From Actinomycetota bacterium (GTDB taxonomy: Bacteria; Actinomycetota; Acidimicrobiia; IMCC26256; PALSA-555), in contig VGBR01000004.1 of the NCBI GenBank assembly GCA_016870355.1, positions 62,001-126,000 of the forward strand: a stretch of DNA of 64,000 nucleotides. Reading direction: 5' to 3'. Shown here piece by piece: positions 1 through 64,000 of the stretch. Both the position numbers and the translations under genes were made by a program. Below the pieces are notes generated by a model. It saw only the letters and a list, made by a program, of their open reading frames with translations, made no database searches and was not told where the DNA came from. How positions within the stretch are numbered: position 1 is the first letter of the stretch; the number at the start of each line of letters is the position of its first letter.

Positions 1-246
1 GTGTTCGACACAGAGCTGTTCCACCTGCCGGACAACGAGCCCGGGTACCACGAGGGCACACCGATGGAGCCAGTGGAGTCGATCGTCGAGCCGATCGTCG
101 CTCAGATCGAGGCCGGCACCTTTGAGACGTACGTTCCCGCGTGGTTCAAGGACGTCGCCATCAACAAGTTCAACGACCCCGACGCGTTCTTCATCGGCAC
201 GAAGGCCTACGCGACAGAGATGGAAGCCAAGCTCGCGAAGTCCTGA
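1..246 (+). CDS. C-terminal end of a short-chain dehydrogenase/reductase (partial)
   Basis: This is the last 81 codons of a gene that begins before the window. The GTG at base 1 is probably an internal valine codon, not a start. The tail (VESIVEPIVAQIEAGTFETY, then PAWFKD and a helical end) resembles the C-terminal extension of NAD(P)-dependent SDRs, beyond the catalytic Tyr-Lys region. The Rossmann core and active site lie outside the window, so the family call rests on tail resemblance only. It ends 14 bases before the converging aldolase gene. Confidence 0.55.
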   Translation: MFDTELFHLPDNEPGYHEGTPMEPVESIVEPIVAQIEAGTFETYVPAWFKDVAINKFNDPDAFFIGTKAYATEMEAKLAKS

Positions 247-260
247 CGCTTGGGGATGCG

Positions 261-1028
261 TCAGTCGAAGAGGTCGGGCTGCTCTTTGGTGATCTTGGCG
301 TACATCGGCTGGAAGCTGAACCAACCGCCGAGGTGACTGCCGACCTGCGTAGCCGTCAGCGCAGCGTGGTCAGCGTCGATCAAGATCGGAGTGCCCGCGG
401 CTTCAGCCAAGAGCTGGGCCTGGCACGTGCGCTCCATCGTGACGAACCAGAACGCTGCCTCGTCGACCGAGTGGCCGACGGTCAGGAGCCCGTGGTTGCG
501 AAGGATGACGGCCTTGTGCTCACCGAGCGCGTGACCGATCCGCTTGCCCTCTTCGAGGTCGAGCACCACACCCGTGTAGTCGTCGAACAGCGCGTGATCG
601 TCGTAGAACGCGCAGGAGTCCTGCGTGAGCGGATCGAGCAGCCGACCGAGCGACGACCACGACTTTCCGTAGATCGAGTGCGCGTGCGCCGCGGCGATGA
701 CATCGGGCCGAGCCGCGTGCACCTGCGAGTGGATCGCGAACGCCGCGGTGTTCACCATCGCGTTGCCCTCGACGACCTCGCCCTGCTCGTTCACCCGGAT
801 CAGGTCGGACACGCGGATGTGACTGAACGCCGTCCCGAGCGGGTTCACCCAGAAGTGATCAAGGTGCTCGGGGTCCCGCGCAGTGATGTGACCCGCGACG
901 CCTTCGTCGAAGCCGAACTTCCCGAAGAGGCGGAACGCGGCCGCGAGCCGCTCCTTGCGGTGCTGGCGCTCCTCTTCGACGGAATTGAACGTCGGCAGGT
1001 ACGACTTGAGATCGTTTGCTGGGGCCAT
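261..1028 (-). CDS. Class II aldolase/adducin family protein
   Basis: A 255-residue protein of the class II aldolase/adducin fold, whose zinc-dependent members cleave or epimerise sugar phosphates and related hydroxy-ketones. The metal ligands are visible as the His-x-His of AAHAHSIYGK (about residue 112) and the His of RNHGLL (about 177). The start is the ATG before APANDLKSYL; the reading frame runs further upstream but only into low-complexity Arg/Ser sequence overlapping the aldehyde dehydrogenase gene. That gene ends 25 bases upstream on the same strand, so the two probably share a transcript. This pairing suggests an aldol product passed on for oxidation, which is inference. The substrate is unknown. 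Confidence 0.88.
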   Translation of the reverse strand: MAPANDLKSYLPTFNSVEEERQHRKERLAAAFRLFGKFGFDEGVAGHITARDPEHLDHFWVNPLGTAFSHIRVSDLIRVNEQGEVVEGNAMVNTAAFAIHSQVHAARPDVIAAAHAHSIYGKSWSSLGRLLDPLTQDSCAFYDDHALFDDYTGVVLDLEEGKRIGHALGEHKAVILRNHGLLTVGHSVDEAAFWFVTMERTCQAQLLAEAAGTPILIDADHAALTATQVGSHLGGWFSFQPMYAKITKEQPDLFD

Positions 1029-1053
1029 CCGTCCCTCTGGGTCGGCAACCAGG

Positions 1054-2526
1054 CTACGCGGGGTCGGGCAGCCCGAGGGTCTTGGTCTCGAGGTACTCCT
1101 CGAACCCAGCGATGCCGTGCTCACGGCCGATGCCACTGTCCTTGTAGCCACCGAACGGCGAGTCGGGGCCGAACCAGCCGCCGCCGTTCACCGACACCGT
1201 CCCGGTGCGGATGCGGCGGGCGATCCCGATGGCCCGGTCCAGCGACGCCGACGCGACCGAGCCCGACAGCCCGTACTTCGAGTTGTTCGCGATCCGCACC
1301 GCGTCGTCGTCGTCTGTGTACTTGAGTACCGCGAGCACCGGCCCGAAGATCTCCTCCTGAGCGATGGTCGCGTCCTGGTCGACGTCGACGAACAGCGTCG
1401 GTTCCACGAAGTAGCCCTTGGGCAGATGCTCGGGCCGCTTGCCGCCCACGAGCAACTTCGCGCCTTCCGCTGAACCCTTCTCGATGTAGCCGAGCACGCG
1501 CTCGCGCTGGCTCGCGTTGATCAGCGGACCCATGACGTTGCCCGGGTCGGTCGGGTCGCCGTACGGGAAGCTCTCGAACGACGCCTTGAGCATCTCGACG
1601 CCCTCGTCGTAGCGCGACTCCGGCAGGAGCATGCGCGTCGTGATCGCGCACCCCTGGCCGGCGTGCACGCACGTCATCGAACCCATCCCCACCGACGATG
1701 CGAAATCGGCGTCGTCAAGGATGATGTTCGCCGACTTGCCGCCGAGCTCGAGAAACACCTTCTTCAGCGTGTCGGCACCGCGGGCCATGATTCGTCGTCC
1801 CACCCCGGTCGAACCGGTGAAGCTGATCATGTCGACGCGCGGGTCGCCCGTGAGCGCCTCACCGACGGCGGCCTTGTCGCCGGACGTGACGATGTTCACC
1901 ACACCCGGCGGGATGTCGGTCTCCTCAGCGATGACACGACCGATGTAGGTCGCGCTCCACGGCGTGTCGGGTGCCGGCTTGAGCACCACGGTGTTGCCCG
2001 CGGCGAGCGCCGGACCGAGCTTCGACAGGTTGAGCATGAACGGGAAGTTCCACGGAGTGATGGCCCCGACCACGCCAACCGGCTCCCGCAGCACCCGGCG
2101 CGCGCTCCGCATCCCCATGAACTCGTGGACGGGAAGGTCGGTCTCCCACTCGTAGGAGTCGATCAAGTCGATCTCATACTGGAAGTCGTCGATGCAGGTG
2201 TCCATCTGCACCGCGTACGTGAGGCCGATCGGGCTCCCGACCTCGGCCACGATCTGCGGGCGGAGCTCCTCGCGGCGCTTGTCGAGCGCGTCCTTCAGCT
2301 GTTGGACGGTCTTCTTCCGCAGATCCCGGTTGGTCGACCAGTCGGTCTCGTCGAACGCCTGGCGCGCGGACGCGATCGCACGGTCCATGTCCTCGACCGT
2401 GCCATCAGCCACCTCGCCGATCACTTCCTCGGTCGCCGGGTTGATGTTCTCGAAGGTCTTGCCCGACGACGCGTCGGTGAGCTTGCCGTCGATCAGCATG
2501 CGAGGCTCGGCGTTGAGGTCAGCCAT
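1054..2526 (-). CDS. NAD(P)+-dependent aldehyde dehydrogenase
   Basis: A full-length (490 aa) aldehyde dehydrogenase that oxidises an aldehyde to its carboxylate in the cytoplasm. Visible landmarks are the TPWNFP cofactor segment, the general-base Glu in FLELGGKSANI (about residue 258), the nucleophilic Cys in GQGC (about 291) and the EEIFGPVL segment near the C-terminus. The ATG at 2526 is chosen because GGAG lies about 7 bases upstream; a TTG at 2538 is in frame but would place the Shine-Dalgarno inside the gene. It is the first gene of a two-gene unit with the downstream class II aldolase. The substrate is not determinable. Confidence 0.95.
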   Translation of the reverse strand: MADLNAEPRMLIDGKLTDASSGKTFENINPATEEVIGEVADGTVEDMDRAIASARQAFDETDWSTNRDLRKKTVQQLKDALDKRREELRPQIVAEVGSPIGLTYAVQMDTCIDDFQYEIDLIDSYEWETDLPVHEFMGMRSARRVLREPVGVVGAITPWNFPFMLNLSKLGPALAAGNTVVLKPAPDTPWSATYIGRVIAEETDIPPGVVNIVTSGDKAAVGEALTGDPRVDMISFTGSTGVGRRIMARGADTLKKVFLELGGKSANIILDDADFASSVGMGSMTCVHAGQGCAITTRMLLPESRYDEGVEMLKASFESFPYGDPTDPGNVMGPLINASQRERVLGYIEKGSAEGAKLLVGGKRPEHLPKGYFVEPTLFVDVDQDATIAQEEIFGPVLAVLKYTDDDDAVRIANNSKYGLSGSVASASLDRAIGIARRIRTGTVSVNGGGWFGPDSPFGGYKDSGIGREHGIAGFEEYLETKTLGLPDPA

Positions 2527-2576
2527 GGTCATCTCCAAGAGGGCGGTGGATGGCGGGAGACCAAGGAGCGTACCGG

Positions 2577-2582
2577 TACCGT
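2577..2582 (+). promoter_or_regulatory. -10 hexamer TACCGT, leaderless promoter
   Basis: TACCGT fits the actinobacterial TANNNT -10 consensus and ends 6 bases before the ATG at 2589, which lacks a Shine-Dalgarno. Transcription would begin at or next to the start codon. Confidence 0.5.
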
Positions 2583-2588
2583 GAATGG

Positions 2589-4142
2589 ATGCGCATCGCC
2601 GCGCTGGATCTCGGCACGAACTCGTTCCACCTGCTCGTCGCCGACGTGCACCCCGACGGGCACTTCGAGTCCATCAGCCGTGAGAAGGAGATGCTCCGCC
2701 TCGGCGACGTCGTGAGCCGCGAGGGCCGCATCACCGACGCCGCAGCTGATGCCGCGGTGGCGACGGTCGAACGGTTCAAGCGCATCGCCGACGCTGCTGG
2801 AGCGATCGAGCTGCATGCGTGCGCAACCAGCGCCATCCGGCTCGCGGCGAACGGCGACGCGCTCGTCGACCGCATCCAAGCCGAGACCGGCGTAGGCGTC
2901 GAGGTCATCAGCGGTCACCGTGAAGCCGAGCTCATCTTCGGCGCCATCCGCGCCAGCGTGCTCCTGGAGCCCGCACCCGCGTTGTGCTTCGACCTCGGTG
3001 GCGGGAGCGTCGAGATCATGGTTGGCGATGCGGGCGGCCTGCGCTGGGCCACGAGCGAGAACCTCGGCGTCGCCCGACTCACCGGCGAGTTCGTGTCGAG
3101 CGATCCGATCACGAAGGAGGACCGGCGCCGCCTCCGCTCGCACGTCGTCGACGCGCTCACGCCCGTCGCGAACATCGTGACGCGCTACGAACCGAAGCTG
3201 TTTGTGGGGAGCAGCGGAACGTTCAATGATCTCGCGCACATGGTTGCGGCGCGACGCGCCGAGGACGTACCGGTGTCGCTGAACCAGCTGACCTTCGAAC
3301 GCGACGAGTTCCAGGCTGTGCACAAGGAGATCCTCTCGTCGACAGCGGCGGAGCGATTGCGGTTCGACGGGCTCGAAGCCCGTCGCGTCGATCTCATCGC
3401 CGCCGGCTCGATCTTCCTCGCGACCGCGATGGAGCTCTTCGGGTTCGACGAGCTGACGGTCAGCGAGTGGGCACTGCGCGAGGGGATCGTGCTGGACGCC
3501 ATCCGCAAGCACGACCCGGCCGATTGGTCCGAAGATCCGCGCGCCCTGCGCGGCGCGTCCGTGAACGGGCTCGCTCGCCGGTGCAACTCCGACGAGGCGC
3601 ACGCACGCAAGGTTGCTGACCTCGCACTCACGCTATTCGACCGCACCCAAGAGCTGCACGAACTCGGAAGTGACGACCGCGAGCTGCTGGAGCACGCGGC
3701 GCTTCTCCACGACATCGGCGAGCACGTGTCACCGTCAGGGCACCACAAGCACGGCGCCTATCTGGTGCAGCACGGTCGACTCCGCGGCTTCTCCCCCGCT
3801 GAGGTGCAGCTGCTCGGCGCCCTCGCCCGCTGGCACCGGCGCGGCACTCCCGATCCCGGCGACGAGCACGCGCTGGTCGACACCGATCGATTGCGCCGCA
3901 TGACCGCGATCCTGCGCATCGCCGACGGGCTGGACCGCGGGCGGTCCGCAGCGGTCGAGCACATCGACGTGCGCGTCGGGCCCTCATTGGTGGTCATCGA
4001 GGTCCACACCGAGCACGACGCGGAGCTCGAGCTCTGGGGTGCGCGCCGAAAGCGGGAGCTCTTCGAGAAGGTGTTCGGCCGCGACCTCGAGCTCACCGTG
4101 CGCACAAGCGGTTCGACCGAGGTCAGCGCACCTCTCCGGTGA
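2589..4142 (+). CDS. Ppx/GppA phosphatase with C-terminal HD domain
   Basis: A 517-residue exopolyphosphatase/pppGpp phosphohydrolase-type protein of the sugar kinase/Hsp70/actin superfamily. The N-terminal phosphate loop is ALDLGTNSFH; SGHREAELIFG carries the expected acidic residues, and CFDLGGGSVEI is the second phosphate loop. From about residue 367 an HD-type module follows (HAALLHDIGEH, then SGHHKHG), as in the long E. coli Ppx/GppA forms rather than the short actinobacterial ones of about 320 residues. The family degrades polyphosphate and/or pppGpp, linking it to the stringent response. The start is the ATG directly before RIAALDLG; a leaderless -10 box supports it. The 3' end overlaps the TetR gene by 20 bases tail to tail. 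Confidence 0.9.
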   Translation: MRIAALDLGTNSFHLLVADVHPDGHFESISREKEMLRLGDVVSREGRITDAAADAAVATVERFKRIADAAGAIELHACATSAIRLAANGDALVDRIQAETGVGVEVISGHREAELIFGAIRASVLLEPAPALCFDLGGGSVEIMVGDAGGLRWATSENLGVARLTGEFVSSDPITKEDRRRLRSHVVDALTPVANIVTRYEPKLFVGSSGTFNDLAHMVAARRAEDVPVSLNQLTFERDEFQAVHKEILSSTAAERLRFDGLEARRVDLIAAGSIFLATAMELFGFDELTVSEWALREGIVLDAIRKHDPADWSEDPRALRGASVNGLARRCNSDEAHARKVADLALTLFDRTQELHELGSDDRELLEHAALLHDIGEHVSPSGHHKHGAYLVQHGRLRGFSPAEVQLLGALARWHRRGTPDPGDEHALVDTDRLRRMTAILRIADGLDRGRSAAVEHIDVRVGPSLVVIEVHTEHDAELELWGARRKRELFEKVFGRDLELTVRTSGSTEVSAPLR

Positions 4143-4761
4143 CCGTCTGGTAGATGATCCGCGCCGTCGTCTCCACGAGATCGGTGCGTTCGACGCCCCA
4201 CATCTCGAGCTCGACGTGGAACGCCGCCATGCGCTCCATCATCGCGGCGAGCGCCGCGGCGGCCGCCATGGGCGTGATCTCGCTGGCCACGCGCCCGTTG
4301 CGCTGCGCGTCTTCGACCTTCCGGGCGAGTCCCTCGCGCAGCGGACGCAACGCCTTGTTCCGACCGTCACGAAATCGCTGGTCACCTTCTTGGGCAGCAA
4401 GGTTGCGCGTGCGAAGCACGGCGCGGTGCGTGTCCCAGTAGCCGACGAACGCGTCCACGAGCTCACGGGCGCTGGCCAGGCCGCGCTCGTCGTCCCACGG
4501 TCGTGCGAGCAGCTCTTTGAGCGGCGCGAGGTCCTCGCCTACTTCGGCTGAGAGCGCAAGCACCGCGTCCTCGACCTCCCGGAAGTACTGGTAGAAGGTC
4601 GCGGGCGACGTGCCGACCTCGCGGGCAATGTCGACGACGCGCAGGTCGCGCACGCCATGGGTCTCGAGCAGCTTCGCAGTTGCATCGAGCAGCCGGCGAC
4701 GGGTGGCCGCGCCCCGCTTGCCGAGCGCGCGCCCGTCGAGCGCCAGCACCTCCGAAGTCAC
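4123..4761 (-). CDS. TetR/AcrR-family transcriptional regulator
   Basis: A 212-residue TetR repressor. The N-terminal helix-turn-helix lies in RRRLLDATAKLLETHGVRDL followed by VGTSPATFYQYF, and a helical ligand-binding domain follows. The start is set at the GTG at 4761, because TAGCCT lies 7 bases upstream (leaderless pattern) and the protein then begins like a usual TetR. Two ATGs at 4788 and 4791 are in frame but have no Shine-Dalgarno, and using them would put the promoter palindrome inside the gene. It is divergent from the thiamine-diphosphate-enzyme-like gene at 4819 and is its most likely target, together with itself. The ligand is unknown. Confidence 0.9.
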   Translation of the reverse strand: MTSEVLALDGRALGKRGAATRRRLLDATAKLLETHGVRDLRVVDIAREVGTSPATFYQYFREVEDAVLALSAEVGEDLAPLKELLARPWDDERGLASARELVDAFVGYWDTHRAVLRTRNLAAQEGDQRFRDGRNKALRPLREGLARKVEDAQRNGRVASEITPMAAAAALAAMMERMAAFHVELEMWGVERTDLVETTARIIYQTVTGEVR

Positions 4762-4768
4762 AGTGGTG

Positions 4769-4774
4769 AGGCTA
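4769..4774 (-). promoter_or_regulatory. -10 hexamer TAGCCT for the TetR gene
   Basis: On the minus strand TAGCCT sits 7 bases before the GTG at 4761. It abuts the palindrome at 4774-4783, so a bound repressor would block this promoter. Confidence 0.5.
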
Positions 4775-4783
4775 CCGGCCGGT
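4774..4783. promoter_or_regulatory. Palindrome ACCGGCCGGT, candidate TetR operator
   Basis: A perfect 10-bp palindrome lies between the two divergent starts, next to the TetR -10 box and about 23 bases upstream of the opposing -10 box. Placement suits autoregulation plus control of the divergent gene. It is short for a TetR operator, so the assignment is tentative. Confidence 0.4.
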
Positions 4784-4805
4784 CCCATCATCGGCAGTTG
4801 GTCAG

Positions 4806-4811
4806 TACCCT
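4806..4811 (+). promoter_or_regulatory. -10 hexamer TACCCT, leaderless promoter
   Basis: TACCCT ends 7 bases before the GTG at 4819, the ideal leaderless spacing, and decides that start. Confidence 0.55.
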
Positions 4812-4818
4812 GCGACGC

Positions 4819-5706
4819 GTGCCCGAGCATCGTGGTCGCATCGTCGTGCTCGCGGGCCCAGGAGTCATCGACGACAACGCGATCCACGGCTTGCGCCACT
4901 TCGCCGCCGCGGGTCAGCTGGGTGTCGCGAACACGTGGGGCGCCAAGGGTGTCTTCGCATGGGACAGCCCGCACCATCTTGGAACCTGCGGGCTCCAGGC
5001 GCGTGACTTTGAGCTGCTCGGCTTCGGGAGCGCCGACCTCATCGTGGCGACGGGAATCGACGAGCGCGAGTCGCCGACCGATCGCTTCGCACTCGCACCG
5101 GTGGAAGTCGTCGCGCCGACCGAATTGGAAGCCTTCGCGGGTGACTACGTCGCGACCGACCCTGTCCCGAATGATCTGTACCCGCGACTCGCGGCAGTCG
5201 CACAGCCCGGATACCTCGACGAGAAGGTCCCGTTGCATCCTGCGCGCGCCGTCTCCGATCTCGGAGATGCGCTGCCGGGAGACGGTCTCGTCGTTGCCGA
5301 CCCCGGCGTCGCGGGGCTGTGGGTGGCGCGTACGTTTCCGACGCCACCCCTCGACGCCGGTGCACCGCGGCGTGTCATCGTGCCCGCCGAACCCGCACCT
5401 GGCGTCGCGGTCACCCTCGCGTGCGAGGCCGCGCGTGCGGGCCGTCCAGCCATCGCAGTCACCACGGCGCCTGTCGACGACGCCACCTTGGCAACGATCC
5501 CGCCCGCGGGTTCGAAAGCCGCGCTCCTGATCGTCGTCTGGGGCGAGCGCGGCGACGTACGGCGCGCCGATGATCATCTGGAGCTTGTCGCTGGTGCGCT
5601 CGCGTCGCCTGGTGTCACCAGGATCGAAGTTCCGATCGCGCTCGACGACACGGCGCTGCTCGTCGAAGCCGCGGGCGAGGTCGTGGCGTGGGGCGGAATC
5701 AGTTGA
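4819..5706 (+). CDS. Thiamine-diphosphate-enzyme-like protein lacking the N-terminal domain and cofactor motif
   Basis: A 295-residue protein that resembles the middle and start of the third domain of acetolactate synthase-type enzymes. The first 75 residues (VVLAGPGVIDDNAIHGL, then NTWGAKGVF and GTCGLQARD) match the central Rossmann-like domain. PLHPARAV and LPGDGLVVADPGVAGLW match the entry to the pyrophosphate-binding domain. The GDG...N metal-diphosphate motif that should follow is absent and the last 90 residues are unlike the family. The N-terminal pyrimidine-binding domain is missing. Catalysis on thiamine diphosphate is therefore unlikely without a partner; a binding or regulatory role is possible. 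Its GTG start has a leaderless -10 box, and the gene is divergent from the TetR gene. Confidence 0.6.
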   Translation: MPEHRGRIVVLAGPGVIDDNAIHGLRHFAAAGQLGVANTWGAKGVFAWDSPHHLGTCGLQARDFELLGFGSADLIVATGIDERESPTDRFALAPVEVVAPTELEAFAGDYVATDPVPNDLYPRLAAVAQPGYLDEKVPLHPARAVSDLGDALPGDGLVVADPGVAGLWVARTFPTPPLDAGAPRRVIVPAEPAPGVAVTLACEAARAGRPAIAVTTAPVDDATLATIPPAGSKAALLIVVWGERGDVRRADDHLELVAGALASPGVTRIEVPIALDDTALLVEAAGEVVAWGGIS

Positions 5707-5714
5707 GCAAGCTC

Positions 5715-5720
5715 TAGGGT
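5715..5720 (+). promoter_or_regulatory. -10 hexamer TAGGGT, leaderless promoter
   Basis: TAGGGT ends 7 bases before the ATG at 5728, and no Shine-Dalgarno is present. Confidence 0.5.
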
Positions 5721-5727
5721 CTGGGCG

Positions 5728-6525
5728 ATGAGCGCAGCGCGCACGACCATCGTCACGGGGGCCGGTTCCGGCATTGGCACCGCGATCGCCGTCGAGCTGG
5801 CGAAGCTTGGCTGGCCGGTGGCGCTTGGTGGCCGACGAGTCGAGCGACTCGAGGAGACCGCGACCCTGGTTCGCGACGCGGGCGGTACGGCCTTCGTGCA
5901 CCAGCTCGACGTTGCGGACGCGGCATCGGCCGAGACCTTCTTCTCAGCGGTCGAGCGCGAGCTGGGTCCACTCGACGTGCTTGTGAACAACGCGGCGCTG
6001 GCCACGCCCGGCTGGGTGCACACGCTCCCCGCGAATGAGCTGCAACAGCAGGTCGCGACCAACCTGACCGGGCCAATCCTGATGTCTCGGCTTGCGATTG
6101 CGTCCATGCGCGCTCGAGACGCCGCCGGCGACCTGGTGTTCATCACGTCCGACGCGACCCGTCATCCACGACCGCGCCTCTCCACGTATTGCGCAACCAA
6201 AGCCGGCCTCGAGACGTTCGCCGACACCCTGGTCTTGGAGCTGGAAGGCACCGGTATCCGCGCGAGCAAGATCCGCGTCGGACCGACCCTGAGCGAGTTC
6301 GGATTCGGGTGGCCGATGGACGAGCTCGAAGACCTGATGACGTACTGGTCGCGGTTCGGCTTCGGTCGTCACAACCACATCCTCGAACCGGTGCACGTCG
6401 CGCAGGCCGCAGTCACCGCGGTGACCGCACCGCCCGGGGTCCATCTCGACACCATCGAGGTACAGCCCCACGCGCCGGTGGGCGACAGCGGTCCGGCGCA
6501 GGCCTTGGAGCGTCCGTCGTCGTAG
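5728..6525 (+). CDS. Short-chain dehydrogenase/reductase (SDR)
   Basis: A 265-residue classical SDR. The glycine-rich NAD(P) loop is TGAGSGIG at residues 10-17, NNAAL marks the central strand, and the catalytic Tyr-x-x-x-Lys is YCATK near residue 155. The C-terminal part (DELEDLMTYW, then FGRHNHIL) differs from fatty-acid-synthesis reductases, so a catabolic alcohol dehydrogenase or ketoreductase is more likely. It stands alone between the thiamine-enzyme-like gene and the VOC operon. The substrate is unknown. Confidence 0.92.
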   Translation: MSAARTTIVTGAGSGIGTAIAVELAKLGWPVALGGRRVERLEETATLVRDAGGTAFVHQLDVADAASAETFFSAVERELGPLDVLVNNAALATPGWVHTLPANELQQQVATNLTGPILMSRLAIASMRARDAAGDLVFITSDATRHPRPRLSTYCATKAGLETFADTLVLELEGTGIRASKIRVGPTLSEFGFGWPMDELEDLMTYWSRFGFGRHNHILEPVHVAQAAVTAVTAPPGVHLDTIEVQPHAPVGDSGPAQALERPSS

Positions 6526-6681
6526 CAGCAACGATTCGCGCGGCCCTGGCTAGATTCGCCGGGTGGATCGGCGCGCGCGCGATCACCTCCTGACGGCTCA
6601 CGAGCGCGAGTGCTTCGAGATTCGCGTCCACGTCGGGGAAGACACGCTGGCCCCCTGATGGGTCGTCATCGTTCGAGGCAG

Positions 6682-6687
6682 TAGCGT
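6682..6687 (+). promoter_or_regulatory. -10 hexamer TAGCGT for the VOC operon
   Basis: TAGCGT ends 8 bases before the GTG at 6696 and supports that start over the in-frame GTG at 6702 and ATG at 6711. The 170 bases between the SDR stop and this start hold no other recognisable feature. Confidence 0.4.
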
Positions 6688-6695
6688 CCGCGGCC

Positions 6696-7076
6696 GTGGC
6701 GGTGACGGGGATGGCGAACCTCGCGGTGAAGGTCACGGACCTTGACGCCGCCGTCGACTTCTACCGCCACGCGGGAGCGCGCGTCGAGAACATCATGGAC
6801 TGGGAGAACGCTCGTCGCGCCGACGTGTTCCTGGGGCCGATTCAGATCACGCTCTTCACACGGGCCATCTACGAGGACGCCACATCGCTGCCCGCCGAGG
6901 GGTTCCTTCATCCCGCGCTCTTCACCGACGATCTGGACCGTGAGCTGGAGGGTCACGACATCGTGTGGGGACCCGCGGTCGTGTCCGGACCCTTCGGCAC
7001 CCGTCGCATCGCGTTCGTGACCGCGCCCGGTGGTATCCGGCTGGAGTTCATGGAACAGCTCGAGGAGCCCGCGTGA
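6696..7076 (+). CDS. VOC (glyoxalase/bleomycin resistance) family protein
   Basis: A 126-residue single vicinal-oxygen-chelate unit. The opening ANLAVKVTDLDAAVDFYR and closing APGGIRLEFMEQL are the paired beta-alpha-beta-beta-beta signatures of the fold. These small proteins bind divalent metals and act as isomerases, epimerases, dioxygenases or binding proteins, so function cannot be fixed. The stop codon overlaps the GTG of the next VOC gene by four bases (GTGA), and the pair may form a heteromeric four-module enzyme. It is the first gene of a unit leading into two amidohydrolases. Confidence 0.85.
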   Translation: MAVTGMANLAVKVTDLDAAVDFYRHAGARVENIMDWENARRADVFLGPIQITLFTRAIYEDATSLPAEGFLHPALFTDDLDRELEGHDIVWGPAVVSGPFGTRRIAFVTAPGGIRLEFMEQLEEPA

Positions 7077-7441
7077 AGGTCCGTCGGATCGCTCACAGCA
7101 GCGTGAACGTCGCCGGTCGTCTCGACGAGGCGCGACGTTTCTACGCCGACGTGCTCGGTCTCGAAGCGATTCCCCGCCCCGAGATCCCCGGCATCGACGG
7201 GCATTGGTTCGCCGTCGGCGATGCCGAGGTGCACTTGGTGGACGCGCCGGCGGGGCACGAGACCATCCGGCCCGCCGACCATCACGCGTGCTTCGCCGTC
7301 GACGATCTCGACGGGGCGATCGCCGAGCTCGAGGCTCGCGCCATCGCGTACACGCGCGACGCACAGGGCGACGTCACCCAGATTTGGATCACCGATCCTT
7401 CCGGAAACGTCATCGAGCTCCAACAGGCTGCCGGCGAATGA
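7073..7441 (+). CDS. VOC family protein, second of a pair
   Basis: A 122-residue VOC protein. The signature IAHSSVNV with RRFYADVLGL opens the fold and ITDPSGNVIELQ closes it, and candidate metal ligands are the early His and the late Glu. It is typical of the lactoylglutathione lyase/methylmalonyl-CoA epimerase branch but too short for specific assignment. The start is the GTG at 7073 overlapping the upstream stop, which implies translational coupling. The amidohydrolase gene starts 46 bases downstream. Confidence 0.87.
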   Translation: MKVRRIAHSSVNVAGRLDEARRFYADVLGLEAIPRPEIPGIDGHWFAVGDAEVHLVDAPAGHETIRPADHHACFAVDDLDGAIAELEARAIAYTRDAQGDVTQIWITDPSGNVIELQQAAGE

Positions 7442-7487
7442 CTGGCACGAGGTTGACGGGAGGTCCGCCGTCCAAGAACACCCCCCG

Positions 7488-8645
7488 ATGACACCAGCGT
7501 CAGGAGCCAGAGCTCCGGAGCCGCGGGACTTCATCGTCGATGCCGACGGGCACGTCTGTGAACCGGCCGACCTCTGGGAGCGCAACCTCCCGTCGCACCT
7601 CGCCGACCGTGGCATCCGCCTTCGGTGGAACGAGAGCACCGGGTACGACGAGTGCCACGTCGAGGACGGCATGGCCACCGACCGAGGCCTCGTCGGGCTC
7701 GGCAACGCGGGCGAGAGCTTCGCCGACTTCGGTCGCGGTCGGCACTACGAAGACCTCAACCCCGCGGGGTTCGACCCGCACGAGCGCGTGAAGGTGCTCG
7801 ACGCCGAGGAGATCGACCTCTCGGTGGTGTACCCGGGCCTCGGGCTCAAGCTCGGCGGCATCAAGGACCCCGAGCTCGCGGTGTGGTCGTGCAAGGTCTA
7901 CAACGACTGGCTCGCCGAGTGGTGCAGCGCGGCGCCCGACCGCTTGAAGGGAGCCGGCGCGCTCCCGTTGCAGGACCCGAAGGCAGCCGCCGACGAGGCG
8001 CGCCGCGTGCGCGAGCTCGGGCTGGTCGGCACGTTCGTACGTCCGAACGCGTACCTCGGCAAGCCGTTCCACCACTACGACTACACGCCCGTCTGGGAAG
8101 CGCTCGAAGAGACCGACCTTCCGCTCGGCCTGCACATCGCGGGCCTCGCCGACATGCCTGGGGCGTCGCTGGCGATGCGAGAGCTCATGGCGCCGGGCAC
8201 ACATCACGCGCTGATCCCGGTGATCGACCAGATGATGACGCTGTCGAACCTCGTGTACGGCGGCGTGCTCGAACGGCATCCCGCGCTCAAGGTCGTCGTG
8301 CTGGAGAGTGGCGGCGGGTGGATCGCCCACTGGATGGACCGCCTCAACGAGTTCGAGGAGAGCTACTCGTGGGCTGCTGCACCGATGTCGCTCAGCGCCG
8401 AGGAGTACTTCAAGCGTCAGTGCTGGATCAGCTTCGATCCCGGTGAGCGCACACCAGGGCCGCTCGCCGCGCTCGTCGGCGCCGACCGGTACATCTGGGC
8501 GTCGGACTTCCCGCACAACGATGCGAAGTACCCGGGTGTGGTCGACGAGCTGCGCGAGCACAACGACTCCTTGCCCGACGCCGAGCGCAAGGGCCTCTAC
8601 GGACTGAACGCGCTCGAGATGTACGGCATCCCGCTCCCCGAGTGA
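7488..8645 (+). CDS. Amidohydrolase (PF04909-type, ACMSD-like)
   Basis: A 385-residue metal-dependent hydrolase or decarboxylase of the amidohydrolase-2 family, a TIM barrel related to aminocarboxymuconate-semialdehyde decarboxylase. The N-terminal metal motif is VDADGHVCEP (about residue 17), the mid-barrel His is in LHIAGLAD, and the C-terminal Asp/His segment is SDFPHNDAKYPG. Such proteins in actinobacteria often act on aromatic or alicyclic ring-cleavage intermediates. The start is the ATG at 7488; no good Shine-Dalgarno is close, the nearest purine run being about 25 bases upstream. The stop overlaps the next gene's GTG (GTGA), so the two are coupled. Confidence 0.9.
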   Translation: MTPASGARAPEPRDFIVDADGHVCEPADLWERNLPSHLADRGIRLRWNESTGYDECHVEDGMATDRGLVGLGNAGESFADFGRGRHYEDLNPAGFDPHERVKVLDAEEIDLSVVYPGLGLKLGGIKDPELAVWSCKVYNDWLAEWCSAAPDRLKGAGALPLQDPKAAADEARRVRELGLVGTFVRPNAYLGKPFHHYDYTPVWEALEETDLPLGLHIAGLADMPGASLAMRELMAPGTHHALIPVIDQMMTLSNLVYGGVLERHPALKVVVLESGGGWIAHWMDRLNEFEESYSWAAAPMSLSAEEYFKRQCWISFDPGERTPGPLAALVGADRYIWASDFPHNDAKYPGVVDELREHNDSLPDAERKGLYGLNALEMYGIPLPE

Positions 8646-10333
8646 GCGCGCCCACGTTCGACCTGATCGTCCGCGGCGGCACTGTCGTCGACGGCACCGG
8701 CGCGCCGGCGCGCACCGCTGATGTCGCAGTGAACGGCGGGCGGATCGCTGCTGTTGGCGCAGTCGATGCCGGCGCGGATCGCACGCTCGACGCCGACGGA
8801 TTGCTCGTGACGCCAGGGTTCGTCGACGTCCACACGCACTACGACGCGCAGCTCCACTGGGATCCGACCGCGTCGCCAGCCTCGTGGCACGGTGTCACCA
8901 CCTTGCTCACCGGCAACTGCGGCTTCACGTTCGCGCCCGCGAAGCCCGAGGACGTCCCTTGGCTCCTCCAGATGTTGAGCCGTGTCGAGGGGATGTCACC
9001 GGACGCGCTCTCCCAAGCCGTGACCTTCCGAGGTGGGAGCCTCGGCGACTTCCTCGACGGCCTCGAAGGTCGGGTCGGCGTGAACGTGGGCGCCAACGTC
9101 GGCCATTGCGCGGTGCGCCGCCACGTGATGGGCGACGACGCGTCCGAGCGCACCGCGACAGTCGACGAGATCTCAGCGATGCGCCAGCTCGTGCGCGAGG
9201 CATTCGAACAAGGCGCGATCGGGTTCACGTCGTCCCAGCTCGAGCTCCACGTGGCCCACGACGGGCGTGGCGTGCCGTCGAACTACGCCGCACCTGAAGA
9301 GCTCATAGCGCTCGCGTCGGTGCTCGCCGAGTTCGGCCGAGGATCGATCGAGTTCATCCCCCGCACGTTCCTCACCGGGTACGACGACGACGACCGCGAC
9401 CTCATCCTCTCGATGGCGCGAGCGTCGGGTCGCCCGTTGCACCTCAACAACCTCACGGTCATGCCCCACGCGCCCGACGGATGGTCACGCAGCCTGGAGT
9501 TCGCCGAGCAGGCGCACGCCGACGGCATCGAGCTGCACCCGATGTTCGCGAGCAACCGCCAGGGTGCGCACTTCTCGCTCGACTCCACGTTCCTGTTCGA
9601 CGAGATGCCGAGCTTCCGCGACACCCTCACGCTCCCCTCCCCCGCGCGCGAGGAGCGCCTGCGCGACCCGGCGCTCCGGGAGCAGATGCGCGTCGAGATC
9701 GCCGACCCCCGCGGCCGCTCGTTCGTGTTCGCGTGGCAGGTGCTCAAGGTCGAGCACGTGACGAAGCCGGAGAACGAGCAGTGGCTCGACAAGTCGGTGA
9801 GCGAGATCGCCGAGGCCACGGGCGCCGACCCGCTCGATGCGTTCCTCGACCTGTCGCTCGACGAGGGGCTCGCCACCCAGTTCGTGATGGCCGGCCCGCC
9901 GAGCCGCAAGCGCCAAGAAGCCGTCGCGCGAATGATCCGCTCGCCGATCATGATGGCGGGGAGCAGCGACGGTGGCGCGCACCTCCTCTCCTTCTGTGGC
10001 GCCGACTACACCACCAGACTGCTCACCGAGTGGGTGCCCGATGTACTGACGCTCGAAGAGGCCGTCGCGAGGCTCACGTCCGTCTCCGCGCACGCCACCG
10101 GCATCGCGGACCGCGGGACGCTCGCCGAGGGCATGGCCGCCGACATCCTCCTCATCGACCGCGAGCGGCTGAGCACGCCCGATGCTCCGAGGTACGTGCG
10201 CGACTTCCCCGCCGACTCGGGTCGCTATGTCGTCGACGCCGACGGCTACCGCCAGGTCATCGTCAACGGCGAGACGCTCCTCGACGACGGTGCATGGACC
10301 GGGGCGGCCCCGGGGCACATCCTGAGGGGCTGA
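8642..10333 (+). CDS. N-acyl-D-amino-acid deacylase-like amidohydrolase
   Basis: A 563-residue amidohydrolase-3 family protein. It begins with the dihydroorotase/aminoacylase signature (LIVRGGTVVDGTG), carries the His-x-His metal motif in PGFVDVHTHYDAQLHWDP (about residue 60), and has the late SSDGGAHL segment in place of the usual HxxSD motif. D-aminoacylases are usually about 480-530 residues, so this is a slightly long full copy. The GTG start overlaps the preceding amidohydrolase stop. Since the neighbours are a PF04909 amidohydrolase and VOC proteins, the true substrate may be an amide or lactam in the same pathway rather than an N-acyl-D-amino acid; that is inference. Confidence 0.88.
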   Translation: MSAPTFDLIVRGGTVVDGTGAPARTADVAVNGGRIAAVGAVDAGADRTLDADGLLVTPGFVDVHTHYDAQLHWDPTASPASWHGVTTLLTGNCGFTFAPAKPEDVPWLLQMLSRVEGMSPDALSQAVTFRGGSLGDFLDGLEGRVGVNVGANVGHCAVRRHVMGDDASERTATVDEISAMRQLVREAFEQGAIGFTSSQLELHVAHDGRGVPSNYAAPEELIALASVLAEFGRGSIEFIPRTFLTGYDDDDRDLILSMARASGRPLHLNNLTVMPHAPDGWSRSLEFAEQAHADGIELHPMFASNRQGAHFSLDSTFLFDEMPSFRDTLTLPSPAREERLRDPALREQMRVEIADPRGRSFVFAWQVLKVEHVTKPENEQWLDKSVSEIAEATGADPLDAFLDLSLDEGLATQFVMAGPPSRKRQEAVARMIRSPIMMAGSSDGGAHLLSFCGADYTTRLLTEWVPDVLTLEEAVARLTSVSAHATGIADRGTLAEGMAADILLIDRERLSTPDAPRYVRDFPADSGRYVVDADGYRQVIVNGETLLDDGAWTGAAPGHILRG

Positions 10334-10389
10334 TTTCGCAGGTCATCGGCCTGCGGGGCACTGTCACACCCCCCTGTCATCGTGGGGGC

Positions 10390-11601
10390 ATGTTCGAGAG
10401 CGCCAACACGCTGGCCCGGATGCGGGACCTGCCGACCCCCGAGGTCGAGTCGATCTTCGGCCGCGCCGAGGCGCTGGAGGCTCGGGCCCGGCACCTGAAG
10501 CTGCTCGCGCTCAACATCCTCGACGAGCGCCAGGTCCACGAAGCCTGCGGCGCCATCGACACAGAGTCATGGATGATGGCCAAATCCACCTGCTCCAGGA
10601 AGACCGCCAATGCCCAGGTGCGGGTGGCGCGCAAGCTCGGAGAGCTTCCCCACGTCGCCGATGCCGCGGCTGAGGGCCGGATCTCGTGGGACCAGCTCGA
10701 TCCGGTCTCCCAGCTCGCCGGCCCCGACTCCGACGAGATGTGGTCCGTCGAGGGGTCGACGTGGTCACCGAAGCACCTCGAACGAATGGTGCGCCGCACG
10801 AAGCTGGTCGCCCGTCAGGAGGCACTGGAGCGAAACCGCCAGCGCGAGCTGCGGATGTGGCTCGACTTCGACGCTGGGATGCTGTGCTTCAGGGGCGCGC
10901 TGCCTGACGCGGAGGGCACGATCTTCGCTCGCGCCATCGAGCTCGAAGCGAGGAGGCTTGGCCGGCGGCCCGACGGATCGTGGGAGCCGTGGGAAGCCCG
11001 CCAGGCCGACGCGCTCGTGGCCCTCGCCACCCAGCGGCTCGCGGATGATGCCGAGCCAGCCCGCGCGCTGATCCTCATCAGCGCGCCCGCCGACGCACTG
11101 CTCGAGGCCAGCAGCACGCCCGGCAGCGAGCTCCTCGACTCCGGGCTCGACCTGGCGATCGAGATTGTGCGCCGCTTGGCGTGCGACGCCACCACACAGA
11201 TCATCTACGAGATGCAAAACGGGTGTCCGGTCACGATCGGCCGCGAGACCCGTCACGTCCCGCGCTGGATGCGGCGCCAGCTCACCAAGCGTGACCGCGA
11301 GTGCCGCTTCCCCGGCTGCGATCGAACCAGGTTCCTGCACGCACACCACATCATCCACTGGGCCGACGGCGGGCCAACCGAGCTGTGGAACCTCATCCTC
11401 GTGTGCCCGTACCACCATCGCTACCTGCACGAACACAAGTGGTCAGTGCGAGGTGATCCGTCACTCCCGGACGGACTGGAGTTCCTGAACGCCGGAGGAC
11501 ACAACGTCACCGGGCTCTGGGCGAACACGCGTCCGTGGGACTGCGAGGTTGACGCCCTGGCCCACGAAGACTTGGTGCTCGCCAGCCTCCCGCCACCATG
11601 A
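10390..11601 (+). CDS. DUF222 domain protein with C-terminal HNH endonuclease
   Basis: A 403-residue protein with the architecture common in actinobacteria: an N-terminal helical DUF222-type region (ARMRDLPTPEVESIFG, then a helical domain to about residue 270) and a C-terminal HNH nuclease motif around CRFPGCDRTRFLHAHHIIHW, closing with CPYHHRYLHE. The paired Cys and His residues would bind zinc and the active-site metal. The family is typically present in many copies per genome and its role is not established. The ATG at 10390 follows a GGGGG run. It lies 56 bases after the D-aminoacylase-like gene and could be co-transcribed with it, though it seems functionally unrelated. Confidence 0.9.
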   Translation: MFESANTLARMRDLPTPEVESIFGRAEALEARARHLKLLALNILDERQVHEACGAIDTESWMMAKSTCSRKTANAQVRVARKLGELPHVADAAAEGRISWDQLDPVSQLAGPDSDEMWSVEGSTWSPKHLERMVRRTKLVARQEALERNRQRELRMWLDFDAGMLCFRGALPDAEGTIFARAIELEARRLGRRPDGSWEPWEARQADALVALATQRLADDAEPARALILISAPADALLEASSTPGSELLDSGLDLAIEIVRRLACDATTQIIYEMQNGCPVTIGRETRHVPRWMRRQLTKRDRECRFPGCDRTRFLHAHHIIHWADGGPTELWNLILVCPYHHRYLHEHKWSVRGDPSLPDGLEFLNAGGHNVTGLWANTRPWDCEVDALAHEDLVLASLPPP

Positions 11602-11605
11602 GGCC

Positions 11606-11625
11606 CACCGATCGACCGATCGGTG
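11606..11625. promoter_or_regulatory. Perfect 20-bp inverted repeat, candidate operator
   Basis: CACCGATCG-AC-CGATCGGTG is a perfect 9-2-9 palindrome right after the HNH stop and about 90 bases before the amidohydrolase start at 11713. A TACCCT -10 box follows at 11661. No T tract follows, so a TetR-type operator is more likely than a terminator. The regulator is unknown. Confidence 0.55.
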
Positions 11626-11712
11626 ATCCGCTGCCCCGGTGAACGGACTGTCGCCGCGGGTACCCTCATGGACGATGCACCACCGCGCCAATGCGGCCGA
11701 GGGGGAAGCGCC

Positions 11713-13005
11713 ATGAAGATCGACGACATGATCATCGTCAGCGTCGACGACCACGTGGTCGAGCCACCGGATCTCTTCGATGGCCGTCTACCCGAGAAGT
11801 ACAAGGACATCGCGCCCCGCATCGTGCACCGCGAGTCCGATGGCGCCGACGTCTGGCAGTTCAACGGGATGGAGCTCCCCAACGTCGGGCTCAACGCCGT
11901 GGCCGGCCGCCCGATGGACGAGTACGGCATGGACCCCACCTCGTTCGACGAGCTGCGCGACGGCTGCTTCGACGTCGAGAAGCGCGTGCTCGACATGAGC
12001 GCCAACGGCACGCTCGGCTCACTCTGCTTCCCGTCGCTCCCCGGGTTCGCTGGGCGGCTGTTCGGCCAGCTCGACGACAAGGACGCCGGGATCGCACTCA
12101 CGAACGCGTACAACGACTGGCACATCGACCAGTGGTGCGGCTCGTTCCCGGGCCGTTTCATCCCCCTCGCGATCCCGATGATCTGGGACCCTGAGGCGAC
12201 TGCGGCCGAGATCCGTCGTGTCGCCAAGAAGGGCTGCCACGCGGTCACGCTGCCCGAGAACCCGGTCCCGTTGGGTCTCCCCAGCTTTCACACCGATCAC
12301 TGGGACCCGGTGTGGAAGGCGTGCGAAGACGAAGGCACCGTTGCGTGCATGCACATCGGCTCGTCGTCGCAGCTGGCGATCACTGCGCCCGACGCGCCCT
12401 TCGACGTGATGATCGTGTTGCAACCGATGAACCTCGTACAGTGCGCAGCCGACCTGACCCACTCCCCCATCTGGAAGAAGTTCCCCGGTGTGCGCATCGC
12501 GCTCTCGGAGGGCGGGATCGGATGGGTGCCGTACTTCCTCGAGCGGATCGACCACTCGTTCAAGCGCCACAGCGCGTGGACGCATGCCGACTTCGGCGAC
12601 AAGCTCCCGAGCGAGGTCTTCCTGGAGCACGTGATCCTCTGCTACATCACCGACCGGGCCGGCCTCAAGATGTTGCGCGACGACATCGGAGCTGATCGAG
12701 TCTGCGTCGAGATCGACTATCCGCACTCCGACTCCACGTGGCCACGCTCCCCCGAGCAGTTCATGGATGAGTTCGCCGGCGCGGACCTCACCGACGGCGA
12801 GATCAACAAGGTCACGCACCTCAACGCGATGCGTGAGTTCTCCTACGACCCGTTCTCTGTGATCCCGAAGGAGCGCTGCACCGTGGGCGCACTGCGGGCC
12901 GAGGCGATCGGCGTCGACACCGAGGTGCGATCGATGACCCGACGTCCACGCGTGGAACGAGAAGGGACGATCACCGTCGACGTGATGACGGGAACCAGCA
13001 GGTAG
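11713..13005 (+). CDS. Amidohydrolase (PF04909-type)
   Basis: A 430-residue amidohydrolase-2 protein. The first metal motif is SVDDHVVEPPDLF (about residue 10), the barrel His is ACMHIGSS, and the late motif is IDYPHSDSTWP. It is longer than the copy at 7488 and has an extra C-terminal tail after ALRAEAIGVD. The ATG is preceded by GGGGGAAG, a good Shine-Dalgarno, and the untranslated leader from the -10 box at 11661 would be about 40 bases, unlike the leaderless neighbours. The palindrome at 11606-11625 suggests dedicated regulation. The substrate is unknown. Confidence 0.9.
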   Translation: MKIDDMIIVSVDDHVVEPPDLFDGRLPEKYKDIAPRIVHRESDGADVWQFNGMELPNVGLNAVAGRPMDEYGMDPTSFDELRDGCFDVEKRVLDMSANGTLGSLCFPSLPGFAGRLFGQLDDKDAGIALTNAYNDWHIDQWCGSFPGRFIPLAIPMIWDPEATAAEIRRVAKKGCHAVTLPENPVPLGLPSFHTDHWDPVWKACEDEGTVACMHIGSSSQLAITAPDAPFDVMIVLQPMNLVQCAADLTHSPIWKKFPGVRIALSEGGIGWVPYFLERIDHSFKRHSAWTHADFGDKLPSEVFLEHVILCYITDRAGLKMLRDDIGADRVCVEIDYPHSDSTWPRSPEQFMDEFAGADLTDGEINKVTHLNAMREFSYDPFSVIPKERCTVGALRAEAIGVDTEVRSMTRRPRVEREGTITVDVMTGTSR

Positions 13006-13025
13006 CAGCGCGCACCCGCACGAAG

Positions 13026-13274
13026 GTGACCGCGCAACCTCCAGACGAGCTCCCGCCGCGCGACCCACGACCGCTGATCGTTCACTTCGCGGTGGACTTC
13101 GCCGTCGCGTTCCTGGTGCTGTTGGTGGTGCTGCTGATCTTCGAAGTGTCGATCCTGGTGATCATCGCGGTGTCATCGATGCTGGGTGTGCTCGCAGCAC
13201 CGCTCACCCGCCGCGCCGAGGAACGCGCCCTCGCCGAACGCTACGCGACGGGAGGTGGCAGCCCGAGCGCCTGA
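13026..13274 (+). CDS. Small two-helix membrane protein (DUF4229-like)
   Basis: An 82-residue protein with one long or two short hydrophobic helices (VAFLVLLVVLLIF, then VSILVIIAVSSMLGVL) and a charged, Arg/Glu-rich C-terminus. Size and layout resemble small actinobacterial DUF4229 proteins, of unknown function. The GTG start is chosen because it is the first in frame after the amidohydrolase stop, 21 bases upstream. The 3' end overlaps the converging transglycosylase gene by 34 bases. Confidence 0.6.
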   Translation: MTAQPPDELPPRDPRPLIVHFAVDFAVAFLVLLVVLLIFEVSILVIIAVSSMLGVLAAPLTRRAEERALAERYATGGGSPSA

Positions 13275-14473
13275 TAGTCCCGGGCGAGCTGGAGCACGCG
13301 TGCCGCGTAGGCGTCCGAGTGGTTGTATGCGAGGTACGCGCGCGTCAGTGATGCGGCGCTTCCGAGCTGACCGGCCGCTCGGCACAGGTACCGACCCGCT
13401 CCCGCGGCGGCGTCATAGAGGTTGTTCGGGTCGGTCGCGCCGTCCCCGTTGCCGTCGACGGCGTAGCCCCGCCAGGTCGACGGGATGAACTGCATCGGGC
13501 CGACCGCGCGGTCCCACACCGGGTCGAGGTCCCACGAACCGTCGTCGCTGTCGGAGATCGCGGCGACTCCAGGTCGGCCATCGAGCGCGATGCCGATGAT
13601 CCGGGGCGTCACGTTGCCGAACCGACCCGGCTGCGCGCCGCCGTATCGTCCGTGGTTCGACTCGACCCGCCCGATGCCGGCGAGCATCCACCACTGCAAT
13701 CCGCACTGCGGGCGTTCCCGCGCCAGCGTCGCTTCGGCACGCAAGTACGCGTCGAGCGTGGCGAGCGGGATGCCGAGCCCGTTCACCGATGCGCCCGCGA
13801 GCGTCGCCGCCGCGTTGACGCTGAGGGCTTCGACTTCTCGGTTCGCGGCTGGGAGCTCCACGAGCTCGACCTGGAACAGACGCGTGTCGACGATCACGCG
13901 CTCGTCCGCGACCTTCGCGGCGGCCTTCGTCGCGGCCTTGCGGAGCTGCTTCGCTCGCTCCTGTGCAGCGACGAGCTGCTCGGTGACCGATATGCCGATC
14001 TGGTTGACTCGCTCAGCCGCGAACACGTCTTCGATCTCGGGGATCGGTGTGGTGAACCACTCGGTGTTCCCGCGCCGATACACGATCCCGGTGAGGCGGT
14101 CGACGTCGAGCTCGGCTTGGATCAGCGCGTTGGTCGCGTTCTGCTGTGCAGTCGTAAGGAAGCCGAGCCGAGCGATCAACGCGTCCTGCTGCGTGTGAAG
14201 GGCGAAGAGCTCTTGGCCGAGCGCGGCCTGGGTCGCCTGCGCGGCGCGAAGTGCGTCGACGTCACGCGACGACGACGCATACTCGATGCCCACACCTACG
14301 AGGCGCGCGTCGAGCCCCGGAAGCAGGCCGGCACCCTCGGCCGGAGCGGTCGGCGGCATCACCTCTTGTGCAGCCGCCGATCCCCCGCTCCCGACTACGA
14401 GGGCGAGCGCGGTCAGGACACCGACCAGTGCGGCGAGCGCGCGAGACCGTCGAGCGTGGGACATGGCGGCCAC
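13241..14473 (-). CDS. Secreted lytic transglycosylase-like protein
   Basis: A 410-residue exported protein. The N-terminus has a Sec signal peptide (RR-rich start, LAALVGVLTALALVVG, then an SAAAQ cleavage region). Residues 60-200 are helical, Gln/Ala-rich and probably coiled coil. A C-terminal SLT-type muramidase domain follows, with catalytic Glu in AGIGRVESNHGRYGG (about residue 270), AVGPMQFIPSTW and LYDAAAGAGRYLC. It would cleave peptidoglycan glycan strands outside the membrane. The start is GTG at 14473; the ATG at 14464 is an equally good alternative. The mixed coiled-coil/SLT architecture resembles actinobacterial cell-wall remodelling proteins. Confidence 0.88.
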   Translation of the reverse strand: MAAMSHARRSRALAALVGVLTALALVVGSGGSAAAQEVMPPTAPAEGAGLLPGLDARLVGVGIEYASSSRDVDALRAAQATQAALGQELFALHTQQDALIARLGFLTTAQQNATNALIQAELDVDRLTGIVYRRGNTEWFTTPIPEIEDVFAAERVNQIGISVTEQLVAAQERAKQLRKAATKAAAKVADERVIVDTRLFQVELVELPAANREVEALSVNAAATLAGASVNGLGIPLATLDAYLRAEATLARERPQCGLQWWMLAGIGRVESNHGRYGGAQPGRFGNVTPRIIGIALDGRPGVAAISDSDDGSWDLDPVWDRAVGPMQFIPSTWRGYAVDGNGDGATDPNNLYDAAAGAGRYLCRAAGQLGSAASLTRAYLAYNHSDAYAARVLQLARDYQALGLPPPVA

Positions 14474-14530
14474 GGGGATGGATCGGCACGGCAGGCCCCG
14501 TGCTTGACGCCCGACCCGCGGGCCGCTGGA

Positions 14531-15739
14531 TCAGGCTGGCGTGGGCAGGGAGTAGAGGCGGCGGGCGTTGCCGGCGGCGATCGCCTGCTGCGACGGGGCG
14601 TCCATCCCGCCGATGTTCGTCAGCAGCTCATCGACGGTGCCTGGGAACTTCGCGTCGGGGTGCGGGTAGTCCGACGCCCAGATGATCCGCTCGGCCCCCA
14701 CATACTCCGACTCCGCCGCGAGCCCGAGGGTCTCTTCGTCGGCGTCGAAGGAGATGTAGCACTGGCGGCGGAAGTACTCCGACGGCGCCATCGTGATGTC
14801 CGGCACGTCGAACCCGAACATCTTGTAGTGGTGGTCGAGACGCTCCATCCACGGCGTGATCCACCCGCCGTTCGTCTCGAGCACGATGAACGTGAGTTCC
14901 GGGAAGCGCTCGCACACGCCACCGGCGAGCACGAACGCGAGGCTCGTCATCATGTCGACGGGGTTCCCGATGCACTGCGTCCAGAAGATGTTGGTCATGT
15001 TGAGCTGACCCTGGATCTCGAAGGGCGCGGTGCGCGACTTGATCGTGTTGAGGTGCAGCCCCAACACCGCGCCAGGCACGTCGCCGGCGAGGAACGGGTG
15101 CAGGCCGAGTGGCCACCCCGCGTCGGACGCCGCCTTCCAGATCGGGTCCCACACCGGATCGAGGAAGTGCTTCCACTCGACCACCGGGTTCGGTCGCACG
15201 AACGTGCCGACGAGACCGGGCTTGGTCGCAGCGCGGGCGATCTCCGCGGCCGCGGCCTCCGGGTCTTGCTGCGGGATGATCGCGATGCCGAACAGGCGGT
15301 CGGGCGCCGCGGCACAGAAGTCGCTCAGCCAGTCGTTGTAGGCGCGGCATTGCGCGACTGCGAAGTCGACGTCGGTGACCCCGGCGATGCCGAGCAAGTT
15401 AGTGGGATACAGGACGGTCTGGTCGATGCGCTCCGCGTCGAGGTCCGACAAGCGCGGCTCGGGCTCGAAGGCGCCCGGGCGGATGTCGGCGTAGCGGATC
15501 TCCCCGGCCGCGGCCTTCGCCTGGACCTCGGGAGGCATGCCACCGCAGCCCGCGTAGGCGAAGGTGTTCGCAGGCGAACGATCGCCGTCGAACATCACCC
15601 AGTCCTTGCCTGCGTCGTCGGTCTCGATGTGCCAGATCCGGTCGTGGTACTGCTTCGGCGCGTACTCGAGCATCCGATCGGGATGTTCGAGCACATGGCC
15701 GTCGGCGTCGACGAACGTGGACGGTGCGATCGCGGTCAT
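14531..15739 (-). CDS. Amidohydrolase (PF04909-type)
   Basis: A 402-residue amidohydrolase-2 protein close in motif layout to the one at 7488: FVDADGHVLEHPDRM at the N-terminus, PLGLHPFLAGD in mid barrel, ETNGGWITPWMERLDHH, and SDYPHPDAKFPG near the end. The ATG at 15739 has GGAGGG about 6 bases upstream. It is divergent from the alpha/beta hydrolase at 15784 with only 44 bases between. As the third of five PF04909 proteins in the window, it points to paralogous expansion. The reaction is unknown. Confidence 0.9.
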   Translation of the reverse strand: MTAIAPSTFVDADGHVLEHPDRMLEYAPKQYHDRIWHIETDDAGKDWVMFDGDRSPANTFAYAGCGGMPPEVQAKAAAGEIRYADIRPGAFEPEPRLSDLDAERIDQTVLYPTNLLGIAGVTDVDFAVAQCRAYNDWLSDFCAAAPDRLFGIAIIPQQDPEAAAAEIARAATKPGLVGTFVRPNPVVEWKHFLDPVWDPIWKAASDAGWPLGLHPFLAGDVPGAVLGLHLNTIKSRTAPFEIQGQLNMTNIFWTQCIGNPVDMMTSLAFVLAGGVCERFPELTFIVLETNGGWITPWMERLDHHYKMFGFDVPDITMAPSEYFRRQCYISFDADEETLGLAAESEYVGAERIIWASDYPHPDAKFPGTVDELLTNIGGMDAPSQQAIAAGNARRLYSLPTPA

Positions 15740-15771
15740 GTGGCCCTCCTCGCGCTCATCGGTGCGGCCGT

Positions 15772-15777
15772 AGTCTG
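15772..15777 (+). promoter_or_regulatory. -10 hexamer TAGTCT, leaderless promoter
   Basis: TAGTCT ends 6 bases before the GTG at 15784 and fixes that start within a longer open frame. Confidence 0.5.
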
Positions 15778-15783
15778 ACGCGC

Positions 15784-16497
15784 GTGGCGGCAACGGTGGT
15801 CCTGGTCCATGGCGCCTGGCACGGCGCCTGGTGCTGGGAGAAGGTCCAGCCGCTGCTCGACTCGGCCGGCATCGACTCGATCGCGATCGACCTTCCTGGG
15901 CACGGTGACAGCACCGAGCCGCTCACGGATCTGGCCGGGGACGCCGCGGCACTGCGCAAGGTGCTGGCCGGCGTCGACGACGTCGTGGTGTGCGCGCACT
16001 CATATGGCGGTGTTGTGGTCAGCGAGGGTGCGGCCGGCCTTCCCGGGGTACGACACCTCGCGTACCTCACGTCGTTCCCAGTCGCGCCTGGCGAGTCGGC
16101 GACGACGGCCGCCACCGTTGAGGCGCCGCGCGAGGGCCCCGACTCCGAGCTGGCGAATGCGATCCGCATCCATGACGACGGCACCTGCACCCTCGACCCC
16201 ACCGTCGCGATCAGCGGGCTGTACGCCGACTGCGCACCTGACGACGCCGCGCAGGCCGTCGCGCGCCTCTGCAAGCAGTCGATGGCTGAGCTCCAGGGCG
16301 TCGCCACGCAGGCGGCATGGCAGGATGTGCCGAGCACCTACGCGATCTGCACCGAGGACCGCGCCGTCGGCGTCGGCCTCCAGCGCGTGCTCGCGGCGCG
16401 TTGCACCCATACGATCGAGTGGCCCACGAGCCATTCGCCCTTTCTCTCACGCCCAGAGCTGGTGGCCGATCTCCTGATCGATCTCGCCAGGGGCTGA
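15784..16497 (+). CDS. Alpha/beta hydrolase
   Basis: A 237-residue alpha/beta-hydrolase. The oxyanion region is VLVHGAWHGAWCWE at residues 6-19, the nucleophile Ser is in CAHSYGGVVV (about 73), and the C-terminal His is in TSHSPFLS (about 222). This is the MenH/salicylate-esterase-like group that also includes plant esterases. The substrate is an ester or thioester of unknown kind. It is divergent from an amidohydrolase gene and 36 bases upstream of the interrupted helical gene. Confidence 0.88.
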   Translation: MAATVVLVHGAWHGAWCWEKVQPLLDSAGIDSIAIDLPGHGDSTEPLTDLAGDAAALRKVLAGVDDVVVCAHSYGGVVVSEGAAGLPGVRHLAYLTSFPVAPGESATTAATVEAPREGPDSELANAIRIHDDGTCTLDPTVAISGLYADCAPDDAAQAVARLCKQSMAELQGVATQAAWQDVPSTYAICTEDRAVGVGLQRVLAARCTHTIEWPTSHSPFLSRPELVADLLIDLARG

Positions 16498-16533
16498 ATC
16501 GCAACCCGACCCACCCAAGATTGCGGAGGACAG

Positions 16534-16932
16534 ATGGCCGAGCCGGCGAACCAGAGCGAATACCAAGAGCAGGCGCAGTCCGCGCTCGACAAGATCAAGT
16601 CCCAGATCGACGAGCTGCGCGTCCAGGCCGATCTCGCGCAGGCCGAGGCGCGCGACCGGCTCCAGCAGGGCGTTTAGGCGCTCCGCAAGCGGCAGGGTGA
16701 GGCCAAGGCAAAGCTCGACGAGGCGCAAGCGGTCGGCACCGACGCGTGGAAGGTCGTGGCCAAGCAAGCCGAGTCCGCGGTCTCCGACCTGGGTGACGCG
16801 TTCTCCAAGCTCGCGACCGAAGTGCAGTCAGCCGCGGGTGCCGCAGGCTCCGCGGCCAGCAAGGGCTTCGACGCGTTCCGCGACGAGTGGCGCAGGGCCC
16901 GCGAAGATCGCCAGAAGCTCCTCGACGAGTAG
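16534..16932 (+). pseudogene. Helical coiled-coil protein gene interrupted by an in-frame TAG
   Basis: An otherwise intact 132-codon frame with an excellent Shine-Dalgarno (GGAGGA, 5 bases before the ATG) is broken by TAG at 16675-16677, codon 48. Before it the protein reads as an amphipathic Glu/Gln/Ala-rich helix ending RDRLQQGV; after it the same pattern continues in frame (ALRKRQGEAKAKLDEAQ) to TAG at 16930. A single GAG-to-TAG change would explain it. The protein is probably a small cytoplasmic coiled coil similar to actinobacterial helical stress proteins. A sequencing error, a real pseudogene and readthrough cannot be told apart here. Confidence 0.7.
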
Positions 16933-16969
16933 CGCACACTCCGCCGAGGCGCTTCGCACGACGTTCTCT

Positions 16970-17716
16970 GTGACGACGGACCACGAGCGCATCAACCGCG
17001 ACTTCTGGGACGCCGACGCGGACGATTACCAGGCCGAGCACGCCGAGCAGATCGCCCAGCGGGCGTGGGGTGTGTGGGCCGTTCCGGAGGCCGAGCTCCG
17101 AGTGCTGGGGGACGTTCGCGGTCTCGATGTCCTCGAGTACGGCTGTGGCGGCGCCCAGCGCGCGATCCAGCTGGCCGAGGACGGCGCGCGCGTCATCGGA
17201 CTCGACCAGTCCCGCAGCCAGCTGGCCCACGCTGTCCGCAACATCGGTGCCGCGGGGCTGGATGTCCCACTCGTGTGTGCCAGCGGCGAGGCCATCCCCC
17301 TCGCCGCAGCGTCGTTCGATCTCGTGTTCTGCGACCACGGCGCGATGTCGTTCTGTGACCCCGAGCGGTCCGTACCCGAGGTGGCGCGCGTCCTGCGCAC
17401 AGCAGGGCGGTTGATCTTCAACAAGGCCACGATCCTCCGAGCGCTGTGCTACGACGAGAAGAAGGAGCGGGAGGTCGCCCGCCTGCAACGGCCGTACTTC
17501 GGGAACCGCGTGTCGTACTACGGCGAGGGGACTCTCGACTTCGACGTCACCTACGGGGAGTGGATCCGCATCTTCCGCATGCACGGCTTCGTCGTCGAGG
17601 AGCTCCGTGAGCTCCAGGCACCGGCGGACGCGACGACGACCTTCACCGACTTCGCCCCGGTCGAATGGGCTCACCAGTGGCCCGCCGAGGAGATCTGGGT
17701 GGTGCGCAAGACGTGA
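16970..17716 (+). CDS. Class I SAM-dependent methyltransferase
   Basis: A 248-residue protein of the UbiE/methyltransferase-11 type. Motif I is LEYGCGGAQRAIQLAEDG (about residue 52), GLDQS follows at the end of the second strand, and FDLVFCDHGAMSF is motif IV. The acceptor is not predictable. The GTG start at 16970 precedes TTDHERINRDFW, typical of this family. The stop overlaps the next gene's GTG by four bases (GTGA), so it is translationally coupled to the OsmC protein. Confidence 0.9.
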   Translation: MTTDHERINRDFWDADADDYQAEHAEQIAQRAWGVWAVPEAELRVLGDVRGLDVLEYGCGGAQRAIQLAEDGARVIGLDQSRSQLAHAVRNIGAAGLDVPLVCASGEAIPLAAASFDLVFCDHGAMSFCDPERSVPEVARVLRTAGRLIFNKATILRALCYDEKKEREVARLQRPYFGNRVSYYGEGTLDFDVTYGEWIRIFRMHGFVVEELRELQAPADATTTFTDFAPVEWAHQWPAEEIWVVRKT

Positions 17717-18180
17717 CCGGTCACGACCACCTCTACACCGTCACGTGCACGTGGCAAGGCTCGACGGGAGCGGGCTACGACGCGTACGACCGTGCGCACC
17801 AGGGTCATGCCACCCCTGCGGAAGGCGTGCTGGACCTCACCGCCGATCCCGCGTTCCGTGGTGACCCGTCCCACTTGAACCCTGAACAGCTCGTCGTGCT
17901 CGCGGCGTCGTCGTGCCAGCTCCTGTCCTTCCTCGCGGTTGCCGCACGAGCACGGATCGACGTGGTCGACTACGTCGACGACGCGCAGGGTGTCATGCCC
18001 GACTCGCCGACGCCGATGCGCATCACCAAGATCGAGCTCCGACCCCGCATCACGGTGCGCGGCGAGGTCACCGAGCAGCGGCTCGCCCACCTGTGCGACG
18101 TCGCACACCACGAGTGCTTCGTCGCGAACAGCCTCACCACCGAGATCACGGTCACCCCCAGCTTCACCACGGTCGAGTAG
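17713..18180 (+). CDS. OsmC/Ohr family protein
   Basis: A 155-residue OsmC-type peroxide reductase homolog. The resolving/peroxidatic pair is represented by the Cys in LAASSCQLLSFLAV (about residue 60) and the Cys in AHHECFVANSL (about 136). The family reduces organic hydroperoxides through thiols. It is coupled to the upstream methyltransferase. It ends 88 bases before the converging carboxyltransferase stop; that spacer holds a short palindrome but no clear terminator. Confidence 0.9.
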   Translation: MTGHDHLYTVTCTWQGSTGAGYDAYDRAHQGHATPAEGVLDLTADPAFRGDPSHLNPEQLVVLAASSCQLLSFLAVAARARIDVVDYVDDAQGVMPDSPTPMRITKIELRPRITVRGEVTEQRLAHLCDVAHHECFVANSLTTEITVTPSFTTVE

Positions 18181-18268
18181 CCGCGCGGCCCACCGCTAGG
18201 TTCGCGGACACGCTCGTCGACGAGGCTTGGAGACGGGTCGGTCGGACGAGTCGCGGCCGCCCGAGGCG

Positions 18269-19807
18269 TCAGGGGCGGATGTGATGGTGCGCGGCGGGTT
18301 CCACCGGCCCGAGCCGATGTGCTCCCGTGAGGCGGAGCGCGCCGAGGAGCGCGTTGCGCAGCTCCGCCGGCTGGATCACCTCGTCGTAGCCCATCGTGTC
18401 GGCCGAGGTGTATGCGCCGCCGAGCTCGGCATGCTCGAGGAGCGATTGCGTGTCGCCCTCGAGCCCGGCGGCCTGACCACCGCCTTCGGCTGGCATCGCG
18501 CCCAGTCGAGCACCGGGGAAGACGAGCGTCACCGTCTGTGCATCGAACGGGTTCATCGCCATCAGCGACGAGCCGAAGCCGTACGCCTTGCGCAACGTCA
18601 CGTGCAGCTTGGGTGAGCGCAGGCGCGCCTGCGCTGCGAACATCCGCGCCGAGTGCCGCAGGATCCCCGCCCGCTCCGACGCGGTGCCGGCGAGGACACC
18701 CGGGTTGTCGGCGAGGAACACGACCGGGAGGTGGAAGGCGTCCATCACCTCGAGGAAGTGGGCAGCCTTGTCCGCGGCGTCGGCATCGATCGAACCGGCC
18801 TTGACCGCCGGTTGGTTGGCAACGACGCCGACCGGTGTCCCTCCGAGGTGCGCGAGCGCGGTGACGATCGAACGGCCGAACGCTGCCTGGAGCTCGAGGA
18901 CCGACCCATCGTCGAACACCGCCTCCACCACCGGCTTGATGTCGTAGCCTTTTCGTGGGTCGGCTGGGAGAAGGTCCATCAGCTCGGGCACCGCGCGGGG
19001 CGCGCGATCGGAGCCATCGACCGCATCGGGTGGTCGCTGCCAGGCATTCGAGGGGAAGTAGGAGAGGTAGCGACGGACGAGTGCCAGCGCGGCCGCGTCG
19101 TCCGGCACCGCGTCGTGGGCGACGCCGCTCGTGACCGTGTGCACCGGCGTGCCGCCGAGCTCCTCCTTGGTGGTGTCCTCCCCCATCGACGACTTCACGA
19201 GCGGAGGACCAGCCGAGAACAAGCATGCGCCCTCGACCATCACGACGTAGTCCATGAGGGGCGCGGTCAGCGCGCCGTGGCCGGCCGACGCGCCCATCAC
19301 CACGCACACCGTCGGCACGAGTCCTGACAGCCGCGCCAGCGTCTGGAGGTCGTTCGGTGTGCGGCCGCGTCGCTCGAACGCGTTCTGCGTGCGCTCACCC
19401 GCTCCCTCGAGGAGCATGACGAGCGGCACGCGCTCCTGGATCGCGAGCTCGGCCAGGCGTTGGCGCTTCGCCGTCGTGCCATGGCCGATCGATCCGCCCA
19501 TCACCGTGAAGTCCTCAGCGCCGGCCAGCACCGGGCGACCCTGCACGAGACCGTGACCGGCGACCAGGGCATCGGCCGGCACCGGCGGGACGACACCCCG
19601 CTGCACCGAGCCGACCAGCGTCCCCAGCTCGACGAAGGTGCCCGGGTCGAACAGCGCGTCGATGCGTTGACGCGCGTCGAGTCGACCACCGGCGCGATGT
19701 CGGTCGAGCCGTTCGGCGCCACCCATCCCCCGCGCCGCCTCACGCCGGAGCCCGAGATCCTCGATCAGGGGACCCCAGTCGCCTCCATCGGCTCGCTGCC
19801 CACTCAT
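18269..19807 (-). CDS. Acyl-CoA carboxylase carboxyltransferase (beta) subunit
   Basis: A 512-residue biotin-dependent carboxyltransferase, close to the usual 510-540. The N-terminal lobe carries the acyl-CoA site (FTVMGGSIGHG and ASAGHGALTAPL); the C-terminal lobe carries PAVKAGSIDADAADKAAHF, FLADNPGVLAGT and KAYGFGS. The enzyme transfers carboxylate from biotin to an acyl-CoA such as propionyl- or methylcrotonyl-CoA. No biotin carboxylase or biotin carrier gene is in the window, so the partner must be encoded elsewhere. Its ATG overlaps the upstream dehydrogenase stop (ATGA), making it the third gene of a coupled operon. Confidence 0.92.
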   Translation of the reverse strand: MSGQRADGGDWGPLIEDLGLRREAARGMGGAERLDRHRAGGRLDARQRIDALFDPGTFVELGTLVGSVQRGVVPPVPADALVAGHGLVQGRPVLAGAEDFTVMGGSIGHGTTAKRQRLAELAIQERVPLVMLLEGAGERTQNAFERRGRTPNDLQTLARLSGLVPTVCVVMGASAGHGALTAPLMDYVVMVEGACLFSAGPPLVKSSMGEDTTKEELGGTPVHTVTSGVAHDAVPDDAAALALVRRYLSYFPSNAWQRPPDAVDGSDRAPRAVPELMDLLPADPRKGYDIKPVVEAVFDDGSVLELQAAFGRSIVTALAHLGGTPVGVVANQPAVKAGSIDADAADKAAHFLEVMDAFHLPVVFLADNPGVLAGTASERAGILRHSARMFAAQARLRSPKLHVTLRKAYGFGSSLMAMNPFDAQTVTLVFPGARLGAMPAEGGGQAAGLEGDTQSLLEHAELGGAYTSADTMGYDEVIQPAELRNALLGALRLTGAHRLGPVEPAAHHHIRP

Positions 19808-20730
19808 CTCACGAGTCGCGCCGCGAGCGCGTCGGCGTGGACATGCACGTTCCCGAACGCGGTGCTCAGCATCCACGCGCGCTTCAGGTAGAGATGGACG
19901 TCGGCCTCCCAGGTGAAGCCGATCCCGCCATGGACCTGGAGCGAGCCCTTCGCATTCTTCTCCGCCGCCTCAGCCGCGAGCAGGCGCGCGCCCGACAGCG
20001 CGCGCTCGCGGTCACCGATGCCGGGGTCGTCCATCGTGACCGCAGCCGCGTGGACCGCGGTCCGTGCGACCTCCGCCCGCACGACCATGTCCGCGAGGAT
20101 GTGCTTCACGGCCTGGAAGGAGCCGATCGGACGGTCGAACTGCCGCCGGGCCAGCGAGTACCCCGTCGCGGCCTCGGTGCAGGCCTGGGCCATGCCCACC
20201 TCGAACGCGGCGGTCAAGAGTCCGCCGCCGCGGCGCCATGCGGCCGCCTCGTCACGACCGCCGATGCGCTCACCGGTCGGGAGCGCATCGATGCGGTGCA
20301 CCGGCGTGAGCGGATCGAGCGGCCAGTCGAGCGCGGTGACACCGGCAACGGCGTCCGATGGCACCAGCGAGATGCCGTCGTCGTCCACCACCGCGATGCC
20401 ATCGGCCACCGCGAGGTGCTCGAGCAGCGCCGGCGCACCGTCACGGGGCCGCTCGAGGCCGGTGACGATGCCCTCGGCCACCCCGTGTGCCAGGTGCGTC
20501 CACACGAGTGGACCGGGGACGACGGCACGGCCGAGCTCCTCGAACGTGATGGCAGCATCGGCCCAGCCGAACCCATCGGCGCGCAGCGAGAACACACCAG
20601 TGGTGGCGAGCTCGTCGAACATCGCCTGGTCGAAGCCCTTGCGAACCCGCTCACCCGTGAACCTCCCGCGACACAGCGAGCGGATGGCGTCGCGCAGTGC
20701 GACCTGGTCCTCGCTCAGGTCGAAGTTCAC
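19804..20730 (-). CDS. Acyl-CoA dehydrogenase, short partner subunit
   Basis: A 308-residue acyl-CoA dehydrogenase, shorter than the 380-residue norm. Helices of the N-terminal domain (FDLSEDQVALRDAIRSLCRG) and C-terminal FAD-contact helices (YSLARRQFDRPIGSFQAVKH; VHGGIGFTWEADVHLYLKR) are present, while the middle beta domain is degenerate. Adjacent long/short dehydrogenase pairs in actinobacteria (for example those of steroid side-chain degradation) form alpha2beta2 enzymes, which fits this gene following the 383-residue one. The start is GTG at 20730 with GGAG about 6 bases upstream. Confidence 0.9.
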   Translation of the reverse strand: MNFDLSEDQVALRDAIRSLCRGRFTGERVRKGFDQAMFDELATTGVFSLRADGFGWADAAITFEELGRAVVPGPLVWTHLAHGVAEGIVTGLERPRDGAPALLEHLAVADGIAVVDDDGISLVPSDAVAGVTALDWPLDPLTPVHRIDALPTGERIGGRDEAAAWRRGGGLLTAAFEVGMAQACTEAATGYSLARRQFDRPIGSFQAVKHILADMVVRAEVARTAVHAAAVTMDDPGIGDRERALSGARLLAAEAAEKNAKGSLQVHGGIGFTWEADVHLYLKRAWMLSTAFGNVHVHADALAARLVR

Positions 20731-20740
20731 GACTGCTCCA

Positions 20741-21892
20741 TCACGCCGACCGAGGCCAGGGCTGCTCCTTCGGGAGCCCGAGGAGTCGTTCGCCGATGAT
20801 GTTGCGCTGGATCTGTGACGTGCCCGCCGCGATCGGCAACGACAGCGTGCGGAGACGCTCCTCGACCCGCTCGTCGTGGATGTCGAACGCACCACGGTCG
20901 AGCACGCGCATGCAGAGCTCACCGAGGCGGTCACGCGCCTCGGAGTACGCGAGCTTGAACATGAACGCACCGGGGCCCGGAGCACCATCGTGAGCGGCTT
21001 GTGACACGTTGCGCTTGGTGAGCGCCCACAGCGCGTCGAGCTGCGCGACCACGTGCGCGAGCTCACGCCGATCGCTGAGGTCGTGCACGTCAGGCGCGAG
21101 CTCTTCAGCCAGGCGCAACGCGTCGACCATCTCGCTGACGAAGGCGGTCCCCCGCTCGAACGAGAGCGTCACGTTCGTGACGCGCCACCCGTCGTTCTCG
21201 TCCCCCACGCGGTTCGCGGCCGGCACGCGAACATCGTCCAGGAACACCTCGCAGAACTCCGACGAACCGAGCACGGTCTCGATCGGGCGCACATCGATCC
21301 CCGGAAGGTCCATCGGGAGGATCAACCACGTGATCCCGCGGTGCTTGGCCGCGTCCGGATCGGTGCGCACGAGCAGCTCTCCGAAGTCGCCCACATGACC
21401 GAACGAGCACCAGATCTTCTGGCCCGTCACCACGTAGTCGTCGCCATCGCGCACGGCCCGCGTGCGCAGGCCGGCCAGATCGGAGCCGGCATCGGGCTCG
21501 GAGAAGCACTGGCACCACACCTCTTCACCCCGGAGGATGCGAGGCAGGTGCGCGGACTTCTGGGCATCCGTGCCCTCGGCGATCAGGGTGGGACCGCAGT
21601 GGAGCGTGCCGACGAAGTTCACACCGACGTAGGGCGCGCGTGCTCGTGTCGTCTCTTCCAGGAACACCAGCTGCTCGCTCGGCGATGCGCCCCGTCCGCC
21701 GTACTCGGCGGGCCACGAGATGCCCGCATAGCCCGCGTCGAACAACCGACGTTGCCATTCGGTGTCGTAGCGGACCCGCGCCGGCCAATCGTCCCGCGCC
21801 GGTGGCGTTGGCAGCTCGGAGAGTGCTCCGGCCAGCCACGTGCGCAGCTCCGCCCGGAACGCCTCATCGGTCTCCGAGTAGCGCAGATCCAT
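20741..21892 (-). CDS. Acyl-CoA dehydrogenase, long partner subunit
   Basis: A 383-residue flavoprotein introducing an alpha,beta double bond into an acyl-CoA. Its FAD-binding middle domain is intact (WCQCFSEPDAGSDLAGL, then VVTGQKIWCSFG), and IAAGTSQIQRNIIGERLLGL closes the C-terminal helical domain. It heads the three-gene unit with the 308-residue partner 10 bases downstream and the carboxyltransferase after that. A TACACT -10 candidate lies about 60 bases upstream of the ATG at 21892, so this gene has a leader. The electron acceptor is presumably electron-transfer flavoprotein, by family knowledge. Confidence 0.92.
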   Translation of the reverse strand: MDLRYSETDEAFRAELRTWLAGALSELPTPPARDDWPARVRYDTEWQRRLFDAGYAGISWPAEYGGRGASPSEQLVFLEETTRARAPYVGVNFVGTLHCGPTLIAEGTDAQKSAHLPRILRGEEVWCQCFSEPDAGSDLAGLRTRAVRDGDDYVVTGQKIWCSFGHVGDFGELLVRTDPDAAKHRGITWLILPMDLPGIDVRPIETVLGSSEFCEVFLDDVRVPAANRVGDENDGWRVTNVTLSFERGTAFVSEMVDALRLAEELAPDVHDLSDRRELAHVVAQLDALWALTKRNVSQAAHDGAPGPGAFMFKLAYSEARDRLGELCMRVLDRGAFDIHDERVEERLRTLSLPIAAGTSQIQRNIIGERLLGLPKEQPWPRSA

Positions 21893-21953
21893 CTCGATTG
21901 GCTCGCTCTCTGCGGCGCAGGCGTTCGGTCGGGGACGACGCCGGAGTGTAGGA

Positions 21954-23429
21954 CTAGCAGCGCGTGCCCGACTGCGGCGATTCGAGCCGCGTGAGATAGC
22001 GCACGACGAGTCGGTCGACACACGCGTTGCCGCTGTCGAACGATGCGTGATGCGCGCCCCGCACGCTGACGAGCACGCCCGACTCGAGCTGCGCGACGAG
22101 TCCCTTCGCCCACGCGAACGGGGTGGCCGGATCGTGACGCGCGCCGAGCACGATGATCGGCTCGGCACCCTCCGCCGTCAAGGCGCGGGGAGGATCGGGT
22201 GGGATCGGCCAGTACGCGCACACGAGGCTCCCGTTCACGATCGACCGCCCCAACCGCGGCGCGGCTGCTTCGGCGGATCGCTCGATCTCCCGCATGCCGT
22301 CGACCCCGCCGACCGACGGCCCGTCGACGCACCCGATGGCCAGGAACGACTCTTGACCGTCTTCGTACTCGCCATCGTCGATGCGACCCGTGTAGTAGTC
22401 GGCATAGAAGAGGAGGTCCGACCCGTCGCCCCGATCGGCCGCGTCGAGTGCGCCCGCGAGCTGACCCCACCCCCTCGTGCCCTCGTAGAGGACCTGGGTG
22501 ACGGCGAGGTCGAAGCGGCTGCCGTTCAGGTCGCGGGGTTCTCCGCCGACCTTCACCAGCAAGGGCGTCGCGCCGACCTCCGCTCGGAGACGGTCGTACG
22601 CGGATGCCGAGCGACCGCCACGATGGAACGGGCAGCTGCGCTGTTGGGCGCAGAACTGGAGGAAGTCGTCGAGGACCTGCTCGAAGCCGACGGCCTGCTG
22701 CACCTGCATGGTGATCGCATCGAGCGAGGGGTCGATCGGTGCGTCGAGCACGAGCGCGCGCACTCGTTCGGGGAACTGATCGGCGTACCAGGCGCCCAGA
22801 TACGTCCCGTACGAGTACCCGACGTAGGTGAGCTGCTCGTCGCCGAGCGCCTCCCGGATGCGATCCATGTCGCGCGCGGCAAGCTCGGTCCGCAGGAACG
22901 GGAGGATGTCGCCGTCGGACTGCTCGCACGCCGCCGCGAGCGCTTGCGCCTCCTCCTCGAGGTCTCGCCGCTCAGCCTCGTCGTCGGGCGCCCACTCCGC
23001 ATCGAAATAGGGGCCGAGGTCGTCGAGGCAGTCGACGCCCTCGCTGGCGCCGACACCACGCGGGTCGAAGCCGATGATGTCGAAGCGATCCTGGAGCCGC
23101 GCCGGGAGGCCACCCGCGGCAGCCAGCACGTACTCGACACCCGAAGCTCCGGGGCCGCCCGGGTTCATGAGCAGCGATCCGATCCTGCGCTGCGGGTCGA
23201 GTGCCCGGTACCGCACCAACGCGATGCCGATGGTCCGCCCGCCCGCGACGTCGTAGTCGAGGGGAACCTGGAGCACCGCGCACTCCGCGTCGCCGTTGCA
23301 CGCTTCCCATTGGATCGCCGGGTCGGACGCAAGCGCCGAGGTATCGGGCTCGGCTGCTGGCGCGCCCGGCACCCACACGCTCACGACGCACGCGAGCGCG
23401 GCGACTGCTGCGCAGGGACGGTGCATCAT
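21954..23429 (-). CDS. Secreted alpha/beta hydrolase, TAP (tripeptidyl aminopeptidase)-like
   Basis: A 491-residue exported serine hydrolase. A signal peptide opens it (AAVAALACVVSVWVPGAPA). The oxyanion region is LLMNPGGPGASGVEY, the nucleophile Ser is in YVGYSYGTYLGAW (about residue 203), and the TAP-like C-terminal segment carries Asp in GARHDPATPF and His in GAHHASF. Related actinobacterial enzymes are prolyl aminopeptidases or esterases of the SlpD/SlpE and Hip1 type. Two adjacent ATGs (23429 and 23426) are equally plausible starts. It lies downstream on the same strand as nothing obvious and is divergent from the LLM gene. Confidence 0.87.
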   Translation of the reverse strand: MMHRPCAAVAALACVVSVWVPGAPAAEPDTSALASDPAIQWEACNGDAECAVLQVPLDYDVAGGRTIGIALVRYRALDPQRRIGSLLMNPGGPGASGVEYVLAAAGGLPARLQDRFDIIGFDPRGVGASEGVDCLDDLGPYFDAEWAPDDEAERRDLEEEAQALAAACEQSDGDILPFLRTELAARDMDRIREALGDEQLTYVGYSYGTYLGAWYADQFPERVRALVLDAPIDPSLDAITMQVQQAVGFEQVLDDFLQFCAQQRSCPFHRGGRSASAYDRLRAEVGATPLLVKVGGEPRDLNGSRFDLAVTQVLYEGTRGWGQLAGALDAADRGDGSDLLFYADYYTGRIDDGEYEDGQESFLAIGCVDGPSVGGVDGMREIERSAEAAAPRLGRSIVNGSLVCAYWPIPPDPPRALTAEGAEPIIVLGARHDPATPFAWAKGLVAQLESGVLVSVRGAHHASFDSGNACVDRLVVRYLTRLESPQSGTRC

Positions 23430-23494
23430 GCCGAGCGTATGCGGGCGAGCGTTGCGATCAGGATCACCACGTGACGACCCCGAGCACGAGCGTC

Positions 23495-23500
23495 TACCTT
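23495..23500 (+). promoter_or_regulatory. -10 hexamer TACCTT, leaderless promoter
   Basis: TACCTT ends 7 bases before the GTG at 23508 and favours it over the TTG at 23499. Confidence 0.5.
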
Positions 23501-23507
23501 GCGCCGC

Positions 23508-24416
23508 GTGGGTCCCGGCGTGCTGCTCTCGTTGCCGGTCGGGACCCACCGTCATGGTGACGACCCGCGGGCGCTCGTCGATCTGTCGCGGCGCGCCGAG
23601 GGCGCGGGCGTCGACGGCGTCGTGCTCGCCGACCACGTCCTGCTCGGCAAGCACGTCGATCGCTATCCATGGGGCAGGTTCCCCTTCCCGTCCGACGCAC
23701 CGTGGCTCGAGCCGCTCACGGTGCTCACCGCCATCGCGGTCGCGACCGAGCACCTGCGGCTCACGACCGGGATCCTCATCGTGCCGCTGCGACCAGCGCC
23801 CCTGCTCGCCAAGACCGTCGCAACCCTCGACGTGCTCTCGAGCGGCCGGGTCGAGCTCGGCGTCGGCACGGGGTGGCAGGCCGAAGAGCTGGTCGCCCAG
23901 GGCATCGACCCCGCGCGCCGGGGCCAGGTGCTCACCGATCACATGGCCGCGTGCCGCGCCCTCTGGAGCAACAGCCCCGCGTCCTTCCACTCCGAGTCCG
24001 TATCGTTCGAGGACGTGTGGTCGGAGCCGAAGCCGGTGCGACCGGGCGGGCCACCGGTCCTCTTCTCGGGCACGCTCACGAAGCGCAACCTCGACCGGAT
24101 CGTGACGTTGGGCGACGGCTGGATCCCGATCATGGGTGAGACGCTCGACGGCATCGCCACGGGGGTCGAGACGCTGCGGGCCGCCTACGGGACGGCCGGG
24201 CGCGCGCCCGACGAGCTCCGCGTGCGGGCTCCGCTCCCGATCGTGCGGGGCGACGACGGTGCACCGTCGGTCACGGCAACGATGAACGGCATGGGCGCAC
24301 TCGCCGGCGTCGGGGTGACCGACGTGTACCTCACGTACACCGCGTTCACGTCCGACGACGAGTCGAGCGACCGGTTCTTCGACGAGCTCACGGAACGACT
24401 CGGGGGCCGAGGGTGA
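23508..24416 (+). CDS. LLM-class F420-dependent oxidoreductase
   Basis: A 302-residue luciferase-like monooxygenase fold protein, most likely F420-dependent in an actinobacterium. Family marks are GVVLADHVLLG, TTGILIVPLRPAPLLAKTVA, and LSSGRVELGVGTGWQAEEL (about residue 115), the last typical of the F420 subfamilies. The reaction is a hydride transfer or monooxygenation on an unknown substrate. The start is GTG at 23508. Its stop overlaps the following SDR's GTG (GTGA), so the pair is co-translated. LLM-SDR pairs recur at 32320 and 37519. Confidence 0.9.
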   Translation: MGPGVLLSLPVGTHRHGDDPRALVDLSRRAEGAGVDGVVLADHVLLGKHVDRYPWGRFPFPSDAPWLEPLTVLTAIAVATEHLRLTTGILIVPLRPAPLLAKTVATLDVLSSGRVELGVGTGWQAEELVAQGIDPARRGQVLTDHMAACRALWSNSPASFHSESVSFEDVWSEPKPVRPGGPPVLFSGTLTKRNLDRIVTLGDGWIPIMGETLDGIATGVETLRAAYGTAGRAPDELRVRAPLPIVRGDDGAPSVTATMNGMGALAGVGVTDVYLTYTAFTSDDESSDRFFDELTERLGGRG

Positions 24417-25237
24417 ACGCCGAGATCCGTCTCCACGATCGCGTGGCCATCGTCACCGGCGGCGCGGACGGGATCGGAGGCGCCACGTCCGATGCGCTCG
24501 CGCGAGCAGGCGCGCACGTCGTCGTCGTGGACATCGATGCGGAGCTGGCCACACGCCGGGTCGACGCGATCCAGGCGGAGGGCGGCAGCGCCGAGTCGTT
24601 CGTGGCCGACGTCCGCGATGCCGCGTCCGTGGCCGCGATGGGTGAAGCCGCGCTCGCCCACTCCGGGCACGTCGACGTCCTGGTCAACAACGTGGGGCAC
24701 TATCTCGGAGCCCAGCCGTTCCTCCGGAGCGACGAGCAGCACTGGGGCGCGCTGTACGACATCAACCTGCTGCACGTCATGCGCTGCTGCCGGGCCGTCG
24801 TGCCCGGCATGGTCGAGCGGGGCTCGGGCTCGGTCGTGAACGTCTCGTCCATCGAAGGCATCCGGGGGTACCCGCCCGACCCCGTGTACGGCGCCTACAA
24901 GGCCGCCGTCCTCCACTTCACTCGCTGCCTGGCGCTCGAGACCTCGCCCCACGGTGTTCGTGTGAACGCGATCGCGCCGGACGTCACCCAGACCACACAG
25001 GTCGACTACTCGAAGTTCGTGCCACCGGAGCTCGAGGACCGCTGGCCGATCTGGGTGCCGGTCGGTCGCGTCGGCGCGCCGGCTGACAACGCGGATGTCG
25101 TGCTGTTCCTCGCGTCCGATCTCTCACGCTTCGTCACCGGGCACGTGATCCCGACCGACGGTGGCACCGGCGTCGCCGGCGGCTGGTTCCAGACCCTCGA
25201 GAAGCGCCGCTGGACGAACCGACCTCGCGATCCGTAG
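24413..25237 (+). CDS. Short-chain dehydrogenase/reductase
   Basis: A 274-residue classical SDR with TGGADGIGG as the nucleotide loop (residues 15-23), VDI as an acidic end of the second strand favouring NAD(H), NNVGH, VNVSSIEG and the catalytic YGAYK (about residue 161). The C-terminal tail GGWFQTLEKRRW is longer than usual. It is coupled to the upstream LLM gene. It stops 54 bases before the remnant aldehyde dehydrogenase, and the two converge. Confidence 0.92.
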   Translation: MNAEIRLHDRVAIVTGGADGIGGATSDALARAGAHVVVVDIDAELATRRVDAIQAEGGSAESFVADVRDAASVAAMGEAALAHSGHVDVLVNNVGHYLGAQPFLRSDEQHWGALYDINLLHVMRCCRAVVPGMVERGSGSVVNVSSIEGIRGYPPDPVYGAYKAAVLHFTRCLALETSPHGVRVNAIAPDVTQTTQVDYSKFVPPELEDRWPIWVPVGRVGAPADNADVVLFLASDLSRFVTGHVIPTDGGTGVAGGWFQTLEKRRWTNRPRDP

Positions 25238-25291
25238 TACTCGCTCACTCCCTGGCGAGCGCCTCCGGCGCCGTGCGTGGGAACGAGCGCC

Positions 25292-25490
25292 TCAGCTCTC
25301 CGAGGAGAAGAAGACGTTCTTGACCTCCGTGTAGGTGTGCATCGCGTGCATGCCGAGCTCGCGCCCGAGGCCACTGCGCTTGAACCCTCCGAATGGGGTC
25401 TCGGTGCGCACGCTCTTGTGGGAGTTGACCGAGATCACGCCGGTGCGCAGCGCCCCGGTCACTCGGATGGCGCGACCCACGTCGGCCGGT
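25292..25490 (-). pseudogene. C-terminal fragment of an aldehyde dehydrogenase
   Basis: The last 65 or so codons of an aldehyde dehydrogenase remain: VGRAIRVTGALRTGVISVNS, then TPFGGFKRSGLGRELG and the end KNVFFSS. About 400 N-terminal residues, including the catalytic Cys and Glu, are gone. Homology stops near 25490, exactly where the oppositely oriented amidotransferase fragment begins. The stop codon is normal. It is most similar in style to betaine/gamma-aminobutyraldehyde dehydrogenases of polyamine pathways, but the fragment is too short to be sure. Confidence 0.75.
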
Positions 25491-26078
25491 GACGCGGAGA
25501 TCAGCGCATTGCTCGACCGATACGACGGGTTGATGCTCCTCGGGGGTGGAGACCTCTCACCGGATCGGTATGGGCAGGAGCACAGCGACACGATCTACGG
25601 CGTCGACCACGATCGGGATGCCACCGAGCTCGACTTGTGCCGTGGTGCGATCCGCGCCGGCATGCCGGTGCTCGCGATCTGCCGGGGACATCAGGTCTTG
25701 AACGTTGCCCTCGGGGGAACGCTGGACCAGCACATCACCGATCGCGCGGGACTCGTCGGGCACGGCATCCCGGGCGTCGAGGATGGCGCGCAGCCACACG
25801 ACGTCGAGGTGGAGCCGCAGAGTCGCCTGGCGACCGCGATGGGCACGACCCACGCCTGCGTGTCGTCACACCACCATCAGGCGGTCGAAGCGCTCGGGCA
25901 CGGCCTTCGTGTCGTCGCGCACGCGCCCGACGGCGTGGTGGAAGGGATCGAGCTCGATGACCCCGACCGTTGGGTCGTCGGAGTGCAGTGGCATCCCGAG
26001 GACACCGCCGACACGGACGCCTCGCAACAGGGGCTGTTCGACGCCTTCGTGACCGAAGCCGCGACGCGATCCCGCTGA
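25466..26078 (+). pseudogene. N-terminally truncated class I glutamine amidotransferase (gamma-glutamyl-GABA hydrolase-like)
   Basis: About 190 C-terminal residues of a peptidase C26/PuuD-type hydrolase survive. DRYDGLMLLGGGDLSPDRYG leads in, the nucleophile Cys is in ICRGHQVLN and the catalytic His in VQWHPED. The first 70 or so residues expected in the family are missing; upstream sequence is the antisense of the dehydrogenase fragment. An ATG at 25466 could still give a 203-residue protein, so a shortened product cannot be excluded. PuuD hydrolyses gamma-glutamyl-GABA in putrescine breakdown, a pathway whose next neighbour is often an aldehyde dehydrogenase. Confidence 0.7.
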
Positions 26079-26081
26079 CGG

Positions 26082-27623
26082 TCAGGCGGAGTACTTCGCC
26101 CGGAGCTCGTGCTTGAGGACCTTGCCCGATGCGTTGCGCGGGAGGACGTCGACGATCTCGAGCTGCTCGGGCACCTTCTGTCGGGTGAGACCCTTCTCGG
26201 TGAGGAACTCGAACAGGTGCGCCAGCGTCGGCGCGTCAGCCCCCTCGTTCACGACGACGATCGCGCACGCGCGCTCCCCTGTCTTCGGATCGGGCAGGCC
26301 GATCACCGCGGCATCGGCGATCGCGGGATGCGTGAACAGCAGGTCCTCGACTTCCTTGGCCGAGATGTTCTCGCCGTGCCGGATGATGATGTCCTTGAGT
26401 CGCCCCGTGATGCTCACGTAGCCGTCGGCGTCGATCACGCCGAGGTCGCCCGTGCGGAACCAACCGGCCTCGTCGAACGCGTCGGCATCGAGCGAGGAGT
26501 CGAGATAGCCCTTGCACACCTGCGGGCCCTTGGCGCGCAGCTCACCCTCCTCACCCTGCTGCGCCTCGGTGCCGTCGAGCTTCACGACGCGCAGCTGCAC
26601 ATCGGGTGTCGTGGTCCCCTCGGTCTCCGCGAGCTGCACATCGGTGCTGTGGATCGTGTTCATGGTGAGGATCGGGGCTTCGGTGAGCCCCCAGCCCGAG
26701 ACGATGCCGACGCCCCCGAGCTCCTCCTTCACCTCGTAGTGCAGCTGTGGTGGCTTCGGTGCGCCCCCGCCGGGATACGCGCGCGCCTCCGGGAAGAGCG
26801 GCGTGTCGGGTTGCTGACGCTGCGCCGCGAGGTACGCCATGTGGAAGGGGGTACCCGCGCCGGCCAGCGTCACCTTCTCCCGCTGGAGCATCGGGATCGT
26901 GGTCTGGGGCACGAACGACTCGACGAACAGACCGGTCACGCCCGTGAGCGCCACCGCGAACAGCCAACCGATGCCGCCGATGTGCGTGAACGGGAAGACC
27001 ATCGCGGAGCGGTCGGCGTCGGTGATCTCGAGCGCGGCGATCATCCCGATCGCGGACGCCTTCACCGTGTGATCGGTGTGACGCGCACCCTTGGGATCGG
27101 CCGTGGTGCCCGAGGTGTAGAAGACCCACCGCACCGGAGCATCGTCCGGCCCTGTGGGCGCAACGAGCGGTGGGAGCGTGGCGGGATCGCCCTGGGGCAG
27201 CTCTCGGTCACACACGATCACTTGCATGTCGGGGAGGTCGCCGGCGATCGCGCGCGCTTCCTCGGCGTACCCACGCTCGCGCCAGACCGACGGGACGATG
27301 AACGCCTTCGCACCGGTCTGGGTGGCGATGAAGCGCATCTCGCGCGGACCCAGGTGCGGGAGGATGGGGTTCTGCACCGCGCCGAGGCGGGAGAGCGCGG
27401 CGACCAGGATCGCGGACTCGAACCACGTCGGGAGCATCCAGGACACGGCCACGTCGGCCCCGATGCCCAGGTCATGCAGACCTGCCGCGGCACGCAGGGC
27501 AGCGTCACGGAACTCCGCCGCAGTGAGCGTGCGGCCCTCCTCGTCGATCGCGATCTGCTGGTCGGGCGACTGCTCGGCACGAGCGTCGACGAGCTGCCAG
27601 AGACCCTCGGTGTCGGTCGTCAT
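26082..27623 (-). CDS. Acyl-CoA synthetase (AMP-forming, FadD-type)
   Basis: A 513-residue ANL-superfamily ligase. The P-loop is VFYTSGTTADPKGARHTDH (about residue 170), the A5 motif is GWGLTEAP, A7 is WFRTGDLG, A8 is GRLKDIIIRHGENIS and the A10 Lys is in NASGKVLKHELR. It would adenylate a carboxylic acid and transfer it to CoA. It lies 7 bases downstream of the SDR, and the two form one transcript controlled from the divergent region at 28399-28476. It is related to cyclohexanecarboxylate-type CoA ligases in general look; the substrate is uncertain. The ATG start at 27623 avoids an Arg/Ser leader. Confidence 0.92.
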   Translation of the reverse strand: MTTDTEGLWQLVDARAEQSPDQQIAIDEEGRTLTAAEFRDAALRAAAGLHDLGIGADVAVSWMLPTWFESAILVAALSRLGAVQNPILPHLGPREMRFIATQTGAKAFIVPSVWRERGYAEEARAIAGDLPDMQVIVCDRELPQGDPATLPPLVAPTGPDDAPVRWVFYTSGTTADPKGARHTDHTVKASAIGMIAALEITDADRSAMVFPFTHIGGIGWLFAVALTGVTGLFVESFVPQTTIPMLQREKVTLAGAGTPFHMAYLAAQRQQPDTPLFPEARAYPGGGAPKPPQLHYEVKEELGGVGIVSGWGLTEAPILTMNTIHSTDVQLAETEGTTTPDVQLRVVKLDGTEAQQGEEGELRAKGPQVCKGYLDSSLDADAFDEAGWFRTGDLGVIDADGYVSITGRLKDIIIRHGENISAKEVEDLLFTHPAIADAAVIGLPDPKTGERACAIVVVNEGADAPTLAHLFEFLTEKGLTRQKVPEQLEIVDVLPRNASGKVLKHELRAKYSA

Positions 27624-27630
27624 CGGCGTG

Positions 27631-28398
27631 CTACCCGCACGTGATGCCGCCATCCATCGAGACGATCTGGCCGACCATGTAGCGACCTTCGTCCGATGCG
27701 ATGAACGCGATCAATCCGGCTTGCTCCTCGGGCTCGGCGTATCCGATCGGAGAGGTGACCGCGGCGAAGTCCCGCGCGGTCGCACCCTCGGGGAAGCCGA
27801 ACGACTCGATCATCGGCGTGTTCATCCCACCGGGGGCGATCGCGTTCACGCGTACGCCACGCGCGCGGTACTCGACGCCCAGGGCACGGGTGAGGTTGAC
27901 CACGCCGCCTTTCGATGCGCAGTACGCCGCGGAGTAGGGCTGACCCATGAGCCCCGCGTTCGAGGCCACGTTCACGATCACTCCCCCGCCCCCTTCGCCG
28001 GCCGAGGCGAGCATGTGCGGGAGCACGGCTCGACACATGAGGAACGTGCCGGTCAGGTTCACGCCGATGATGCGGGCCCAGTTCTCCGCGCTCTCGTCCT
28101 CGGTGCGCACGAACGTCCCGACGCCCGCACAGTTCACGAGCACCTGCGGACGGCCGAGGTCACCTGCCACGGCGCCGACGGTCGACTCGACCGAGCTCCA
28201 GTCGCCTACGTCCACGCCGTACGAGCGAGCGCTTCCGCCATCGCTCTCGATCGCGTTCGCCGTCTCCTTCGCTGCGGTCTCGTTGAGGTCGAGCACGGCG
28301 ACGGTCGCACCCTCGGATGCGAGTCGCACGGCGGTCGCGCGGCCGAGACCCGAGCCTGCGCCGGTGACGATCGCCACCCGGTCAGTGAAGCGCGCCAT
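27631..28398 (-). CDS. Short-chain dehydrogenase/reductase
   Basis: A 255-residue classical SDR with TGAGSGLGRA (residues 12-21), VLDL ending the second strand (NAD preference), VNCAGVG, and catalytic YCASK (about residue 158). Its ATG has AAGGGG about 6 bases upstream and a -10 box (TAGATT) embedded in the shared operator. It is the first gene of the SDR-FadD unit. A hydroxyacyl-CoA or alcohol dehydrogenase role would fit the ligase partner. Confidence 0.93.
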   Translation of the reverse strand: MARFTDRVAIVTGAGSGLGRATAVRLASEGATVAVLDLNETAAKETANAIESDGGSARSYGVDVGDWSSVESTVGAVAGDLGRPQVLVNCAGVGTFVRTEDESAENWARIIGVNLTGTFLMCRAVLPHMLASAGEGGGGVIVNVASNAGLMGQPYSAAYCASKGGVVNLTRALGVEYRARGVRVNAIAPGGMNTPMIESFGFPEGATARDFAAVTSPIGYAEPEEQAGLIAFIASDEGRYMVGQIVSMDGGITCG

Positions 28399-28425
28399 CA
28401 GAACCCCTTCTGCGTCGGCTACGCG

Positions 28426-28448
28426 GAATCTAACAACCGGTCAGATTC
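28426..28448. promoter_or_regulatory. 23-bp inverted repeat operator between divergent SDR and FadD genes
   Basis: GAATCTAAC, a 5-base spacer AACCG, then GTCAGATTC: arms of 9 bp with one mismatch. It sits between divergent starts at 28398 and 28477. The minus-strand -10 (TAGATT, 28432-28427) lies inside it, and the plus-strand -35 region lies at its edge. One repressor bound here would silence both units. Layout is typical of TetR-family operators in actinobacterial lipid genes; no regulator gene is adjacent. Confidence 0.65.
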
Positions 28449-28463
28449 GAGGGCAACGGCCGG

Positions 28464-28469
28464 TACAGT
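28464..28469 (+). promoter_or_regulatory. -10 hexamer TACAGT, leaderless promoter
   Basis: TACAGT ends 7 bases before the GTG at 28477 and fixes that start inside a much longer open frame. The operator at 28426-28448 covers its -35 position. Confidence 0.55.
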
Positions 28470-28476
28470 GCCGCGA

Positions 28477-29988
28477 GTGACGGGCACGCGCCTCACTGCT
28501 GATCTCCTTCGTGATGTGGCGCAGGAGGATCCAGAGCGCGAGGCCTACGTGCACGACGGCAAACGAGCCACCTATGGGTGGCTCGACCGTGTAGCTGATG
28601 GGTTCGCGGCGACCTTGTTGGATCGTGGTGTCGCACGCGGTGACGTCGTGGTGCTCTTGCTCCCGTCGTCGATCAAGTTCGCCGCTTGCTACCTCGGTGC
28701 ACTGCGGGTGGGTGCGATCACGTCGGCGATCAACCTGCGGCTCGGCCCGCGGGAGCAAGCGAGCATCGTGGCCCGCACCGAGCCGAAGGTGACGGTGTTG
28801 GGCGACGGCGCGTCGTTGCCGGACGGACCCGATCCCGGCTTCGTGCTCCCGGTCGAGGATCTGAAGGACGCGTTCGCGGCCGACCCACCGCCGCGCCTGC
28901 CGAAGCTCGATCCTTCGGATGCCACCTGCATCGTGTGGACGAGCGGCACCACGGGCGCGCCGAAGGGCGCGGTCTACGACCACGAGCGCCAAGCCGCGAT
29001 CTCGCGCAACATCGGCGAGCTCACCCAGCTCGGTGATCGTCGCCTCTCCGTCCTCCCCTTCCCTCACGTCGGGTACATGACGCGCGTGTGGGACGAGATC
29101 GTGCATCGCACGACGGTCGTGCTCGCCGGTGAGCCCTGGTCCGCCGCCGAATCGTTGCGACTGATCCGCGAAGAAGGCATCACGATGGCCACGGGCGTGC
29201 CCACCCAGTGGCAGGCAGTGCTGGAGCACCCCGACCTTGCGAAGACGGACTTCTCCGGCGTGCGGGTTGCGGGCCTGGGCGCGGCGGCGATTCCACCGGA
29301 GCTCGTGCGTCGGATGCGCGAGGTGCTGGGGTGCCCGGTGCTCACGCGGTACACGAGCACCGAAGCCGGCGTCACCACGAGCACCCGCGTCGGGGACCTG
29401 GATGAGATGGTCGCGACGACCGTCGGTCGTCCCGCGCCCGATGTGGAGCTGCGCATCGTCGACCCCTCGCACGGCCACGACGTGGCAACCGAAGAGGTCG
29501 GCGAGGTGCTGACGCGCTCGCCCGCGATGATGGTCGGCTATTGGCGCGATCCCGAGCTGACCGCGTCGGTGATCGATGACGACGGATGGCTGCACACCGG
29601 CGACCTCGGCTTCATCGGAACTGATGGCAACCTGCGCATCGCCGGCCGACTCAAGGAGATGTACATCCGCGGCGGCTACAACGTCTACCCGGCCGAGGTG
29701 GAGGGCGCGCTCACCGAGCATCCTCGGATTGGTCGCGTCGCAGTGATCGGTGCTCCCGACGACCGCCTCGGCGAGATCGGAGTGGCCTTCGTCGTACCTG
29801 CGGACGGGTCCACCGGCGGCGACATCGAGACGGACGACTTGCGCGCGTGGTGTCGAGACCGCATCGCGGATTACAAGGCGCCCGATCGCGTGATCGTGCT
29901 CGACGATCTGCCCGTGACACCGATGATGAAGATCGACAAGGCTGCGCTCGCCGAGCTCGCCGAGCTCGCCGAGAAGGAGAAGACGTGA
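28477..29988 (+). CDS. Acyl-CoA synthetase (AMP-forming, FadD-type)
   Basis: A 503-residue ANL ligase. The P-loop is IVWTSGTTGAPKGAVYDH (about residue 150), RYTSTEAG is the A5 region, WLHTGDLG is A7, GRLKEMYIRGGYNVYPAEVE is A8, and the A10 Lys lies in TPMMKIDKAAL. It activates an unknown carboxylic acid as a CoA thioester. The true start is GTG at 28477; the frame stays open far upstream only because it is antisense to the divergent SDR gene. The stop overlaps the next GTG (GTGA), coupling it to a 271-residue protein of unknown function. Confidence 0.93.
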   Translation: MTGTRLTADLLRDVAQEDPEREAYVHDGKRATYGWLDRVADGFAATLLDRGVARGDVVVLLLPSSIKFAACYLGALRVGAITSAINLRLGPREQASIVARTEPKVTVLGDGASLPDGPDPGFVLPVEDLKDAFAADPPPRLPKLDPSDATCIVWTSGTTGAPKGAVYDHERQAAISRNIGELTQLGDRRLSVLPFPHVGYMTRVWDEIVHRTTVVLAGEPWSAAESLRLIREEGITMATGVPTQWQAVLEHPDLAKTDFSGVRVAGLGAAAIPPELVRRMREVLGCPVLTRYTSTEAGVTTSTRVGDLDEMVATTVGRPAPDVELRIVDPSHGHDVATEEVGEVLTRSPAMMVGYWRDPELTASVIDDDGWLHTGDLGFIGTDGNLRIAGRLKEMYIRGGYNVYPAEVEGALTEHPRIGRVAVIGAPDDRLGEIGVAFVVPADGSTGGDIETDDLRAWCRDRIADYKAPDRVIVLDDLPVTPMMKIDKAALAELAELAEKEKT

Positions 29989-30800
29989 CCAGCTCTGTAT
30001 CCGAAGAGCGGTACCAGACGCCGGATGTGCCGCGGGACGACCGCCAGATCCGGGTCGGATCGCTCTTGTTCACGATGGTCGAGCCGCACAAGGGCCACGA
30101 GGTCGCGTACAACCGTTGGTACGAGCGCGATCACTTCTACGCCGGCTGCATGATCGGTGCGTGGCAGTTCGGCGGTGCGCGGTATGTCGCGACGAAGGAG
30201 TGCAAACATCGCCGGTATCCCAAGGGGTCACCGATCACGCCCGACCCGATGGTCGGCTCGTATCTGGCGGTGTACTGGGTGCTGGACGGTCACCACGACG
30301 ACTGGAACAAGTGGGGGGTGGAGCAGGTCAACTGGCTCCACGCCAACGACCGGATGTTCAACGAGCGCGACCACATCCACACGGCGCTCTATGAGTACGC
30401 CGGAGAGGTGAATGCGCCGGGCAGCTCGATGCCCGTCGAGCTCGCGCTCGACCGCGCCTATGCGGGGATGATCGTGCTCATCGGCGAGATGGCCGACGGC
30501 AAGGGCGCGGCGGACGTCACCGAGTGGTTCCACGGACTGCCGTGCCCGACGGACGTGGCACTGATCGGCACACCGCTCCCATTGCGCGGTGACCGGCCGT
30601 CGGACGTACCCGACACTCAGGCCGACAACCGCGTGCTGATCATGGCGTGGACGCTCGACGACCCGATCGAGGTGTTCGACGCGAAGTTCGCCGCACTGGG
30701 CGATGCGTTCTCGAAGGCCGGCCTCGGCGAGATCGTCTTCGCCTCCCCGTTCCGCTCCACGGTTCCCGGCACGGACACCTACACCGACGAGCTCTGGTAG
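29985..30800 (+). CDS. Conserved protein of unknown function, possible dimeric alpha/beta barrel
   Basis: A 271-residue soluble protein without signal or membrane segments. It is rich in Trp, Tyr and His (AYNRWYERDHFYAGCMIGAW at about residue 40, WNKWGVEQVNW at about 105). The opening VGSLLFTMVEPHKGHE and the spacing of hydrophobic strands recall EthD/dimeric ferredoxin-like barrels, and the 115-residue protein at 33500 shares the pattern 'NRWY/NQWYDD-H' near its start. Two such units in tandem would fit the length. It is translationally coupled to FadD and so probably acts on the same acyl substrate. I do not recognise a defined family. Confidence 0.6.
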   Translation: MTSSVSEERYQTPDVPRDDRQIRVGSLLFTMVEPHKGHEVAYNRWYERDHFYAGCMIGAWQFGGARYVATKECKHRRYPKGSPITPDPMVGSYLAVYWVLDGHHDDWNKWGVEQVNWLHANDRMFNERDHIHTALYEYAGEVNAPGSSMPVELALDRAYAGMIVLIGEMADGKGAADVTEWFHGLPCPTDVALIGTPLPLRGDRPSDVPDTQADNRVLIMAWTLDDPIEVFDAKFAALGDAFSKAGLGEIVFASPFRSTVPGTDTYTDELW

Positions 30801-30814
30801 GCGCATCACCTCGT

Positions 30815-32290
30815 CTACGCGTCGAACGTCGTGCCGTGAACCCGGATCTGCATTCCGATCAATGACTCTTGTGTGCCTTGCGCCGCGAGCGCGTCATCTT
30901 CGCTGACCGCGACGCAGCGCTTGCCGTCTGGGGTGTCGGCGATGACGTCGACCTTCGTGGGATCCATCCCGGTGTACTCCACGGTGTACGTCGCGATGGT
31001 GGCGTCTCCCTCGTAGCCGGTGACGCTCTCGACGACGTCGGTCGAGGCCCTCGCGGGCGCCGCGAGGTCGTCGATCAGCGGTGCATCGCTTGGCGGCTCG
31101 GTCGACCAGACCGAGAGGCCCGGCTTGGTGAGCAGTCCGCTCACCGCGCCCACTACACCTCGATCCCCGCGGTGCTCGCGGAGGTGCACCGCCATCTCCG
31201 CGTTCGCGTGGAGCACGTAGCTGTTGAGCGGCCCACCCGCGAAGGCCATGCCCCCGGTCACGGTGGGCACGCCATCGAGCGGGAGGTCGAGCTCGCGCTG
31301 CTGCACCCGCACTGCCACCGGAAAGCAGCTGTAGAGCTCGGCGTGAGGGACGCTCGCCAACGGCTCACCGAGGTGGTCGGCCGCCGCCTGACCGAGCACT
31401 CGCATGGACGGCCAGCGGTGCATGTCCTTGCGGATGGCGAGCGAGCACGCGGCGCTCGACCACAACGACACGTGCGGGTACAACCAACGGTCCTCGTCGA
31501 TGCCGGCTGCTCGCGCCTTGTCGACCGACGTGAAGAGCATCGCGACCGCCTGGTCGACGTTCATCTGGGTGACGTGCCACTTGTTGTACGGGAACGCGAT
31601 CGGACGGTTGCCCGTCCCGGGCGTTCGCAGGAACGCTGCGGACCGGACCTCGGGGAAGGCCGCGCGGGGGTTCTTCGCGGCGACCTTCGAGAAGCCTTCA
31701 TAGAGGGTGCTGATCTCGTTCTTGTGCTGCTCGAGCGAACGCCCCTCTGCGTGTCCGAGCGCGTTCTCGATCAGCGCATACTGCTGGATGGGCAGGACGA
31801 CGCGCGCCTCGCGCTCTGCGGGCGTCATCAGCTCGTCCATGCGATCGAGTGGCCGGTCCTCATCTGGCTCCAGCTCGGTTTCGTCGATGGGCGTGAGCTC
31901 GACGCCGGCCCGTCGGGCGAGCACCTCACAATGTCGCGCCTCTCCTCCCACCACGAGCGCGGCCGCGACGTCACCGTGAATGATGGCCAGCAGCGCGTCG
32001 TTGAGCAGCGCCTGCTGTGGGATGCCCAGCGAGACCCGCACCGAGTGCGCACTCGACGCGCCGATCCTCTGGGCGACGAACGCACCAGGCGCCACGAGGT
32101 CCCACGTCCCGCGCGGTGAGAGAATGCGACCGACCTCGGCCAGCACCCGTGGCGCGCCGCTGTCGGCACCGGCACCTGCCGCAGCCTCGGCCATGAGCTC
32201 TCGCACGTCGAGCCCGCCGCCCGGTTCGGCGACGCGTTGACTCGCGAAGCCGACGCCGACGAGCACCGGCGTATGCCCCTCAATGGCCAC
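30815..32290 (-). CDS. Thiolase-like acetyl-CoA acetyltransferase with extra C-terminal domain
   Basis: A 491-residue thiolase-superfamily protein. The N-terminal part (TPVLVGVGFASQRV, SVRVSLGIPQQALLNDALL) and the middle (YNKWHVTQMNVDQAVAMLF) are typical of the actinobacterial 'acetyl-CoA acetyltransferase' group; the last 80 residues after SVTGYEGDA form an added beta-rich domain seen in type 1 thiolase-like proteins. The Cys-His set of degradative thiolases is not obvious, so a retro-Claisen or aldol-type role, or a non-catalytic one, is open. The start is GTG with a leaderless -10. It converges with the 271-residue gene and is divergent from an LLM gene. Confidence 0.85.
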   Translation of the reverse strand: MAIEGHTPVLVGVGFASQRVAEPGGGLDVRELMAEAAAGAGADSGAPRVLAEVGRILSPRGTWDLVAPGAFVAQRIGASSAHSVRVSLGIPQQALLNDALLAIIHGDVAAALVVGGEARHCEVLARRAGVELTPIDETELEPDEDRPLDRMDELMTPAEREARVVLPIQQYALIENALGHAEGRSLEQHKNEISTLYEGFSKVAAKNPRAAFPEVRSAAFLRTPGTGNRPIAFPYNKWHVTQMNVDQAVAMLFTSVDKARAAGIDEDRWLYPHVSLWSSAACSLAIRKDMHRWPSMRVLGQAAADHLGEPLASVPHAELYSCFPVAVRVQQRELDLPLDGVPTVTGGMAFAGGPLNSYVLHANAEMAVHLREHRGDRGVVGAVSGLLTKPGLSVWSTEPPSDAPLIDDLAAPARASTDVVESVTGYEGDATIATYTVEYTGMDPTKVDVIADTPDGKRCVAVSEDDALAAQGTQESLIGMQIRVHGTTFDA

Positions 32291-32297
32291 GGGCCCG

Positions 32298-32303
32298 AGA
32301 GTA
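32298..32303 (-). promoter_or_regulatory. -10 hexamer TACTCT, leaderless promoter
   Basis: On the minus strand TACTCT ends 7 bases before the GTG at 32290. Only 29 bases separate the divergent starts at 32290 and 32320, so the two promoters must overlap. Confidence 0.5.
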
Positions 32304-32319
32304 ACGTCCGCGGTCCGAG

Positions 32320-33330
32320 ATGCTGATCGACCATCATCTGCGCGGCGCGATCACCGATGCATCGCGCGTCGCCCGTGAGCTCGAGGATGCCGGCTTCGAC
32401 GGTCTCTACACCGCGGAGGCCGCGCACGAGCCGTTCTGCTCGCTCGCGCTGGCCGCCGAGCACACCACGAGCGCCACCCTCTTCACCAGCATCGCGATCG
32501 GGTTCGCCAGGAGCCCCATGGACCTGGCCCAGATGTCGGACGGTCTTCAGCGTCTGTCACAGGGACGGTTCGCGCTCGGCCTCGGATCACAGATCCGTCC
32601 CCACATCGAGAACCGGTATTCGATGCCATGGACCGCACCGGTCCCGCGCATGCGCGAGCTCGTCTCGGCGATCAAGGCGATCCACCACGCGTGGCAAGAA
32701 CGGACACCGCTCGCGTTTCGCGCTGAGCACTACCGCCACACCCTGATGACGCCGTTCTTCGATCCCGGCCCGAATCCTCACGGCCCGCCGCCGGTCTGGG
32801 TCGCTGGGCTCGGGCCGAAGATGACGCGCGCAGCCGGGGAGGTTGCCGACGGACTGCTGGTGCACCCGTTCCACTCGGAGCGCTACTTCCACGAGCACGT
32901 GGTGCCGGCGTTCGAGGCCGGGCTCGCAGCAAGTGATCGGTCGCGCTCGACCTTCTCGCTGTCGGCGACACCCATCGTGTGCACCGGCGGGAACGACGAA
33001 GCGGTCGAACAGGCGATCCGGGGCGTGAACGTGTTGCTCGCGTTCTACGGATCGACACCTTCGTACCGGGTGACGCTCGACGCGCACGGGTGGGGTGACC
33101 TGCAGACCGAGCTCAACCGACTCTCGAAGGAAGGCCGCTGGGACGTGATGCCCACGCTGATCACCGACGAAGTGCGCGAGACGATCGCGGTCTGCGGCGA
33201 GCCCGACGAGATGGGCCGCCTCCTCGCGCAGCGCTATGGCGGCAAGGTGGATCGCGTCGGTCTGTCCATGCCGTACGACACTCCACCGGAGACGCTCGCG
33301 TCCGTGATCGCGAGCCTGAAGCAGCCGTGA
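32320..33330 (+). CDS. LLM-class F420-dependent oxidoreductase
   Basis: A 336-residue luciferase-like oxidoreductase. Marks are DGLYTAEAAHEPF, SIAIGFARSPMDLAQMSDGL and LSQGRFALGLGSQIRPHIENRY, which match the TIGR03617-type F420-dependent subgroup of actinobacteria. Its stop overlaps the GTG of a deleted SDR gene, showing that the original operon was LLM-SDR, like those at 23508 and 37519. The substrate is unknown. Confidence 0.9.
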   Translation: MLIDHHLRGAITDASRVARELEDAGFDGLYTAEAAHEPFCSLALAAEHTTSATLFTSIAIGFARSPMDLAQMSDGLQRLSQGRFALGLGSQIRPHIENRYSMPWTAPVPRMRELVSAIKAIHHAWQERTPLAFRAEHYRHTLMTPFFDPGPNPHGPPPVWVAGLGPKMTRAAGEVADGLLVHPFHSERYFHEHVVPAFEAGLAASDRSRSTFSLSATPIVCTGGNDEAVEQAIRGVNVLLAFYGSTPSYRVTLDAHGWGDLQTELNRLSKEGRWDVMPTLITDEVRETIAVCGEPDEMGRLLAQRYGGKVDRVGLSMPYDTPPETLASVIASLKQP

Positions 33331-33480
33331 ACACAGGGCTCGAGGGCAAGGTCGCCGACCACCCCTCCTACCAGCAGACTCGGCCGTCCCGAAGACGTCG
33401 CCGCGGCGTTGGTGTACCTCGCGTCCGATGCGGCAGAGTGGGTCACCGGCCAGACGTTGCCGGTCAGCCGAACCAACATG
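33327..33480 (+). pseudogene. SDR gene collapsed by internal deletion
   Basis: The GTG at 33327 overlaps the LLM stop (GTGA) and opens with NTGLEGKVA, a normal SDR N-terminus that should continue into the TGxxxGIG loop. It jumps instead to HPSYQQT and then, one frame over, to LGRPEDVAAALVYLASDAAE and WVTGQTLPV, the conserved SDR C-terminus. About 200 codons, including the nucleotide loop and the Tyr-Lys pair, are lost. The retained start and tail show an internal deletion rather than insertion. Confidence 0.75.
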
Positions 33481-33499
33481 ATCTCGAGGAGCGTGCGCG

Positions 33500-33847
33500 A
33501 TGCCCAAGGGTGTGTTCATCGCACTGTCGAACCCGGTGAGTGACCAGGTCGAGGACGACTTCAACCAGTGGTATGACGACGTGCACGTCAAGGAGGTGCT
33601 GGCGATTCCCGGCGTGAAGTCGTGCCGACGCTTCAAGCTCGCCCCGCAGCAGCTCATGCCGGGCGACGACGGCGCGGGCCGTCGCTACCTCGCGCTCTAC
33701 GAAGTCGACGTCGAGGACTGGCAGTCCTTCGCCGACGCACAACAGCAGGCGTTCGCCGACGGAAAGATCACGGTGAATCCCGAGCTCCTCCAGCTCGATC
33801 CCATGGTCATGACCATGTGCTGGGAAGAGATCTCCGAACCCAGCTAA
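33500..33847 (+). CDS. EthD/dimeric alpha-beta barrel-like protein
   Basis: A 115-residue protein. VFIALSNPVSDQVEDDFNQW with YDDVHVKEVLAIPGV resembles the small ferredoxin-like EthD or DUF4286-type dimeric barrels (first strand, then Asn-x-Trp-Tyr and a His before the next strand). Family members assist ether, aldehyde or aromatic catabolism, often next to F420 or SDR enzymes. The ATG has GAGGAG about 8 bases upstream. It sits behind the LLM gene and the SDR remnant as the third gene of that unit. Confidence 0.65.
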   Translation: MPKGVFIALSNPVSDQVEDDFNQWYDDVHVKEVLAIPGVKSCRRFKLAPQQLMPGDDGAGRRYLALYEVDVEDWQSFADAQQQAFADGKITVNPELLQLDPMVMTMCWEEISEPS

Positions 33848-33897
33848 CGAGCATGTGACGCTGGAGCCGCAATAGCAGTTCGGGTATCACATGCTCG
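33848..33897. terminator. Long stem-loop between converging genes, possible bidirectional terminator
   Basis: Perfect 11-bp arms CGAGCATGTGA (33848-33858) and TCACATGCTCG (33887-33897) enclose a 28-base loop, placed exactly between the stop codons of converging genes. No T tract is present on either strand. The outer flanks (CTAAC) also mirror each other. A dispersed repeat element is an alternative. Confidence 0.5.
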
Positions 33898-33901
33898 GGG
33901 G

Positions 33902-34375
33902 TTAGGTGGCGGGTCGGGTGCTGAGCATGACGGCGACCATCTTCACGGGGAAGTCGTTGCGGTTGCGCCAGGCGTGGCGAGTGCCGCGTTGGACGACGCA
34001 ATCGCCCGGCTGGAGCAGCACCTCGCCGGTGTCGAGCTCGAGGCTGATCTCGCCTTCGAGAACCATCACGTAATCGATGGTCCTCGTGGTGTGCATGCCG
34101 TCCGCCTCGACACCTTCCATCTGGCCGGCCGCGTTCGCCATCGCTTCGCGCATCTGCGCGTCTGGCGGCACCGTGAACACGCGCCAGGCGGAGCCACCCG
34201 CCGGCGGTTCGAGCACTCGCATGCCGTCTCGGGGGTCGACCACCGCGTCGAGCCCCTGCGCAGGGTCGGTCAGCCACACCTCAGCCCACTGATCACCGCC
34301 GAATGCGTCGCCGTCCGAGAGGAACGTCGACCGCCCCTGATCGTCGACGCCTGTCACCACTCGTCTGACTGCCAT
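33902..34375 (-). CDS. Cupin domain protein
   Basis: A 157-residue protein with one C-terminal cupin. Motif 1 is degenerate (GMHTTRTIDYVMVLEGEISL) and motif 2 is LLQPGDCVVQRGTRHAWRN; His in the first and His in the second could bind a metal. Residues 1-80 form a strand-rich extension (GRSTFLSDGDAF, then AWRVFTVPPDAQ). The architecture matches actinobacterial cupins near catabolic operons, with sensing or dioxygenase functions. It follows the LLM gene by 26 bases, so it is the third gene of the MFS-LLM-cupin unit. Confidence 0.85.
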   Translation of the reverse strand: MAVRRVVTGVDDQGRSTFLSDGDAFGGDQWAEVWLTDPAQGLDAVVDPRDGMRVLEPPAGGSAWRVFTVPPDAQMREAMANAAGQMEGVEADGMHTTRTIDYVMVLEGEISLELDTGEVLLQPGDCVVQRGTRHAWRNRNDFPVKMVAVMLSTRPAT

Positions 34376-34401
34376 GTGCGCATGGTGCCAGACAACGCGG
34401 C

Positions 34402-35328
34402 CTACGCGTCGGCAACCGCCGGGATGATGTCGGCCGCGAACACGTCGATGTTCGACCGCACCGCGGCACGCGTCTCGCCCGGGATCGTGATGCAGCCGTA
34501 GGTGACACCTGCGGTCGCGAGCTCATGCACGCTGTCGATGACGGCGCTCGGCTGCACAGCCGCGTTCGTGAACATGTCGAGGCCCACGGGCATGAACGCG
34601 ACCTCGAGCGCCTTGGTGCGCCCGACCTCCTTGGCGTGCTCGTGTGCTTCGAGGATGCGACCTCGCAGCTCGTCGGTCGTGGCGATGCCGGGCGTTCGCA
34701 GTCGTGTCGTCGCCTTGGGCGAGCTCGGCATCGGCACCCAGCCATCACACATCTCCACCGCGCGCCGCATGGCGCGCCGGGAGTTGCCACCCACCCAGAT
34801 CGGCGGTCCCTCTGCCTGCGCGGCCGCAGGAAGCATCGTGTTCCCGGCCGCGCAGAAGCGGCGGCCCTCCATCGCCACGCTCTCCCCTGACCACGCCGCA
34901 CGCATCGCACCGATGGCCTCGTCAGTGAGCTCGTTGCGCTCCTCGTAGTCCACACCGAGTGCCGTGAACTCTCCTTCCATGTAGCCCGCGCCGATCCCGA
35001 GGATCACGCGCCCGCTCGACAGCGCGTCGAGCGTGCTCACCGCCTTCGCCAACAGGAACGGGTTCCGATAGGCCGGGATGCAGAGGTTGGTCTGGAGCCG
35101 GAGATGCTCGGTGACCGTTGCCGCGACGGCGAGGCACACGAACGGATCAGGTGCGTGATGTCCGCCGGACGCGAGCCACTCGTCGGCAGGAAACGGATGC
35201 TCCGTGACGAACACTGCGTCGAAGCCGGCGGCCTCCGCCGCGATCGAGAGCTCGGTGATCGCATCGCGACTCGCGAGCTCGTCGAACGCGTCGACACGGT
35301 GCACCGGGAGCTGTGCCGAGAGCTTCAT
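34402..35328 (-). CDS. LLM-class F420-dependent oxidoreductase
   Basis: A 308-residue luciferase-like protein of the TIGR03619-type group: AVFVTEHPFPADEWLASGGHH at about residue 38, NLCIPAYRNPFLLAKAVSTL, LSSGRVILGIGAGYMEGEF. These groups bind F420 in mycobacteria. Its ATG overlaps the MFS stop (ATGA), giving translational coupling in the MFS-LLM-cupin unit. The substrate is unknown. Confidence 0.9.
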   Translation of the reverse strand: MKLSAQLPVHRVDAFDELASRDAITELSIAAEAAGFDAVFVTEHPFPADEWLASGGHHAPDPFVCLAVAATVTEHLRLQTNLCIPAYRNPFLLAKAVSTLDALSSGRVILGIGAGYMEGEFTALGVDYEERNELTDEAIGAMRAAWSGESVAMEGRRFCAAGNTMLPAAAQAEGPPIWVGGNSRRAMRRAVEMCDGWVPMPSSPKATTRLRTPGIATTDELRGRILEAHEHAKEVGRTKALEVAFMPVGLDMFTNAAVQPSAVIDSVHELATAGVTYGCITIPGETRAAVRSNIDVFAADIIPAVADA

Positions 35329-36935
35329 CCGAGTCGCGTGGGTGGCGACTCTGCCGACCGCTGAAGCACGGAGTCGTCGCTCACGACGGCGGCCAATGGA
35401 GCCGCACCTTCGTAGGCCACCGCGAGATCGTCGCCGATGTCGTCCACGATGCTGTGCTCACGCAACGGGTTCTCGCGCAACATGAGCGCGAGCACGATGC
35501 TGATCACCGCAACGGGCACGCACGCGAGGAAGACCGTATGCAGCGAGTGTGCGAAGGCCGTTGCCACATCGTGCTTCACACCCGCGGACAGGTTGCCGAG
35601 CGTCTCGGGGCGACCCCGCAGCTCGGCGACGTTCAGCCCGAGGCCGCTGGGCACGAGGCGATGGAACCAGACGGCGAGCCGGTCGTTGAAGATGCTGCCG
35701 AGCAGCGCAAGACCAACGGCGCCCCCACCCTGTCGACCGAACATCGACATCGACGTCGCGACGCCGATGTCGCGCAGCTCGACCGCGTTCTGGATGGCGA
35801 GGATCAACACCTGCATGACCAGTCCGGTGCCGAAGCCGAAGATGCCGCCCGCTGCCAGTGCTTCCCACGCTCCCGAGTCCGCGCCGAGCCGGAGCAGCAA
35901 CAGCACGCCGGCCGTCGCGATCACGGTGCCGACGATCGGGTACAAGCGATAGCGGCCCGAGTTGTGCACGAGGCGACCCACCACCATCGTGCCGACGACG
36001 GAGCCGAACATGATCGGGATCAGGTACAGCCCCGCGTCGCCCGGACTGATGCCGGTGACGAACTGCAAGAACGCCGACACGAAGTACAAGATTGCGAAGA
36101 AGAGCAGGCCGACCGTCAGGTTCATCAGCAGCGTCACGCGCGCTACCGAGAACTTGAAGACACGTGGCGGCAAGATCGGCTCGGGTGCGCGTCGTTCCCG
36201 CACTACGAGTGCGATCACGAACGCGATCACGCCAACTCCGAGCAGCACGATGAGCGTCGAGCCCCACGGCTCGCGTGAGCCACCCCAGCTGGTGAGGAAC
36301 ACGATGCACGCGACCGCGGCGACCGCCAACCCTGCACCCCACCAGTCGATGCGGTGCGGGCTTCGTCGCGCGGGGAGATGGAGCAAGCGCTCGACGATGG
36401 CGAGCGAGATCAACCCGAGCGGCAGGTTCACGAGGAACGCCCACCGCCACGAGGCGTGCTCGGTGAACACGCCGCCCACGAGCGGCCCCGCGATGCTCGA
36501 GAACGCGAACACGAAGCCGGAGTAGCCGATCCACCGCCCGAGCTCGCGCGCGGGGACGAGATCGGCGAGCATGGCCATGGGCAGCGTGACCAGCCCACCG
36601 GCACCGAGACCCTGCACCCCGCGGAAGACGATGAGCTCGGTCATCGTCCCCGCCGCACCACAGAGCGCCGAGCCCAGCAGGAACGTGACCATCGCGACGG
36701 CGAAGATCCGCTTGCGCCCGTAGAGGTCGCCGAGCTTGCCGTAGATCGGCATCATCGCCAGCGCCCCGAGCAGGTACGCGGTGGTGATCCACGAGAAGTC
36801 GCGCAGACCGTGGAGCTCATCGACGATCGTCGGGGTGGCGGTCGCGACCATCGTGGTGTCGAGGGCGGCGAGCGCGTTGCCGAGCATCAGGCCGACGAAC
36901 ACCACGAGCACGGGCGGTGCGCTGCGCTCGGGCAT
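35325..36935 (-). CDS. MFS drug:H+ antiporter, 14-helix (EmrB/QacA-type)
   Basis: A 536-residue major facilitator. Motifs are LDTTMVATATPTIVDELH (helix 1), GKLGDLYGRKRIFAVAM (motif A loop), GAGGLVTLPMAMLADLVP, RWIGYSGFVFAFSSIAGPLV (motif C region) and about 14 hydrophobic segments. It exports organic compounds in exchange for protons. It is the first gene of a unit with an F420-type oxidoreductase and a cupin, so it may export a pathway intermediate rather than a drug. A KstR-like palindrome begins 14 bases upstream of its ATG and overlaps its -10 region. Confidence 0.92.
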   Translation of the reverse strand: MPERSAPPVLVVFVGLMLGNALAALDTTMVATATPTIVDELHGLRDFSWITTAYLLGALAMMPIYGKLGDLYGRKRIFAVAMVTFLLGSALCGAAGTMTELIVFRGVQGLGAGGLVTLPMAMLADLVPARELGRWIGYSGFVFAFSSIAGPLVGGVFTEHASWRWAFLVNLPLGLISLAIVERLLHLPARRSPHRIDWWGAGLAVAAVACIVFLTSWGGSREPWGSTLIVLLGVGVIAFVIALVVRERRAPEPILPPRVFKFSVARVTLLMNLTVGLLFFAILYFVSAFLQFVTGISPGDAGLYLIPIMFGSVVGTMVVGRLVHNSGRYRLYPIVGTVIATAGVLLLLRLGADSGAWEALAAGGIFGFGTGLVMQVLILAIQNAVELRDIGVATSMSMFGRQGGGAVGLALLGSIFNDRLAVWFHRLVPSGLGLNVAELRGRPETLGNLSAGVKHDVATAFAHSLHTVFLACVPVAVISIVLALMLRENPLREHSIVDDIGDDLAVAYEGAAPLAAVVSDDSVLQRSAESPPTRLG

Positions 36936-36948
36936 ACGATGCGGATCG

Positions 36949-36962
36949 TAGAACCCGTTCCA
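36949..36962. promoter_or_regulatory. KstR-like palindromic box between MFS and SnoaL genes
   Basis: TAGAACCCGTTCCA contains a 4-2-4 palindrome (GAAC-CC-GTTC) and resembles the mycobacterial KstR box (TAGAAC-N2-GTTCTA). It sits between divergent starts at 36935 and 36983 and could control both. Resemblance is by eye. Confidence 0.45.
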
Positions 36963-36982
36963 TTTGAGGGGGGTCCATCGTC

Positions 36983-37438
36983 GTGGGCAAGTGGTCGCGC
37001 GAAGAGATCGAAGAGGCGTTCCAGACGTTCCAGGACCGCGCCAAGGTCGCCGGCAAGAGCCACGACTGGACGGAGTGGTCGGAGTGCTTCACCGAGGACG
37101 CCGACTACTACGAGCACCACTACGGCCGGATGAAGGGCCGTGCCGAGATCCTCGCCTGGATCCAGTCGACGATGAACGAGCCGCTGTTCGCCGAGATGAC
37201 CGCGTTCCCGATCGACTGGTACATGATCGACGAGGAGCGCGGCTGGATCATGTGCCAGGTCGCCAACGTGATGGACGACCCCGGTGACGGCAGCGACCAC
37301 CGTGAGTACAACTGGACCCTGCTCCACTACGCCGGCAACGGGCAGTTCTCCTATGAGGAGGACATGTACAACCCGACCGAGTTCGGCGAGATGGTCAAGG
37401 GCTACCTGAAGGCCAAGAAGGCTGCGAAGGGGTCCTGA
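36983..37438 (+). CDS. SnoaL-like/NTF2-fold protein
   Basis: A 151-residue alpha+beta barrel protein of the NTF2/SnoaL superfamily. The long first helix (EEIEEAFQTFQDRA), WSECFTEDADYYEHHYGRM and GRAEILAWIQSTM are typical for the pocket. The family includes ketosteroid isomerases and hydratases, so a dehydratase/isomerase role fits the surrounding genes. The GTG start follows GAGGGGGG. It is divergent from the MFS gene across the KstR-like box and is followed at 37519 by an LLM gene. Confidence 0.85.
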   Translation: MGKWSREEIEEAFQTFQDRAKVAGKSHDWTEWSECFTEDADYYEHHYGRMKGRAEILAWIQSTMNEPLFAEMTAFPIDWYMIDEERGWIMCQVANVMDDPGDGSDHREYNWTLLHYAGNGQFSYEEDMYNPTEFGEMVKGYLKAKKAAKGS

Positions 37439-37446
37439 CCCGAAAC

Positions 37447-37460
37447 TAGAACGTGTTGCA
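37447..37460. promoter_or_regulatory. Possible KstR-like half-matched box upstream of LLM gene
   Basis: TAGAACGTGTTGCA keeps the TAGAAC half and AAC-GT-GTT core of the KstR consensus but the right half is imperfect. It lies 59 bases upstream of the ATG at 37519, where a promoter would sit. TAGAAC might alternatively serve as a -10 element. Confidence 0.35.
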
Positions 37461-37518
37461 TTTTTGTGGTGCCCGACGTACGATCCCCCGGTTCTTCCCG
37501 GCTGAGTAGGAGCACGCC

Positions 37519-38709
37519 ATGGAGTTCGGACTGTTCAACAGCGGGTACACGCCGCGTCAGTCGTACGAAGACGAAGCGGATCAGTGGGCCGTCGAGCACC
37601 AGCGACTCCAGAACGAGGTCGCCTGGACCGTCGCGGCCGACAAGGCCGGGTTCAAGTACTCGTGGGCGACCGAGCACCACTTCCTCACCGAGTACTCGCA
37701 TCTCTCATCGAACGAGGCGTTCATCGCGTATCTGCTCGCCAAGACCGAGCAGATCCACATGGGCAGCGGCATCTTCAACATCACGCCGCCGGTCAGTCAC
37801 CCCGCGCGCATCGCCGAGAAGGTGGCGATGCTCGACACGCTCTCGAAGGGACGCTTCGAGTTCGGCGTCGGGCGCGGCTCATCGACGACGGAGCAGCGCG
37901 GGTTCGGGATCGACGACCCCGAGCTGACCAAGGAGATGATCGACGAGGTCCTGCCCGAGTTCAAGAAGATGTGGCGAGAGAGCTCGTACAGCTTCGACGG
38001 CAAGTTCTTCAAGATGCCACCGAGGAACGTGCTGCCGAAGCCGTACAGCGACCCCCACCCGCCGATGTGGATCGCGGCCGGCAACCCGGGCACCTTCGAG
38101 AAGGCTGCGCAGATGGGCCTCGGCGTCCTCTGCTTCACGATGGGTGCGCCCGAGCAGCTGGCAACGCTGATCGAGGTCTACAAGAAGAACATCGAGAAGG
38201 CCGAGCCCGCGGGTGAGTACATCAACAACAACATCATGGTGACGAGCCAGATGCTGTGCCTCGAGGACGGCCAGAAGGCGCGCGACATCGCGGTCAACAT
38301 GACGTCGCGCTTCCAGAACAGCCTCGTGTTCCACTACCTCGACACGTTCCCGCAGCCACCGGGCATCCCCCAGTGGCCCGCGCTCATCCCCGAGCCGACG
38401 CCTGACGAGCTCGACGCCGACATCAAGGCCGGCAACGTCTGCATCGGCACGCCCGACGAGGTCGACAAGGCAGTGAGGCGCTACGAGGATGCCGGCGCTG
38501 ATCAGCTCGTGTTCGGGATGCTCTCGACGACGATGCCGATCGAGATCGCCATCGAGGCGACCGAGACCTTCGGCAAGCACATCATCCCGAAGTACGACAA
38601 GGACAAGGTCCATTCGACGACGCGCCAGCGCGAGGCATTCACAAAGAAGCGCGGCCCACGCAAGAAGACCGAGCTCGGGCTCGCGGTCGACAAGCTGCCC
38701 GTCACGTAA
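37519..38709 (+). CDS. LLM-class flavin/F420-dependent oxidoreductase
   Basis: A 396-residue luciferase-like monooxygenase of the long type with the alkanal monooxygenase look: MEFGLFNSGYTPRQSYEDEA opening, YSWATEHHFLTEYSHLSSNE, LDTLSKGRFEFGVGRGSSTTE. It is longer than the F420 members at 23508 and 34402 and could use FMN with an external reductase. The ATG has GGAG about 8 bases upstream. It is followed 8 bases later by an SDR gene. The role is hydroxylation or hydride transfer in the KstR-box neighbourhood; the substrate is unknown. Confidence 0.9.
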   Translation: MEFGLFNSGYTPRQSYEDEADQWAVEHQRLQNEVAWTVAADKAGFKYSWATEHHFLTEYSHLSSNEAFIAYLLAKTEQIHMGSGIFNITPPVSHPARIAEKVAMLDTLSKGRFEFGVGRGSSTTEQRGFGIDDPELTKEMIDEVLPEFKKMWRESSYSFDGKFFKMPPRNVLPKPYSDPHPPMWIAAGNPGTFEKAAQMGLGVLCFTMGAPEQLATLIEVYKKNIEKAEPAGEYINNNIMVTSQMLCLEDGQKARDIAVNMTSRFQNSLVFHYLDTFPQPPGIPQWPALIPEPTPDELDADIKAGNVCIGTPDEVDKAVRRYEDAGADQLVFGMLSTTMPIEIAIEATETFGKHIIPKYDKDKVHSTTRQREAFTKKRGPRKKTELGLAVDKLPVT

Positions 38710-38717
38710 GCCGGAGC

Positions 38718-39557
38718 ATGGGCGCGCTCGACGGTCGGGTCGCGCTCGTCACCGGGGCCAGCCGGGGCATCGGTGCCGGCATCGCCCAGCGCTTCGCCGC
38801 TGAGGGTGCCGCGGTCGCGGTGACCGCCCGCACGCTCGCGACCGGTCCCGATGACGCGCTCCAAGGAGGGTTGGACGACACCGTCGCGCTGATCGAGGCC
38901 ATGGGTGCCCGGTCGTTGGCGATCGCGGCCGATCTCAGCGACGCCGACGCCCGCGCTCGCATCGTGCCAACCGTCGAGGACACGCTCGGTCCCATCGACA
39001 TCCTGATCAACAATGCGGCCGCCGCGATGTACATGTCGAATGCGGACATCCCGCTCAAGCGTCGGCGGTTGACGTTCGAGCTCAACTTCCATGCGCCGAT
39101 CGATCTCGCACAAGCCGTCATCCCTGAGATGCGCTCGCGGGGCGCGGGTTGGATCGTCAACATCTCGAGTGCGACGAAGAAGCACCCGAAGGGTCCGCCG
39201 TTCGATGCCGGGCTCGGCAAGCTCAGGTTCACCACCGGCACGTACGGTGCGTCGAAGGCGGCCCTCGATCGGTACACCACGGCGCTCGCCGCGGAGCTCT
39301 GGCCGGATCGGATCGCCGTGAACTCGTTGGCGCCCGTCGCGGCCGTGCGCACACCCGGCGCCGACCTGCTCGTCGGCGATGTGATGGACGCCAACCCGAA
39401 CATCGTCGAGTCATTGGAGCTCTTCGTGGAGGCCACGCTGGCGCTGGCGACGTGCGACCCGGCAACGACCACCGGCCGCCTCCTCTACTCGCGCCCGTAC
39501 CTCGACGAGATCGAACGCGACGTGCGCGGGCTGGACGGACGTCCGTTCAGGGCTTGA
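38718..39557 (+). CDS. Short-chain dehydrogenase/reductase
   Basis: A 279-residue SDR: TGASRGIGAG (residues 12-21), DILINNAAAAMYM, IVNISSATKK and catalytic YGASK (about residue 175). The insertion after ATKKHPKGPPFDAGL is longer than in FabG-like enzymes and resembles peroxisomal trans-2-enoyl-type or hydroxysteroid dehydrogenase SDRs. It is the partner of the upstream LLM gene. The last 11 bases overlap the converging Nudix gene. Confidence 0.92.
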   Translation: MGALDGRVALVTGASRGIGAGIAQRFAAEGAAVAVTARTLATGPDDALQGGLDDTVALIEAMGARSLAIAADLSDADARARIVPTVEDTLGPIDILINNAAAAMYMSNADIPLKRRRLTFELNFHAPIDLAQAVIPEMRSRGAGWIVNISSATKKHPKGPPFDAGLGKLRFTTGTYGASKAALDRYTTALAAELWPDRIAVNSLAPVAAVRTPGADLLVGDVMDANPNIVESLELFVEATLALATCDPATTTGRLLYSRPYLDEIERDVRGLDGRPFRA

Positions 39558-40257
39558 TCTCGAGCCGCCACTCGTTGCCGGTCATCCAGAGGCGATGGCG
39601 AGGTCCCGGTGCGTCGAGGTCGCCGGTCTCGTAGCCAGCGTCGCCGACCCAGAGCGCAGCCAGTCCCAGGTCGGATTTCGCCATCACCGTCTCGTAGTAC
39701 ACGGGAATGCGTGCGTGCGCGTCGGCCATGAGTGTCTCGACGGTGTCGAACTCCGACAGATGGTGCAGCGTCACCCAGGTGGGAGGCGCGAGCTCGATCT
39801 CTCCCGCATCGCGGCGCGCGAGCGCATCGGCCGGACCCATCCACGCTTCGTCGTGGATCTCCCCCATGTCGATCGCCACCGCACCTTCTGGCGCCGGTGC
39901 CACGAAGAACCACGTGGCGTAGCGCTTGGGTGCGAGCCCGGGTGGCGTCCAGTGCGACACGAACGCCAACGAGTCCTGGTCGACGACCAGCGCCGCTTCT
40001 TCGAGCGCCTCCCGCACGGCTGCGCGTCGTGCGGCCGCTTCGATGTCGATGGCGCCTTCCCGATCGGCGTCGTCGATGCGGCCTCCGGGAAAGACCCACA
40101 TCCCACCGAAGGCGAGCTCGGAGTTCTTCTTCAGCATGAGGGTCTCGACACCGCCGTCCCCGCCACGCACGAGCACGACGGTGGCCGCCGGGATCGGGTC
40201 ACCTTCGACTCGCTCACCATCACGGAACCAACGCTCGAAGTTCGGCTGGGTGGTCAC
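39547..40257 (-). CDS. Nudix hydrolase (NUDT19-like)
   Basis: A 236-residue Nudix protein. The box is spread around FPGGRIDDADREGAIDI and AAVREALEEAALVV, with the insertion between the Gly and the REUxEE segment typical of NUDT7/NUDT19-type CoA diphosphatases. The conserved catalytic Glu residues are present (REALEE). CoA or acyl-CoA hydrolysis would suit a genome rich in CoA thioesters; this is family-based inference. The GTG start overlaps the stop of the oxidoreductase (GTGA), making it its second gene. Confidence 0.88.
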   Translation of the reverse strand: MTTQPNFERWFRDGERVEGDPIPAATVVLVRGGDGGVETLMLKKNSELAFGGMWVFPGGRIDDADREGAIDIEAAARRAAVREALEEAALVVDQDSLAFVSHWTPPGLAPKRYATWFFVAPAPEGAVAIDMGEIHDEAWMGPADALARRDAGEIELAPPTWVTLHHLSEFDTVETLMADAHARIPVYYETVMAKSDLGLAALWVGDAGYETGDLDAPGPRHRLWMTGNEWRLEIKP

Positions 40258-41276
40258 TTCGTCGGTTGTCGGAGTGGCAATCCCGCGGCGAGGTAGATCG
40301 CGTCGATCACCTTCATGTTGGCCATCGCGTCCGCCGGCGTGGTCGGGTACGGAGCGCCGTCCTGCACCGCGGCGGCGAACGCCTTGAGCTGGTACCAGTA
40401 GGTGGCTTCGCCCTTCACCTTCTCCTTGCGCTTGGTCACAACGCCCGACCGTGGATCCTTCCGGTGCACGGTCACGCGGTGGAAGTACTGCGGGCCTGTC
40501 ATGTTCACGATCTTCATCGTGCCGAGGGATCCCTCGACGCGAGCGCCGAGACCGAGGAGGTGGCGCGACCACATCGAGGCCATGATGCTGCCCATGCGGC
40601 CGTCGGCAAATGCCAGCTCGGCGGTGACCACGCGGTCGACCCCCGGGTCGGCACACTTGGCCTCCGCCGACACGACCGTGGGCTCGGCGCCCGCCAATGT
40701 GCGCACCTGGTGCACCGTGTAGCAGCCGACGTCCATCAACGTGCCACCGGCCAGATCGAGCTGCCAGCGGATGTCATCACCCGTCGGGCCGAAGGGCGGG
40801 AGTGGGAACGCCATGTGCGTCTCGATCCGCCGGATCTCCCCCAGCTCAGCGCCGTTGATGATCTCGAGGAGGCGGGCCACGAGCGGGTGGTACCGGTAGT
40901 GGAACGCCTCCATCACGACCAGCCCCGTGCGTTCGGCCACCGCGGCGACCTGCTCGGCCTCCTGCGCGTTGGCGGTGAAGGGCTTCTCGCAGAGCACGTG
41001 CTTCCCCGCCTCCAGTGCGGCGATCGTCCACTTGCCGTGCAACCCGTTCGGCAGCGGGTTGTAGATCGCCTGCACGCGGGGATCGGCGATCACGGCGTCG
41101 TAGGTGTCGTGCACCGTCGTGATGCCGTGCTTCTGCGCCATCTTCTCGGCGCGAGACCGGTCGCGGGCGGCGACCGCGACGACCTGCACCTCGGGGACGG
41201 TCGTGGCCGGCTTCAGCAACGCGCCCGGTGTGATCTTGGCCGCGCCGAGCGTGCCGATCCTGAGAGGCTCCGTCAC
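40254..41276 (-). CDS. Gfo/Idh/MocA-family oxidoreductase
   Basis: A 340-residue NAD(P)-dependent dehydrogenase. The N-terminal Rossmann fold starts RIGTLGAAKITPGALLKPA; the characteristic CEKPFTANAQEAEQV segment (about residue 95) supplies the Lys of the EKP motif, and the C-terminal domain carries GGTLMDVGCYTVHQVRTL. It oxidises or reduces a sugar or cyclic polyol. The start is GTG at 41276 with a leaderless -10 box (TAGAGT). It is divergent from the CaiB fusion gene, across a strong palindrome. Confidence 0.92.
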   Translation of the reverse strand: MTEPLRIGTLGAAKITPGALLKPATTVPEVQVVAVAARDRSRAEKMAQKHGITTVHDTYDAVIADPRVQAIYNPLPNGLHGKWTIAALEAGKHVLCEKPFTANAQEAEQVAAVAERTGLVVMEAFHYRYHPLVARLLEIINGAELGEIRRIETHMAFPLPPFGPTGDDIRWQLDLAGGTLMDVGCYTVHQVRTLAGAEPTVVSAEAKCADPGVDRVVTAELAFADGRMGSIMASMWSRHLLGLGARVEGSLGTMKIVNMTGPQYFHRVTVHRKDPRSGVVTKRKEKVKGEATYWYQLKAFAAAVQDGAPYPTTPADAMANMKVIDAIYLAAGLPLRQPTK

Positions 41277-41284
41277 GACAGAGG

Positions 41285-41290
41285 ACTCTA
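41285..41290 (-). promoter_or_regulatory. -10 hexamer TAGAGT, leaderless promoter
   Basis: On the minus strand TAGAGT ends 8 bases before the GTG at 41276. Confidence 0.45.
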
Positions 41291-41316
41291 CGAGCAGCCG
41301 AGCGTGTCCGTAGGAC

Positions 41317-41339
41317 CGACGCTGGGCATCCCAGCGTCG
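41317..41339. promoter_or_regulatory. Perfect 10-bp-arm palindrome in a divergent promoter region
   Basis: CGACGCTGGG, CAT, CCCAGCGTCG lies between the divergent -10 boxes at 41285-41290 and 41358-41363, covering the presumed -35 zones. Between divergent genes a terminator is unlikely; an operator is the best reading. The RNA could also form a very stable hairpin. Confidence 0.55.
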
Positions 41340-41357
41340 AGCGAGCACGACAGCCTT

Positions 41358-41363
41358 TAGGCT
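41358..41363 (+). promoter_or_regulatory. -10 hexamer TAGGCT, leaderless promoter
   Basis: TAGGCT ends 8 bases before the ATG at 41372; no Shine-Dalgarno is present. Confidence 0.45.
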
Positions 41364-41371
41364 CCCTCCCG

Positions 41372-43720
41372 ATGCTGACCGGGGTACGGGTCGTCGACTG
41401 TTCCACCGGGATCGCGGGTGGCTACTGCACGAAGCTGCTCGCCGATGCGGGCGCGGACGTGGTCAAAGTCGAGCCGCCCGATGGTGACCCGTTGCGCCAC
41501 TGGCGATCCGGCGCGCTGTTCGAGTTCCTGCACACCTCGAAGCGATCGATCGTCGGCGATCCTCGCGACGCAAGCGTGCTCGAGCTGTGTGCGCGCGCCC
41601 ACATCGTCGTCGAGAGCAGCGCACCCCAGTCGTTCCCGGCGACCGAGCTCCTCGAGCGCCGCCCCGATCTCGTCATCGCGTCGATCACGCCCTACGGGCA
41701 GGACGGTCCGTGGGCGGCGTGGGCTGCGACCGAGTTCACCCTTCAGGGGTGGTGCGGCTCGACGAGCTCACGCGGCTTGCCCGAGCAGCCACCGATCGCC
41801 GCTGGTGGGCGGATCGGCGAGTGGGTGTCGGGCACCTACGCCGCGGTCGGTGCCATCGCGGCCATGCGTGCCGCAGCCCGCGATGGCTTCGGCGAGCACG
41901 TCGACGTCGCGTGGCTCGACTGCATGAGCGTCACGATGAACACCTTCACCTCGGTGTTCGCCGAGTTCAGCGGGTGGCCCGAGATGCGCCGCCCCACCCG
42001 TACGATCGAGATCCCCTCGATCGAGCCCAGCTCGGACGGATACGCGTCCTTCACGACGAACTCGGCCCCACAGTGGGGTTCGTTCCTCGTCCTGATCGGG
42101 CGGGAGGACCTCGAGCACGACCGGGACCTCGCTGGCGCGCTCGGCCGGTTCAAGCGGCGCGACGAGGCGCTCGAGCTCATCCGCGCGCACACGACGCAGC
42201 ACACGACCGCCGAGCTGCTCGAGACCGCGACGCTGCTGCGCATCCCCTGTGGTCCGGTCGGGAACGCGTCCACGGTCACCACCTTCGATCACTTCGTCGA
42301 CCAGGGGACGTTCGTGCCCAACCCGAGCGGTCGCTTCGTGCAGCCGCGCGTCCCTTATCGGATCTCGGGCCTCTCCACACGCGCGATGGACCCTGCCCCG
42401 GCGCTCGACGCGCACCGCGACACTGTCGCGTGGCCCGTCCTGGAGAGTCACAACGACGGAAACCGAGGCCCTGACTCTCCAGAACGAGCTGGGCTGCCGC
42501 TCGCCGGGATCCGGGTGCTGGACCTGACCGCGTGGTGGGCCGGGCCGGCCGCGACGACGATGCTGGCGAACCTCGGCGCCGACGTGATCAAGGTGGAGTC
42601 GATCACCCGGCCCGACTTCATGCGCTACACGAGCACCAAGCCCCCGACCGAGGATCGATGGTGGGAGTGGGCGCCGCTGTACCACGGCGCCAACAACTCC
42701 AAGCGCGGGATCACGCTCGACCTCACCCGTCCGGAGGGTCGCGCGCTCCTGCTGCGCATGGCCGAGAAGGCCGACGTGATCCTCGACAACTTCACGCCGC
42801 GGGTGATGGAGCAGTTCGAGCTCGATTGGGAGCACGTCCATGCCGTCAACCCGCGGCTCATCCAGGTGCGCATGCCGGCGTACGGGCTGACCGGTCCCTG
42901 GCGCGATCGCACCGGGTTCGCGCAGACGATGGAGGCCATCACCGGGATGGCATGGGTCACGGGTTGGTCCGACGGGCCGCCGGTGATCCCCCGGGGCGCC
43001 TGCGACCCCTTGGCCGCGATGCACTCGGTGTTCGCCACGCTCCTCGCGCTGCGCGATCGCGAGCAGTCAGGCCAGGGCCGGTTCGTCGAAGTCACCATGA
43101 TCGAAGCGGCGCTGAACGCAGCGGCCGAGCAGGTGGTCGAGTTCGGCGCGAGCGGCGAGGTGCTCGAGCGCAGCGGCAACCGCGGTCCGCTCGGTGCCCC
43201 TCAGAACCTGTACGCGTGTGAAGGACACGAAGAGTGGGTCGCGCTTGCAGTGGTCACCGACGACCAGTGGGACGAGCTGAAGCAGGTGCTCGGCTCACCG
43301 CCTTGGGTCCTCGATCCCACGTTTGCGACGGTCGCCGGGCGACGCGCCGCGCACGACCAGATCGACGAAGCGCTCGCTCGGTTCTTCAAGGACCGTGACG
43401 CGCAGACGGTCGCCGGCGCGCTCGCGGCACGCGGCGTACCGGCGAGCTACGTCGTCGACGGGCGCGACATCGCCAAGAACCCGCAGATGCTCCACCGCGG
43501 GCTGTTCGAGATCGAAGATCATCCCGTCACCGGTCCGCATCCCGTGCCGACGGTGCCGTTCCGGTATCGGCGCCGCGCCAACAGCTGGATGCATCGACCG
43601 TCGCCGACCCTGGGGCAGCACAACGACGAGGTCTTGAAGGAGTACCTCGATCTCTCGGACGACGACCTTGCGCAACTGCGCGACGACGGCATGATCGGCG
43701 ACCGTCCAGTGGGCACATGA
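41372..43720 (+). CDS. Fused tandem CaiB/BaiF-family CoA transferase
   Basis: A 782-residue protein made of two class III CoA-transferase domains. The first starts at LTGVRVVDCSTGIAGGYC (residues 2-19) and the second at LAGIRVLDLTAWWAGPAATT (about residue 378), each with the GADVVKVE / GADVIKVE strand. At the position of the catalytic Asp of formyl-CoA transferase, the first half has LDC and the second IEA (Glu), so perhaps only one half carries full activity. The family moves CoA between carboxylates, usually as an interlocked dimer; the fusion supplies both chains in one polypeptide. It starts a four-gene coupled operon with thiolase, DUF35 and a small membrane protein. Confidence 0.9.
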   Translation: MLTGVRVVDCSTGIAGGYCTKLLADAGADVVKVEPPDGDPLRHWRSGALFEFLHTSKRSIVGDPRDASVLELCARAHIVVESSAPQSFPATELLERRPDLVIASITPYGQDGPWAAWAATEFTLQGWCGSTSSRGLPEQPPIAAGGRIGEWVSGTYAAVGAIAAMRAAARDGFGEHVDVAWLDCMSVTMNTFTSVFAEFSGWPEMRRPTRTIEIPSIEPSSDGYASFTTNSAPQWGSFLVLIGREDLEHDRDLAGALGRFKRRDEALELIRAHTTQHTTAELLETATLLRIPCGPVGNASTVTTFDHFVDQGTFVPNPSGRFVQPRVPYRISGLSTRAMDPAPALDAHRDTVAWPVLESHNDGNRGPDSPERAGLPLAGIRVLDLTAWWAGPAATTMLANLGADVIKVESITRPDFMRYTSTKPPTEDRWWEWAPLYHGANNSKRGITLDLTRPEGRALLLRMAEKADVILDNFTPRVMEQFELDWEHVHAVNPRLIQVRMPAYGLTGPWRDRTGFAQTMEAITGMAWVTGWSDGPPVIPRGACDPLAAMHSVFATLLALRDREQSGQGRFVEVTMIEAALNAAAEQVVEFGASGEVLERSGNRGPLGAPQNLYACEGHEEWVALAVVTDDQWDELKQVLGSPPWVLDPTFATVAGRRAAHDQIDEALARFFKDRDAQTVAGALAARGVPASYVVDGRDIAKNPQMLHRGLFEIEDHPVTGPHPVPTVPFRYRRRANSWMHRPSPTLGQHNDEVLKEYLDLSDDDLAQLRDDGMIGDRPVGT

Positions 43721-44922
43721 GCGCGACGGACCTTGACTGGGGTTGGGCCCACGACTACGAGAACATCAGCGGCGAAGTCGCCATCTGCGGTGTTGGCGAG
43801 TCTGACCACTCGAAGGCATCGGGTCGCACGACGAGCGACATCGTCGGTCAAGCCGTCGAGCGCGCGCTCGAGGATGCGGGACTGGAGCCAACCGACGTCG
43901 ATGGCCTCATGTACATCCCGATGGCCGAGCAGATGGACGTCGCTGCGTTCCATGAGTACTTCGGCACGAGCCACGACATGTGGGAGTCGAAGGGCGGGGG
44001 TGGGATGACCCACGGCGCCGCCGCACCGTACGCAGCATCCCAAGCTCTGCGCGACGGACAAGCGAGCGTGATCCTCAACACCTTCGGAGTCGCGTGGGCC
44101 ACGCAGCGATCGCAGATGACCGGCGGCCCGGGTGAGTCGCACGCCCAGGAGCTGTTCAAGCAGAACCTCGAGATCCCGATGGGGTGGTTTCCGCAGCCGG
44201 TGTACTTCGCCACGGTGGCGCGTCGGCACATGTTCGAGTTCAGCACCACACAACAACAGCTCGGCTCGATCGCGGTCGCACAGCGCCGCAACGCGAACCA
44301 CACGCCGGCCGCGGTCATGCACGAGAAGACGCTGACGATGGAGCAGTACCTCGCCGCGCCCACGATCGTGGCGCCGTTCCGTAAGGAGGACTGCTGCCTC
44401 ATCTCCGATGGCGGCGGCGCCTACCTGATGACCTCCGCCGAGCGCGCCAAGGACATGCGGCAACAGGTGGTCGAGGTGGCCGGCGTCGGCCTCGGCAACT
44501 CACACACCGGCACGCACTGGGCGCAGCAGTCGCCGTTCACCTCGACGCCGCAGGTGTTCGCCGCGCCGGTCGCGTTCGACATGGCCGGGATCACGCACGC
44601 GGACGTCGACCTCTACACCTGTTACGACCCGTTTACGATCCACACGTTGATGCAGCTCGAGGACTCCGGCTTCTGCAAGAAGGGCGAGGGCGGCGCGTTC
44701 GTCGAAGGTGACTGCTTGCACTTCGACTCGGGCAAGCTGCCGACGAACACCCATGGTGGACTGCTGTCACACGCGTACGTGCTCGGCATCGCGCACGTGG
44801 TGGAGGTCGTGCGTCAGCTGCGCGGCCAGGCCGCCGCGCAAGTCCCCGACGCCGAGATCGGAATCTATGGCGGCTACACCGGACCCCAAGCCGCCACCCT
44901 CATCCTGCGCAAGGCGCGCTGA
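43717..44922 (+). CDS. Thiolase-superfamily lipid-transfer-type protein (possible retro-aldolase subunit)
   Basis: A 401-residue protein of the SCPx/Ltp2 thiolase branch. GEVAICGVGESDHSKASGRT opens it; DVDLYTCYDPFTIHTLMQLE and LPTNTHGGLLSHAYVLGIAH carry the characteristic Tyr and His positions, and the active-site Cys of true thiolases is absent from the first domain. In actinobacterial steroid degradation such proteins pair with DUF35 proteins to form aldolases that remove a side-chain fragment. Here the DUF35 gene follows directly with a one-base overlap (TGATG). The ATG overlaps the CaiB stop (ATGA). Confidence 0.87.
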   Translation: MSATDLDWGWAHDYENISGEVAICGVGESDHSKASGRTTSDIVGQAVERALEDAGLEPTDVDGLMYIPMAEQMDVAAFHEYFGTSHDMWESKGGGGMTHGAAAPYAASQALRDGQASVILNTFGVAWATQRSQMTGGPGESHAQELFKQNLEIPMGWFPQPVYFATVARRHMFEFSTTQQQLGSIAVAQRRNANHTPAAVMHEKTLTMEQYLAAPTIVAPFRKEDCCLISDGGGAYLMTSAERAKDMRQQVVEVAGVGLGNSHTGTHWAQQSPFTSTPQVFAAPVAFDMAGITHADVDLYTCYDPFTIHTLMQLEDSGFCKKGEGGAFVEGDCLHFDSGKLPTNTHGGLLSHAYVLGIAHVVEVVRQLRGQAAAQVPDAEIGIYGGYTGPQAATLILRKAR

Positions 44923-45356
44923 TGGAGACCCGGCGAGAGTTCCCGCTACCGGACACGTCGTGGGAGCCGATCCGCGAGTTCTGGGCGGGCGCGGCTGCGA
45001 ACGAGCTGCGGATCCCTCGCTGCGCCTCGTGCGGTCGACTGTGTTGGTACCCCCGTGAGCGTTGCCGTCAGTGTGACGGCGAGGGATTCGCCTGGGAGGC
45101 AATGAGCGGCCGCGGCACCCTCTTCTCGTGGGTGGTCGTCACGCATCCATTTCTCCCCCAGTTCGGTGACCTGACCCCATTCGCGCCGGCATTGGTCGCG
45201 CTCGAAGAAGACCCTTCGGTGCGGCTGGCAACCCGCATGGTTGAGTGCGACCTCGACGCCCTGGAGTTCGAGATGCCGGTGCGCGTCGAGTTCCGACCCC
45301 TCATCTTCACCGATGTCGAGGGTGAAGTCACCGCTCCCCTTTTCGTGCCGGCATGA
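44922..45356 (+). CDS. DUF35 zinc-ribbon/OB-fold protein
   Basis: A 144-residue DUF35 protein. A helical start (WEPIREFWAGAAANELRIPR) is followed by a four-Cys rubredoxin-like zinc ribbon (CASCGRLCWYPRERCRQC, about residues 35-52) and an OB fold (GRGTLFSWVVVTH to FRPLIFTDVEG). DUF35 proteins bind CoA thioesters and partner thiolase-like proteins. Gene order, spacing and domain content match thiolase/DUF35 aldolase pairs. The next start overlaps its stop (ATGA). Confidence 0.9.
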   Translation: METRREFPLPDTSWEPIREFWAGAAANELRIPRCASCGRLCWYPRERCRQCDGEGFAWEAMSGRGTLFSWVVVTHPFLPQFGDLTPFAPALVALEEDPSVRLATRMVECDLDALEFEMPVRVEFRPLIFTDVEGEVTAPLFVPA

Positions 45357-45706
45357 ACGCGCTCGACGACCCGGGGATCGATCCCGACACGTTCATCGCG
45401 GTCGAGCCGAAGTGGTGGCTCTCCAACTTCGGCGGGATGGTGGCGTTCGGGTTGATCGTGAGCCGATCACGCTCACGGTTCATGCACCTCGGGTTCCGCA
45501 CCGCCGTCGCCCTGCACGTCGGCGAAGCGATCTACGCGTACCGCAAGGCTCTCCAGGCTGGCTTCGGCTCCAGTGCCCATCGTTGGGCACTTCAGACGCT
45601 CGGGGTCGGCTTCCCGTCGCTCATCGCGCTCAACGACGCCGTCGCTCGTGCTGGTCTCGACCCGGTCGAGATCGACCTCACCGACCGAGCTCGGGCCACA
45701 TCCTGA
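45353..45706 (+). CDS. Small membrane protein (DUF4499-like)
   Basis: A 117-residue protein with about three hydrophobic helices (WWLSNFGGMVAFGLIVSRSR, the RTAVALHVGEAIYAY segment, LQTLGVGFPSLIALNDAV). The arrangement resembles the DUF4499/TMEM254-type membrane proteins. It is translationally coupled to DUF35, so it belongs to the CaiB-thiolase-DUF35 operon, perhaps as a membrane anchor or carrier; that is inference. Its 3' end overlaps the converging amidohydrolase by 29 bases. Confidence 0.6.
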   Translation: MNALDDPGIDPDTFIAVEPKWWLSNFGGMVAFGLIVSRSRSRFMHLGFRTAVALHVGEAIYAYRKALQAGFGSSAHRWALQTLGVGFPSLIALNDAVARAGLDPVEIDLTDRARATS

Positions 45707-46490
45707 CGGCGTTGCCGCCGAGGTAGTCGGCGTGCTGTTCGTCCGGCAGCTTCGCGGCACCCTTTCGGCCCCACTCGGCCAACTCGTCGTACGGACGGTC
45801 ATGGGTCTGCGAGAAGTCCGAACCCCACATGAGCCGGCCGTCGAAGTGGGCGGCGAGCTCACCAACCGCTTCGGCTGCGTCCCCGTAGGCGGCCATCAGA
45901 TCCAGCGTGATCGACGAGACCTTCAGGTAGACGTTCGGGAAGGGCGCAAGGGCCAAGAGTGCGTCGGGCAGGCCCTGAGAGAAGTCGGCGAACCCGCAAT
46001 GATCGAGCGCCAGGGGGATCGCCGGAAGAGCCCGAATCGTGTCAGCGAGCTCGGCCAGGCGATCAGGAAGCACCGTCACCACCGTCGGCACGTCCAGCGA
46101 CGCGATGGCCTCCCAGAGCGCGCGGGGCTCTCGCACGCCCTCGCCTCGGACGGCGAACCAGCGGATACCTCGCATCCTTTGGTCGTGCACGATCCCGTTG
46201 GCCTGGTCGACGGCGTCACGAGCAGTCACATCGACCGCTCCAACGCTCGTACACCGCTCGGGAAAGCGGCGCGCGCTGTGCGCGCAGTACCAGTTGTCGT
46301 AACTGTACGCGCTCACCGCTTGCACGAGCACCGCGGCGGCAACCTCGGCGTTGTCCATGAGCTCGATGAGTCGCTCGATCGTGCACGGAGCTTCTCGGTA
46401 CCACTCATCGGTGAAGTTGCGCGGCTGCAATGGGAACTGCGCCTCGTCGGCGCTGACCACGTGGACGTGCGTGTCGACGAGCACGATCAA
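45678..46490 (-). CDS. Amidohydrolase (PF04909-type), compact form
   Basis: A 270-residue amidohydrolase of the TIM-dicarboxylate hydrolase/ACMSD group, much shorter than the other copies. VDTHVHVVSADEAQFPL is the metal motif at residues 5-21, LALDHCGF is the mid barrel and MWGSDFSQTHDRPYDEL the late Asp. The start is TTG at 46490, overlapping the MFS stop (TTGA), which implies coupling; GTG at 46484 is the alternative. It is the last gene of a four-gene unit: amidohydrolase, SDR, MFS, amidohydrolase. Confidence 0.85.
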   Translation of the reverse strand: MIVLVDTHVHVVSADEAQFPLQPRNFTDEWYREAPCTIERLIELMDNAEVAAAVLVQAVSAYSYDNWYCAHSARRFPERCTSVGAVDVTARDAVDQANGIVHDQRMRGIRWFAVRGEGVREPRALWEAIASLDVPTVVTVLPDRLAELADTIRALPAIPLALDHCGFADFSQGLPDALLALAPFPNVYLKVSSITLDLMAAYGDAAEAVGELAAHFDGRLMWGSDFSQTHDRPYDELAEWGRKGAAKLPDEQHADYLGGNAVRMWPELGR

Positions 46491-47782
46491 TCCGCTCCGG
46501 GGATCGTCGGCTGGTTGGTGAGCAGCGGATCGGCATGCACCGGCGACGCGGTCGGGACCGTCTCGTCGAGCGGTCCCATCGCAGCGAAGGTGACACGCGC
46601 AACGATCGCGAACGCGAGGATCGCGCTGGCGCCGCCGATGATCGTCGCGCGCAGCCCGATGCCATCTGCGACCGCGCCACCGGTGAGTGCACCCAACGGC
46701 ACCCCCGCGAGCAACCCCATCAAGTAGATGGCCAGCACCCGACCGCGGTGGCTCTCGTCGACCCGGGCCTGGATCGAGGTGTTCATCGCCACCGCGATGA
46801 ACATGTAGGCGACGCCCATCCCGGCGAGCCCGATGAGGCTGACCACGTACGCCGCGGCGCTGCCGAACACGAGCTCGCCGCCCGCAAACATCACGAGGCC
46901 CGCCATGGCCATGCGAGATCGGCGGACGCGGTCACCGATCGCGAGGTTCGCGAAGGTCCCGAGCACCGCCCCGATCCCGAACGACGCCACCATGAAGCCG
47001 AAGTTCGCCTTCCCGACCTCGAGGACCTCTCTCGCGAACGGCGCGCAGAGATGGACCGAAGACGATCCGAAGAACGAGACGATGAAGATGGTGATGACCG
47101 GGACCACGAGCGCCCGCCGCTGCCGCACGTACTGCACGCCGGCACGGAAGTGCTCGAGGACCCGGGGCGGGGCGGCCGGAAGGTCCACCGGCCGCGGCTG
47201 GATGGCCACGAGGGCCGCGAGCACGACCACGAACGAGAGCGCGTTGACTCCGAAGGCCGTGCCCGCGCCGAACTCGGCGAGCACGATGCCGGCCAGCGCT
47301 GGCCCGAACGCGCGCGCCGCGGTGAACTGCACCGAGTTCAGACGGATCGCGCTGAACATGTGGTCGGGTGGCACGAGCTGTGGGATGAATGCCTGCCACG
47401 ATGCGATCCCGAGCCCCGATCCGATCCCGGAGATCGTCATGAGCGCGACGATCGCCTCCGGTGACGCGGCTCCCGTCGTCCAGACCGCCCACAACCCGAT
47501 CGCGGCGAACATCATCAGGGCCTGGGTCACGAGCACCACCTGCTTGCGGGGAAACCGGTCCGCGAACGACCCACCGATCGGACCCACGGCCACTCCCGGG
47601 AAGATCGCCATGAAGGCGCTGAAACCCACCCACGTCGGCGAGTGCGTCATGCGGTCGATCACGAACGGCACCGTGATGGTCTGCATCCAGTTGCCCGAGT
47701 TGGACACGATGGCGCCACACCAAAAGAGCCAGTAGTCACGCGCCTTCAGGGCAACGAGCGCGCCCTCATTGCCTGCGGTCAT
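46487..47782 (-). CDS. MFS transporter, 12-helix (MFS_3, EntS-like)
   Basis: A 431-residue major facilitator. DYWLFWCGAIVSNSGNWMQT opens it, followed by FSAFMAIFPGVAVGPIGGSFADRFPRK in motif A position, and about 12 hydrophobic segments. The MFS_3 group exports siderophores and small organics. It is third in an operon between an SDR and an amidohydrolase; four-base overlaps on both sides (ATGA upstream, TTGA downstream) show tight coupling. It may move a substrate or product of the two amidohydrolases. Confidence 0.9.
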   Translation of the reverse strand: MTAGNEGALVALKARDYWLFWCGAIVSNSGNWMQTITVPFVIDRMTHSPTWVGFSAFMAIFPGVAVGPIGGSFADRFPRKQVVLVTQALMMFAAIGLWAVWTTGAASPEAIVALMTISGIGSGLGIASWQAFIPQLVPPDHMFSAIRLNSVQFTAARAFGPALAGIVLAEFGAGTAFGVNALSFVVVLAALVAIQPRPVDLPAAPPRVLEHFRAGVQYVRQRRALVVPVITIFIVSFFGSSSVHLCAPFAREVLEVGKANFGFMVASFGIGAVLGTFANLAIGDRVRRSRMAMAGLVMFAGGELVFGSAAAYVVSLIGLAGMGVAYMFIAVAMNTSIQARVDESHRGRVLAIYLMGLLAGVPLGALTGGAVADGIGLRATIIGGASAILAFAIVARVTFAAMGPLDETVPTASPVHADPLLTNQPTIPGAD

Positions 47783-48552
47783 GCATCCGTGTCGAGCGCG
47801 TTGAAAGGCCCCGCCAGATAGCCGCCGTCGACGACGAACTCCGCGCCGGTGCAGTACGCGCTGGCGTTCGACGCGAGCCAGCAGACGAGCTCGGCGACCT
47901 CCTCTGGCTGGCCGATGCGGCCGAGTGGGTTGCTCGTCGCGAGCGCGGGCCGCATGTCGAAGCCGCCCCACGACTCGGGCTGCACCATCGGCGTGTCGAT
48001 CGGACCGGGATGCACCGAGTTCACGCGCACGCCACGCCGACCGAGCTCCAACGCCGCCACCTTGGCCAGGCCACGCAGCGCGAACTTGCTCGTGACGTAG
48101 CCCGCGATCCCACCGGCGCCGACGAAGCCGTTCACCGACGAGATGAGCACGATCGATCCCCCGCCCGCGGCGACGATCGCGGGCGCGGCGGCGCGAATGC
48201 CGAGGAAGGCGCCGACCTGGTTCACCTCGATCACGCGGCGGTAGTCGTCCGGCGAGGTGTCGACGATCGGCGTCGGCATGGACGAGATGCCTGCGTTGCT
48301 CACCAAGACGTCGAGATGCCCGAACTCGTCGATCGCAACGTCGACGGCGGCGGCCCAGTCCAGCTCACTCGTGACGTCGAGATGGTGGTACACGGCGCGA
48401 TCGCCGAGCTCTCCGGTCACGGCTGCGCCTTCTTGGTCGAGGACGTCGCCGAGCACGACCCGTGCGCCCTGGCTCGCGAACAACCGCGCTTCCGCCGCTC
48501 CTTGCCCGCGCGCTGCCCCAGTGATGAGCGCGACCTTGCCGTCGAGTCTCAC
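47779..48552 (-). CDS. Short-chain dehydrogenase/reductase
   Basis: A 257-residue SDR with TGAARGQGAAEARLF (residues 10-24), LDVTSELDW, SNAGISSMPTP and YVTSK (catalytic Tyr/Lys, about residue 155). The tail GYLAGPFNALDTDA is close to 3-alpha-(20-beta)-hydroxysteroid dehydrogenase-like SDRs. The GTG start overlaps the upstream amidohydrolase stop (GTGA) and its stop overlaps the MFS start (ATGA). It would act on an alcohol or ketone formed by the neighbouring amidohydrolases. Confidence 0.92.
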   Translation of the reverse strand: MRLDGKVALITGAARGQGAAEARLFASQGARVVLGDVLDQEGAAVTGELGDRAVYHHLDVTSELDWAAAVDVAIDEFGHLDVLVSNAGISSMPTPIVDTSPDDYRRVIEVNQVGAFLGIRAAAPAIVAAGGGSIVLISSVNGFVGAGGIAGYVTSKFALRGLAKVAALELGRRGVRVNSVHPGPIDTPMVQPESWGGFDMRPALATSNPLGRIGQPEEVAELVCWLASNASAYCTGAEFVVDGGYLAGPFNALDTDA

Positions 48553-49730
48553 TCCAGCGTGTCGGGGACGTGGTCGAGCTTGTAGAGCGCCTTGCAGTTG
48601 TCGTGGAGCATCGCCTTCACTTCGTCGCGCGGCAGCCCACGGAAGTTGCGCTCGATCGACACTCGGTTGTTGGGCCACTCGGTGCCGGTGTGCGGATAGT
48701 CGGTCGCCCACATGATGTGCGCGAGGTTGAGCCGATGCCGCAGCTCCATGCCAACGGTGTCGACCATGAAGGTTGCCCAGAAGTTCCGATGGAAGATCCG
48801 GCTCGGCATCGTCTGCATCTGCTCCACGCCGTTCGTGAACCAGCGGTAGCGCAGGAACATGTCGTCGACCTGCTCGAGCAGCGTCGGGATCCACCCGATG
48901 TTCGCTTCCACCAGCAGCAGCTTCAGTCCCGGGAATCGCTCGAAGATGCCCGAGAAGATCAGGTCACACACCACCGGCAACGTGTTGGCGCCGGCCTTGC
49001 TCGCGCCGGCCACACCCATGAACGCGAGGGTGTCGAGCGCGGGTGGCTTGTCCACGGCGACACCCTTCACGAAGCTCCCGATGTGCGCGGCGATCGGGAG
49101 GTCGGCGTCCTGCATGAACGACCAGAACGGTTCGTCTTCGGGAGCCGGGTCGAGGCTCCCGTTCGGGAACGCCGACATCACCACGCCGCGGTGCCCGAGC
49201 TCCACGCAACGCTTTGCTTCGTCGATGGCGTCGTCGACACCGGTGGTCGGCAGGATCCCCTGCCCGACGAGTCGGCCTTCCGAGCCTTCGCAGAACTCCG
49301 CGAGCCATTCGTTGTACGCCCGCACGCACGCGATCTGAAGCGCGGGTTCGTCGCCGTAGATCTTGGCTCCCGACAGCGTGACGCTCGGGTAGAGAACCTG
49401 GAGCCAGATGCCGTCGGCATCCATGTCGGCGAGCCGAGCTTTGGTGTCGAAGCTCCCTGGTCGCATGTCGTCGTAGGTGATGCCGGCCGGCTTGAACTGG
49501 AGGTACGACAGGCCAGCCGTCGCGGTGAGCCCGACCGGCCGCATCGACTTCCCGTCGTCGAAGGACCACACGTCGCCGTGCTCGGTGTTGAGCACCTTCG
49601 GTGCGCGGTCCTTGAACTTCGACGGGACTCGCGCCTGCCACGTGTCAGGCGGCTCGTTGACGTGCGCGTCGGAGTCGAGGATCGGGTAGCCGATGCTCGC
49701 GACCTCGCTGAAGATCGACTGGTCAACCAT
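48549..49730 (-). CDS. Amidohydrolase (PF04909-type)
   Basis: A 393-residue amidohydrolase-2 protein that heads the four-gene operon. Motifs are LDSDAHVNEPPDTWQ (about residue 18), IAAHIGSFVKG in mid barrel, VEANIGWIPTLLEQVDD, and ATDYPHTGTEWPNNRVSIE near the end. The ATG at 49730 is favoured over an upstream in-frame ATG because the extra residues (RSRTGKWSYGP) look non-homologous. It is divergent from the beta-lactamase-like gene at 49785. The reaction is unknown. Confidence 0.9.
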   Translation of the reverse strand: MVDQSIFSEVASIGYPILDSDAHVNEPPDTWQARVPSKFKDRAPKVLNTEHGDVWSFDDGKSMRPVGLTATAGLSYLQFKPAGITYDDMRPGSFDTKARLADMDADGIWLQVLYPSVTLSGAKIYGDEPALQIACVRAYNEWLAEFCEGSEGRLVGQGILPTTGVDDAIDEAKRCVELGHRGVVMSAFPNGSLDPAPEDEPFWSFMQDADLPIAAHIGSFVKGVAVDKPPALDTLAFMGVAGASKAGANTLPVVCDLIFSGIFERFPGLKLLLVEANIGWIPTLLEQVDDMFLRYRWFTNGVEQMQTMPSRIFHRNFWATFMVDTVGMELRHRLNLAHIMWATDYPHTGTEWPNNRVSIERNFRGLPRDEVKAMLHDNCKALYKLDHVPDTLE

Positions 49731-49784
49731 GGGGCCATACGACCACTTGCCCGTTCGGGACCGCAACTGCGAGGGTCATGGCCC

Positions 49785-50930
49785 ATGGCCGATGCCGACC
49801 TGCTGGACGGGCGCTGCGACCCGAGGTTCGCTGCGGTGGCGGACGCCTTCGCCGCCGGTTTCGCCAACGGGCGCGAGCTGGGAGCTTCACTCGCGATCGA
49901 GGTCAATGGCCGACCCGTCGTCGACCTCTGGGGCGGCCATCTCGATGAGGCGCGCTCACGACCATGGGAGCGCGACACGATCGCGTGCACCTTCTCGTGC
50001 ACCAAAGGCCTCGCAGCGATCGCACTCTTGATGCTTGTGGATCGCGGTGTCGTCGATCTCGACGCTCCGGTGGCGAAGTGGTGGCCGGAGTTCGGCGCCG
50101 CGGGGAAGGCCGACCTTCCGGTGCGCTTCTTGCTCACCCACGAGGCCGGGCTGTCGGCGATCACGCGCCCGATGCCATTCGGCTCGCTGTCGGATTGGGA
50201 AGCAATGACCGACGCCCTTGCCGAGCAGGCACCGTCATGGGAACCGGGCACCGCGCACGGGTACCACGGGGTGACCTTCGGCCATCTCGTGGGTGAGGTG
50301 GTGCGGCGCGCCGATGGTCGGACCATTGGCACGTTCCTGCGCGATGAAGTCGTGAGCCCCCTCGGTGTCGACTGCTTCCTCGGATTGCCCGCGGCCGAGG
50401 ACGCGCGAACGGCCGACATGGCCATCGAGCTCGTCGAGGGCGCTCCGACGTTCTTCTCGCACTGGAAGCCCGACGGCCTCGGGTCGAAGTCGTTCGGCAA
50501 CCCACCGGACTGCAACGTGATCGAGCACACGAACACCCGGGCTTTCCGTTCGGCCGAGATCCCTGCTGCGAATGCCCACGCCAACGCCAGAGCGCTGGCG
50601 CGGATCTACGGGGCGTATGGACGCGGTGAGCTCGTTGCTCCCGACCTCGTGACCGAGAGCGGGCGCATCCACGTGGATGGGCACGACGTCGTGATGGATC
50701 TCCCGTCACGGTTCGGTTTGGGCTTCGAGATCACCATGCCCGACGACGAGTTTTCGTTCGGCCCGGGTGCTCGGACGTTCGGCCACAACGGCTCGGGCGG
50801 CTCGCTCGGTGTTCTCGATCCCGATGCCGGGATCGCTCTCGGCTACGTGATGAACCGCATGCAGTGGACGACACGGCGTGACGATGCACGGTGGTTCCCC
50901 ATCCTCGACGCGCTCTACGCCGCGCTCTGA
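49785..50930 (+). CDS. Serine hydrolase, beta-lactamase/esterase class C-like
   Basis: A 381-residue protein without signal peptide. The Ser-x-x-Lys motif is SCTKG (about residue 70), the Tyr motif lies in AHGYHGVTFG (about 165) and the third motif is GHNGSGGS (about 333). Cytoplasmic members of this group in actinobacteria are esterases/LpqK-like or EstB-type lactone and ester hydrolases rather than resistance enzymes. The ATG has GAGGG about 10 bases upstream. It begins a collinear run with SnoaL, SMP-30 and FadD genes. Confidence 0.9.
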   Translation: MADADLLDGRCDPRFAAVADAFAAGFANGRELGASLAIEVNGRPVVDLWGGHLDEARSRPWERDTIACTFSCTKGLAAIALLMLVDRGVVDLDAPVAKWWPEFGAAGKADLPVRFLLTHEAGLSAITRPMPFGSLSDWEAMTDALAEQAPSWEPGTAHGYHGVTFGHLVGEVVRRADGRTIGTFLRDEVVSPLGVDCFLGLPAAEDARTADMAIELVEGAPTFFSHWKPDGLGSKSFGNPPDCNVIEHTNTRAFRSAEIPAANAHANARALARIYGAYGRGELVAPDLVTESGRIHVDGHDVVMDLPSRFGLGFEITMPDDEFSFGPGARTFGHNGSGGSLGVLDPDAGIALGYVMNRMQWTTRRDDARWFPILDALYAAL

Positions 50931-50940
50931 AAGGGGCACG

Positions 50941-51342
50941 ATGCCAACCGATCACGAGAAGACCATCAACACCGTGTTCGAACGCCTGTCGGCGCGCGAC
51001 TTTGCGGGCGTCGTGGAGTTCCTGCACGACGACATCGAGTTCGAGCTCGCCTACGCACCCGCGGGCTTCGAGATGCCAGTCCGCGGCCGCGCCGCGATGG
51101 AGAAGCTCCTCGCAGACGTGATAGGCGGGATGTTCGACCCGTTCCAGATCGGGGTCACCACGTCGTACCCCGGTGCCGACGGGCAGACCGTTGTGGCCGA
51201 GTACTCGAGCGACGGCACCGTGAAGCACAACGGCAACTCGTACCAAATTCGGTACGTAGGCATCTTCCGGTTCGAGGACGACCTGATCCGGTTCTGGCGC
51301 GAGTACCACGACTCCGAGACCGCCACGAAAGCACTCGCCTGA
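50941..51342 (+). CDS. SnoaL-like/NTF2-fold protein
   Basis: A 133-residue NTF2-fold protein (INTVFERLSARDFAGVVEFL, then DDIEFELAYAP and MPVRGRAAMEKLL, IRFWREYHDSETA). The family includes ketosteroid isomerase and polyketide cyclases; Asp and His residues line the pocket but no definite catalytic set can be assigned. The ATG has AAAGGGG about 5 bases upstream and lies 10 bases after the beta-lactamase-like stop, so the two are co-transcribed. Confidence 0.87.
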   Translation: MPTDHEKTINTVFERLSARDFAGVVEFLHDDIEFELAYAPAGFEMPVRGRAAMEKLLADVIGGMFDPFQIGVTTSYPGADGQTVVAEYSSDGTVKHNGNSYQIRYVGIFRFEDDLIRFWREYHDSETATKALA

Positions 51343-51350
51343 ACGCCCGA

Positions 51351-51365
51351 TGCCCGTCGCGGGCA
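51351..51365. terminator. Short GC hairpin after SnoaL gene, weak terminator candidate
   Basis: TGCCCG-TCG-CGGGCA forms a 6-bp stem with a 3-base loop 9 bases after the stop at 51342. No T tract follows. Actinobacterial terminators often lack one, so partial termination is possible. Confidence 0.3.
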
Positions 51366-51418
51366 CCCTGGACTAGAACAGTCGCCGCACAGCGCCACCG
51401 ACCACGCGAGGGGACGTC

Positions 51419-52324
51419 ATGAGCGCACCCGACGTACGAGAGATCGCCACCGACCTCCAGTTCCCCGAGGGCCCGATCGTCATGCCGGACGGCAGCGTGC
51501 TGGTCGTCGAGATTCGGCGCGGCACGCTCACGCGTGTCGTCGACGGGAAGAACGAAGTAGTCGCGGAACTGGGCGGCGGACCAAATGGCGCGGCGATTGG
51601 GCCTGACGGCGCCTGCTACATCGCGAACAACGGCGGCTTCCTCTGGAGTGACCTCAACGGGATGATCATCCCTTTCGACCTGACGAACATGTCGAACCAG
51701 CCGCCCGACTTCTCCGGCGGATGGATCAACCGAGTCGACCTCTCGACCGGTGAGCACCGAGTCCTCTACAAGGAGTGCGACGGGCACATCTTCCGCGGTC
51801 CGAACGACCTCGTGTTCGATGCCGATGGCGGGTTCTGGTTCACCGACTTCGGGAAGTCGCGCGCCGACGACACCGACAGGGGCGGTCTCTACTACGGACT
51901 CCCGGACGGTTCATCGGTCACGCAGGTGGCGCGGGGTCTTCTCGGTCCGAACGGATGCGGCCTGTCTCCAGCCGGCGACCGGGTCTACGTTGCCGAGAGC
52001 TATACCGGCCGCCTCCTCGCCTGGGAGGTCACCGGTCCAGGAAAGGTCGCGACACCGATGGCCACCGTCGTCGAAGCCACAAAGGGCCACTTCGACTCCA
52101 TGGCCGTCGAGGCCGACGGCAACGTGATCGTCGCCGCGATCGGAGAGGGACTCTGTGTCGTCGACCCCACAGGCGGTCACGACTACGTCGAGCTGCCTGA
52201 TCGGTTCACGACCAACGTGTGCTTCGGCGGCGACGACATGAAGACCGCGTACGCGACGTTGTCGGGCGGCGGACGCCTGGTGGCGTTCGACTGGCCGCGC
52301 CCGGGTCTGAAGCTCGCGTACTAG
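51419..52324 (+). CDS. SMP-30/gluconolactonase family protein
   Basis: A 301-residue six-bladed beta-propeller. Marks are FPEGPIVMPDGSVLVVEI at the N-terminus (metal Glu in PEGP), GPNDLVFDADGGFWFTDFGK and GPNGCGLSPAGDRVYVAESY; the conserved Asn and Asp ligands of the calcium/zinc site are visible. The family hydrolyses lactones. The ATG is preceded by GAGGGG. It sits between SnoaL and FadD genes, and a lactone-opening step in the same pathway is plausible. Confidence 0.92.
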   Translation: MSAPDVREIATDLQFPEGPIVMPDGSVLVVEIRRGTLTRVVDGKNEVVAELGGGPNGAAIGPDGACYIANNGGFLWSDLNGMIIPFDLTNMSNQPPDFSGGWINRVDLSTGEHRVLYKECDGHIFRGPNDLVFDADGGFWFTDFGKSRADDTDRGGLYYGLPDGSSVTQVARGLLGPNGCGLSPAGDRVYVAESYTGRLLAWEVTGPGKVATPMATVVEATKGHFDSMAVEADGNVIVAAIGEGLCVVDPTGGHDYVELPDRFTTNVCFGGDDMKTAYATLSGGGRLVAFDWPRPGLKLAY

Positions 52325-52329
52325 CCGCT

Positions 52330-54003
52330 GTGAGCGACGTCGCGCACCTGATCCGCGAGCGCGCGGATGACGGTGATCGCGTCGCGCTTCGCTTCGAGGA
52401 CGAGTCGCGCTCGTGGGCCGAGCTCACCCAAGCTTGTGCGACCCGAGCCGGCTACCTCCTCGCTACGCTCGATCGCAGCGCCCCCTGCCACGTCGGCGTG
52501 CTGCTCGACAACACGCCCGAGATGGTGTCGTGGCTGGGTGCAGCGGCGCTCACGGGCGATGCGATCGTCGGCATCAACCCGACCCGACGGGGGGCCGAGC
52601 TGGCTCGTGACGTCACCCACACGGATTGCCAGCTGATCGTGACCGAGACGCGCCACCGCGAGCTGCTCGATGGTCTCGATCTGGGTCCGGCCAGTGGGCG
52701 GGTCATCGACGTCGACACGCCTGAGTACTCCGACCTCTTGAGCACCCATGCGCACGCTGCGATGCCGACAGGAGAGGTCGACCCGACGGGGATCTACCTG
52801 CTGCTGTTCACCTCGGGAACCAGCGGCGCGCCGAAGGCGTGCATCCTCTCGCAGGGTCGACTGCACCGCATGTGCTCGATGTTCGCGGCCGGGCAGGAGC
52901 TCGGGCCCGATGACGTCATGTACTGCACCATGCCGCTGTTCCACTCGAACGCGATCGTCACGTGCTTCGTGCCCTGGCTGCTCTCGGGCGCCCAGCTCGT
53001 GCTGCGTCGCAAGTTCTCTGCATCGGGCTTCCTCCCCGACGTCCGTCGATACGGCGTCACGTACTTCAACTACGTCGGAAAGCCACTCTCGTACATCCTC
53101 GCCACGCCGGAGCAGGGGGACGATGCCGACAACACGCTCACACGGGTGTTCGGCAACGAGGCTGCCGACCTCGACATCGCGCGCTTCGGCGAACGGTTCG
53201 GGTGCGTCGTCGGTGACGGCTACGGATCCACCGAAGGCGGCGCCAACATCATCCGTACGCCGGACATGCCCAAAGGTGCGCTGGGCGTCGGACCCGAGGG
53301 CATGGGCACGTGCATCCTCGATCCCGACACGGGCGACGAGTGTCCTCCGGCGCGCTTCGACGACGCCGGACACCTGCTCAACCCCGAGGAAGCCATCGGC
53401 GAGATCGTGAGCAAGCACGGCGACAAGATCTTCGAGGGGTACTACAAGAACGACGAAGCCAACGCGCAGCGGGTCCATGACGGCTGGTACTGGACGGGCG
53501 ATCTCGGCTACCGCGACGAGGAGGGTTGGTTCTACTTCGCCGGGCGCGACTTCGAGTGGTTGCGCGTCGACGGGGAGAACTTCGCGGCGGCACCGGTCGA
53601 GCGCATCCTGGCGCGTCATCCTGATGTGGTGCTGGCCACGATCTACGCGGTCCCGGACGAGGTTGTCGGCGATCAGGTGATGGCCGCGCTCGAGCTCACC
53701 CCGGGTTCGACGTTCGACCCCGCGGCCTTCGACGAGTTCCTCGACAACCAGGCCGACCTCGGCACGAAGTGGTCACCGCGCTACGTACGCGTCGTAGCCA
53801 CGCTGCCCATCACCGAGACGCAGAAGATCCTGAAGCGCCAGCTCCGGAACGAGCGCTGGAACGGCGACTCCCCCAACACCGTCGGCATCTGGTGGCGCGC
53901 ACACAAGGGTGCGTCGCTGCAACCGATGACTGACGCCGACCGAGCCGACCTGCGCGCGCGGTTCGAGGCACGCGGTCGGCTCGAGCAGCTGGAACGCGTC
54001 TGA
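52330..54003 (+). CDS. Acyl-CoA synthetase (AMP-forming, FadD17-like)
   Basis: A 557-residue ANL ligase. The P-loop is LLFTSGTSGAPKACILSQGR (about residue 158), YGSTEGGANI is A5, WYWTGDLGYRD is A7, GRDFEWLRVDGENFAAAPVE is A8, and the A10 Lys is in ITETQKILKRQL. The overall look (LFHSNAIVTCFVPWL, long C-terminus) resembles actinobacterial FadD17/FadD1-type enzymes. The GTG start at 52330 lies 6 bases after the SMP-30 stop. The acyl substrate is unknown. Confidence 0.92.
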   Translation: MSDVAHLIRERADDGDRVALRFEDESRSWAELTQACATRAGYLLATLDRSAPCHVGVLLDNTPEMVSWLGAAALTGDAIVGINPTRRGAELARDVTHTDCQLIVTETRHRELLDGLDLGPASGRVIDVDTPEYSDLLSTHAHAAMPTGEVDPTGIYLLLFTSGTSGAPKACILSQGRLHRMCSMFAAGQELGPDDVMYCTMPLFHSNAIVTCFVPWLLSGAQLVLRRKFSASGFLPDVRRYGVTYFNYVGKPLSYILATPEQGDDADNTLTRVFGNEAADLDIARFGERFGCVVGDGYGSTEGGANIIRTPDMPKGALGVGPEGMGTCILDPDTGDECPPARFDDAGHLLNPEEAIGEIVSKHGDKIFEGYYKNDEANAQRVHDGWYWTGDLGYRDEEGWFYFAGRDFEWLRVDGENFAAAPVERILARHPDVVLATIYAVPDEVVGDQVMAALELTPGSTFDPAAFDEFLDNQADLGTKWSPRYVRVVATLPITETQKILKRQLRNERWNGDSPNTVGIWWRAHKGASLQPMTDADRADLRARFEARGRLEQLERV

Positions 54004-54006
54004 TGC

Positions 54007-54495
54007 TCAGAGCGCGCGGTGCAGATCCTGCGCCATCGAGGTCAGGCCGTCCTTGTTCGCGTCGAGATCCTCGGGCGAGCTCCCCAGGAACTGAACGTTC
54101 ACGAAGTTCCCGCTCTTGATGAACGTGATGGTTCCCGCGTTGCCCTCGGCCAGGTAGAAGCCCTTCTTGATGCCGTCCACCTTCTCGGCGTCCCGGGACT
54201 TGCTGTTCGCCTTGAAGTCCTGCTTGGCCACCTTGCTGACTTTGTCGATGCCGACGAACGCGATGGCACTTGTGGTGCCAGTTTCGGTCGCGAACGTGAT
54301 GTTCCAGGTGCAGGTGGTGTACACACCCTCTTCACCATCGGGCGTGGTCTCGGTCGGCGCCGTACTGAAGTAGTCGGTGATGGCGTCTTCGCTGACGAGG
54401 TCACACGCGTCCTCGTCGGTGAGTGCAGACGCATGCCCCGCAAGCGTCACAAGCGCCGCCAACACAATCGCGGCGGTGAGCACACGGTGCTTCAC
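54007..54495 (-). CDS. Exported protein of unknown function
   Basis: A 162-residue protein with a Sec signal peptide (VLTAAIVLAALVTLAGHASA, cleavage near residue 25). The mature part starts LTDEDACDLVSEDAITDYF and has CTWNITF later; two Cys residues could form a disulfide. The DACxLVS / CTW pattern recalls DUF3558-type lipoproteins but there is no lipobox Cys. The start is GTG with a leaderless -10. It converges with FadD, stopping 3 bases from its end. Confidence 0.75.
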   Translation of the reverse strand: MKHRVLTAAIVLAALVTLAGHASALTDEDACDLVSEDAITDYFSTAPTETTPDGEEGVYTTCTWNITFATETGTTSAIAFVGIDKVSKVAKQDFKANSKSRDAEKVDGIKKGFYLAEGNAGTITFIKSGNFVNVQFLGSSPEDLDANKDGLTSMAQDLHRAL

Positions 54496-54501
54496 GGCCG
54501 G

Positions 54502-54507
54502 AGCATA
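54502..54507 (-). promoter_or_regulatory. -10 hexamer TATGCT, leaderless promoter
   Basis: On the minus strand TATGCT ends 6 bases before the GTG at 54495. Confidence 0.5.
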
Positions 54508-54538
54508 GCTACCACCGCGGGCCGCGCGGCTCGTGGCG

Positions 54539-54544
54539 TAGCGT
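54539..54544 (+). promoter_or_regulatory. -10 hexamer TAGCGT, leaderless promoter
   Basis: TAGCGT ends 6 bases before the ATG at 54551. It shares a 55-base divergent region with the exported-protein gene. Confidence 0.5.
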
Positions 54545-54550
54545 CGGGCC

Positions 54551-55507
54551 ATGATCGATCTGCAAGGACGAGTGGCAATCGTGACCGGCAGCGGGCGAGG
54601 CATCGGGCGAGCCGAAGCCACACGTCTCGCAGCGTACGGAACTTCTGTGGTGGTGAACGACCTCGGTGTCGCAACCGATGGGAGCACGACCGACGAGTCA
54701 CCAGCTGATGAGGTGGTCGCCGAGATCACCGCCGCCGGTGGAGCTGCCGTCGCTGATCGCAGTGACATCTCCACACCCGAGGGCGGCGAGGCACTCGTAC
54801 AGCGCGCCGTCGACGAGTGGGGACGACTCGACATCGTCGTCAACAACGCGGGCTTCGGTCGTCCCCGGATGGCGTTCAACATGTCAATCGACGAGTGGGA
54901 CGACGTGATCCGCGTCCACCTGCGGGGAACGTTCTGCGTGAGCGCGCCGGCGTGTCGCTGGTGGCGCGCCGAAGGGAAGGCGGGGCGTGGTGGCTACGGG
55001 CGACTGATCAACACGTCGACTGGGCTTCTCATGCAAGGTGGCGCCGGGCAGTCGAACTACGTCGCCGCCAAGGCCGGCGTCATGGCGTTCACGAACGCCG
55101 TTGCTACAGAGATGGCGCTGTACGGCGTCACGGCGAACACGATCATGCCGTCGGCGTACACCCGCCTTGCTGCGATCGGCTGGCGGTCGCGTGCTCAAGC
55201 GGAGGTTGCCCCCGACGGAATCGACTACGGCGACCCGGTGCACGTTGCCGAGATGATCTGCTTCCTCGCTTCACCTGAGGGTGGGTGGGTGAGCGGTCAG
55301 ACGTTCCAGGTGCGTGGCGGAACGGTGGAGCACATCCCCGCGTGGGAGGTGGGTCGCGTCTTCACCCGCGAGGACGCGGGGTGGACCGCGCCTGAGCTCG
55401 CCGCACAGATCCCCCGCATGTTCGGCGCCGGCGCCAAGCCACCGGAGCTGCCGCCGAAGGAATGGAAGGACAGCGGCCGACCCAAGCAAGGCCCGACGAT
55501 CTTCTAG
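54551..55507 (+). CDS. Short-chain dehydrogenase, 17beta-HSD4/MFE-like
   Basis: A 318-residue SDR longer than classical forms. The nucleotide loop is TGSGRGIGRAEATRLA (residues 12-27), VVNDLGVATDG shows the insertion typical of multifunctional-enzyme type 2 (3R)-hydroxyacyl-CoA dehydrogenases, NNAGFG follows, and the catalytic pair lies in YVAAK (about residue 175). The C-terminal extension after VRGGTVEHIPAW is family-typical. It would oxidise a hydroxyacyl-CoA. It is followed by a 164-base interval holding a gene remnant. Confidence 0.92.
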   Translation: MIDLQGRVAIVTGSGRGIGRAEATRLAAYGTSVVVNDLGVATDGSTTDESPADEVVAEITAAGGAAVADRSDISTPEGGEALVQRAVDEWGRLDIVVNNAGFGRPRMAFNMSIDEWDDVIRVHLRGTFCVSAPACRWWRAEGKAGRGGYGRLINTSTGLLMQGGAGQSNYVAAKAGVMAFTNAVATEMALYGVTANTIMPSAYTRLAAIGWRSRAQAEVAPDGIDYGDPVHVAEMICFLASPEGGWVSGQTFQVRGGTVEHIPAWEVGRVFTREDAGWTAPELAAQIPRMFGAGAKPPELPPKEWKDSGRPKQGPTIF

Positions 55508-55523
55508 ACCCCCCGGCTGGGCC

Positions 55524-55652
55524 GCCGGCAGGCCCGGTGAACACACACGCCACGTCGAGCGTGTACACGCCCGGAGGCACGTCGGGAACCTGGAAGGTCA
55601 TGCTCGAGAATCCGCTCGCGTCGTTGAGAGTGCCGGTGTCTCCCTGATCTCC
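55524..55652 (-). pseudogene. Fragment of a secreted Ig-like/beta-sandwich protein
   Basis: On the minus strand about 43 codons read GDTGTLNDASGFSSMTFQVP then DVPPGVYTLDVACVFTGPAG, a recognisable repeat of cell-surface or secreted beta-sandwich domains (Gly-x-Phe, VPDVPPGxYTL, Cys). No start, stop or rest of the domain remains; it runs into the 3' end of the SDR gene on one side and the P450 stop on the other. This explains the 164-base gap 55508-55671. Confidence 0.5.
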
Positions 55653-55671
55653 GGCCGTCGCGAAGCGCGGG

Positions 55672-56940
55672 CTAGTGGGTACCGAACAGCACCGGCAGAT
55701 GGTTGGGAGCGCGGAAGGCGAGGCCGCTGATGTGCACGTCCTCGGCATTGGCGTCGAGGCGGACGTTGGGAAGGCGGTCGAGCACCGCGTTCACGACCAC
55801 AGTCGTCTCCATCCGAGCGAGATGGATGCCCAAGCACATGTGCGGCCCGAACGCGAACGCCATGTGCTGCTGAGGATCACGGAACAGGTCGAACTGGTCG
55901 GGGTTCTCCCAACGACCCGGGTCGCGGTTTGCGGCCCCCATGCACACCTGCACGGGTGAGCCGGCTGGGATCGTCACGCCGTCGACCTCGACCTCGCGCA
56001 TCGCGGTGCGCCCGATGCTCGTGAGCGGGGCTTCCCATCGCAGGCCTTCTTCGATCGCCTGCGGCATGAGGTCGCGGTCGTTGCGGAGCGCCTCGAGCTG
56101 CTCTGGGTTGCTCAGCAGCCCGAACATGAGGTTGCTCGAGGATCGGTACGTGGTCTCGGCACCCGCCGGGAGCAACAGCCGCAGGAACGCGATGATCTCG
56201 TCGTCAGTGAGGCGCTGCCCGTCGAGCTCGGCCTGAGTCAGCACGCTGATGACGTCGGTCTTCGGCTCGATCCGACGCTCGGCGATGATCTTGGTGAAGT
56301 AGTCGTACAGCCACTGCGACGCGATCAGGCCGCGCTCGATGTCGGTCATGATCGTGATGAGCTCGACCGCCTTCGCGTGGAACTCGCGGAGCCCATCACG
56401 CGGCAGACCGAGCATCTCCGCGATCACCTGCACCGGGAATGGGAAGAAGAGCTCGCGCACGAGGTCGGCGTGACCCCGCTCCGCGAACTTGTCGATGTTC
56501 GCGTGGACGATGGGGCGGACGATGTCGGCCTCCCATCGCTCCATCGCCTTGCGGGTGAACGCCTGCTGGATGAGCGACCGGTACCGGTGGTGCTCGGGCT
56601 CGTCCATCTCGAGGATCGAGTGACCCATGAGCATGCCGATGCTCTCGGCGTAGCCCGAGGAAGAGAAGGTCTCACCGTCCTTCAACGCCTGCTGCACGCC
56701 ACTGAACGTCATCAGCGCATAGGGCGTGCGGTCGCCGATGAGCGCTGCTTCCATGTTGTCCTCGCCCAGGTCGCGAAAGCGGTGCGCCTGTGATCCTGCG
56801 TGCACAGGGCACTCCGAGCGCATCTCGTGGAACACCGCGTACGGATCCCGCACCTGGCCGACGCCGGCGGCCTCGTCGAAGGCGGTGAACGGGTCGTACT
56901 CCTCGTTCGCGTCGGGCTGGGCATCACGCACGTCGGCCAT
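55672..56940 (-). CDS. Cytochrome P450
   Basis: A 422-residue bacterial P450. The oxygen-activation helix is LLLPAGAETTYRSSS (about residue 250), the ExxR region is EEGLRWEAP, and the heme Cys is in FAFGPHMCLGIHLARME (about residue 365). It hydroxylates an unknown hydrophobic substrate with electrons from a ferredoxin not encoded here. The ATG at 56940 precedes ADVRDAQPDANE; the frame extends upstream without plausible homology. It is divergent from the chimeric OYE gene (7 bases between the starts). Confidence 0.92.
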   Translation of the reverse strand: MADVRDAQPDANEEYDPFTAFDEAAGVGQVRDPYAVFHEMRSECPVHAGSQAHRFRDLGEDNMEAALIGDRTPYALMTFSGVQQALKDGETFSSSGYAESIGMLMGHSILEMDEPEHHRYRSLIQQAFTRKAMERWEADIVRPIVHANIDKFAERGHADLVRELFFPFPVQVIAEMLGLPRDGLREFHAKAVELITIMTDIERGLIASQWLYDYFTKIIAERRIEPKTDVISVLTQAELDGQRLTDDEIIAFLRLLLPAGAETTYRSSSNLMFGLLSNPEQLEALRNDRDLMPQAIEEGLRWEAPLTSIGRTAMREVEVDGVTIPAGSPVQVCMGAANRDPGRWENPDQFDLFRDPQQHMAFAFGPHMCLGIHLARMETTVVVNAVLDRLPNVRLDANAEDVHISGLAFRAPNHLPVLFGTH

Positions 56941-56946
56941 GACCCA

Positions 56947-58257
56947 ATGCTGCCACGCCGAGAGCATGGTTGGCCTGCCAGCCTGTCCAACGCGCCCGCG
57001 CACCCATTGCTGTTCCAGCCGTTGAAGGTCGGTCCGCTCGAGCTGCGCAACCGGGTGATCTGCGGCGCGCACTTCACGATGTTCACCGAGCCCAACCCGG
57101 TGTGGGGCGAGCCCGGGTTCTACGGCCGCCGGTACGGCAGGTACCTAGCCGACCGCGCCCGCGGCGGCGTCGCTGCCGTGATCGCGGGAAAGACCGCCGT
57201 CGCGCCCAACACGGCCTACAAGATGCCGAACAACGCGAACGGGTGGGACGAAGCCTGCATCCCCCACTATGAGGAGCTCACGAGTCAGGTCCATGAGCAC
57301 GGCGCGTTGGCGTTCCTCCGGCTCACCCATTCCGGCGCCATGATGCTGGGCAACTGGTCGAAGCAGGTCGCGGTAGGGCCGTCGCCTTCGCCCGACTACT
57401 TCGAGACACCGCGTGAGATGGATGACGGGGACATCCGCGCCGCCATCGATGCTCATGTCACCTGCGCCGTCAACGCAAAGAAGGGCGGGTTCGACGGCAT
57501 CGAGATCCAGAGCGCGCACGGGTACTTGCTGCACCAGTTCCTGTCACCCAAGTTCAACTACCGGACCGACGAGTACGGCGGGTCGATCGAGAACCGCATG
57601 CGCTTCGGGATGCAGATCGTCGACGCGGCCCGCGAAGCCGTGGGTGACACGGTCGCAGTCGGCATCCGGCTCACGGGCGACGATGAGCAGTCACAAGGGC
57701 TCTCCGGCTTGACCGCGGGCGACTGCGCCGAGGTCGCCGCCGCGTACGAACAGAGCGGCTTGGTCGACTTTCTCAACGTGAGCGTCGGCATCGGCGGGGT
57801 CGGGATAATGCGCACGAACTACGCGCCGCACTTGTTCGGTGTGTATGCCGCGCACAAGGTGCGCGAGGCCGTTCGCGACACACCGGTGTTCACCGTCCAC
57901 CGAATCCTCATGCCGGACGAGGCCGAAGGCATCATCGAGCGCGGCGAGGCCGACGGGATCACGCTCGTGCGCGCGCTGATCGCTGATCCGGAATGGGTCA
58001 ACAAGGCGCGCGAGGGTCGTGACGACGAGATCCGGCGTTGCCCCGCGGAAGTCGAGGCGTGCATCGCCAGCCATCCGGCCGTCGCGGCATGTGCGGTGGT
58101 GGGCACCGCGGACGCGAAGTGGGGCGAGATCGTCGTGGCGCACGTGGTGACGCGTGATGGTGTCGACGTCACACCCGATGAGCTCGACCGTCACTGCCGC
58201 GAGCGCCTCGCGGCCTACAAACGGCCGCGACAGTTCGAGTTCGTCGAGCGCCTCTGA
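56947..58257 (+). CDS. Chimeric ORF: OYE/2,4-dienoyl-CoA reductase barrel fused to the C-terminus of an acyl-CoA synthetase
   Basis: A 436-residue open frame. Residues 15-360 are the FMN TIM barrel of old-yellow-enzyme/2,4-dienoyl-CoA reductases (HPLLFQPLKVGPLELRNRV; the HGYLLHQFLSPKFNYRTDEY stretch followed by GGSIENRMRFG). At GRDDEIRRC, where the [4Fe-4S] Cys motif and FAD/NAD domains should follow, it switches in frame (about 58035-58045) to PAEVEACIASHPAVAACAVV and LAAYKRPRQFEFVERL, the C-terminal domain of a FadD ligase without its final A10 Lys motif. It looks like a deletion fusion. Whether it is expressed is unknown; the barrel may still fold. The ATG at 56947 is assumed. Confidence 0.7.
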   Translation: MLPRREHGWPASLSNAPAHPLLFQPLKVGPLELRNRVICGAHFTMFTEPNPVWGEPGFYGRRYGRYLADRARGGVAAVIAGKTAVAPNTAYKMPNNANGWDEACIPHYEELTSQVHEHGALAFLRLTHSGAMMLGNWSKQVAVGPSPSPDYFETPREMDDGDIRAAIDAHVTCAVNAKKGGFDGIEIQSAHGYLLHQFLSPKFNYRTDEYGGSIENRMRFGMQIVDAAREAVGDTVAVGIRLTGDDEQSQGLSGLTAGDCAEVAAAYEQSGLVDFLNVSVGIGGVGIMRTNYAPHLFGVYAAHKVREAVRDTPVFTVHRILMPDEAEGIIERGEADGITLVRALIADPEWVNKAREGRDDEIRRCPAEVEACIASHPAVAACAVVGTADAKWGEIVVAHVVTRDGVDVTPDELDRHCRERLAAYKRPRQFEFVERL

Positions 58258-58950
58258 TTACCGGGCGTCGAGCTCGGCGTGGAGGAACGAGCAGACCTCC
58301 GGCCACAGCTTCTCGTCGAGCTGTGCGTCGCGTGTGCCGAGCGCGTTGTGCGGCCCCATGAACGCGTGACCCGTCCCCGGATGGACCGTGAACGTCACGT
58401 CCTTGCCCAGGTCCTTGAGCTTCGATTCGAGGGCGCGCCCCGCATCCGGTGGGAAGAAGTCGTCATTCTCGGCCATGTGACCCCGCACTTTCGCGGCTAA
58501 CCCTGACCAGTCCGGCTCGGTGTCACCCTGCGGGAACCCGTAGAAGGGCACACACGCTTTGATGTCGGCGCGGTTCGCGGCGATCACCAACGACAACATG
58601 CCGCCCATGCAGAACCCGACGACACCCAGGCCCTTCCCGCTCACCGTGTCGTGGGCCGCGAGGAAGTCGAGCGCCGCGCTCATGTCACGGGCCGCGCGAT
58701 CAGGTGGAAGCGCGGCCATCAGCGCACCTGCCTTGTCCATCTCGTCGTGCCCAGCGAGCTCACCGTGGTACAGGTCGGGAGCCAGCGCGACGAAGCCCGC
58801 CGCGCCGAGCCGGTCGGCCATCTCCTTGATGCCGCTGTCCAGCCCCCACCACTCCTGGATCACGAGCACGCCAGGCCCGGATCCCGACGGTGTCACGAGA
58901 TGCCCGGATGCGATGTCGCCGTTGCTGGGGAACTCCACGGTCTCAGCCAT
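58258..58950 (-). CDS. Dienelactone hydrolase family protein
   Basis: A 230-residue alpha/beta hydrolase. Strand and oxyanion region PGVLVIQEWWGLDSGIKEMA (about residue 26), nucleophile Cys in VVGFCMGGMLSL (about 119), Asp in the NDDFFPPDAG region and His in GTGHAFMGP (about 200) form the dienelactone hydrolase triad. The family opens lactones in chloroaromatic and other ring-cleavage routes. The ATG has a leaderless -10 box (TACGGT). Its stop abuts the chimera's stop, with no base between. Confidence 0.92.
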   Translation of the reverse strand: MAETVEFPSNGDIASGHLVTPSGSGPGVLVIQEWWGLDSGIKEMADRLGAAGFVALAPDLYHGELAGHDEMDKAGALMAALPPDRAARDMSAALDFLAAHDTVSGKGLGVVGFCMGGMLSLVIAANRADIKACVPFYGFPQGDTEPDWSGLAAKVRGHMAENDDFFPPDAGRALESKLKDLGKDVTFTVHPGTGHAFMGPHNALGTRDAQLDEKLWPEVCSFLHAELDAR

Positions 58951-58956
58951 ACCGAC

Positions 58957-58962
58957 ACCGTA
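58957..58962 (-). promoter_or_regulatory. -10 hexamer TACGGT, leaderless promoter
   Basis: On the minus strand TACGGT ends 6 bases before the ATG at 58950. Confidence 0.5.
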
Positions 58963-58963
58963 T

Positions 58964-60055
58964 TCAGCGCGCTGGGTTCGCGTCACCCGCACTCGATGCA
59001 CCCAGCAACAGTCGCTCCCGCAGGGCTTGGTGCCGCACCTTGCCGGTGTTGGTCAACGGGAGCTCGTCGAGTCGCTCGATGCGCTCCGGCTACTTGTACT
59101 TGGCGACGCCCATGTCTTGGAAGGCATCGGTGATCGCCTCGACAGACGGCGCCGCGCTCCCCTTCGGCACGATGAACGCACAGATCCTCTCGCCGTAGCG
59201 CTCGTCGGCATACCCGACCACCGCAGCGTCCTTCACGTCGGGCAGTCGAAGCAGCAGCTCCTCGACCTCGCGCGGGCTGACGTTGAGTCCGCCACGGATG
59301 ATGATGTCTCGCTTCCTTCCACTGATCCGCAAGTAGCCGTCACGATCGAACGTGCCCAGGTCCTGGGTGACCTGCCACCCGTCGGGACGGAACGTCTGCT
59401 CAGTGAGATCGGGCTGGTGGAAGTAGCCGCACGCCACGTTCGGACCGCGGACCTCGAGTGCGCCCGGCCCCCCGGCTTCATCTCATTGCCGTCGTCATCG
59501 ACCGCGCGCACCTCGTCGTGTGGGATCGCGCGCCCGTCAGAGTCCGTCAGCTTCTCGATCGGGTCGTCGAGGCGCCCGAGCACCGAGTGCAGGTGCTCGG
59601 TTTGCCCATAGCCGGGGATGAGCGAGAGACCGAGTCGCTCACGGGCATCGACGCACATCTGGCGCGGGATCGGCGCGCCGACACAGATCATCTTGAGCGG
59701 CCCGGCCGGACGCCACTCGTCGGCAAGGTCGACGAGGTCGCGCGCCATCGTGGGCGGGCCGTAGATGAACGTGCCCCCTTCCTTGTCGATGAGCTCAGCC
59801 GTGAGGCGCAGGTCCCATCGCTCCATCGAGACCAGCGTCGCCCCGCAGAGCAACGCGAAGCGCAGTCCCCAACACAATCCCGCACCCCACGACATCGGCA
59901 CCGCGCACATCACCACATCGTCCGGCCCCAGCCCGACGAGCTCTGCGACCGTGCGAGTGGAGAACTGCGCCTCTTCGTGGAAGGAGCGCGACCAGGATGA
60001 GTGTCTGCGCGGCGAGCTTCCCCCGCCGGGCCATGAACCTCGAGAACTCGCCCAT
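58964..60055 (-). pseudogene. Broken acyl-CoA synthetase gene (deletion, frameshift and amber codon)
   Basis: Three lesions affect an AMP-binding ligase. (1) The part before RTVAELVGLGPDDVV is missing: the frame with a strong Shine-Dalgarno (GGAGGAGCG-ATG, start 60055, GEFSRFMARRGKL) lasts about 25 codons, then ligase homology appears in another frame from about 59995. (2) A frameshift occurs in a C6 run (59468-59473): GNEMKPGG, then LEVRGPNVACGYFHQPDLTE in the next frame. (3) TAG at 59090-59092 falls between FQDMGVAKYK and PERIERLDELPLTNTGKVRH. The last segment keeps the A10 Lys. The N-terminal remnant may belong to the same gene with an internal deletion or to another gene. Confidence 0.75.
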
Positions 60056-60150
60056 CGCTCCTCCGGACCCCACTGAGTTGTGGCAACCACGCTACGTGGT
60101 CGCCGCCGAGAGTCTGTGAACCTCTCCTGACCCCGGGCAACGCCGAGCGA

Positions 60151-60711
60151 TTACGGCGCTTTCGATGCCTTGCCGTCAGGTGGCCAGGGATCCACGCCGT
60201 TCTCCAACGGCACTTCGAGGCTGCGGAGCAGCGACGAGAACATCCGCCAGTTGCCGATGGCGACGACGAGCTCGAGCAGGTGCTCCATCGGCAGGTGCGC
60301 CGCACACTCCTGCCACGTCGCCCGGCTGATCGCGCCGGCGTCGAGGGTCTCGTCGGTTGCCGTGAGCACGGCACGCTCAGCGGGGCCGAACCGCCCGTCG
60401 TCAGGGAAGTCCCGTACCGCGAGCAGATCCTCCTCGGTCACTCCGAGGTCACGAGCGATCTGCCAGTGCTGCGTCCACTCGTAGACGGAGCCCGTGCGCC
60501 AACCGATGCGCATGATGACGAGCTCGCGGAGTCGAGCATCGAGCTGGCCGTGCCACAGCAGCGTCGCGAGCAATCGGTACAGCGAACGCGCCAGATGCGG
60601 GTGGTTGAGCAGCACCCGGAACACGTTCAAGTGCGTCGTCGGGATGCCGGCTTCTTCAGCCGCGACCCGCGTCGCATCTGGGTCGAGCATCGGGATCCGG
60701 GGTTCGGTCAT
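60151..60711 (-). CDS. Carboxymuconolactone decarboxylase/AhpD-family protein
   Basis: A 186-residue helical protein of the CMD family. LDARLRELVIMRIGWRTGSV and YEWTQHWQIARDLGVTEEDL contain the E...H signature, but the AhpD Cys pair is replaced, so the thiol-peroxidase activity of AhpD is unlikely. This variant resembles actinobacterial CMD proteins near catabolic genes. The ATG lies 4 bases downstream of the zinc alcohol dehydrogenase stop, and the two are probably co-transcribed. About 95 bases separate it from the broken ligase. Confidence 0.85.
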   Translation of the reverse strand: MTEPRIPMLDPDATRVAAEEAGIPTTHLNVFRVLLNHPHLARSLYRLLATLLWHGQLDARLRELVIMRIGWRTGSVYEWTQHWQIARDLGVTEEDLLAVRDFPDDGRFGPAERAVLTATDETLDAGAISRATWQECAAHLPMEHLLELVVAIGNWRMFSSLLRSLEVPLENGVDPWPPDGKASKAP

Positions 60712-60715
60712 CGGC

Positions 60716-61822
60716 TCATGTGTCCTTCCATGGATCAACCACCGCATGCAGCGGCGGTTCACCGGCTTCTCCCGCCATGGTCTCGAGCAGGGTGTCGACG
60801 TCGGCAAGTCCGGCAACGTGTCGCGACACATCCGCGAACGGGTACGCACCATCCTCGAGGAGCTCGAGCGCGGCCTGATACGAAGGTGTGTCGACCCCGA
60901 GCGCGCCGAGCACTCGCAGCTCTTTGAACACGAGATCGTCGGGTCGGAAGCCGGGCACGTCGGTGGTGCCGCGTGTTCCCGCGAGGATGATGGTTCCACC
61001 GGGACGAGCGAGCTTCACGGCTTGTGTGAACGCGGCAGGTGCGCGGGCGGTGACGTCGACGACCACATCGGCACGACCACCCGTCGCGTCCTCGAGCGCG
61101 GCCACCGGGTCCTCGACTCCGACGTCCACGGTGAGGTCGGCACCGAAGCGCTTCGCGGTGGCAAGGCGCGCCCCATCACGCGAGCCAAGCCCGGTGACCA
61201 TCACGAAGCCGGCACCCGCCTGCTTCACCGCGGCTACCACCGAAAGCCCGCGCACGCCCGGGCCGAGCACCGCAACGACGTCACCGTTGCGTGTGCCCGG
61301 AAGCGACACTCCCCAGCGAACGCCCGCGCCCAACGGGTTGAACATCGTCGCGGTGATCGGGTCGAGCGCGTCGGGGACCTTCAACACCTGGGAGTCAGGC
61401 GCGAGGTACTGGTACTGCGAGTAGCCACCCCAGAGCCCTGGCTCTCGATCGCTGGGCACGAACCCGTACATGTCGGCCAGGCCATGGCGCGCACATCGCT
61501 GCGAGTCGCCCGCCTGGCAGGGCGCGCACGTGCCGCACGACAAGAACACCTCCACCGCCACGCGATCGCCCTCACGGACACCCCATCGCTTCGCGGCCGC
61601 AGACCCGATCCGCTCGAGGATCCCGACGGACTCATGCCCTGGAACGAACCCGTAGCCAGGGTGGAGATGACCGGTGTACTGCTCGTGATCCGTCCCGCAG
61701 AGACCACACGCCTCGACCCGCAGCAGCGCGTCATCATCGCCAGTCTGGGGGAGCGGGAGCTCACGCTCGCGAAGCGTGCGCGGCTCTTCGAGCACCAGGG
61801 CGTGCGCTGTCTGCTCGGACAT
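60716..61822 (-). CDS. Zinc-containing alcohol dehydrogenase (MDR family)
   Basis: A 368-residue medium-chain dehydrogenase. Catalytic zinc ligands are the Cys in ACGLCGTDHEQY (about residue 42) and the His of GHESVG (about 66); the structural zinc Cys cluster is CGTCAPCQAGDSQRC. The Rossmann loop is AVLGPGVRGLSVV (about 185) instead of GxGxxG, a mild variation. It oxidises an alcohol with NAD(P)+. The ATG at 61822 is preferred over the upstream in-frame start (CKHLA) as it gives the usual N-terminus. Confidence 0.92.
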   Translation of the reverse strand: MSEQTAHALVLEEPRTLRERELPLPQTGDDDALLRVEACGLCGTDHEQYTGHLHPGYGFVPGHESVGILERIGSAAAKRWGVREGDRVAVEVFLSCGTCAPCQAGDSQRCARHGLADMYGFVPSDREPGLWGGYSQYQYLAPDSQVLKVPDALDPITATMFNPLGAGVRWGVSLPGTRNGDVVAVLGPGVRGLSVVAAVKQAGAGFVMVTGLGSRDGARLATAKRFGADLTVDVGVEDPVAALEDATGGRADVVVDVTARAPAAFTQAVKLARPGGTIILAGTRGTTDVPGFRPDDLVFKELRVLGALGVDTPSYQAALELLEDGAYPFADVSRHVAGLADVDTLLETMAGEAGEPPLHAVVDPWKDT

Positions 61823-61858
61823 GGCGAGATGCTTGCACACCGTCCGAACGGGCGCGGC

Positions 61859-62004
61859 TCAGTCGGCGAAGACCACGCGGTTGAGCTGAATGAAGAAGGT
61901 GTTGTCGTGACCCTTGTTCGCGTCATTGGCCTGGTACTTGGTCTGCCCTCGGAGAACAGGATGTTCTTCGCCGCGTCGTGCTCGCTGATGCACTGCACAG
62001 CGAT
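61859..62004 (-). pseudogene. C-terminal remnant of an unidentified protein with a frameshift
   Basis: On the minus strand AVQCISEHDAAKNILFSEG in one frame continues, after a one-base slip in a G run near 61945, as QTKYQANDANKGHDNTFFIQ and LNRVVFAD before a normal TGA. I do not recognise the family. Upstream, homology ends at about 62004, where a plus-strand hydrolase fragment starts. Only a tail of about 48 residues remains. Confidence 0.45.
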
Positions 62005-62009
62005 TCATC

Positions 62010-62261
62010 GGCGCCAACCTGGTGTTCGGCCAATACTTCGGCAACTTGGAGAACATGCCACCGGCATTGTTCACAGTCGGCGCCGACGATCACTTCATCG
62101 ACGACAACATCTTGATGGCGTCGCGTTGGGCTCGGGCCGGCAACCGCACCGAGCTGATGGTGTATCCCGAGGCACCGCATGCCTGCATCGCGATGCCTAG
62201 GGTGATCGCCGATTGGCTCCCGCGGGTGCAGGGCTTCCTGCGGAGCTGCGTCGAGAGCTGA
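62010..62261 (+). pseudogene. C-terminal fragment of an alpha/beta hydrolase (HSL/acetyl-esterase type)
   Basis: About 83 residues survive: GQYFGNLENMPPALFTVGAD with DHFIDDNILMASRWARAGN, MVYPEAPHACIAMP and GFLRSC. The Asp (ADDHFIDD) and His (PHAC) of the catalytic triad are present; the HGGG oxyanion motif and GDSAGG nucleophile, which precede them in the family by 100-150 residues, are absent. An ATG at 62022 could give a 79-residue product. It abuts the minus-strand remnant head to head. Confidence 0.7.
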
Positions 62262-62262
62262 G

Positions 62263-62817
62263 CTAGCCGGCGATCTTGCGCACGGCATCGCCCGTGCGAA
62301 CGGCACCACCCGTGATCACCTTCGTGTTGATGCCGCGCAGGTTCAGCTCTCGCCCGACGGGCGAGTTCACGAACCTGAGCGCGTCCTTGCCGAACCGGGC
62401 GTTGAACTTCGCGCACCCTGTGTGGGGCTTCGCGCTCACCTCGAGGACCGCGTCGCCGACTACGAGCCGCGTTCCGGCCGGGAGGTTCTCGTTTCCGATG
62501 TCGAAGTTCACGTACAACTGATCGCCGGCCAGGGGCCAACGTTCACGGTCGCCCGCGATCAGTGCCGCGGCACGGGCATTCATGACCGTCACCTGTGCCT
62601 CGGGGTCGGCCGTGCCGTCTTCGCATCGGCTACTCCCGCGCGGCAACCAGTTGTCGCCGACCAGACCTTCAACCTCGTCGAGTCGCGCCTTTTCGAGCAC
62701 CGTGCGTTCCTCGACGTCGGGTCGAGCCACGATGAGCTCGACGCGCCCGTCGTCCTTCGGCGCACCTCGCACGTCGTCGACACCGGCCTCCAGCTCGTCC
62801 ACCCCGCGATGCTCCAT
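62263..62817 (-). CDS. MOSC domain protein
   Basis: A 184-residue MOSC (MoCo sulfurase C-terminal) protein. MEHRGVDELEAGVDDVRGAP opens the barrel; QLYVNFDIGNENLPAGTRLV and SAKPHTGCAKFNARFGK (about residue 143) carry the conserved Cys. Proteins of this type handle sulfur for metal-sulfur cofactors or act in detoxification (YiiM, Fe-S), the substrate being unknown. It converges with the hydrolase fragment with one base between the stops. Confidence 0.88.
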   Translation of the reverse strand: MEHRGVDELEAGVDDVRGAPKDDGRVELIVARPDVEERTVLEKARLDEVEGLVGDNWLPRGSSRCEDGTADPEAQVTVMNARAAALIAGDRERWPLAGDQLYVNFDIGNENLPAGTRLVVGDAVLEVSAKPHTGCAKFNARFGKDALRFVNSPVGRELNLRGINTKVITGGAVRTGDAVRKIAG

Positions 62818-62868
62818 GCCGAACAGTCTGCCCGCGCTCGCGCGGCGCGCCCGGGAGGTTTCCGATGA

Positions 62869-62886
62869 GTCAACGCGCATGTTGAC
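62869..62886. promoter_or_regulatory. 18-bp inverted repeat upstream of MOSC gene
   Basis: GTCAAC-GCGCAT-GTTGAC has perfect 6-bp arms and lies 52 bases upstream of the MOSC start at 62817, inside the 126-base spacer after the next dehydrogenase. It could be an operator. Confidence 0.35.
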
Positions 62887-62943
62887 GCTTGAAAGGTCCC
62901 GTGGGAGCATCGTTTCGTGCGGCGACCTCCGGCGCCGCGTTGG

Positions 62944-64000
62944 TCATGCCGAGCCGAGCACCACCACGCTGCGGGCACCCTTGCCGTCGAGCATCTCGGT
63001 GAACGCTTCGTCGATGTCATCGAGGCTGATGCGCTTGGTCACCAGCCGCTCGAGGTCCAGCAGCCCTTGCTCCTGCCACCGCACGAGGCGCGGGAAGTCG
63101 CGAAGCGGGTCGGTGGACCCGAACACGCAACCGCGGATCGTGCGGGCGTCGACCATGAGGTTGGCTGCCGAGAACGAGACCATGTCGTCGAAGGCACCGG
63201 CGCCGACGACTGTGAATGTGCCGCCTCGCCGAGCCATGTCGTAGGCCTGGCGGATCGTTGCCGAGAGCCCGACGACCTCGAACGAGTAGTCGACGCCGTG
63301 CCCACCGGTGAGCTCGCGCACCGCGGCAACCGGATCACCGCTGCTCGCGTCGACGAGATCGGTCGCGCCCGAGCCCTTCGCGTGCTCCAACCGCTCAGCG
63401 ACACGGTCGATCGCGATGATCTGCGACGCGCCGGAAAGGCGCGCGCCCTGGATGGTGGCGAGACCAACTCCGCCGCATCCGATGACGGCGACCGTCGCCC
63501 CCGCTTCGACCTGCGCGGAGTTCACGACCGAGCCGACACCCGTGACGACGCCACACCCGATCAGCGCGCCGATCTCGAGTGGAAACTCGGGATCGACCTT
63601 CACGACCGACGCCTCGGGAACGATCGTCTGCTCACCGAACGCGGCCGGGCCGAGCCCTGGGTTGATCGCATCGCTCCCCGCCTGTGCGTACGGCGTGAAC
63701 ATGTGGGTGAAGCCCTGCTCGCACAGCGTTGGTTGCCCGCGCAGGCAGTAGAAGCACTTTCGGCACGGCGCGATCGGCGCCATGATCACATGGTCGCCGG
63801 CCTTCACCGACGTCACGCCTTTCCCGACGTCCTCGACCACGCCGGCGCCCTCGTGACCGAGCACCGACGGGAAGGCGACGGGCAGCACGCCTTGCTGCAC
63901 CGAGAGGTCGGAGTGGCACACGCCGCACGCGGCGATGCGCACCTGCACCTCGTGCGCCTCCAGCGGCCGAAGCGTGAGCTCCTCGATCGGCATCTTCCCG
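62944..64000 (-). CDS. Zinc-dependent alcohol dehydrogenase (MDR), N-terminally cut by window edge
   Basis: At least 352 residues of a medium-chain dehydrogenase; the frame is still open at the right edge and the true start (a short strand before the MPIEELTLRPL segment) lies beyond it. Catalytic zinc ligands are CGVCHSDLSV (about residue 25) and GHEGAG, the structural cluster is CRKCFYCLRGQPTLC, and the NAD loop is VIGCGGVGLATIQGA. The layout matches actinobacterial class III/AdhD-type enzymes (S-formyl or alkyl alcohol dehydrogenases). The 3' end is intact at 62944. Confidence 0.9.
   Translation of the reverse strand, partial: GKMPIEELTLRPLEAHEVQVRIAACGVCHSDLSVQQGVLPVAFPSVLGHEGAGVVEDVGKGVTSVKAGDHVIMAPIAPCRKCFYCLRGQPTLCEQGFTHMFTPYAQAGSDAINPGLGPAAFGEQTIVPEASVVKVDPEFPLEIGALIGCGVVTGVGSVVNSAQVEAGATVAVIGCGGVGLATIQGARLSGASQIIAIDRVAERLEHAKGSGATDLVDASSGDPVAAVRELTGGHGVDYSFEVVGLSATIRQAYDMARRGGTFTVVGAGAFDDMVSFSAANLMVDARTIRGCVFGSTDPLRDFPRLVRWQEQGLLDLERLVTKRISLDDIDEAFTEMLDGKGARSVVVLGSA

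Follow-up and report, generated by a model that had tools for sequence, protein, structure and literature searches.

What pathway would place a two-domain CoA-transferase, a thiolase-like protein, a DUF35 protein and a small TMEM254-family protein in one tightly coupled operon? This question is raised by a locus in the 64,000-nucleotide stretch of actinobacterial DNA analyzed here, which we call the window. Our preferred answer, held tentatively and at a little under even confidence, is a catabolic module that would perform CoA transfer, beta-hydroxylation and retro-aldol cleavage on a bulky carboxylic acid, probably one with a polycyclic or alicyclic skeleton. We infer the activities of the proteins, the order of the steps, the formation of a complex and the kind of substrate.

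The operon spans 41372-45706, and its four open reading frames, all on the plus strand, are confirmed: a two-domain class III (CaiB/BaiF) CoA-transferase (41372-43720, 782 aa), a predicted Ltp2-type thiolase-fold aldolase (43717-44922, 401 aa), a DUF35 protein with a zinc ribbon and an OB fold (44922-45356, 144 aa), and a TMEM254-family protein (45353-45706, 117 aa). In a Pfam search every match stood above its cut-off, namely CoA_transf_3 (PF02515) twice, Thiolase_C_1, zf-ChsH2 (PF12172) with OB_ChsH2_C (PF01796), and TMEM254 (PF14934). Neighboring genes overlap at each junction (ATGA at 43717, TGATG at 44920, ATGA at 45353). The same four-gene order is present in further genomes of the window's family, and the CaiB-thiolase overlap (ATGA or GTGA) is kept in all six relatives with both ends readable, so the arrangement is not a matter of chance. 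An earlier note on this DNA had described a coupled four-gene operon here, and the reading frames, overlapping junctions, domains and recurrence in the family bear it out. What the sequence itself shows is the domain content, the catalytic residues, the coupling of the genes and their conserved linkage.

The earlier note had also suggested looking for the same four-gene order elsewhere, and while the full set recurs within the window's family, only a three-gene core reaches more widely. The window's aldolase clade occurs in 34 of 58 genomes of the order, and at least 27 of these 34 carry a two-domain CaiB gene within 2 kb of the aldolase. Two CaiB subfamilies, 38-45% identical and divided by strongly supported branches, occupy this place, and they come in opposite gene orders. 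The conserved core comprises aldolase, DUF35 and two-domain CaiB, and only one family has the full set of four. In genome G041 the thiolase/DUF35 genes look truncated, a reading that was dropped because the assembly has a run of N there. It is not in itself unusual for CaiB genes to lie close to thiolase/DUF35 pairs; our literature search found no account of a CaiB-DUF35-thiolase operon of this kind.

The first proposed step belongs to the transferase, which would move CoA from a donor thioester onto the acid. The protein scores 568 bits to PF02515, in two copies, and the nearest solved structure to its C-terminal half is a benzylsuccinate CoA-transferase subunit (9fn0_B, E 5e-64). This half has Asp545 at the catalytic position, as do all 59 two-domain relatives; in the N-terminal half it is Glu150, present in 55 of the 59, that aligns with the catalytic-Asp column of formyl-CoA transferase. 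By alignment, the enzyme is the BbsE/BbsF layout in fused form, one half with the catalytic Asp and the other without, and the C-terminal half would accordingly be catalytic through Asp545 with the N-terminal half as its non-catalytic partner. The benzylsuccinate enzyme BbsEF is likewise a two-part class III transferase with a single catalytic Asp and a thiolase/DUF35 pair in its pathway, but in the window both halves are joined in one chain. DddD is also a single chain with two CaiB domains (PMC7174347); its description sets it apart, as DddD alone cleaves DMSP, whereas the window has separate transferase and cleaving proteins. A collection scan for fused CaiB proteins returned only two named loci, in Frankia nepalensis and an actinomycete metagenome-assembled genome, and the thiolase/DUF35 pair was absent near both.

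The best candidate to make a beta-hydroxyacyl-CoA for the aldolase is a PF04909 'amidohydrolase' of 405 aa (48552-49766, minus strand), a probable dinuclear-metal oxygenase of the PtmU3/DitZ branch. It was missed by the earlier note. In the second proposed step this enzyme would use O2 and a two-metal center to install a hydroxyl group at the beta carbon of the acyl-CoA. Its nearest solved relatives are PtmU3 (6omp, E 7e-43) and DitZ (8uyr, E 3e-37), with the next family at E 1e-12. PtmU3 is a biosynthetic non-heme diiron hydroxylase acting on CoA-bound diterpenoids; the window gene differs from PtmU3 and DitZ in clustering with an aldolase/DUF35 pair and a CaiB gene. Asp33, His35, His228, Glu287, Asp356 and His359, the core metal-ligand set of the dinuclear PF04909 oxygenases (PtmU3, AibH2, SfbO), are invariant in eight of eight sequences. 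A further metal ligand, PtmU3 Glu313 (AibH2 Asp342), aligns with Gly361 here and with Ser in genome G031, which leaves the two-metal site in some doubt; two positions past Gly361, an acidic Glu/Asp363 is found in all eight aligned sequences.

Gene neighborhoods bear on this candidate from both sides, and with it on the strongest competing explanation, that the module consists of transferase and aldolase only. The acid would then arrive already beta-hydroxylated, or would acquire its hydroxyl group from an ordinary dehydrogenase and hydratase whose genes lie elsewhere; the PF04909 protein would catalyze an unrelated hydrolysis or decarboxylation. The catalytic residues of transferase and aldolase fit this account equally well. 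The window's oxygenase gene lies 3 kb from the operon on the opposite strand, and most clusters of other families have no close orthologue adjacent. Moreover, G031 carries an acyl-CoA dehydrogenase gene directly 3' of CaiB, so that the aldolase substrate could come from ordinary beta-oxidation, and similar genes accompany thiolase/DUF35 and CaiB genes on Rhodococcus plasmids. Against this, the PF04909 protein resembles PtmU3 and DitZ far more closely than it does decarboxylases, and it recurs next to two-domain CaiB genes: its orthologue sits between DUF35 and CaiB in G045 and G031, which belong to two other families, and adjoins other two-domain CaiB genes in G005 and G006, while on a Rhodococcus plasmid an amidohydrolase gene is followed by one for a 756-aa CoA transferase. 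In addition, the genes annotated at 32.3-55.5 kb of the window include none identified as a dehydrogenase or hydratase of acyl-CoAs. We regard the two-enzyme account as possible but rather doubtful.

Other genes around the operon also travel with it. An SDR oxidoreductase (47782-48552, minus strand, Pfam adh_short_C2) has orthologues, 62-85% identical, that adjoin the oxygenase gene in five genomes (G035, G037, G040, G041 and G042). Beside it lies an MFS_3-family transporter (46490-47782, minus strand, PF05977), of a kind also found 3' of CaiB in clusters of another family. The convergent neighbor of the operon, a second PF04909 protein with distant similarity to 2-pyrone-4,6-dicarboxylate lactonase (45681-46490, minus strand; 4d8l, E 1e-8), is kept in six relatives. 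Upstream, SnoaL-like, luciferase-like (LLM) and SDR genes (36983-39557, plus strand, assigned by Pfam) are syntenic in the family, and LLM and SDR orthologues 74-82% identical lie beside the module in G041 and G037.

The third proposed step falls to the thiolase-fold protein, and here the question is whether it would cleave by retro-aldol chemistry or act as a true thiolase or C-acyltransferase like BbsAB or PhlBC, which would make the module the end step of a bbs-like beta-oxidation. The gene kinds are those of bbs, a two-part CaiB with a thiolase/DUF35 pair, and the NCBIfam models for BbsA and BbsB match weakly, far under cut-off. However, the nucleophile position is never Cys in 22 of 22 relatives, and in the same 22 both Tyr303 and Tyr354 are invariant, equivalent to Tyr294 and Tyr344 of TcLtp2, which are its catalytic base and acid (PMC12329534). 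A PDB search places the protein much nearer to TcLtp2 (6ok1, E 1e-46; the other closest structure is 4u4e, E 1e-61) than to BbsB, and the operon has no identified hydratase, bbsCD-like pair or wider bbsG/H/CD-like set. We consider a true thiolase very unlikely. The missing Cys separates the aldolase from thiolases; it does not define Ltp2, because the genome's own Ltp2 has a Cys near the nucleophile place.

On our preferred reading, the aldolase in complex with DUF35 would cleave the beta-hydroxyacyl-CoA into a short acyl-CoA plus either an aldehyde or a ketone, with Tyr303 serving as the base and Tyr354 as the acid. The DUF35 protein is its expected partner subunit: it resembles the DUF35 chains of 9myr, 6esq and 6ok1, and Cys34, Cys37, Cys48 and Cys51 (C-x2-C-x10-C-x2-C, a zinc ribbon) are invariant in nine of nine sequences. 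An AlphaFold prediction of the aldolase from a seven-row alignment reached a mean pLDDT of 31. The Sal-Shy bile acid aldolase of proteobacteria (CtSal) is also a thiolase-fold aldolase with a bound DUF35 domain and, within the superfamily of Ltp2-type aldolases, has Gly at the thiolase nucleophile position. It differs in having Tyr302/Cys304, Gln for the second Tyr and a Cys3His zinc site in DUF35, where the window proteins have Tyr/Tyr and four Cys. The 'Ltp2-like' label of the earlier note is supported by the two tyrosines, and its CoA-transfer and retro-aldol module is, as a prediction, well supported by Asp545, the Tyr pair, the four-Cys zinc site of DUF35 and the order-wide three-gene linkage.

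Likeness to Ltp2 invites the reading that the module is simply the genome's Ltp2-ChsH2 steroid side-chain system, since the thiolase fold, the Tyr pair and the four-Cys zinc DUF35 partner are as in TcLtp2. Yet a true Ltp2 (E 7e-193 to TcLtp2) is encoded at another locus of the genome, together with a ChsH2-like MaoC-DUF35 fusion, acyl-CoA dehydrogenases and a two-domain CaiB belonging to that locus, so the window aldolase is not the steroid enzyme itself. It is 29% identical to that Ltp2, adjoins a two-domain CaiB, and has a free-standing DUF35 partner, unlike ChsH2 and Shy with their fused MaoC hydratase. It also carries the motif YDPF in place of YDHF: Pro305, found in 22 of 22 relatives, replaces a His that in TcLtp2 serves the oxyanion hole rather than acid/base catalysis and whose replacement costs about 14-fold (PMC12329534). 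A profile probe for steroid ring degradation (the HsaB model) gave only a sub-cut-off match. The steroid reading is, in our view, as improbable as a true thiolase. Least probable of all is that the module runs in the reverse direction, with an aldol or Claisen-like reaction serving lipid or terpenoid biosynthesis, for although PtmU3 is biosynthetic and aldol chemistry is reversible, the neighbors (MFS transporter, SDRs, lactonase-like protein, LLM, AMP ligase) give a catabolic impression and the spread across the order is unlike that of a secondary-metabolite cluster, both in our judgment.

In the earlier note the fourth gene had been taken for a small membrane protein, not normally found in such a set, and the acid was suggested to be delivered at the membrane. 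Membership of PF14934 is clear (49.9 bits against a cut-off of 23), and the AlphaFold model has three main helices (mean pLDDT 84), but hydropathy peaks lie at only 0.85-1.15, the best 19-residue Kyte-Doolittle mean of 1.15 falling under the 1.6 usual for a clear membrane span. The gene is immediately 3' of DUF35 in nine family genomes and 3' of CaiB in one; at these clusters it is confined to the family of the window, and one close relative cleanly lacks it. It is a late, family-specific accessory addition, lying outside the conserved core. Here it shares an operon with CoA enzymes. Foldseek and VIA-align searches with the model returned no convincing solved relative, and a literature search found nothing on bacterial TMEM254/DUF4499 function. 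TMEM254 may keep the enzymes near the membrane in the window's family only; so weakly hydrophobic a protein lends little to delivery at the membrane, and the recurring MFS_3 transporter is the likelier carrier.

Taken as a whole chain, CoA transfer, direct beta-hydroxylation by a two-metal amidohydrolase-fold enzyme and retro-aldol cleavage by a new YDPF subfamily of thiolase-fold aldolases with DUF35 would form an O2-dependent alternative to beta-oxidation of polycyclic or alicyclic acids, operating without acyl-CoA dehydrogenase or hydratase in an order of uncultured actinobacteria. It is conceivable, if on the doubtful side, that this complete chain exists. The YDPF motif would be a new active-site variant in a superfamily that attracts interest for biocatalysis with steroids and terpenoids. 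If the chain is true, BbsEF-type transferases, PtmU3-type oxygenases and Ltp2-type aldolases, known apart, would be joined in one degradation route, and a testable function would become available for many proteins of uncultured actinobacteria that are annotated as 'amidohydrolase', 'CoA transferase' or 'thiolase'.

The four genes that the earlier note described as one coupled operon are all present on the plus strand, in the order two-domain CaiB transferase (41372-43720, 782 aa), thiolase-fold aldolase (43717-44922, 401 aa), DUF35 protein (44922-45356, 144 aa) and TMEM254 protein (45353-45706, 117 aa). With start codons picked from coupling and homology, every junction overlaps (ATGA at 43717, TGATG at 44920 and ATGA at 45353), and the 3' end of the module overlaps a convergent gene (45678-46490) by a few codons. 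Pfam assigns CoA_transf_3 twice, Thiolase_C_1, zf-ChsH2 with OB_ChsH2_C, and TMEM254, each above cut-off.

The nearest solved relatives of the aldolase are 4u4e and TcLtp2, and in TcLtp2 Tyr294 is the base, Tyr344 is the acid, and the His of a YDHF motif aids oxyanion holding (PMC12329534). Counted along the printed alignment, these tyrosines correspond to Tyr303 and Tyr354, which are invariant in 22/22 members of the aldolase clade. In all 22 the YDHF His is replaced by Pro305, and the thiolase nucleophile position is never occupied by Cys. In the DUF35 protein, Cys34, 37, 48 and 51 are conserved in 9/9 cases, a C4 pattern as in ChsH2, whereas Shy has Cys3His (PMC12329534). Because the tyrosine pair is invariant, the nucleophile is absent and the DUF35 cysteines are kept, the two proteins are best read as a putative Ltp2-type retro-aldolase with its DUF35 subunit, forming a distinct YDPF subfamily, and the earlier description of an Ltp2-like thiolase stands.

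This aldolase is very probably not the steroid enzyme itself, as the true Ltp2 lies in a separate igr-like locus and the two are only 29% identical. That locus is on the same contig outside the window (C4 of the window's genome, G000, about 133956-142159; L178:1956-10172), and encodes Ltp2 (E 7e-193 against TcLtp2), a ChsH2-like MaoC and DUF35 fusion of 321 aa, and acyl-CoA dehydrogenases, with a second two-domain CaiB adjoining that is 35% identical to the one in the window.

The 782-aa transferase holds two class III domains in one protein. Its C-terminal half is nearest to benzylsuccinate CoA-transferase subunit B (9fn0, E 5e-64), and Glu150 of its N-terminal half aligns with a column occupied by Asp in formyl-CoA transferase 2vjo and by Glu in its variant 1vgr. 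This column corresponds to the catalytic Asp169, and 1vgr is a D169E mutant. Asp545 is present in 59/59 two-domain CaiB proteins and Glu150 in 55/59. As judged from the alignments, the layout is one in which a non-catalytic subunit and a catalytic one are joined head to tail. Such a fusion is not new in itself, since two CaiB domains in a single chain are already known, for example in DddD (PMC7174347).

When the four-gene order was searched in other genomes, it was found to recur within the window's family, but TMEM254 lies beside the module in no other family of the taxonomic order. The order is intact in five relatives (G040, G032, G033, G035 and G038), has CaiB cut at a contig end in G042, and is in pieces spanning contig ends in G036 and G037. 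All six relatives whose CaiB-aldolase junction can be read have ATGA or GTGA at that point, and five have it at the DUF35-TMEM254 junction. The aldolase clade occurs in 34/58 genomes of the order and, at E 1e-100, in 0/395 genomes sampled from elsewhere in the phylum. Among the other families, 17 genomes carry a two-domain CaiB after DUF35, within 2 kb downstream (linkage in G046, G051 and G018 taken from coordinates only). Together with 10 genomes of the window's family, this gives at least 27 of the 34 with the aldolase linked to a two-domain CaiB, adjacency counts being lower bounds given many incomplete assemblies. In a tree of two-domain CaiB proteins, strongly supported branches split the linked set of the other families from that of the window's family, which is placed among CaiB proteins without such linkage. 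One aldolase/DUF35 pair has thus been coupled to two CaiB lineages, with the genes arranged in two orders. G005 and G006 show a third pairing, of a two-domain CaiB with another thiolase/DUF35 pair, the thiolase identity being about 35%. In another family's clusters, an MFS_3 transporter gene (L139:11579-12874 and L151:10589-11875) comes closely after the two-domain CaiB and is followed by an MDMPI_N protein gene.

TMEM254 occurs in 10/12 genomes of the window's family, nine times after DUF35. In the tenth, the small genome G039, it directly follows CaiB (L030:4569-7189) without the YDPF aldolase or the PtmU3-like gene, which suggests that TMEM254 may belong with the transferase. Elsewhere in the order it is found in five genomes, never adjoining this module. 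In G049 (L029:8994-9800, by Pfam) and G015 (L021:4678-5481, by sequence likeness) it is fused to a Ddn-like F420H2-dependent quinone reductase domain, and in G027 and G028 it adjoins a nitroreductase-type gene. The fusions hint that TMEM254 serves to place redox or lipid enzymes at the membrane. In G041 (L155:6180-6195), where identity across the remaining module and flank genes is 66-88%, it is cleanly absent, the DUF35 frame continuing into the apparent last codons of TMEM254. Since it lies away from the module elsewhere in the order and is missing from G041, TMEM254 is accessory. The designation of a small membrane protein is borne out in part, by the Pfam match, but hydropathy is modest, and membrane anchoring is a guess.

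Pfam labels a nearby minus-strand gene (48552-49766), which the earlier note missed, an amidohydrolase, yet among solved structures its product is closest to PtmU3 (E 7e-43) and DitZ (E 3e-37); decarboxylases are much more distant (E 1e-12). PtmU3 hydroxylates diterpenoid-CoA intermediates and is a diiron enzyme (PMC7782822, PMC10127204), and the dinuclear oxygenases of family PF04909 form an emerging class (PMC10811679). All six core metal ligands are kept in the window's protein. Where PtmU3 has Glu313 it has Gly361, followed two residues later by an invariant acidic one. The orthologue subfamily of this gene, defined at 60% or more, is found between DUF35 and CaiB in G045 and G031, beside other two-domain CaiB genes in G005 and G006, and close to the module in most members of the window's family. 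A possible relative of this oxygenase/transferase pair in a named organism is found on Rhodococcus gordoniae plasmid pDND3A (L206:6781-11537), where a single-domain CaiB, a related amidohydrolase and, directly after it, a 756-aa CoA transferase, of two-domain CaiB length, stand in tandem.

In platensimycin biosynthesis, beta-hydroxylation by PtmU3 sets up ring cleavage. The simplest chain using all conserved parts would be CoA transfer to an acid by the two-domain CaiB, then beta-hydroxylation by the PtmU3/DitZ-like candidate oxygenase, and then retro-aldol cleavage by the aldolase with DUF35. Its weak points are that this oxygenase is missing next to most clusters in other families, and that an acyl-CoA dehydrogenase adjoins CaiB in G031. 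With their diterpenoid or steroid flavour, the relatives point to a substrate that may be a polycyclic or alicyclic acid.
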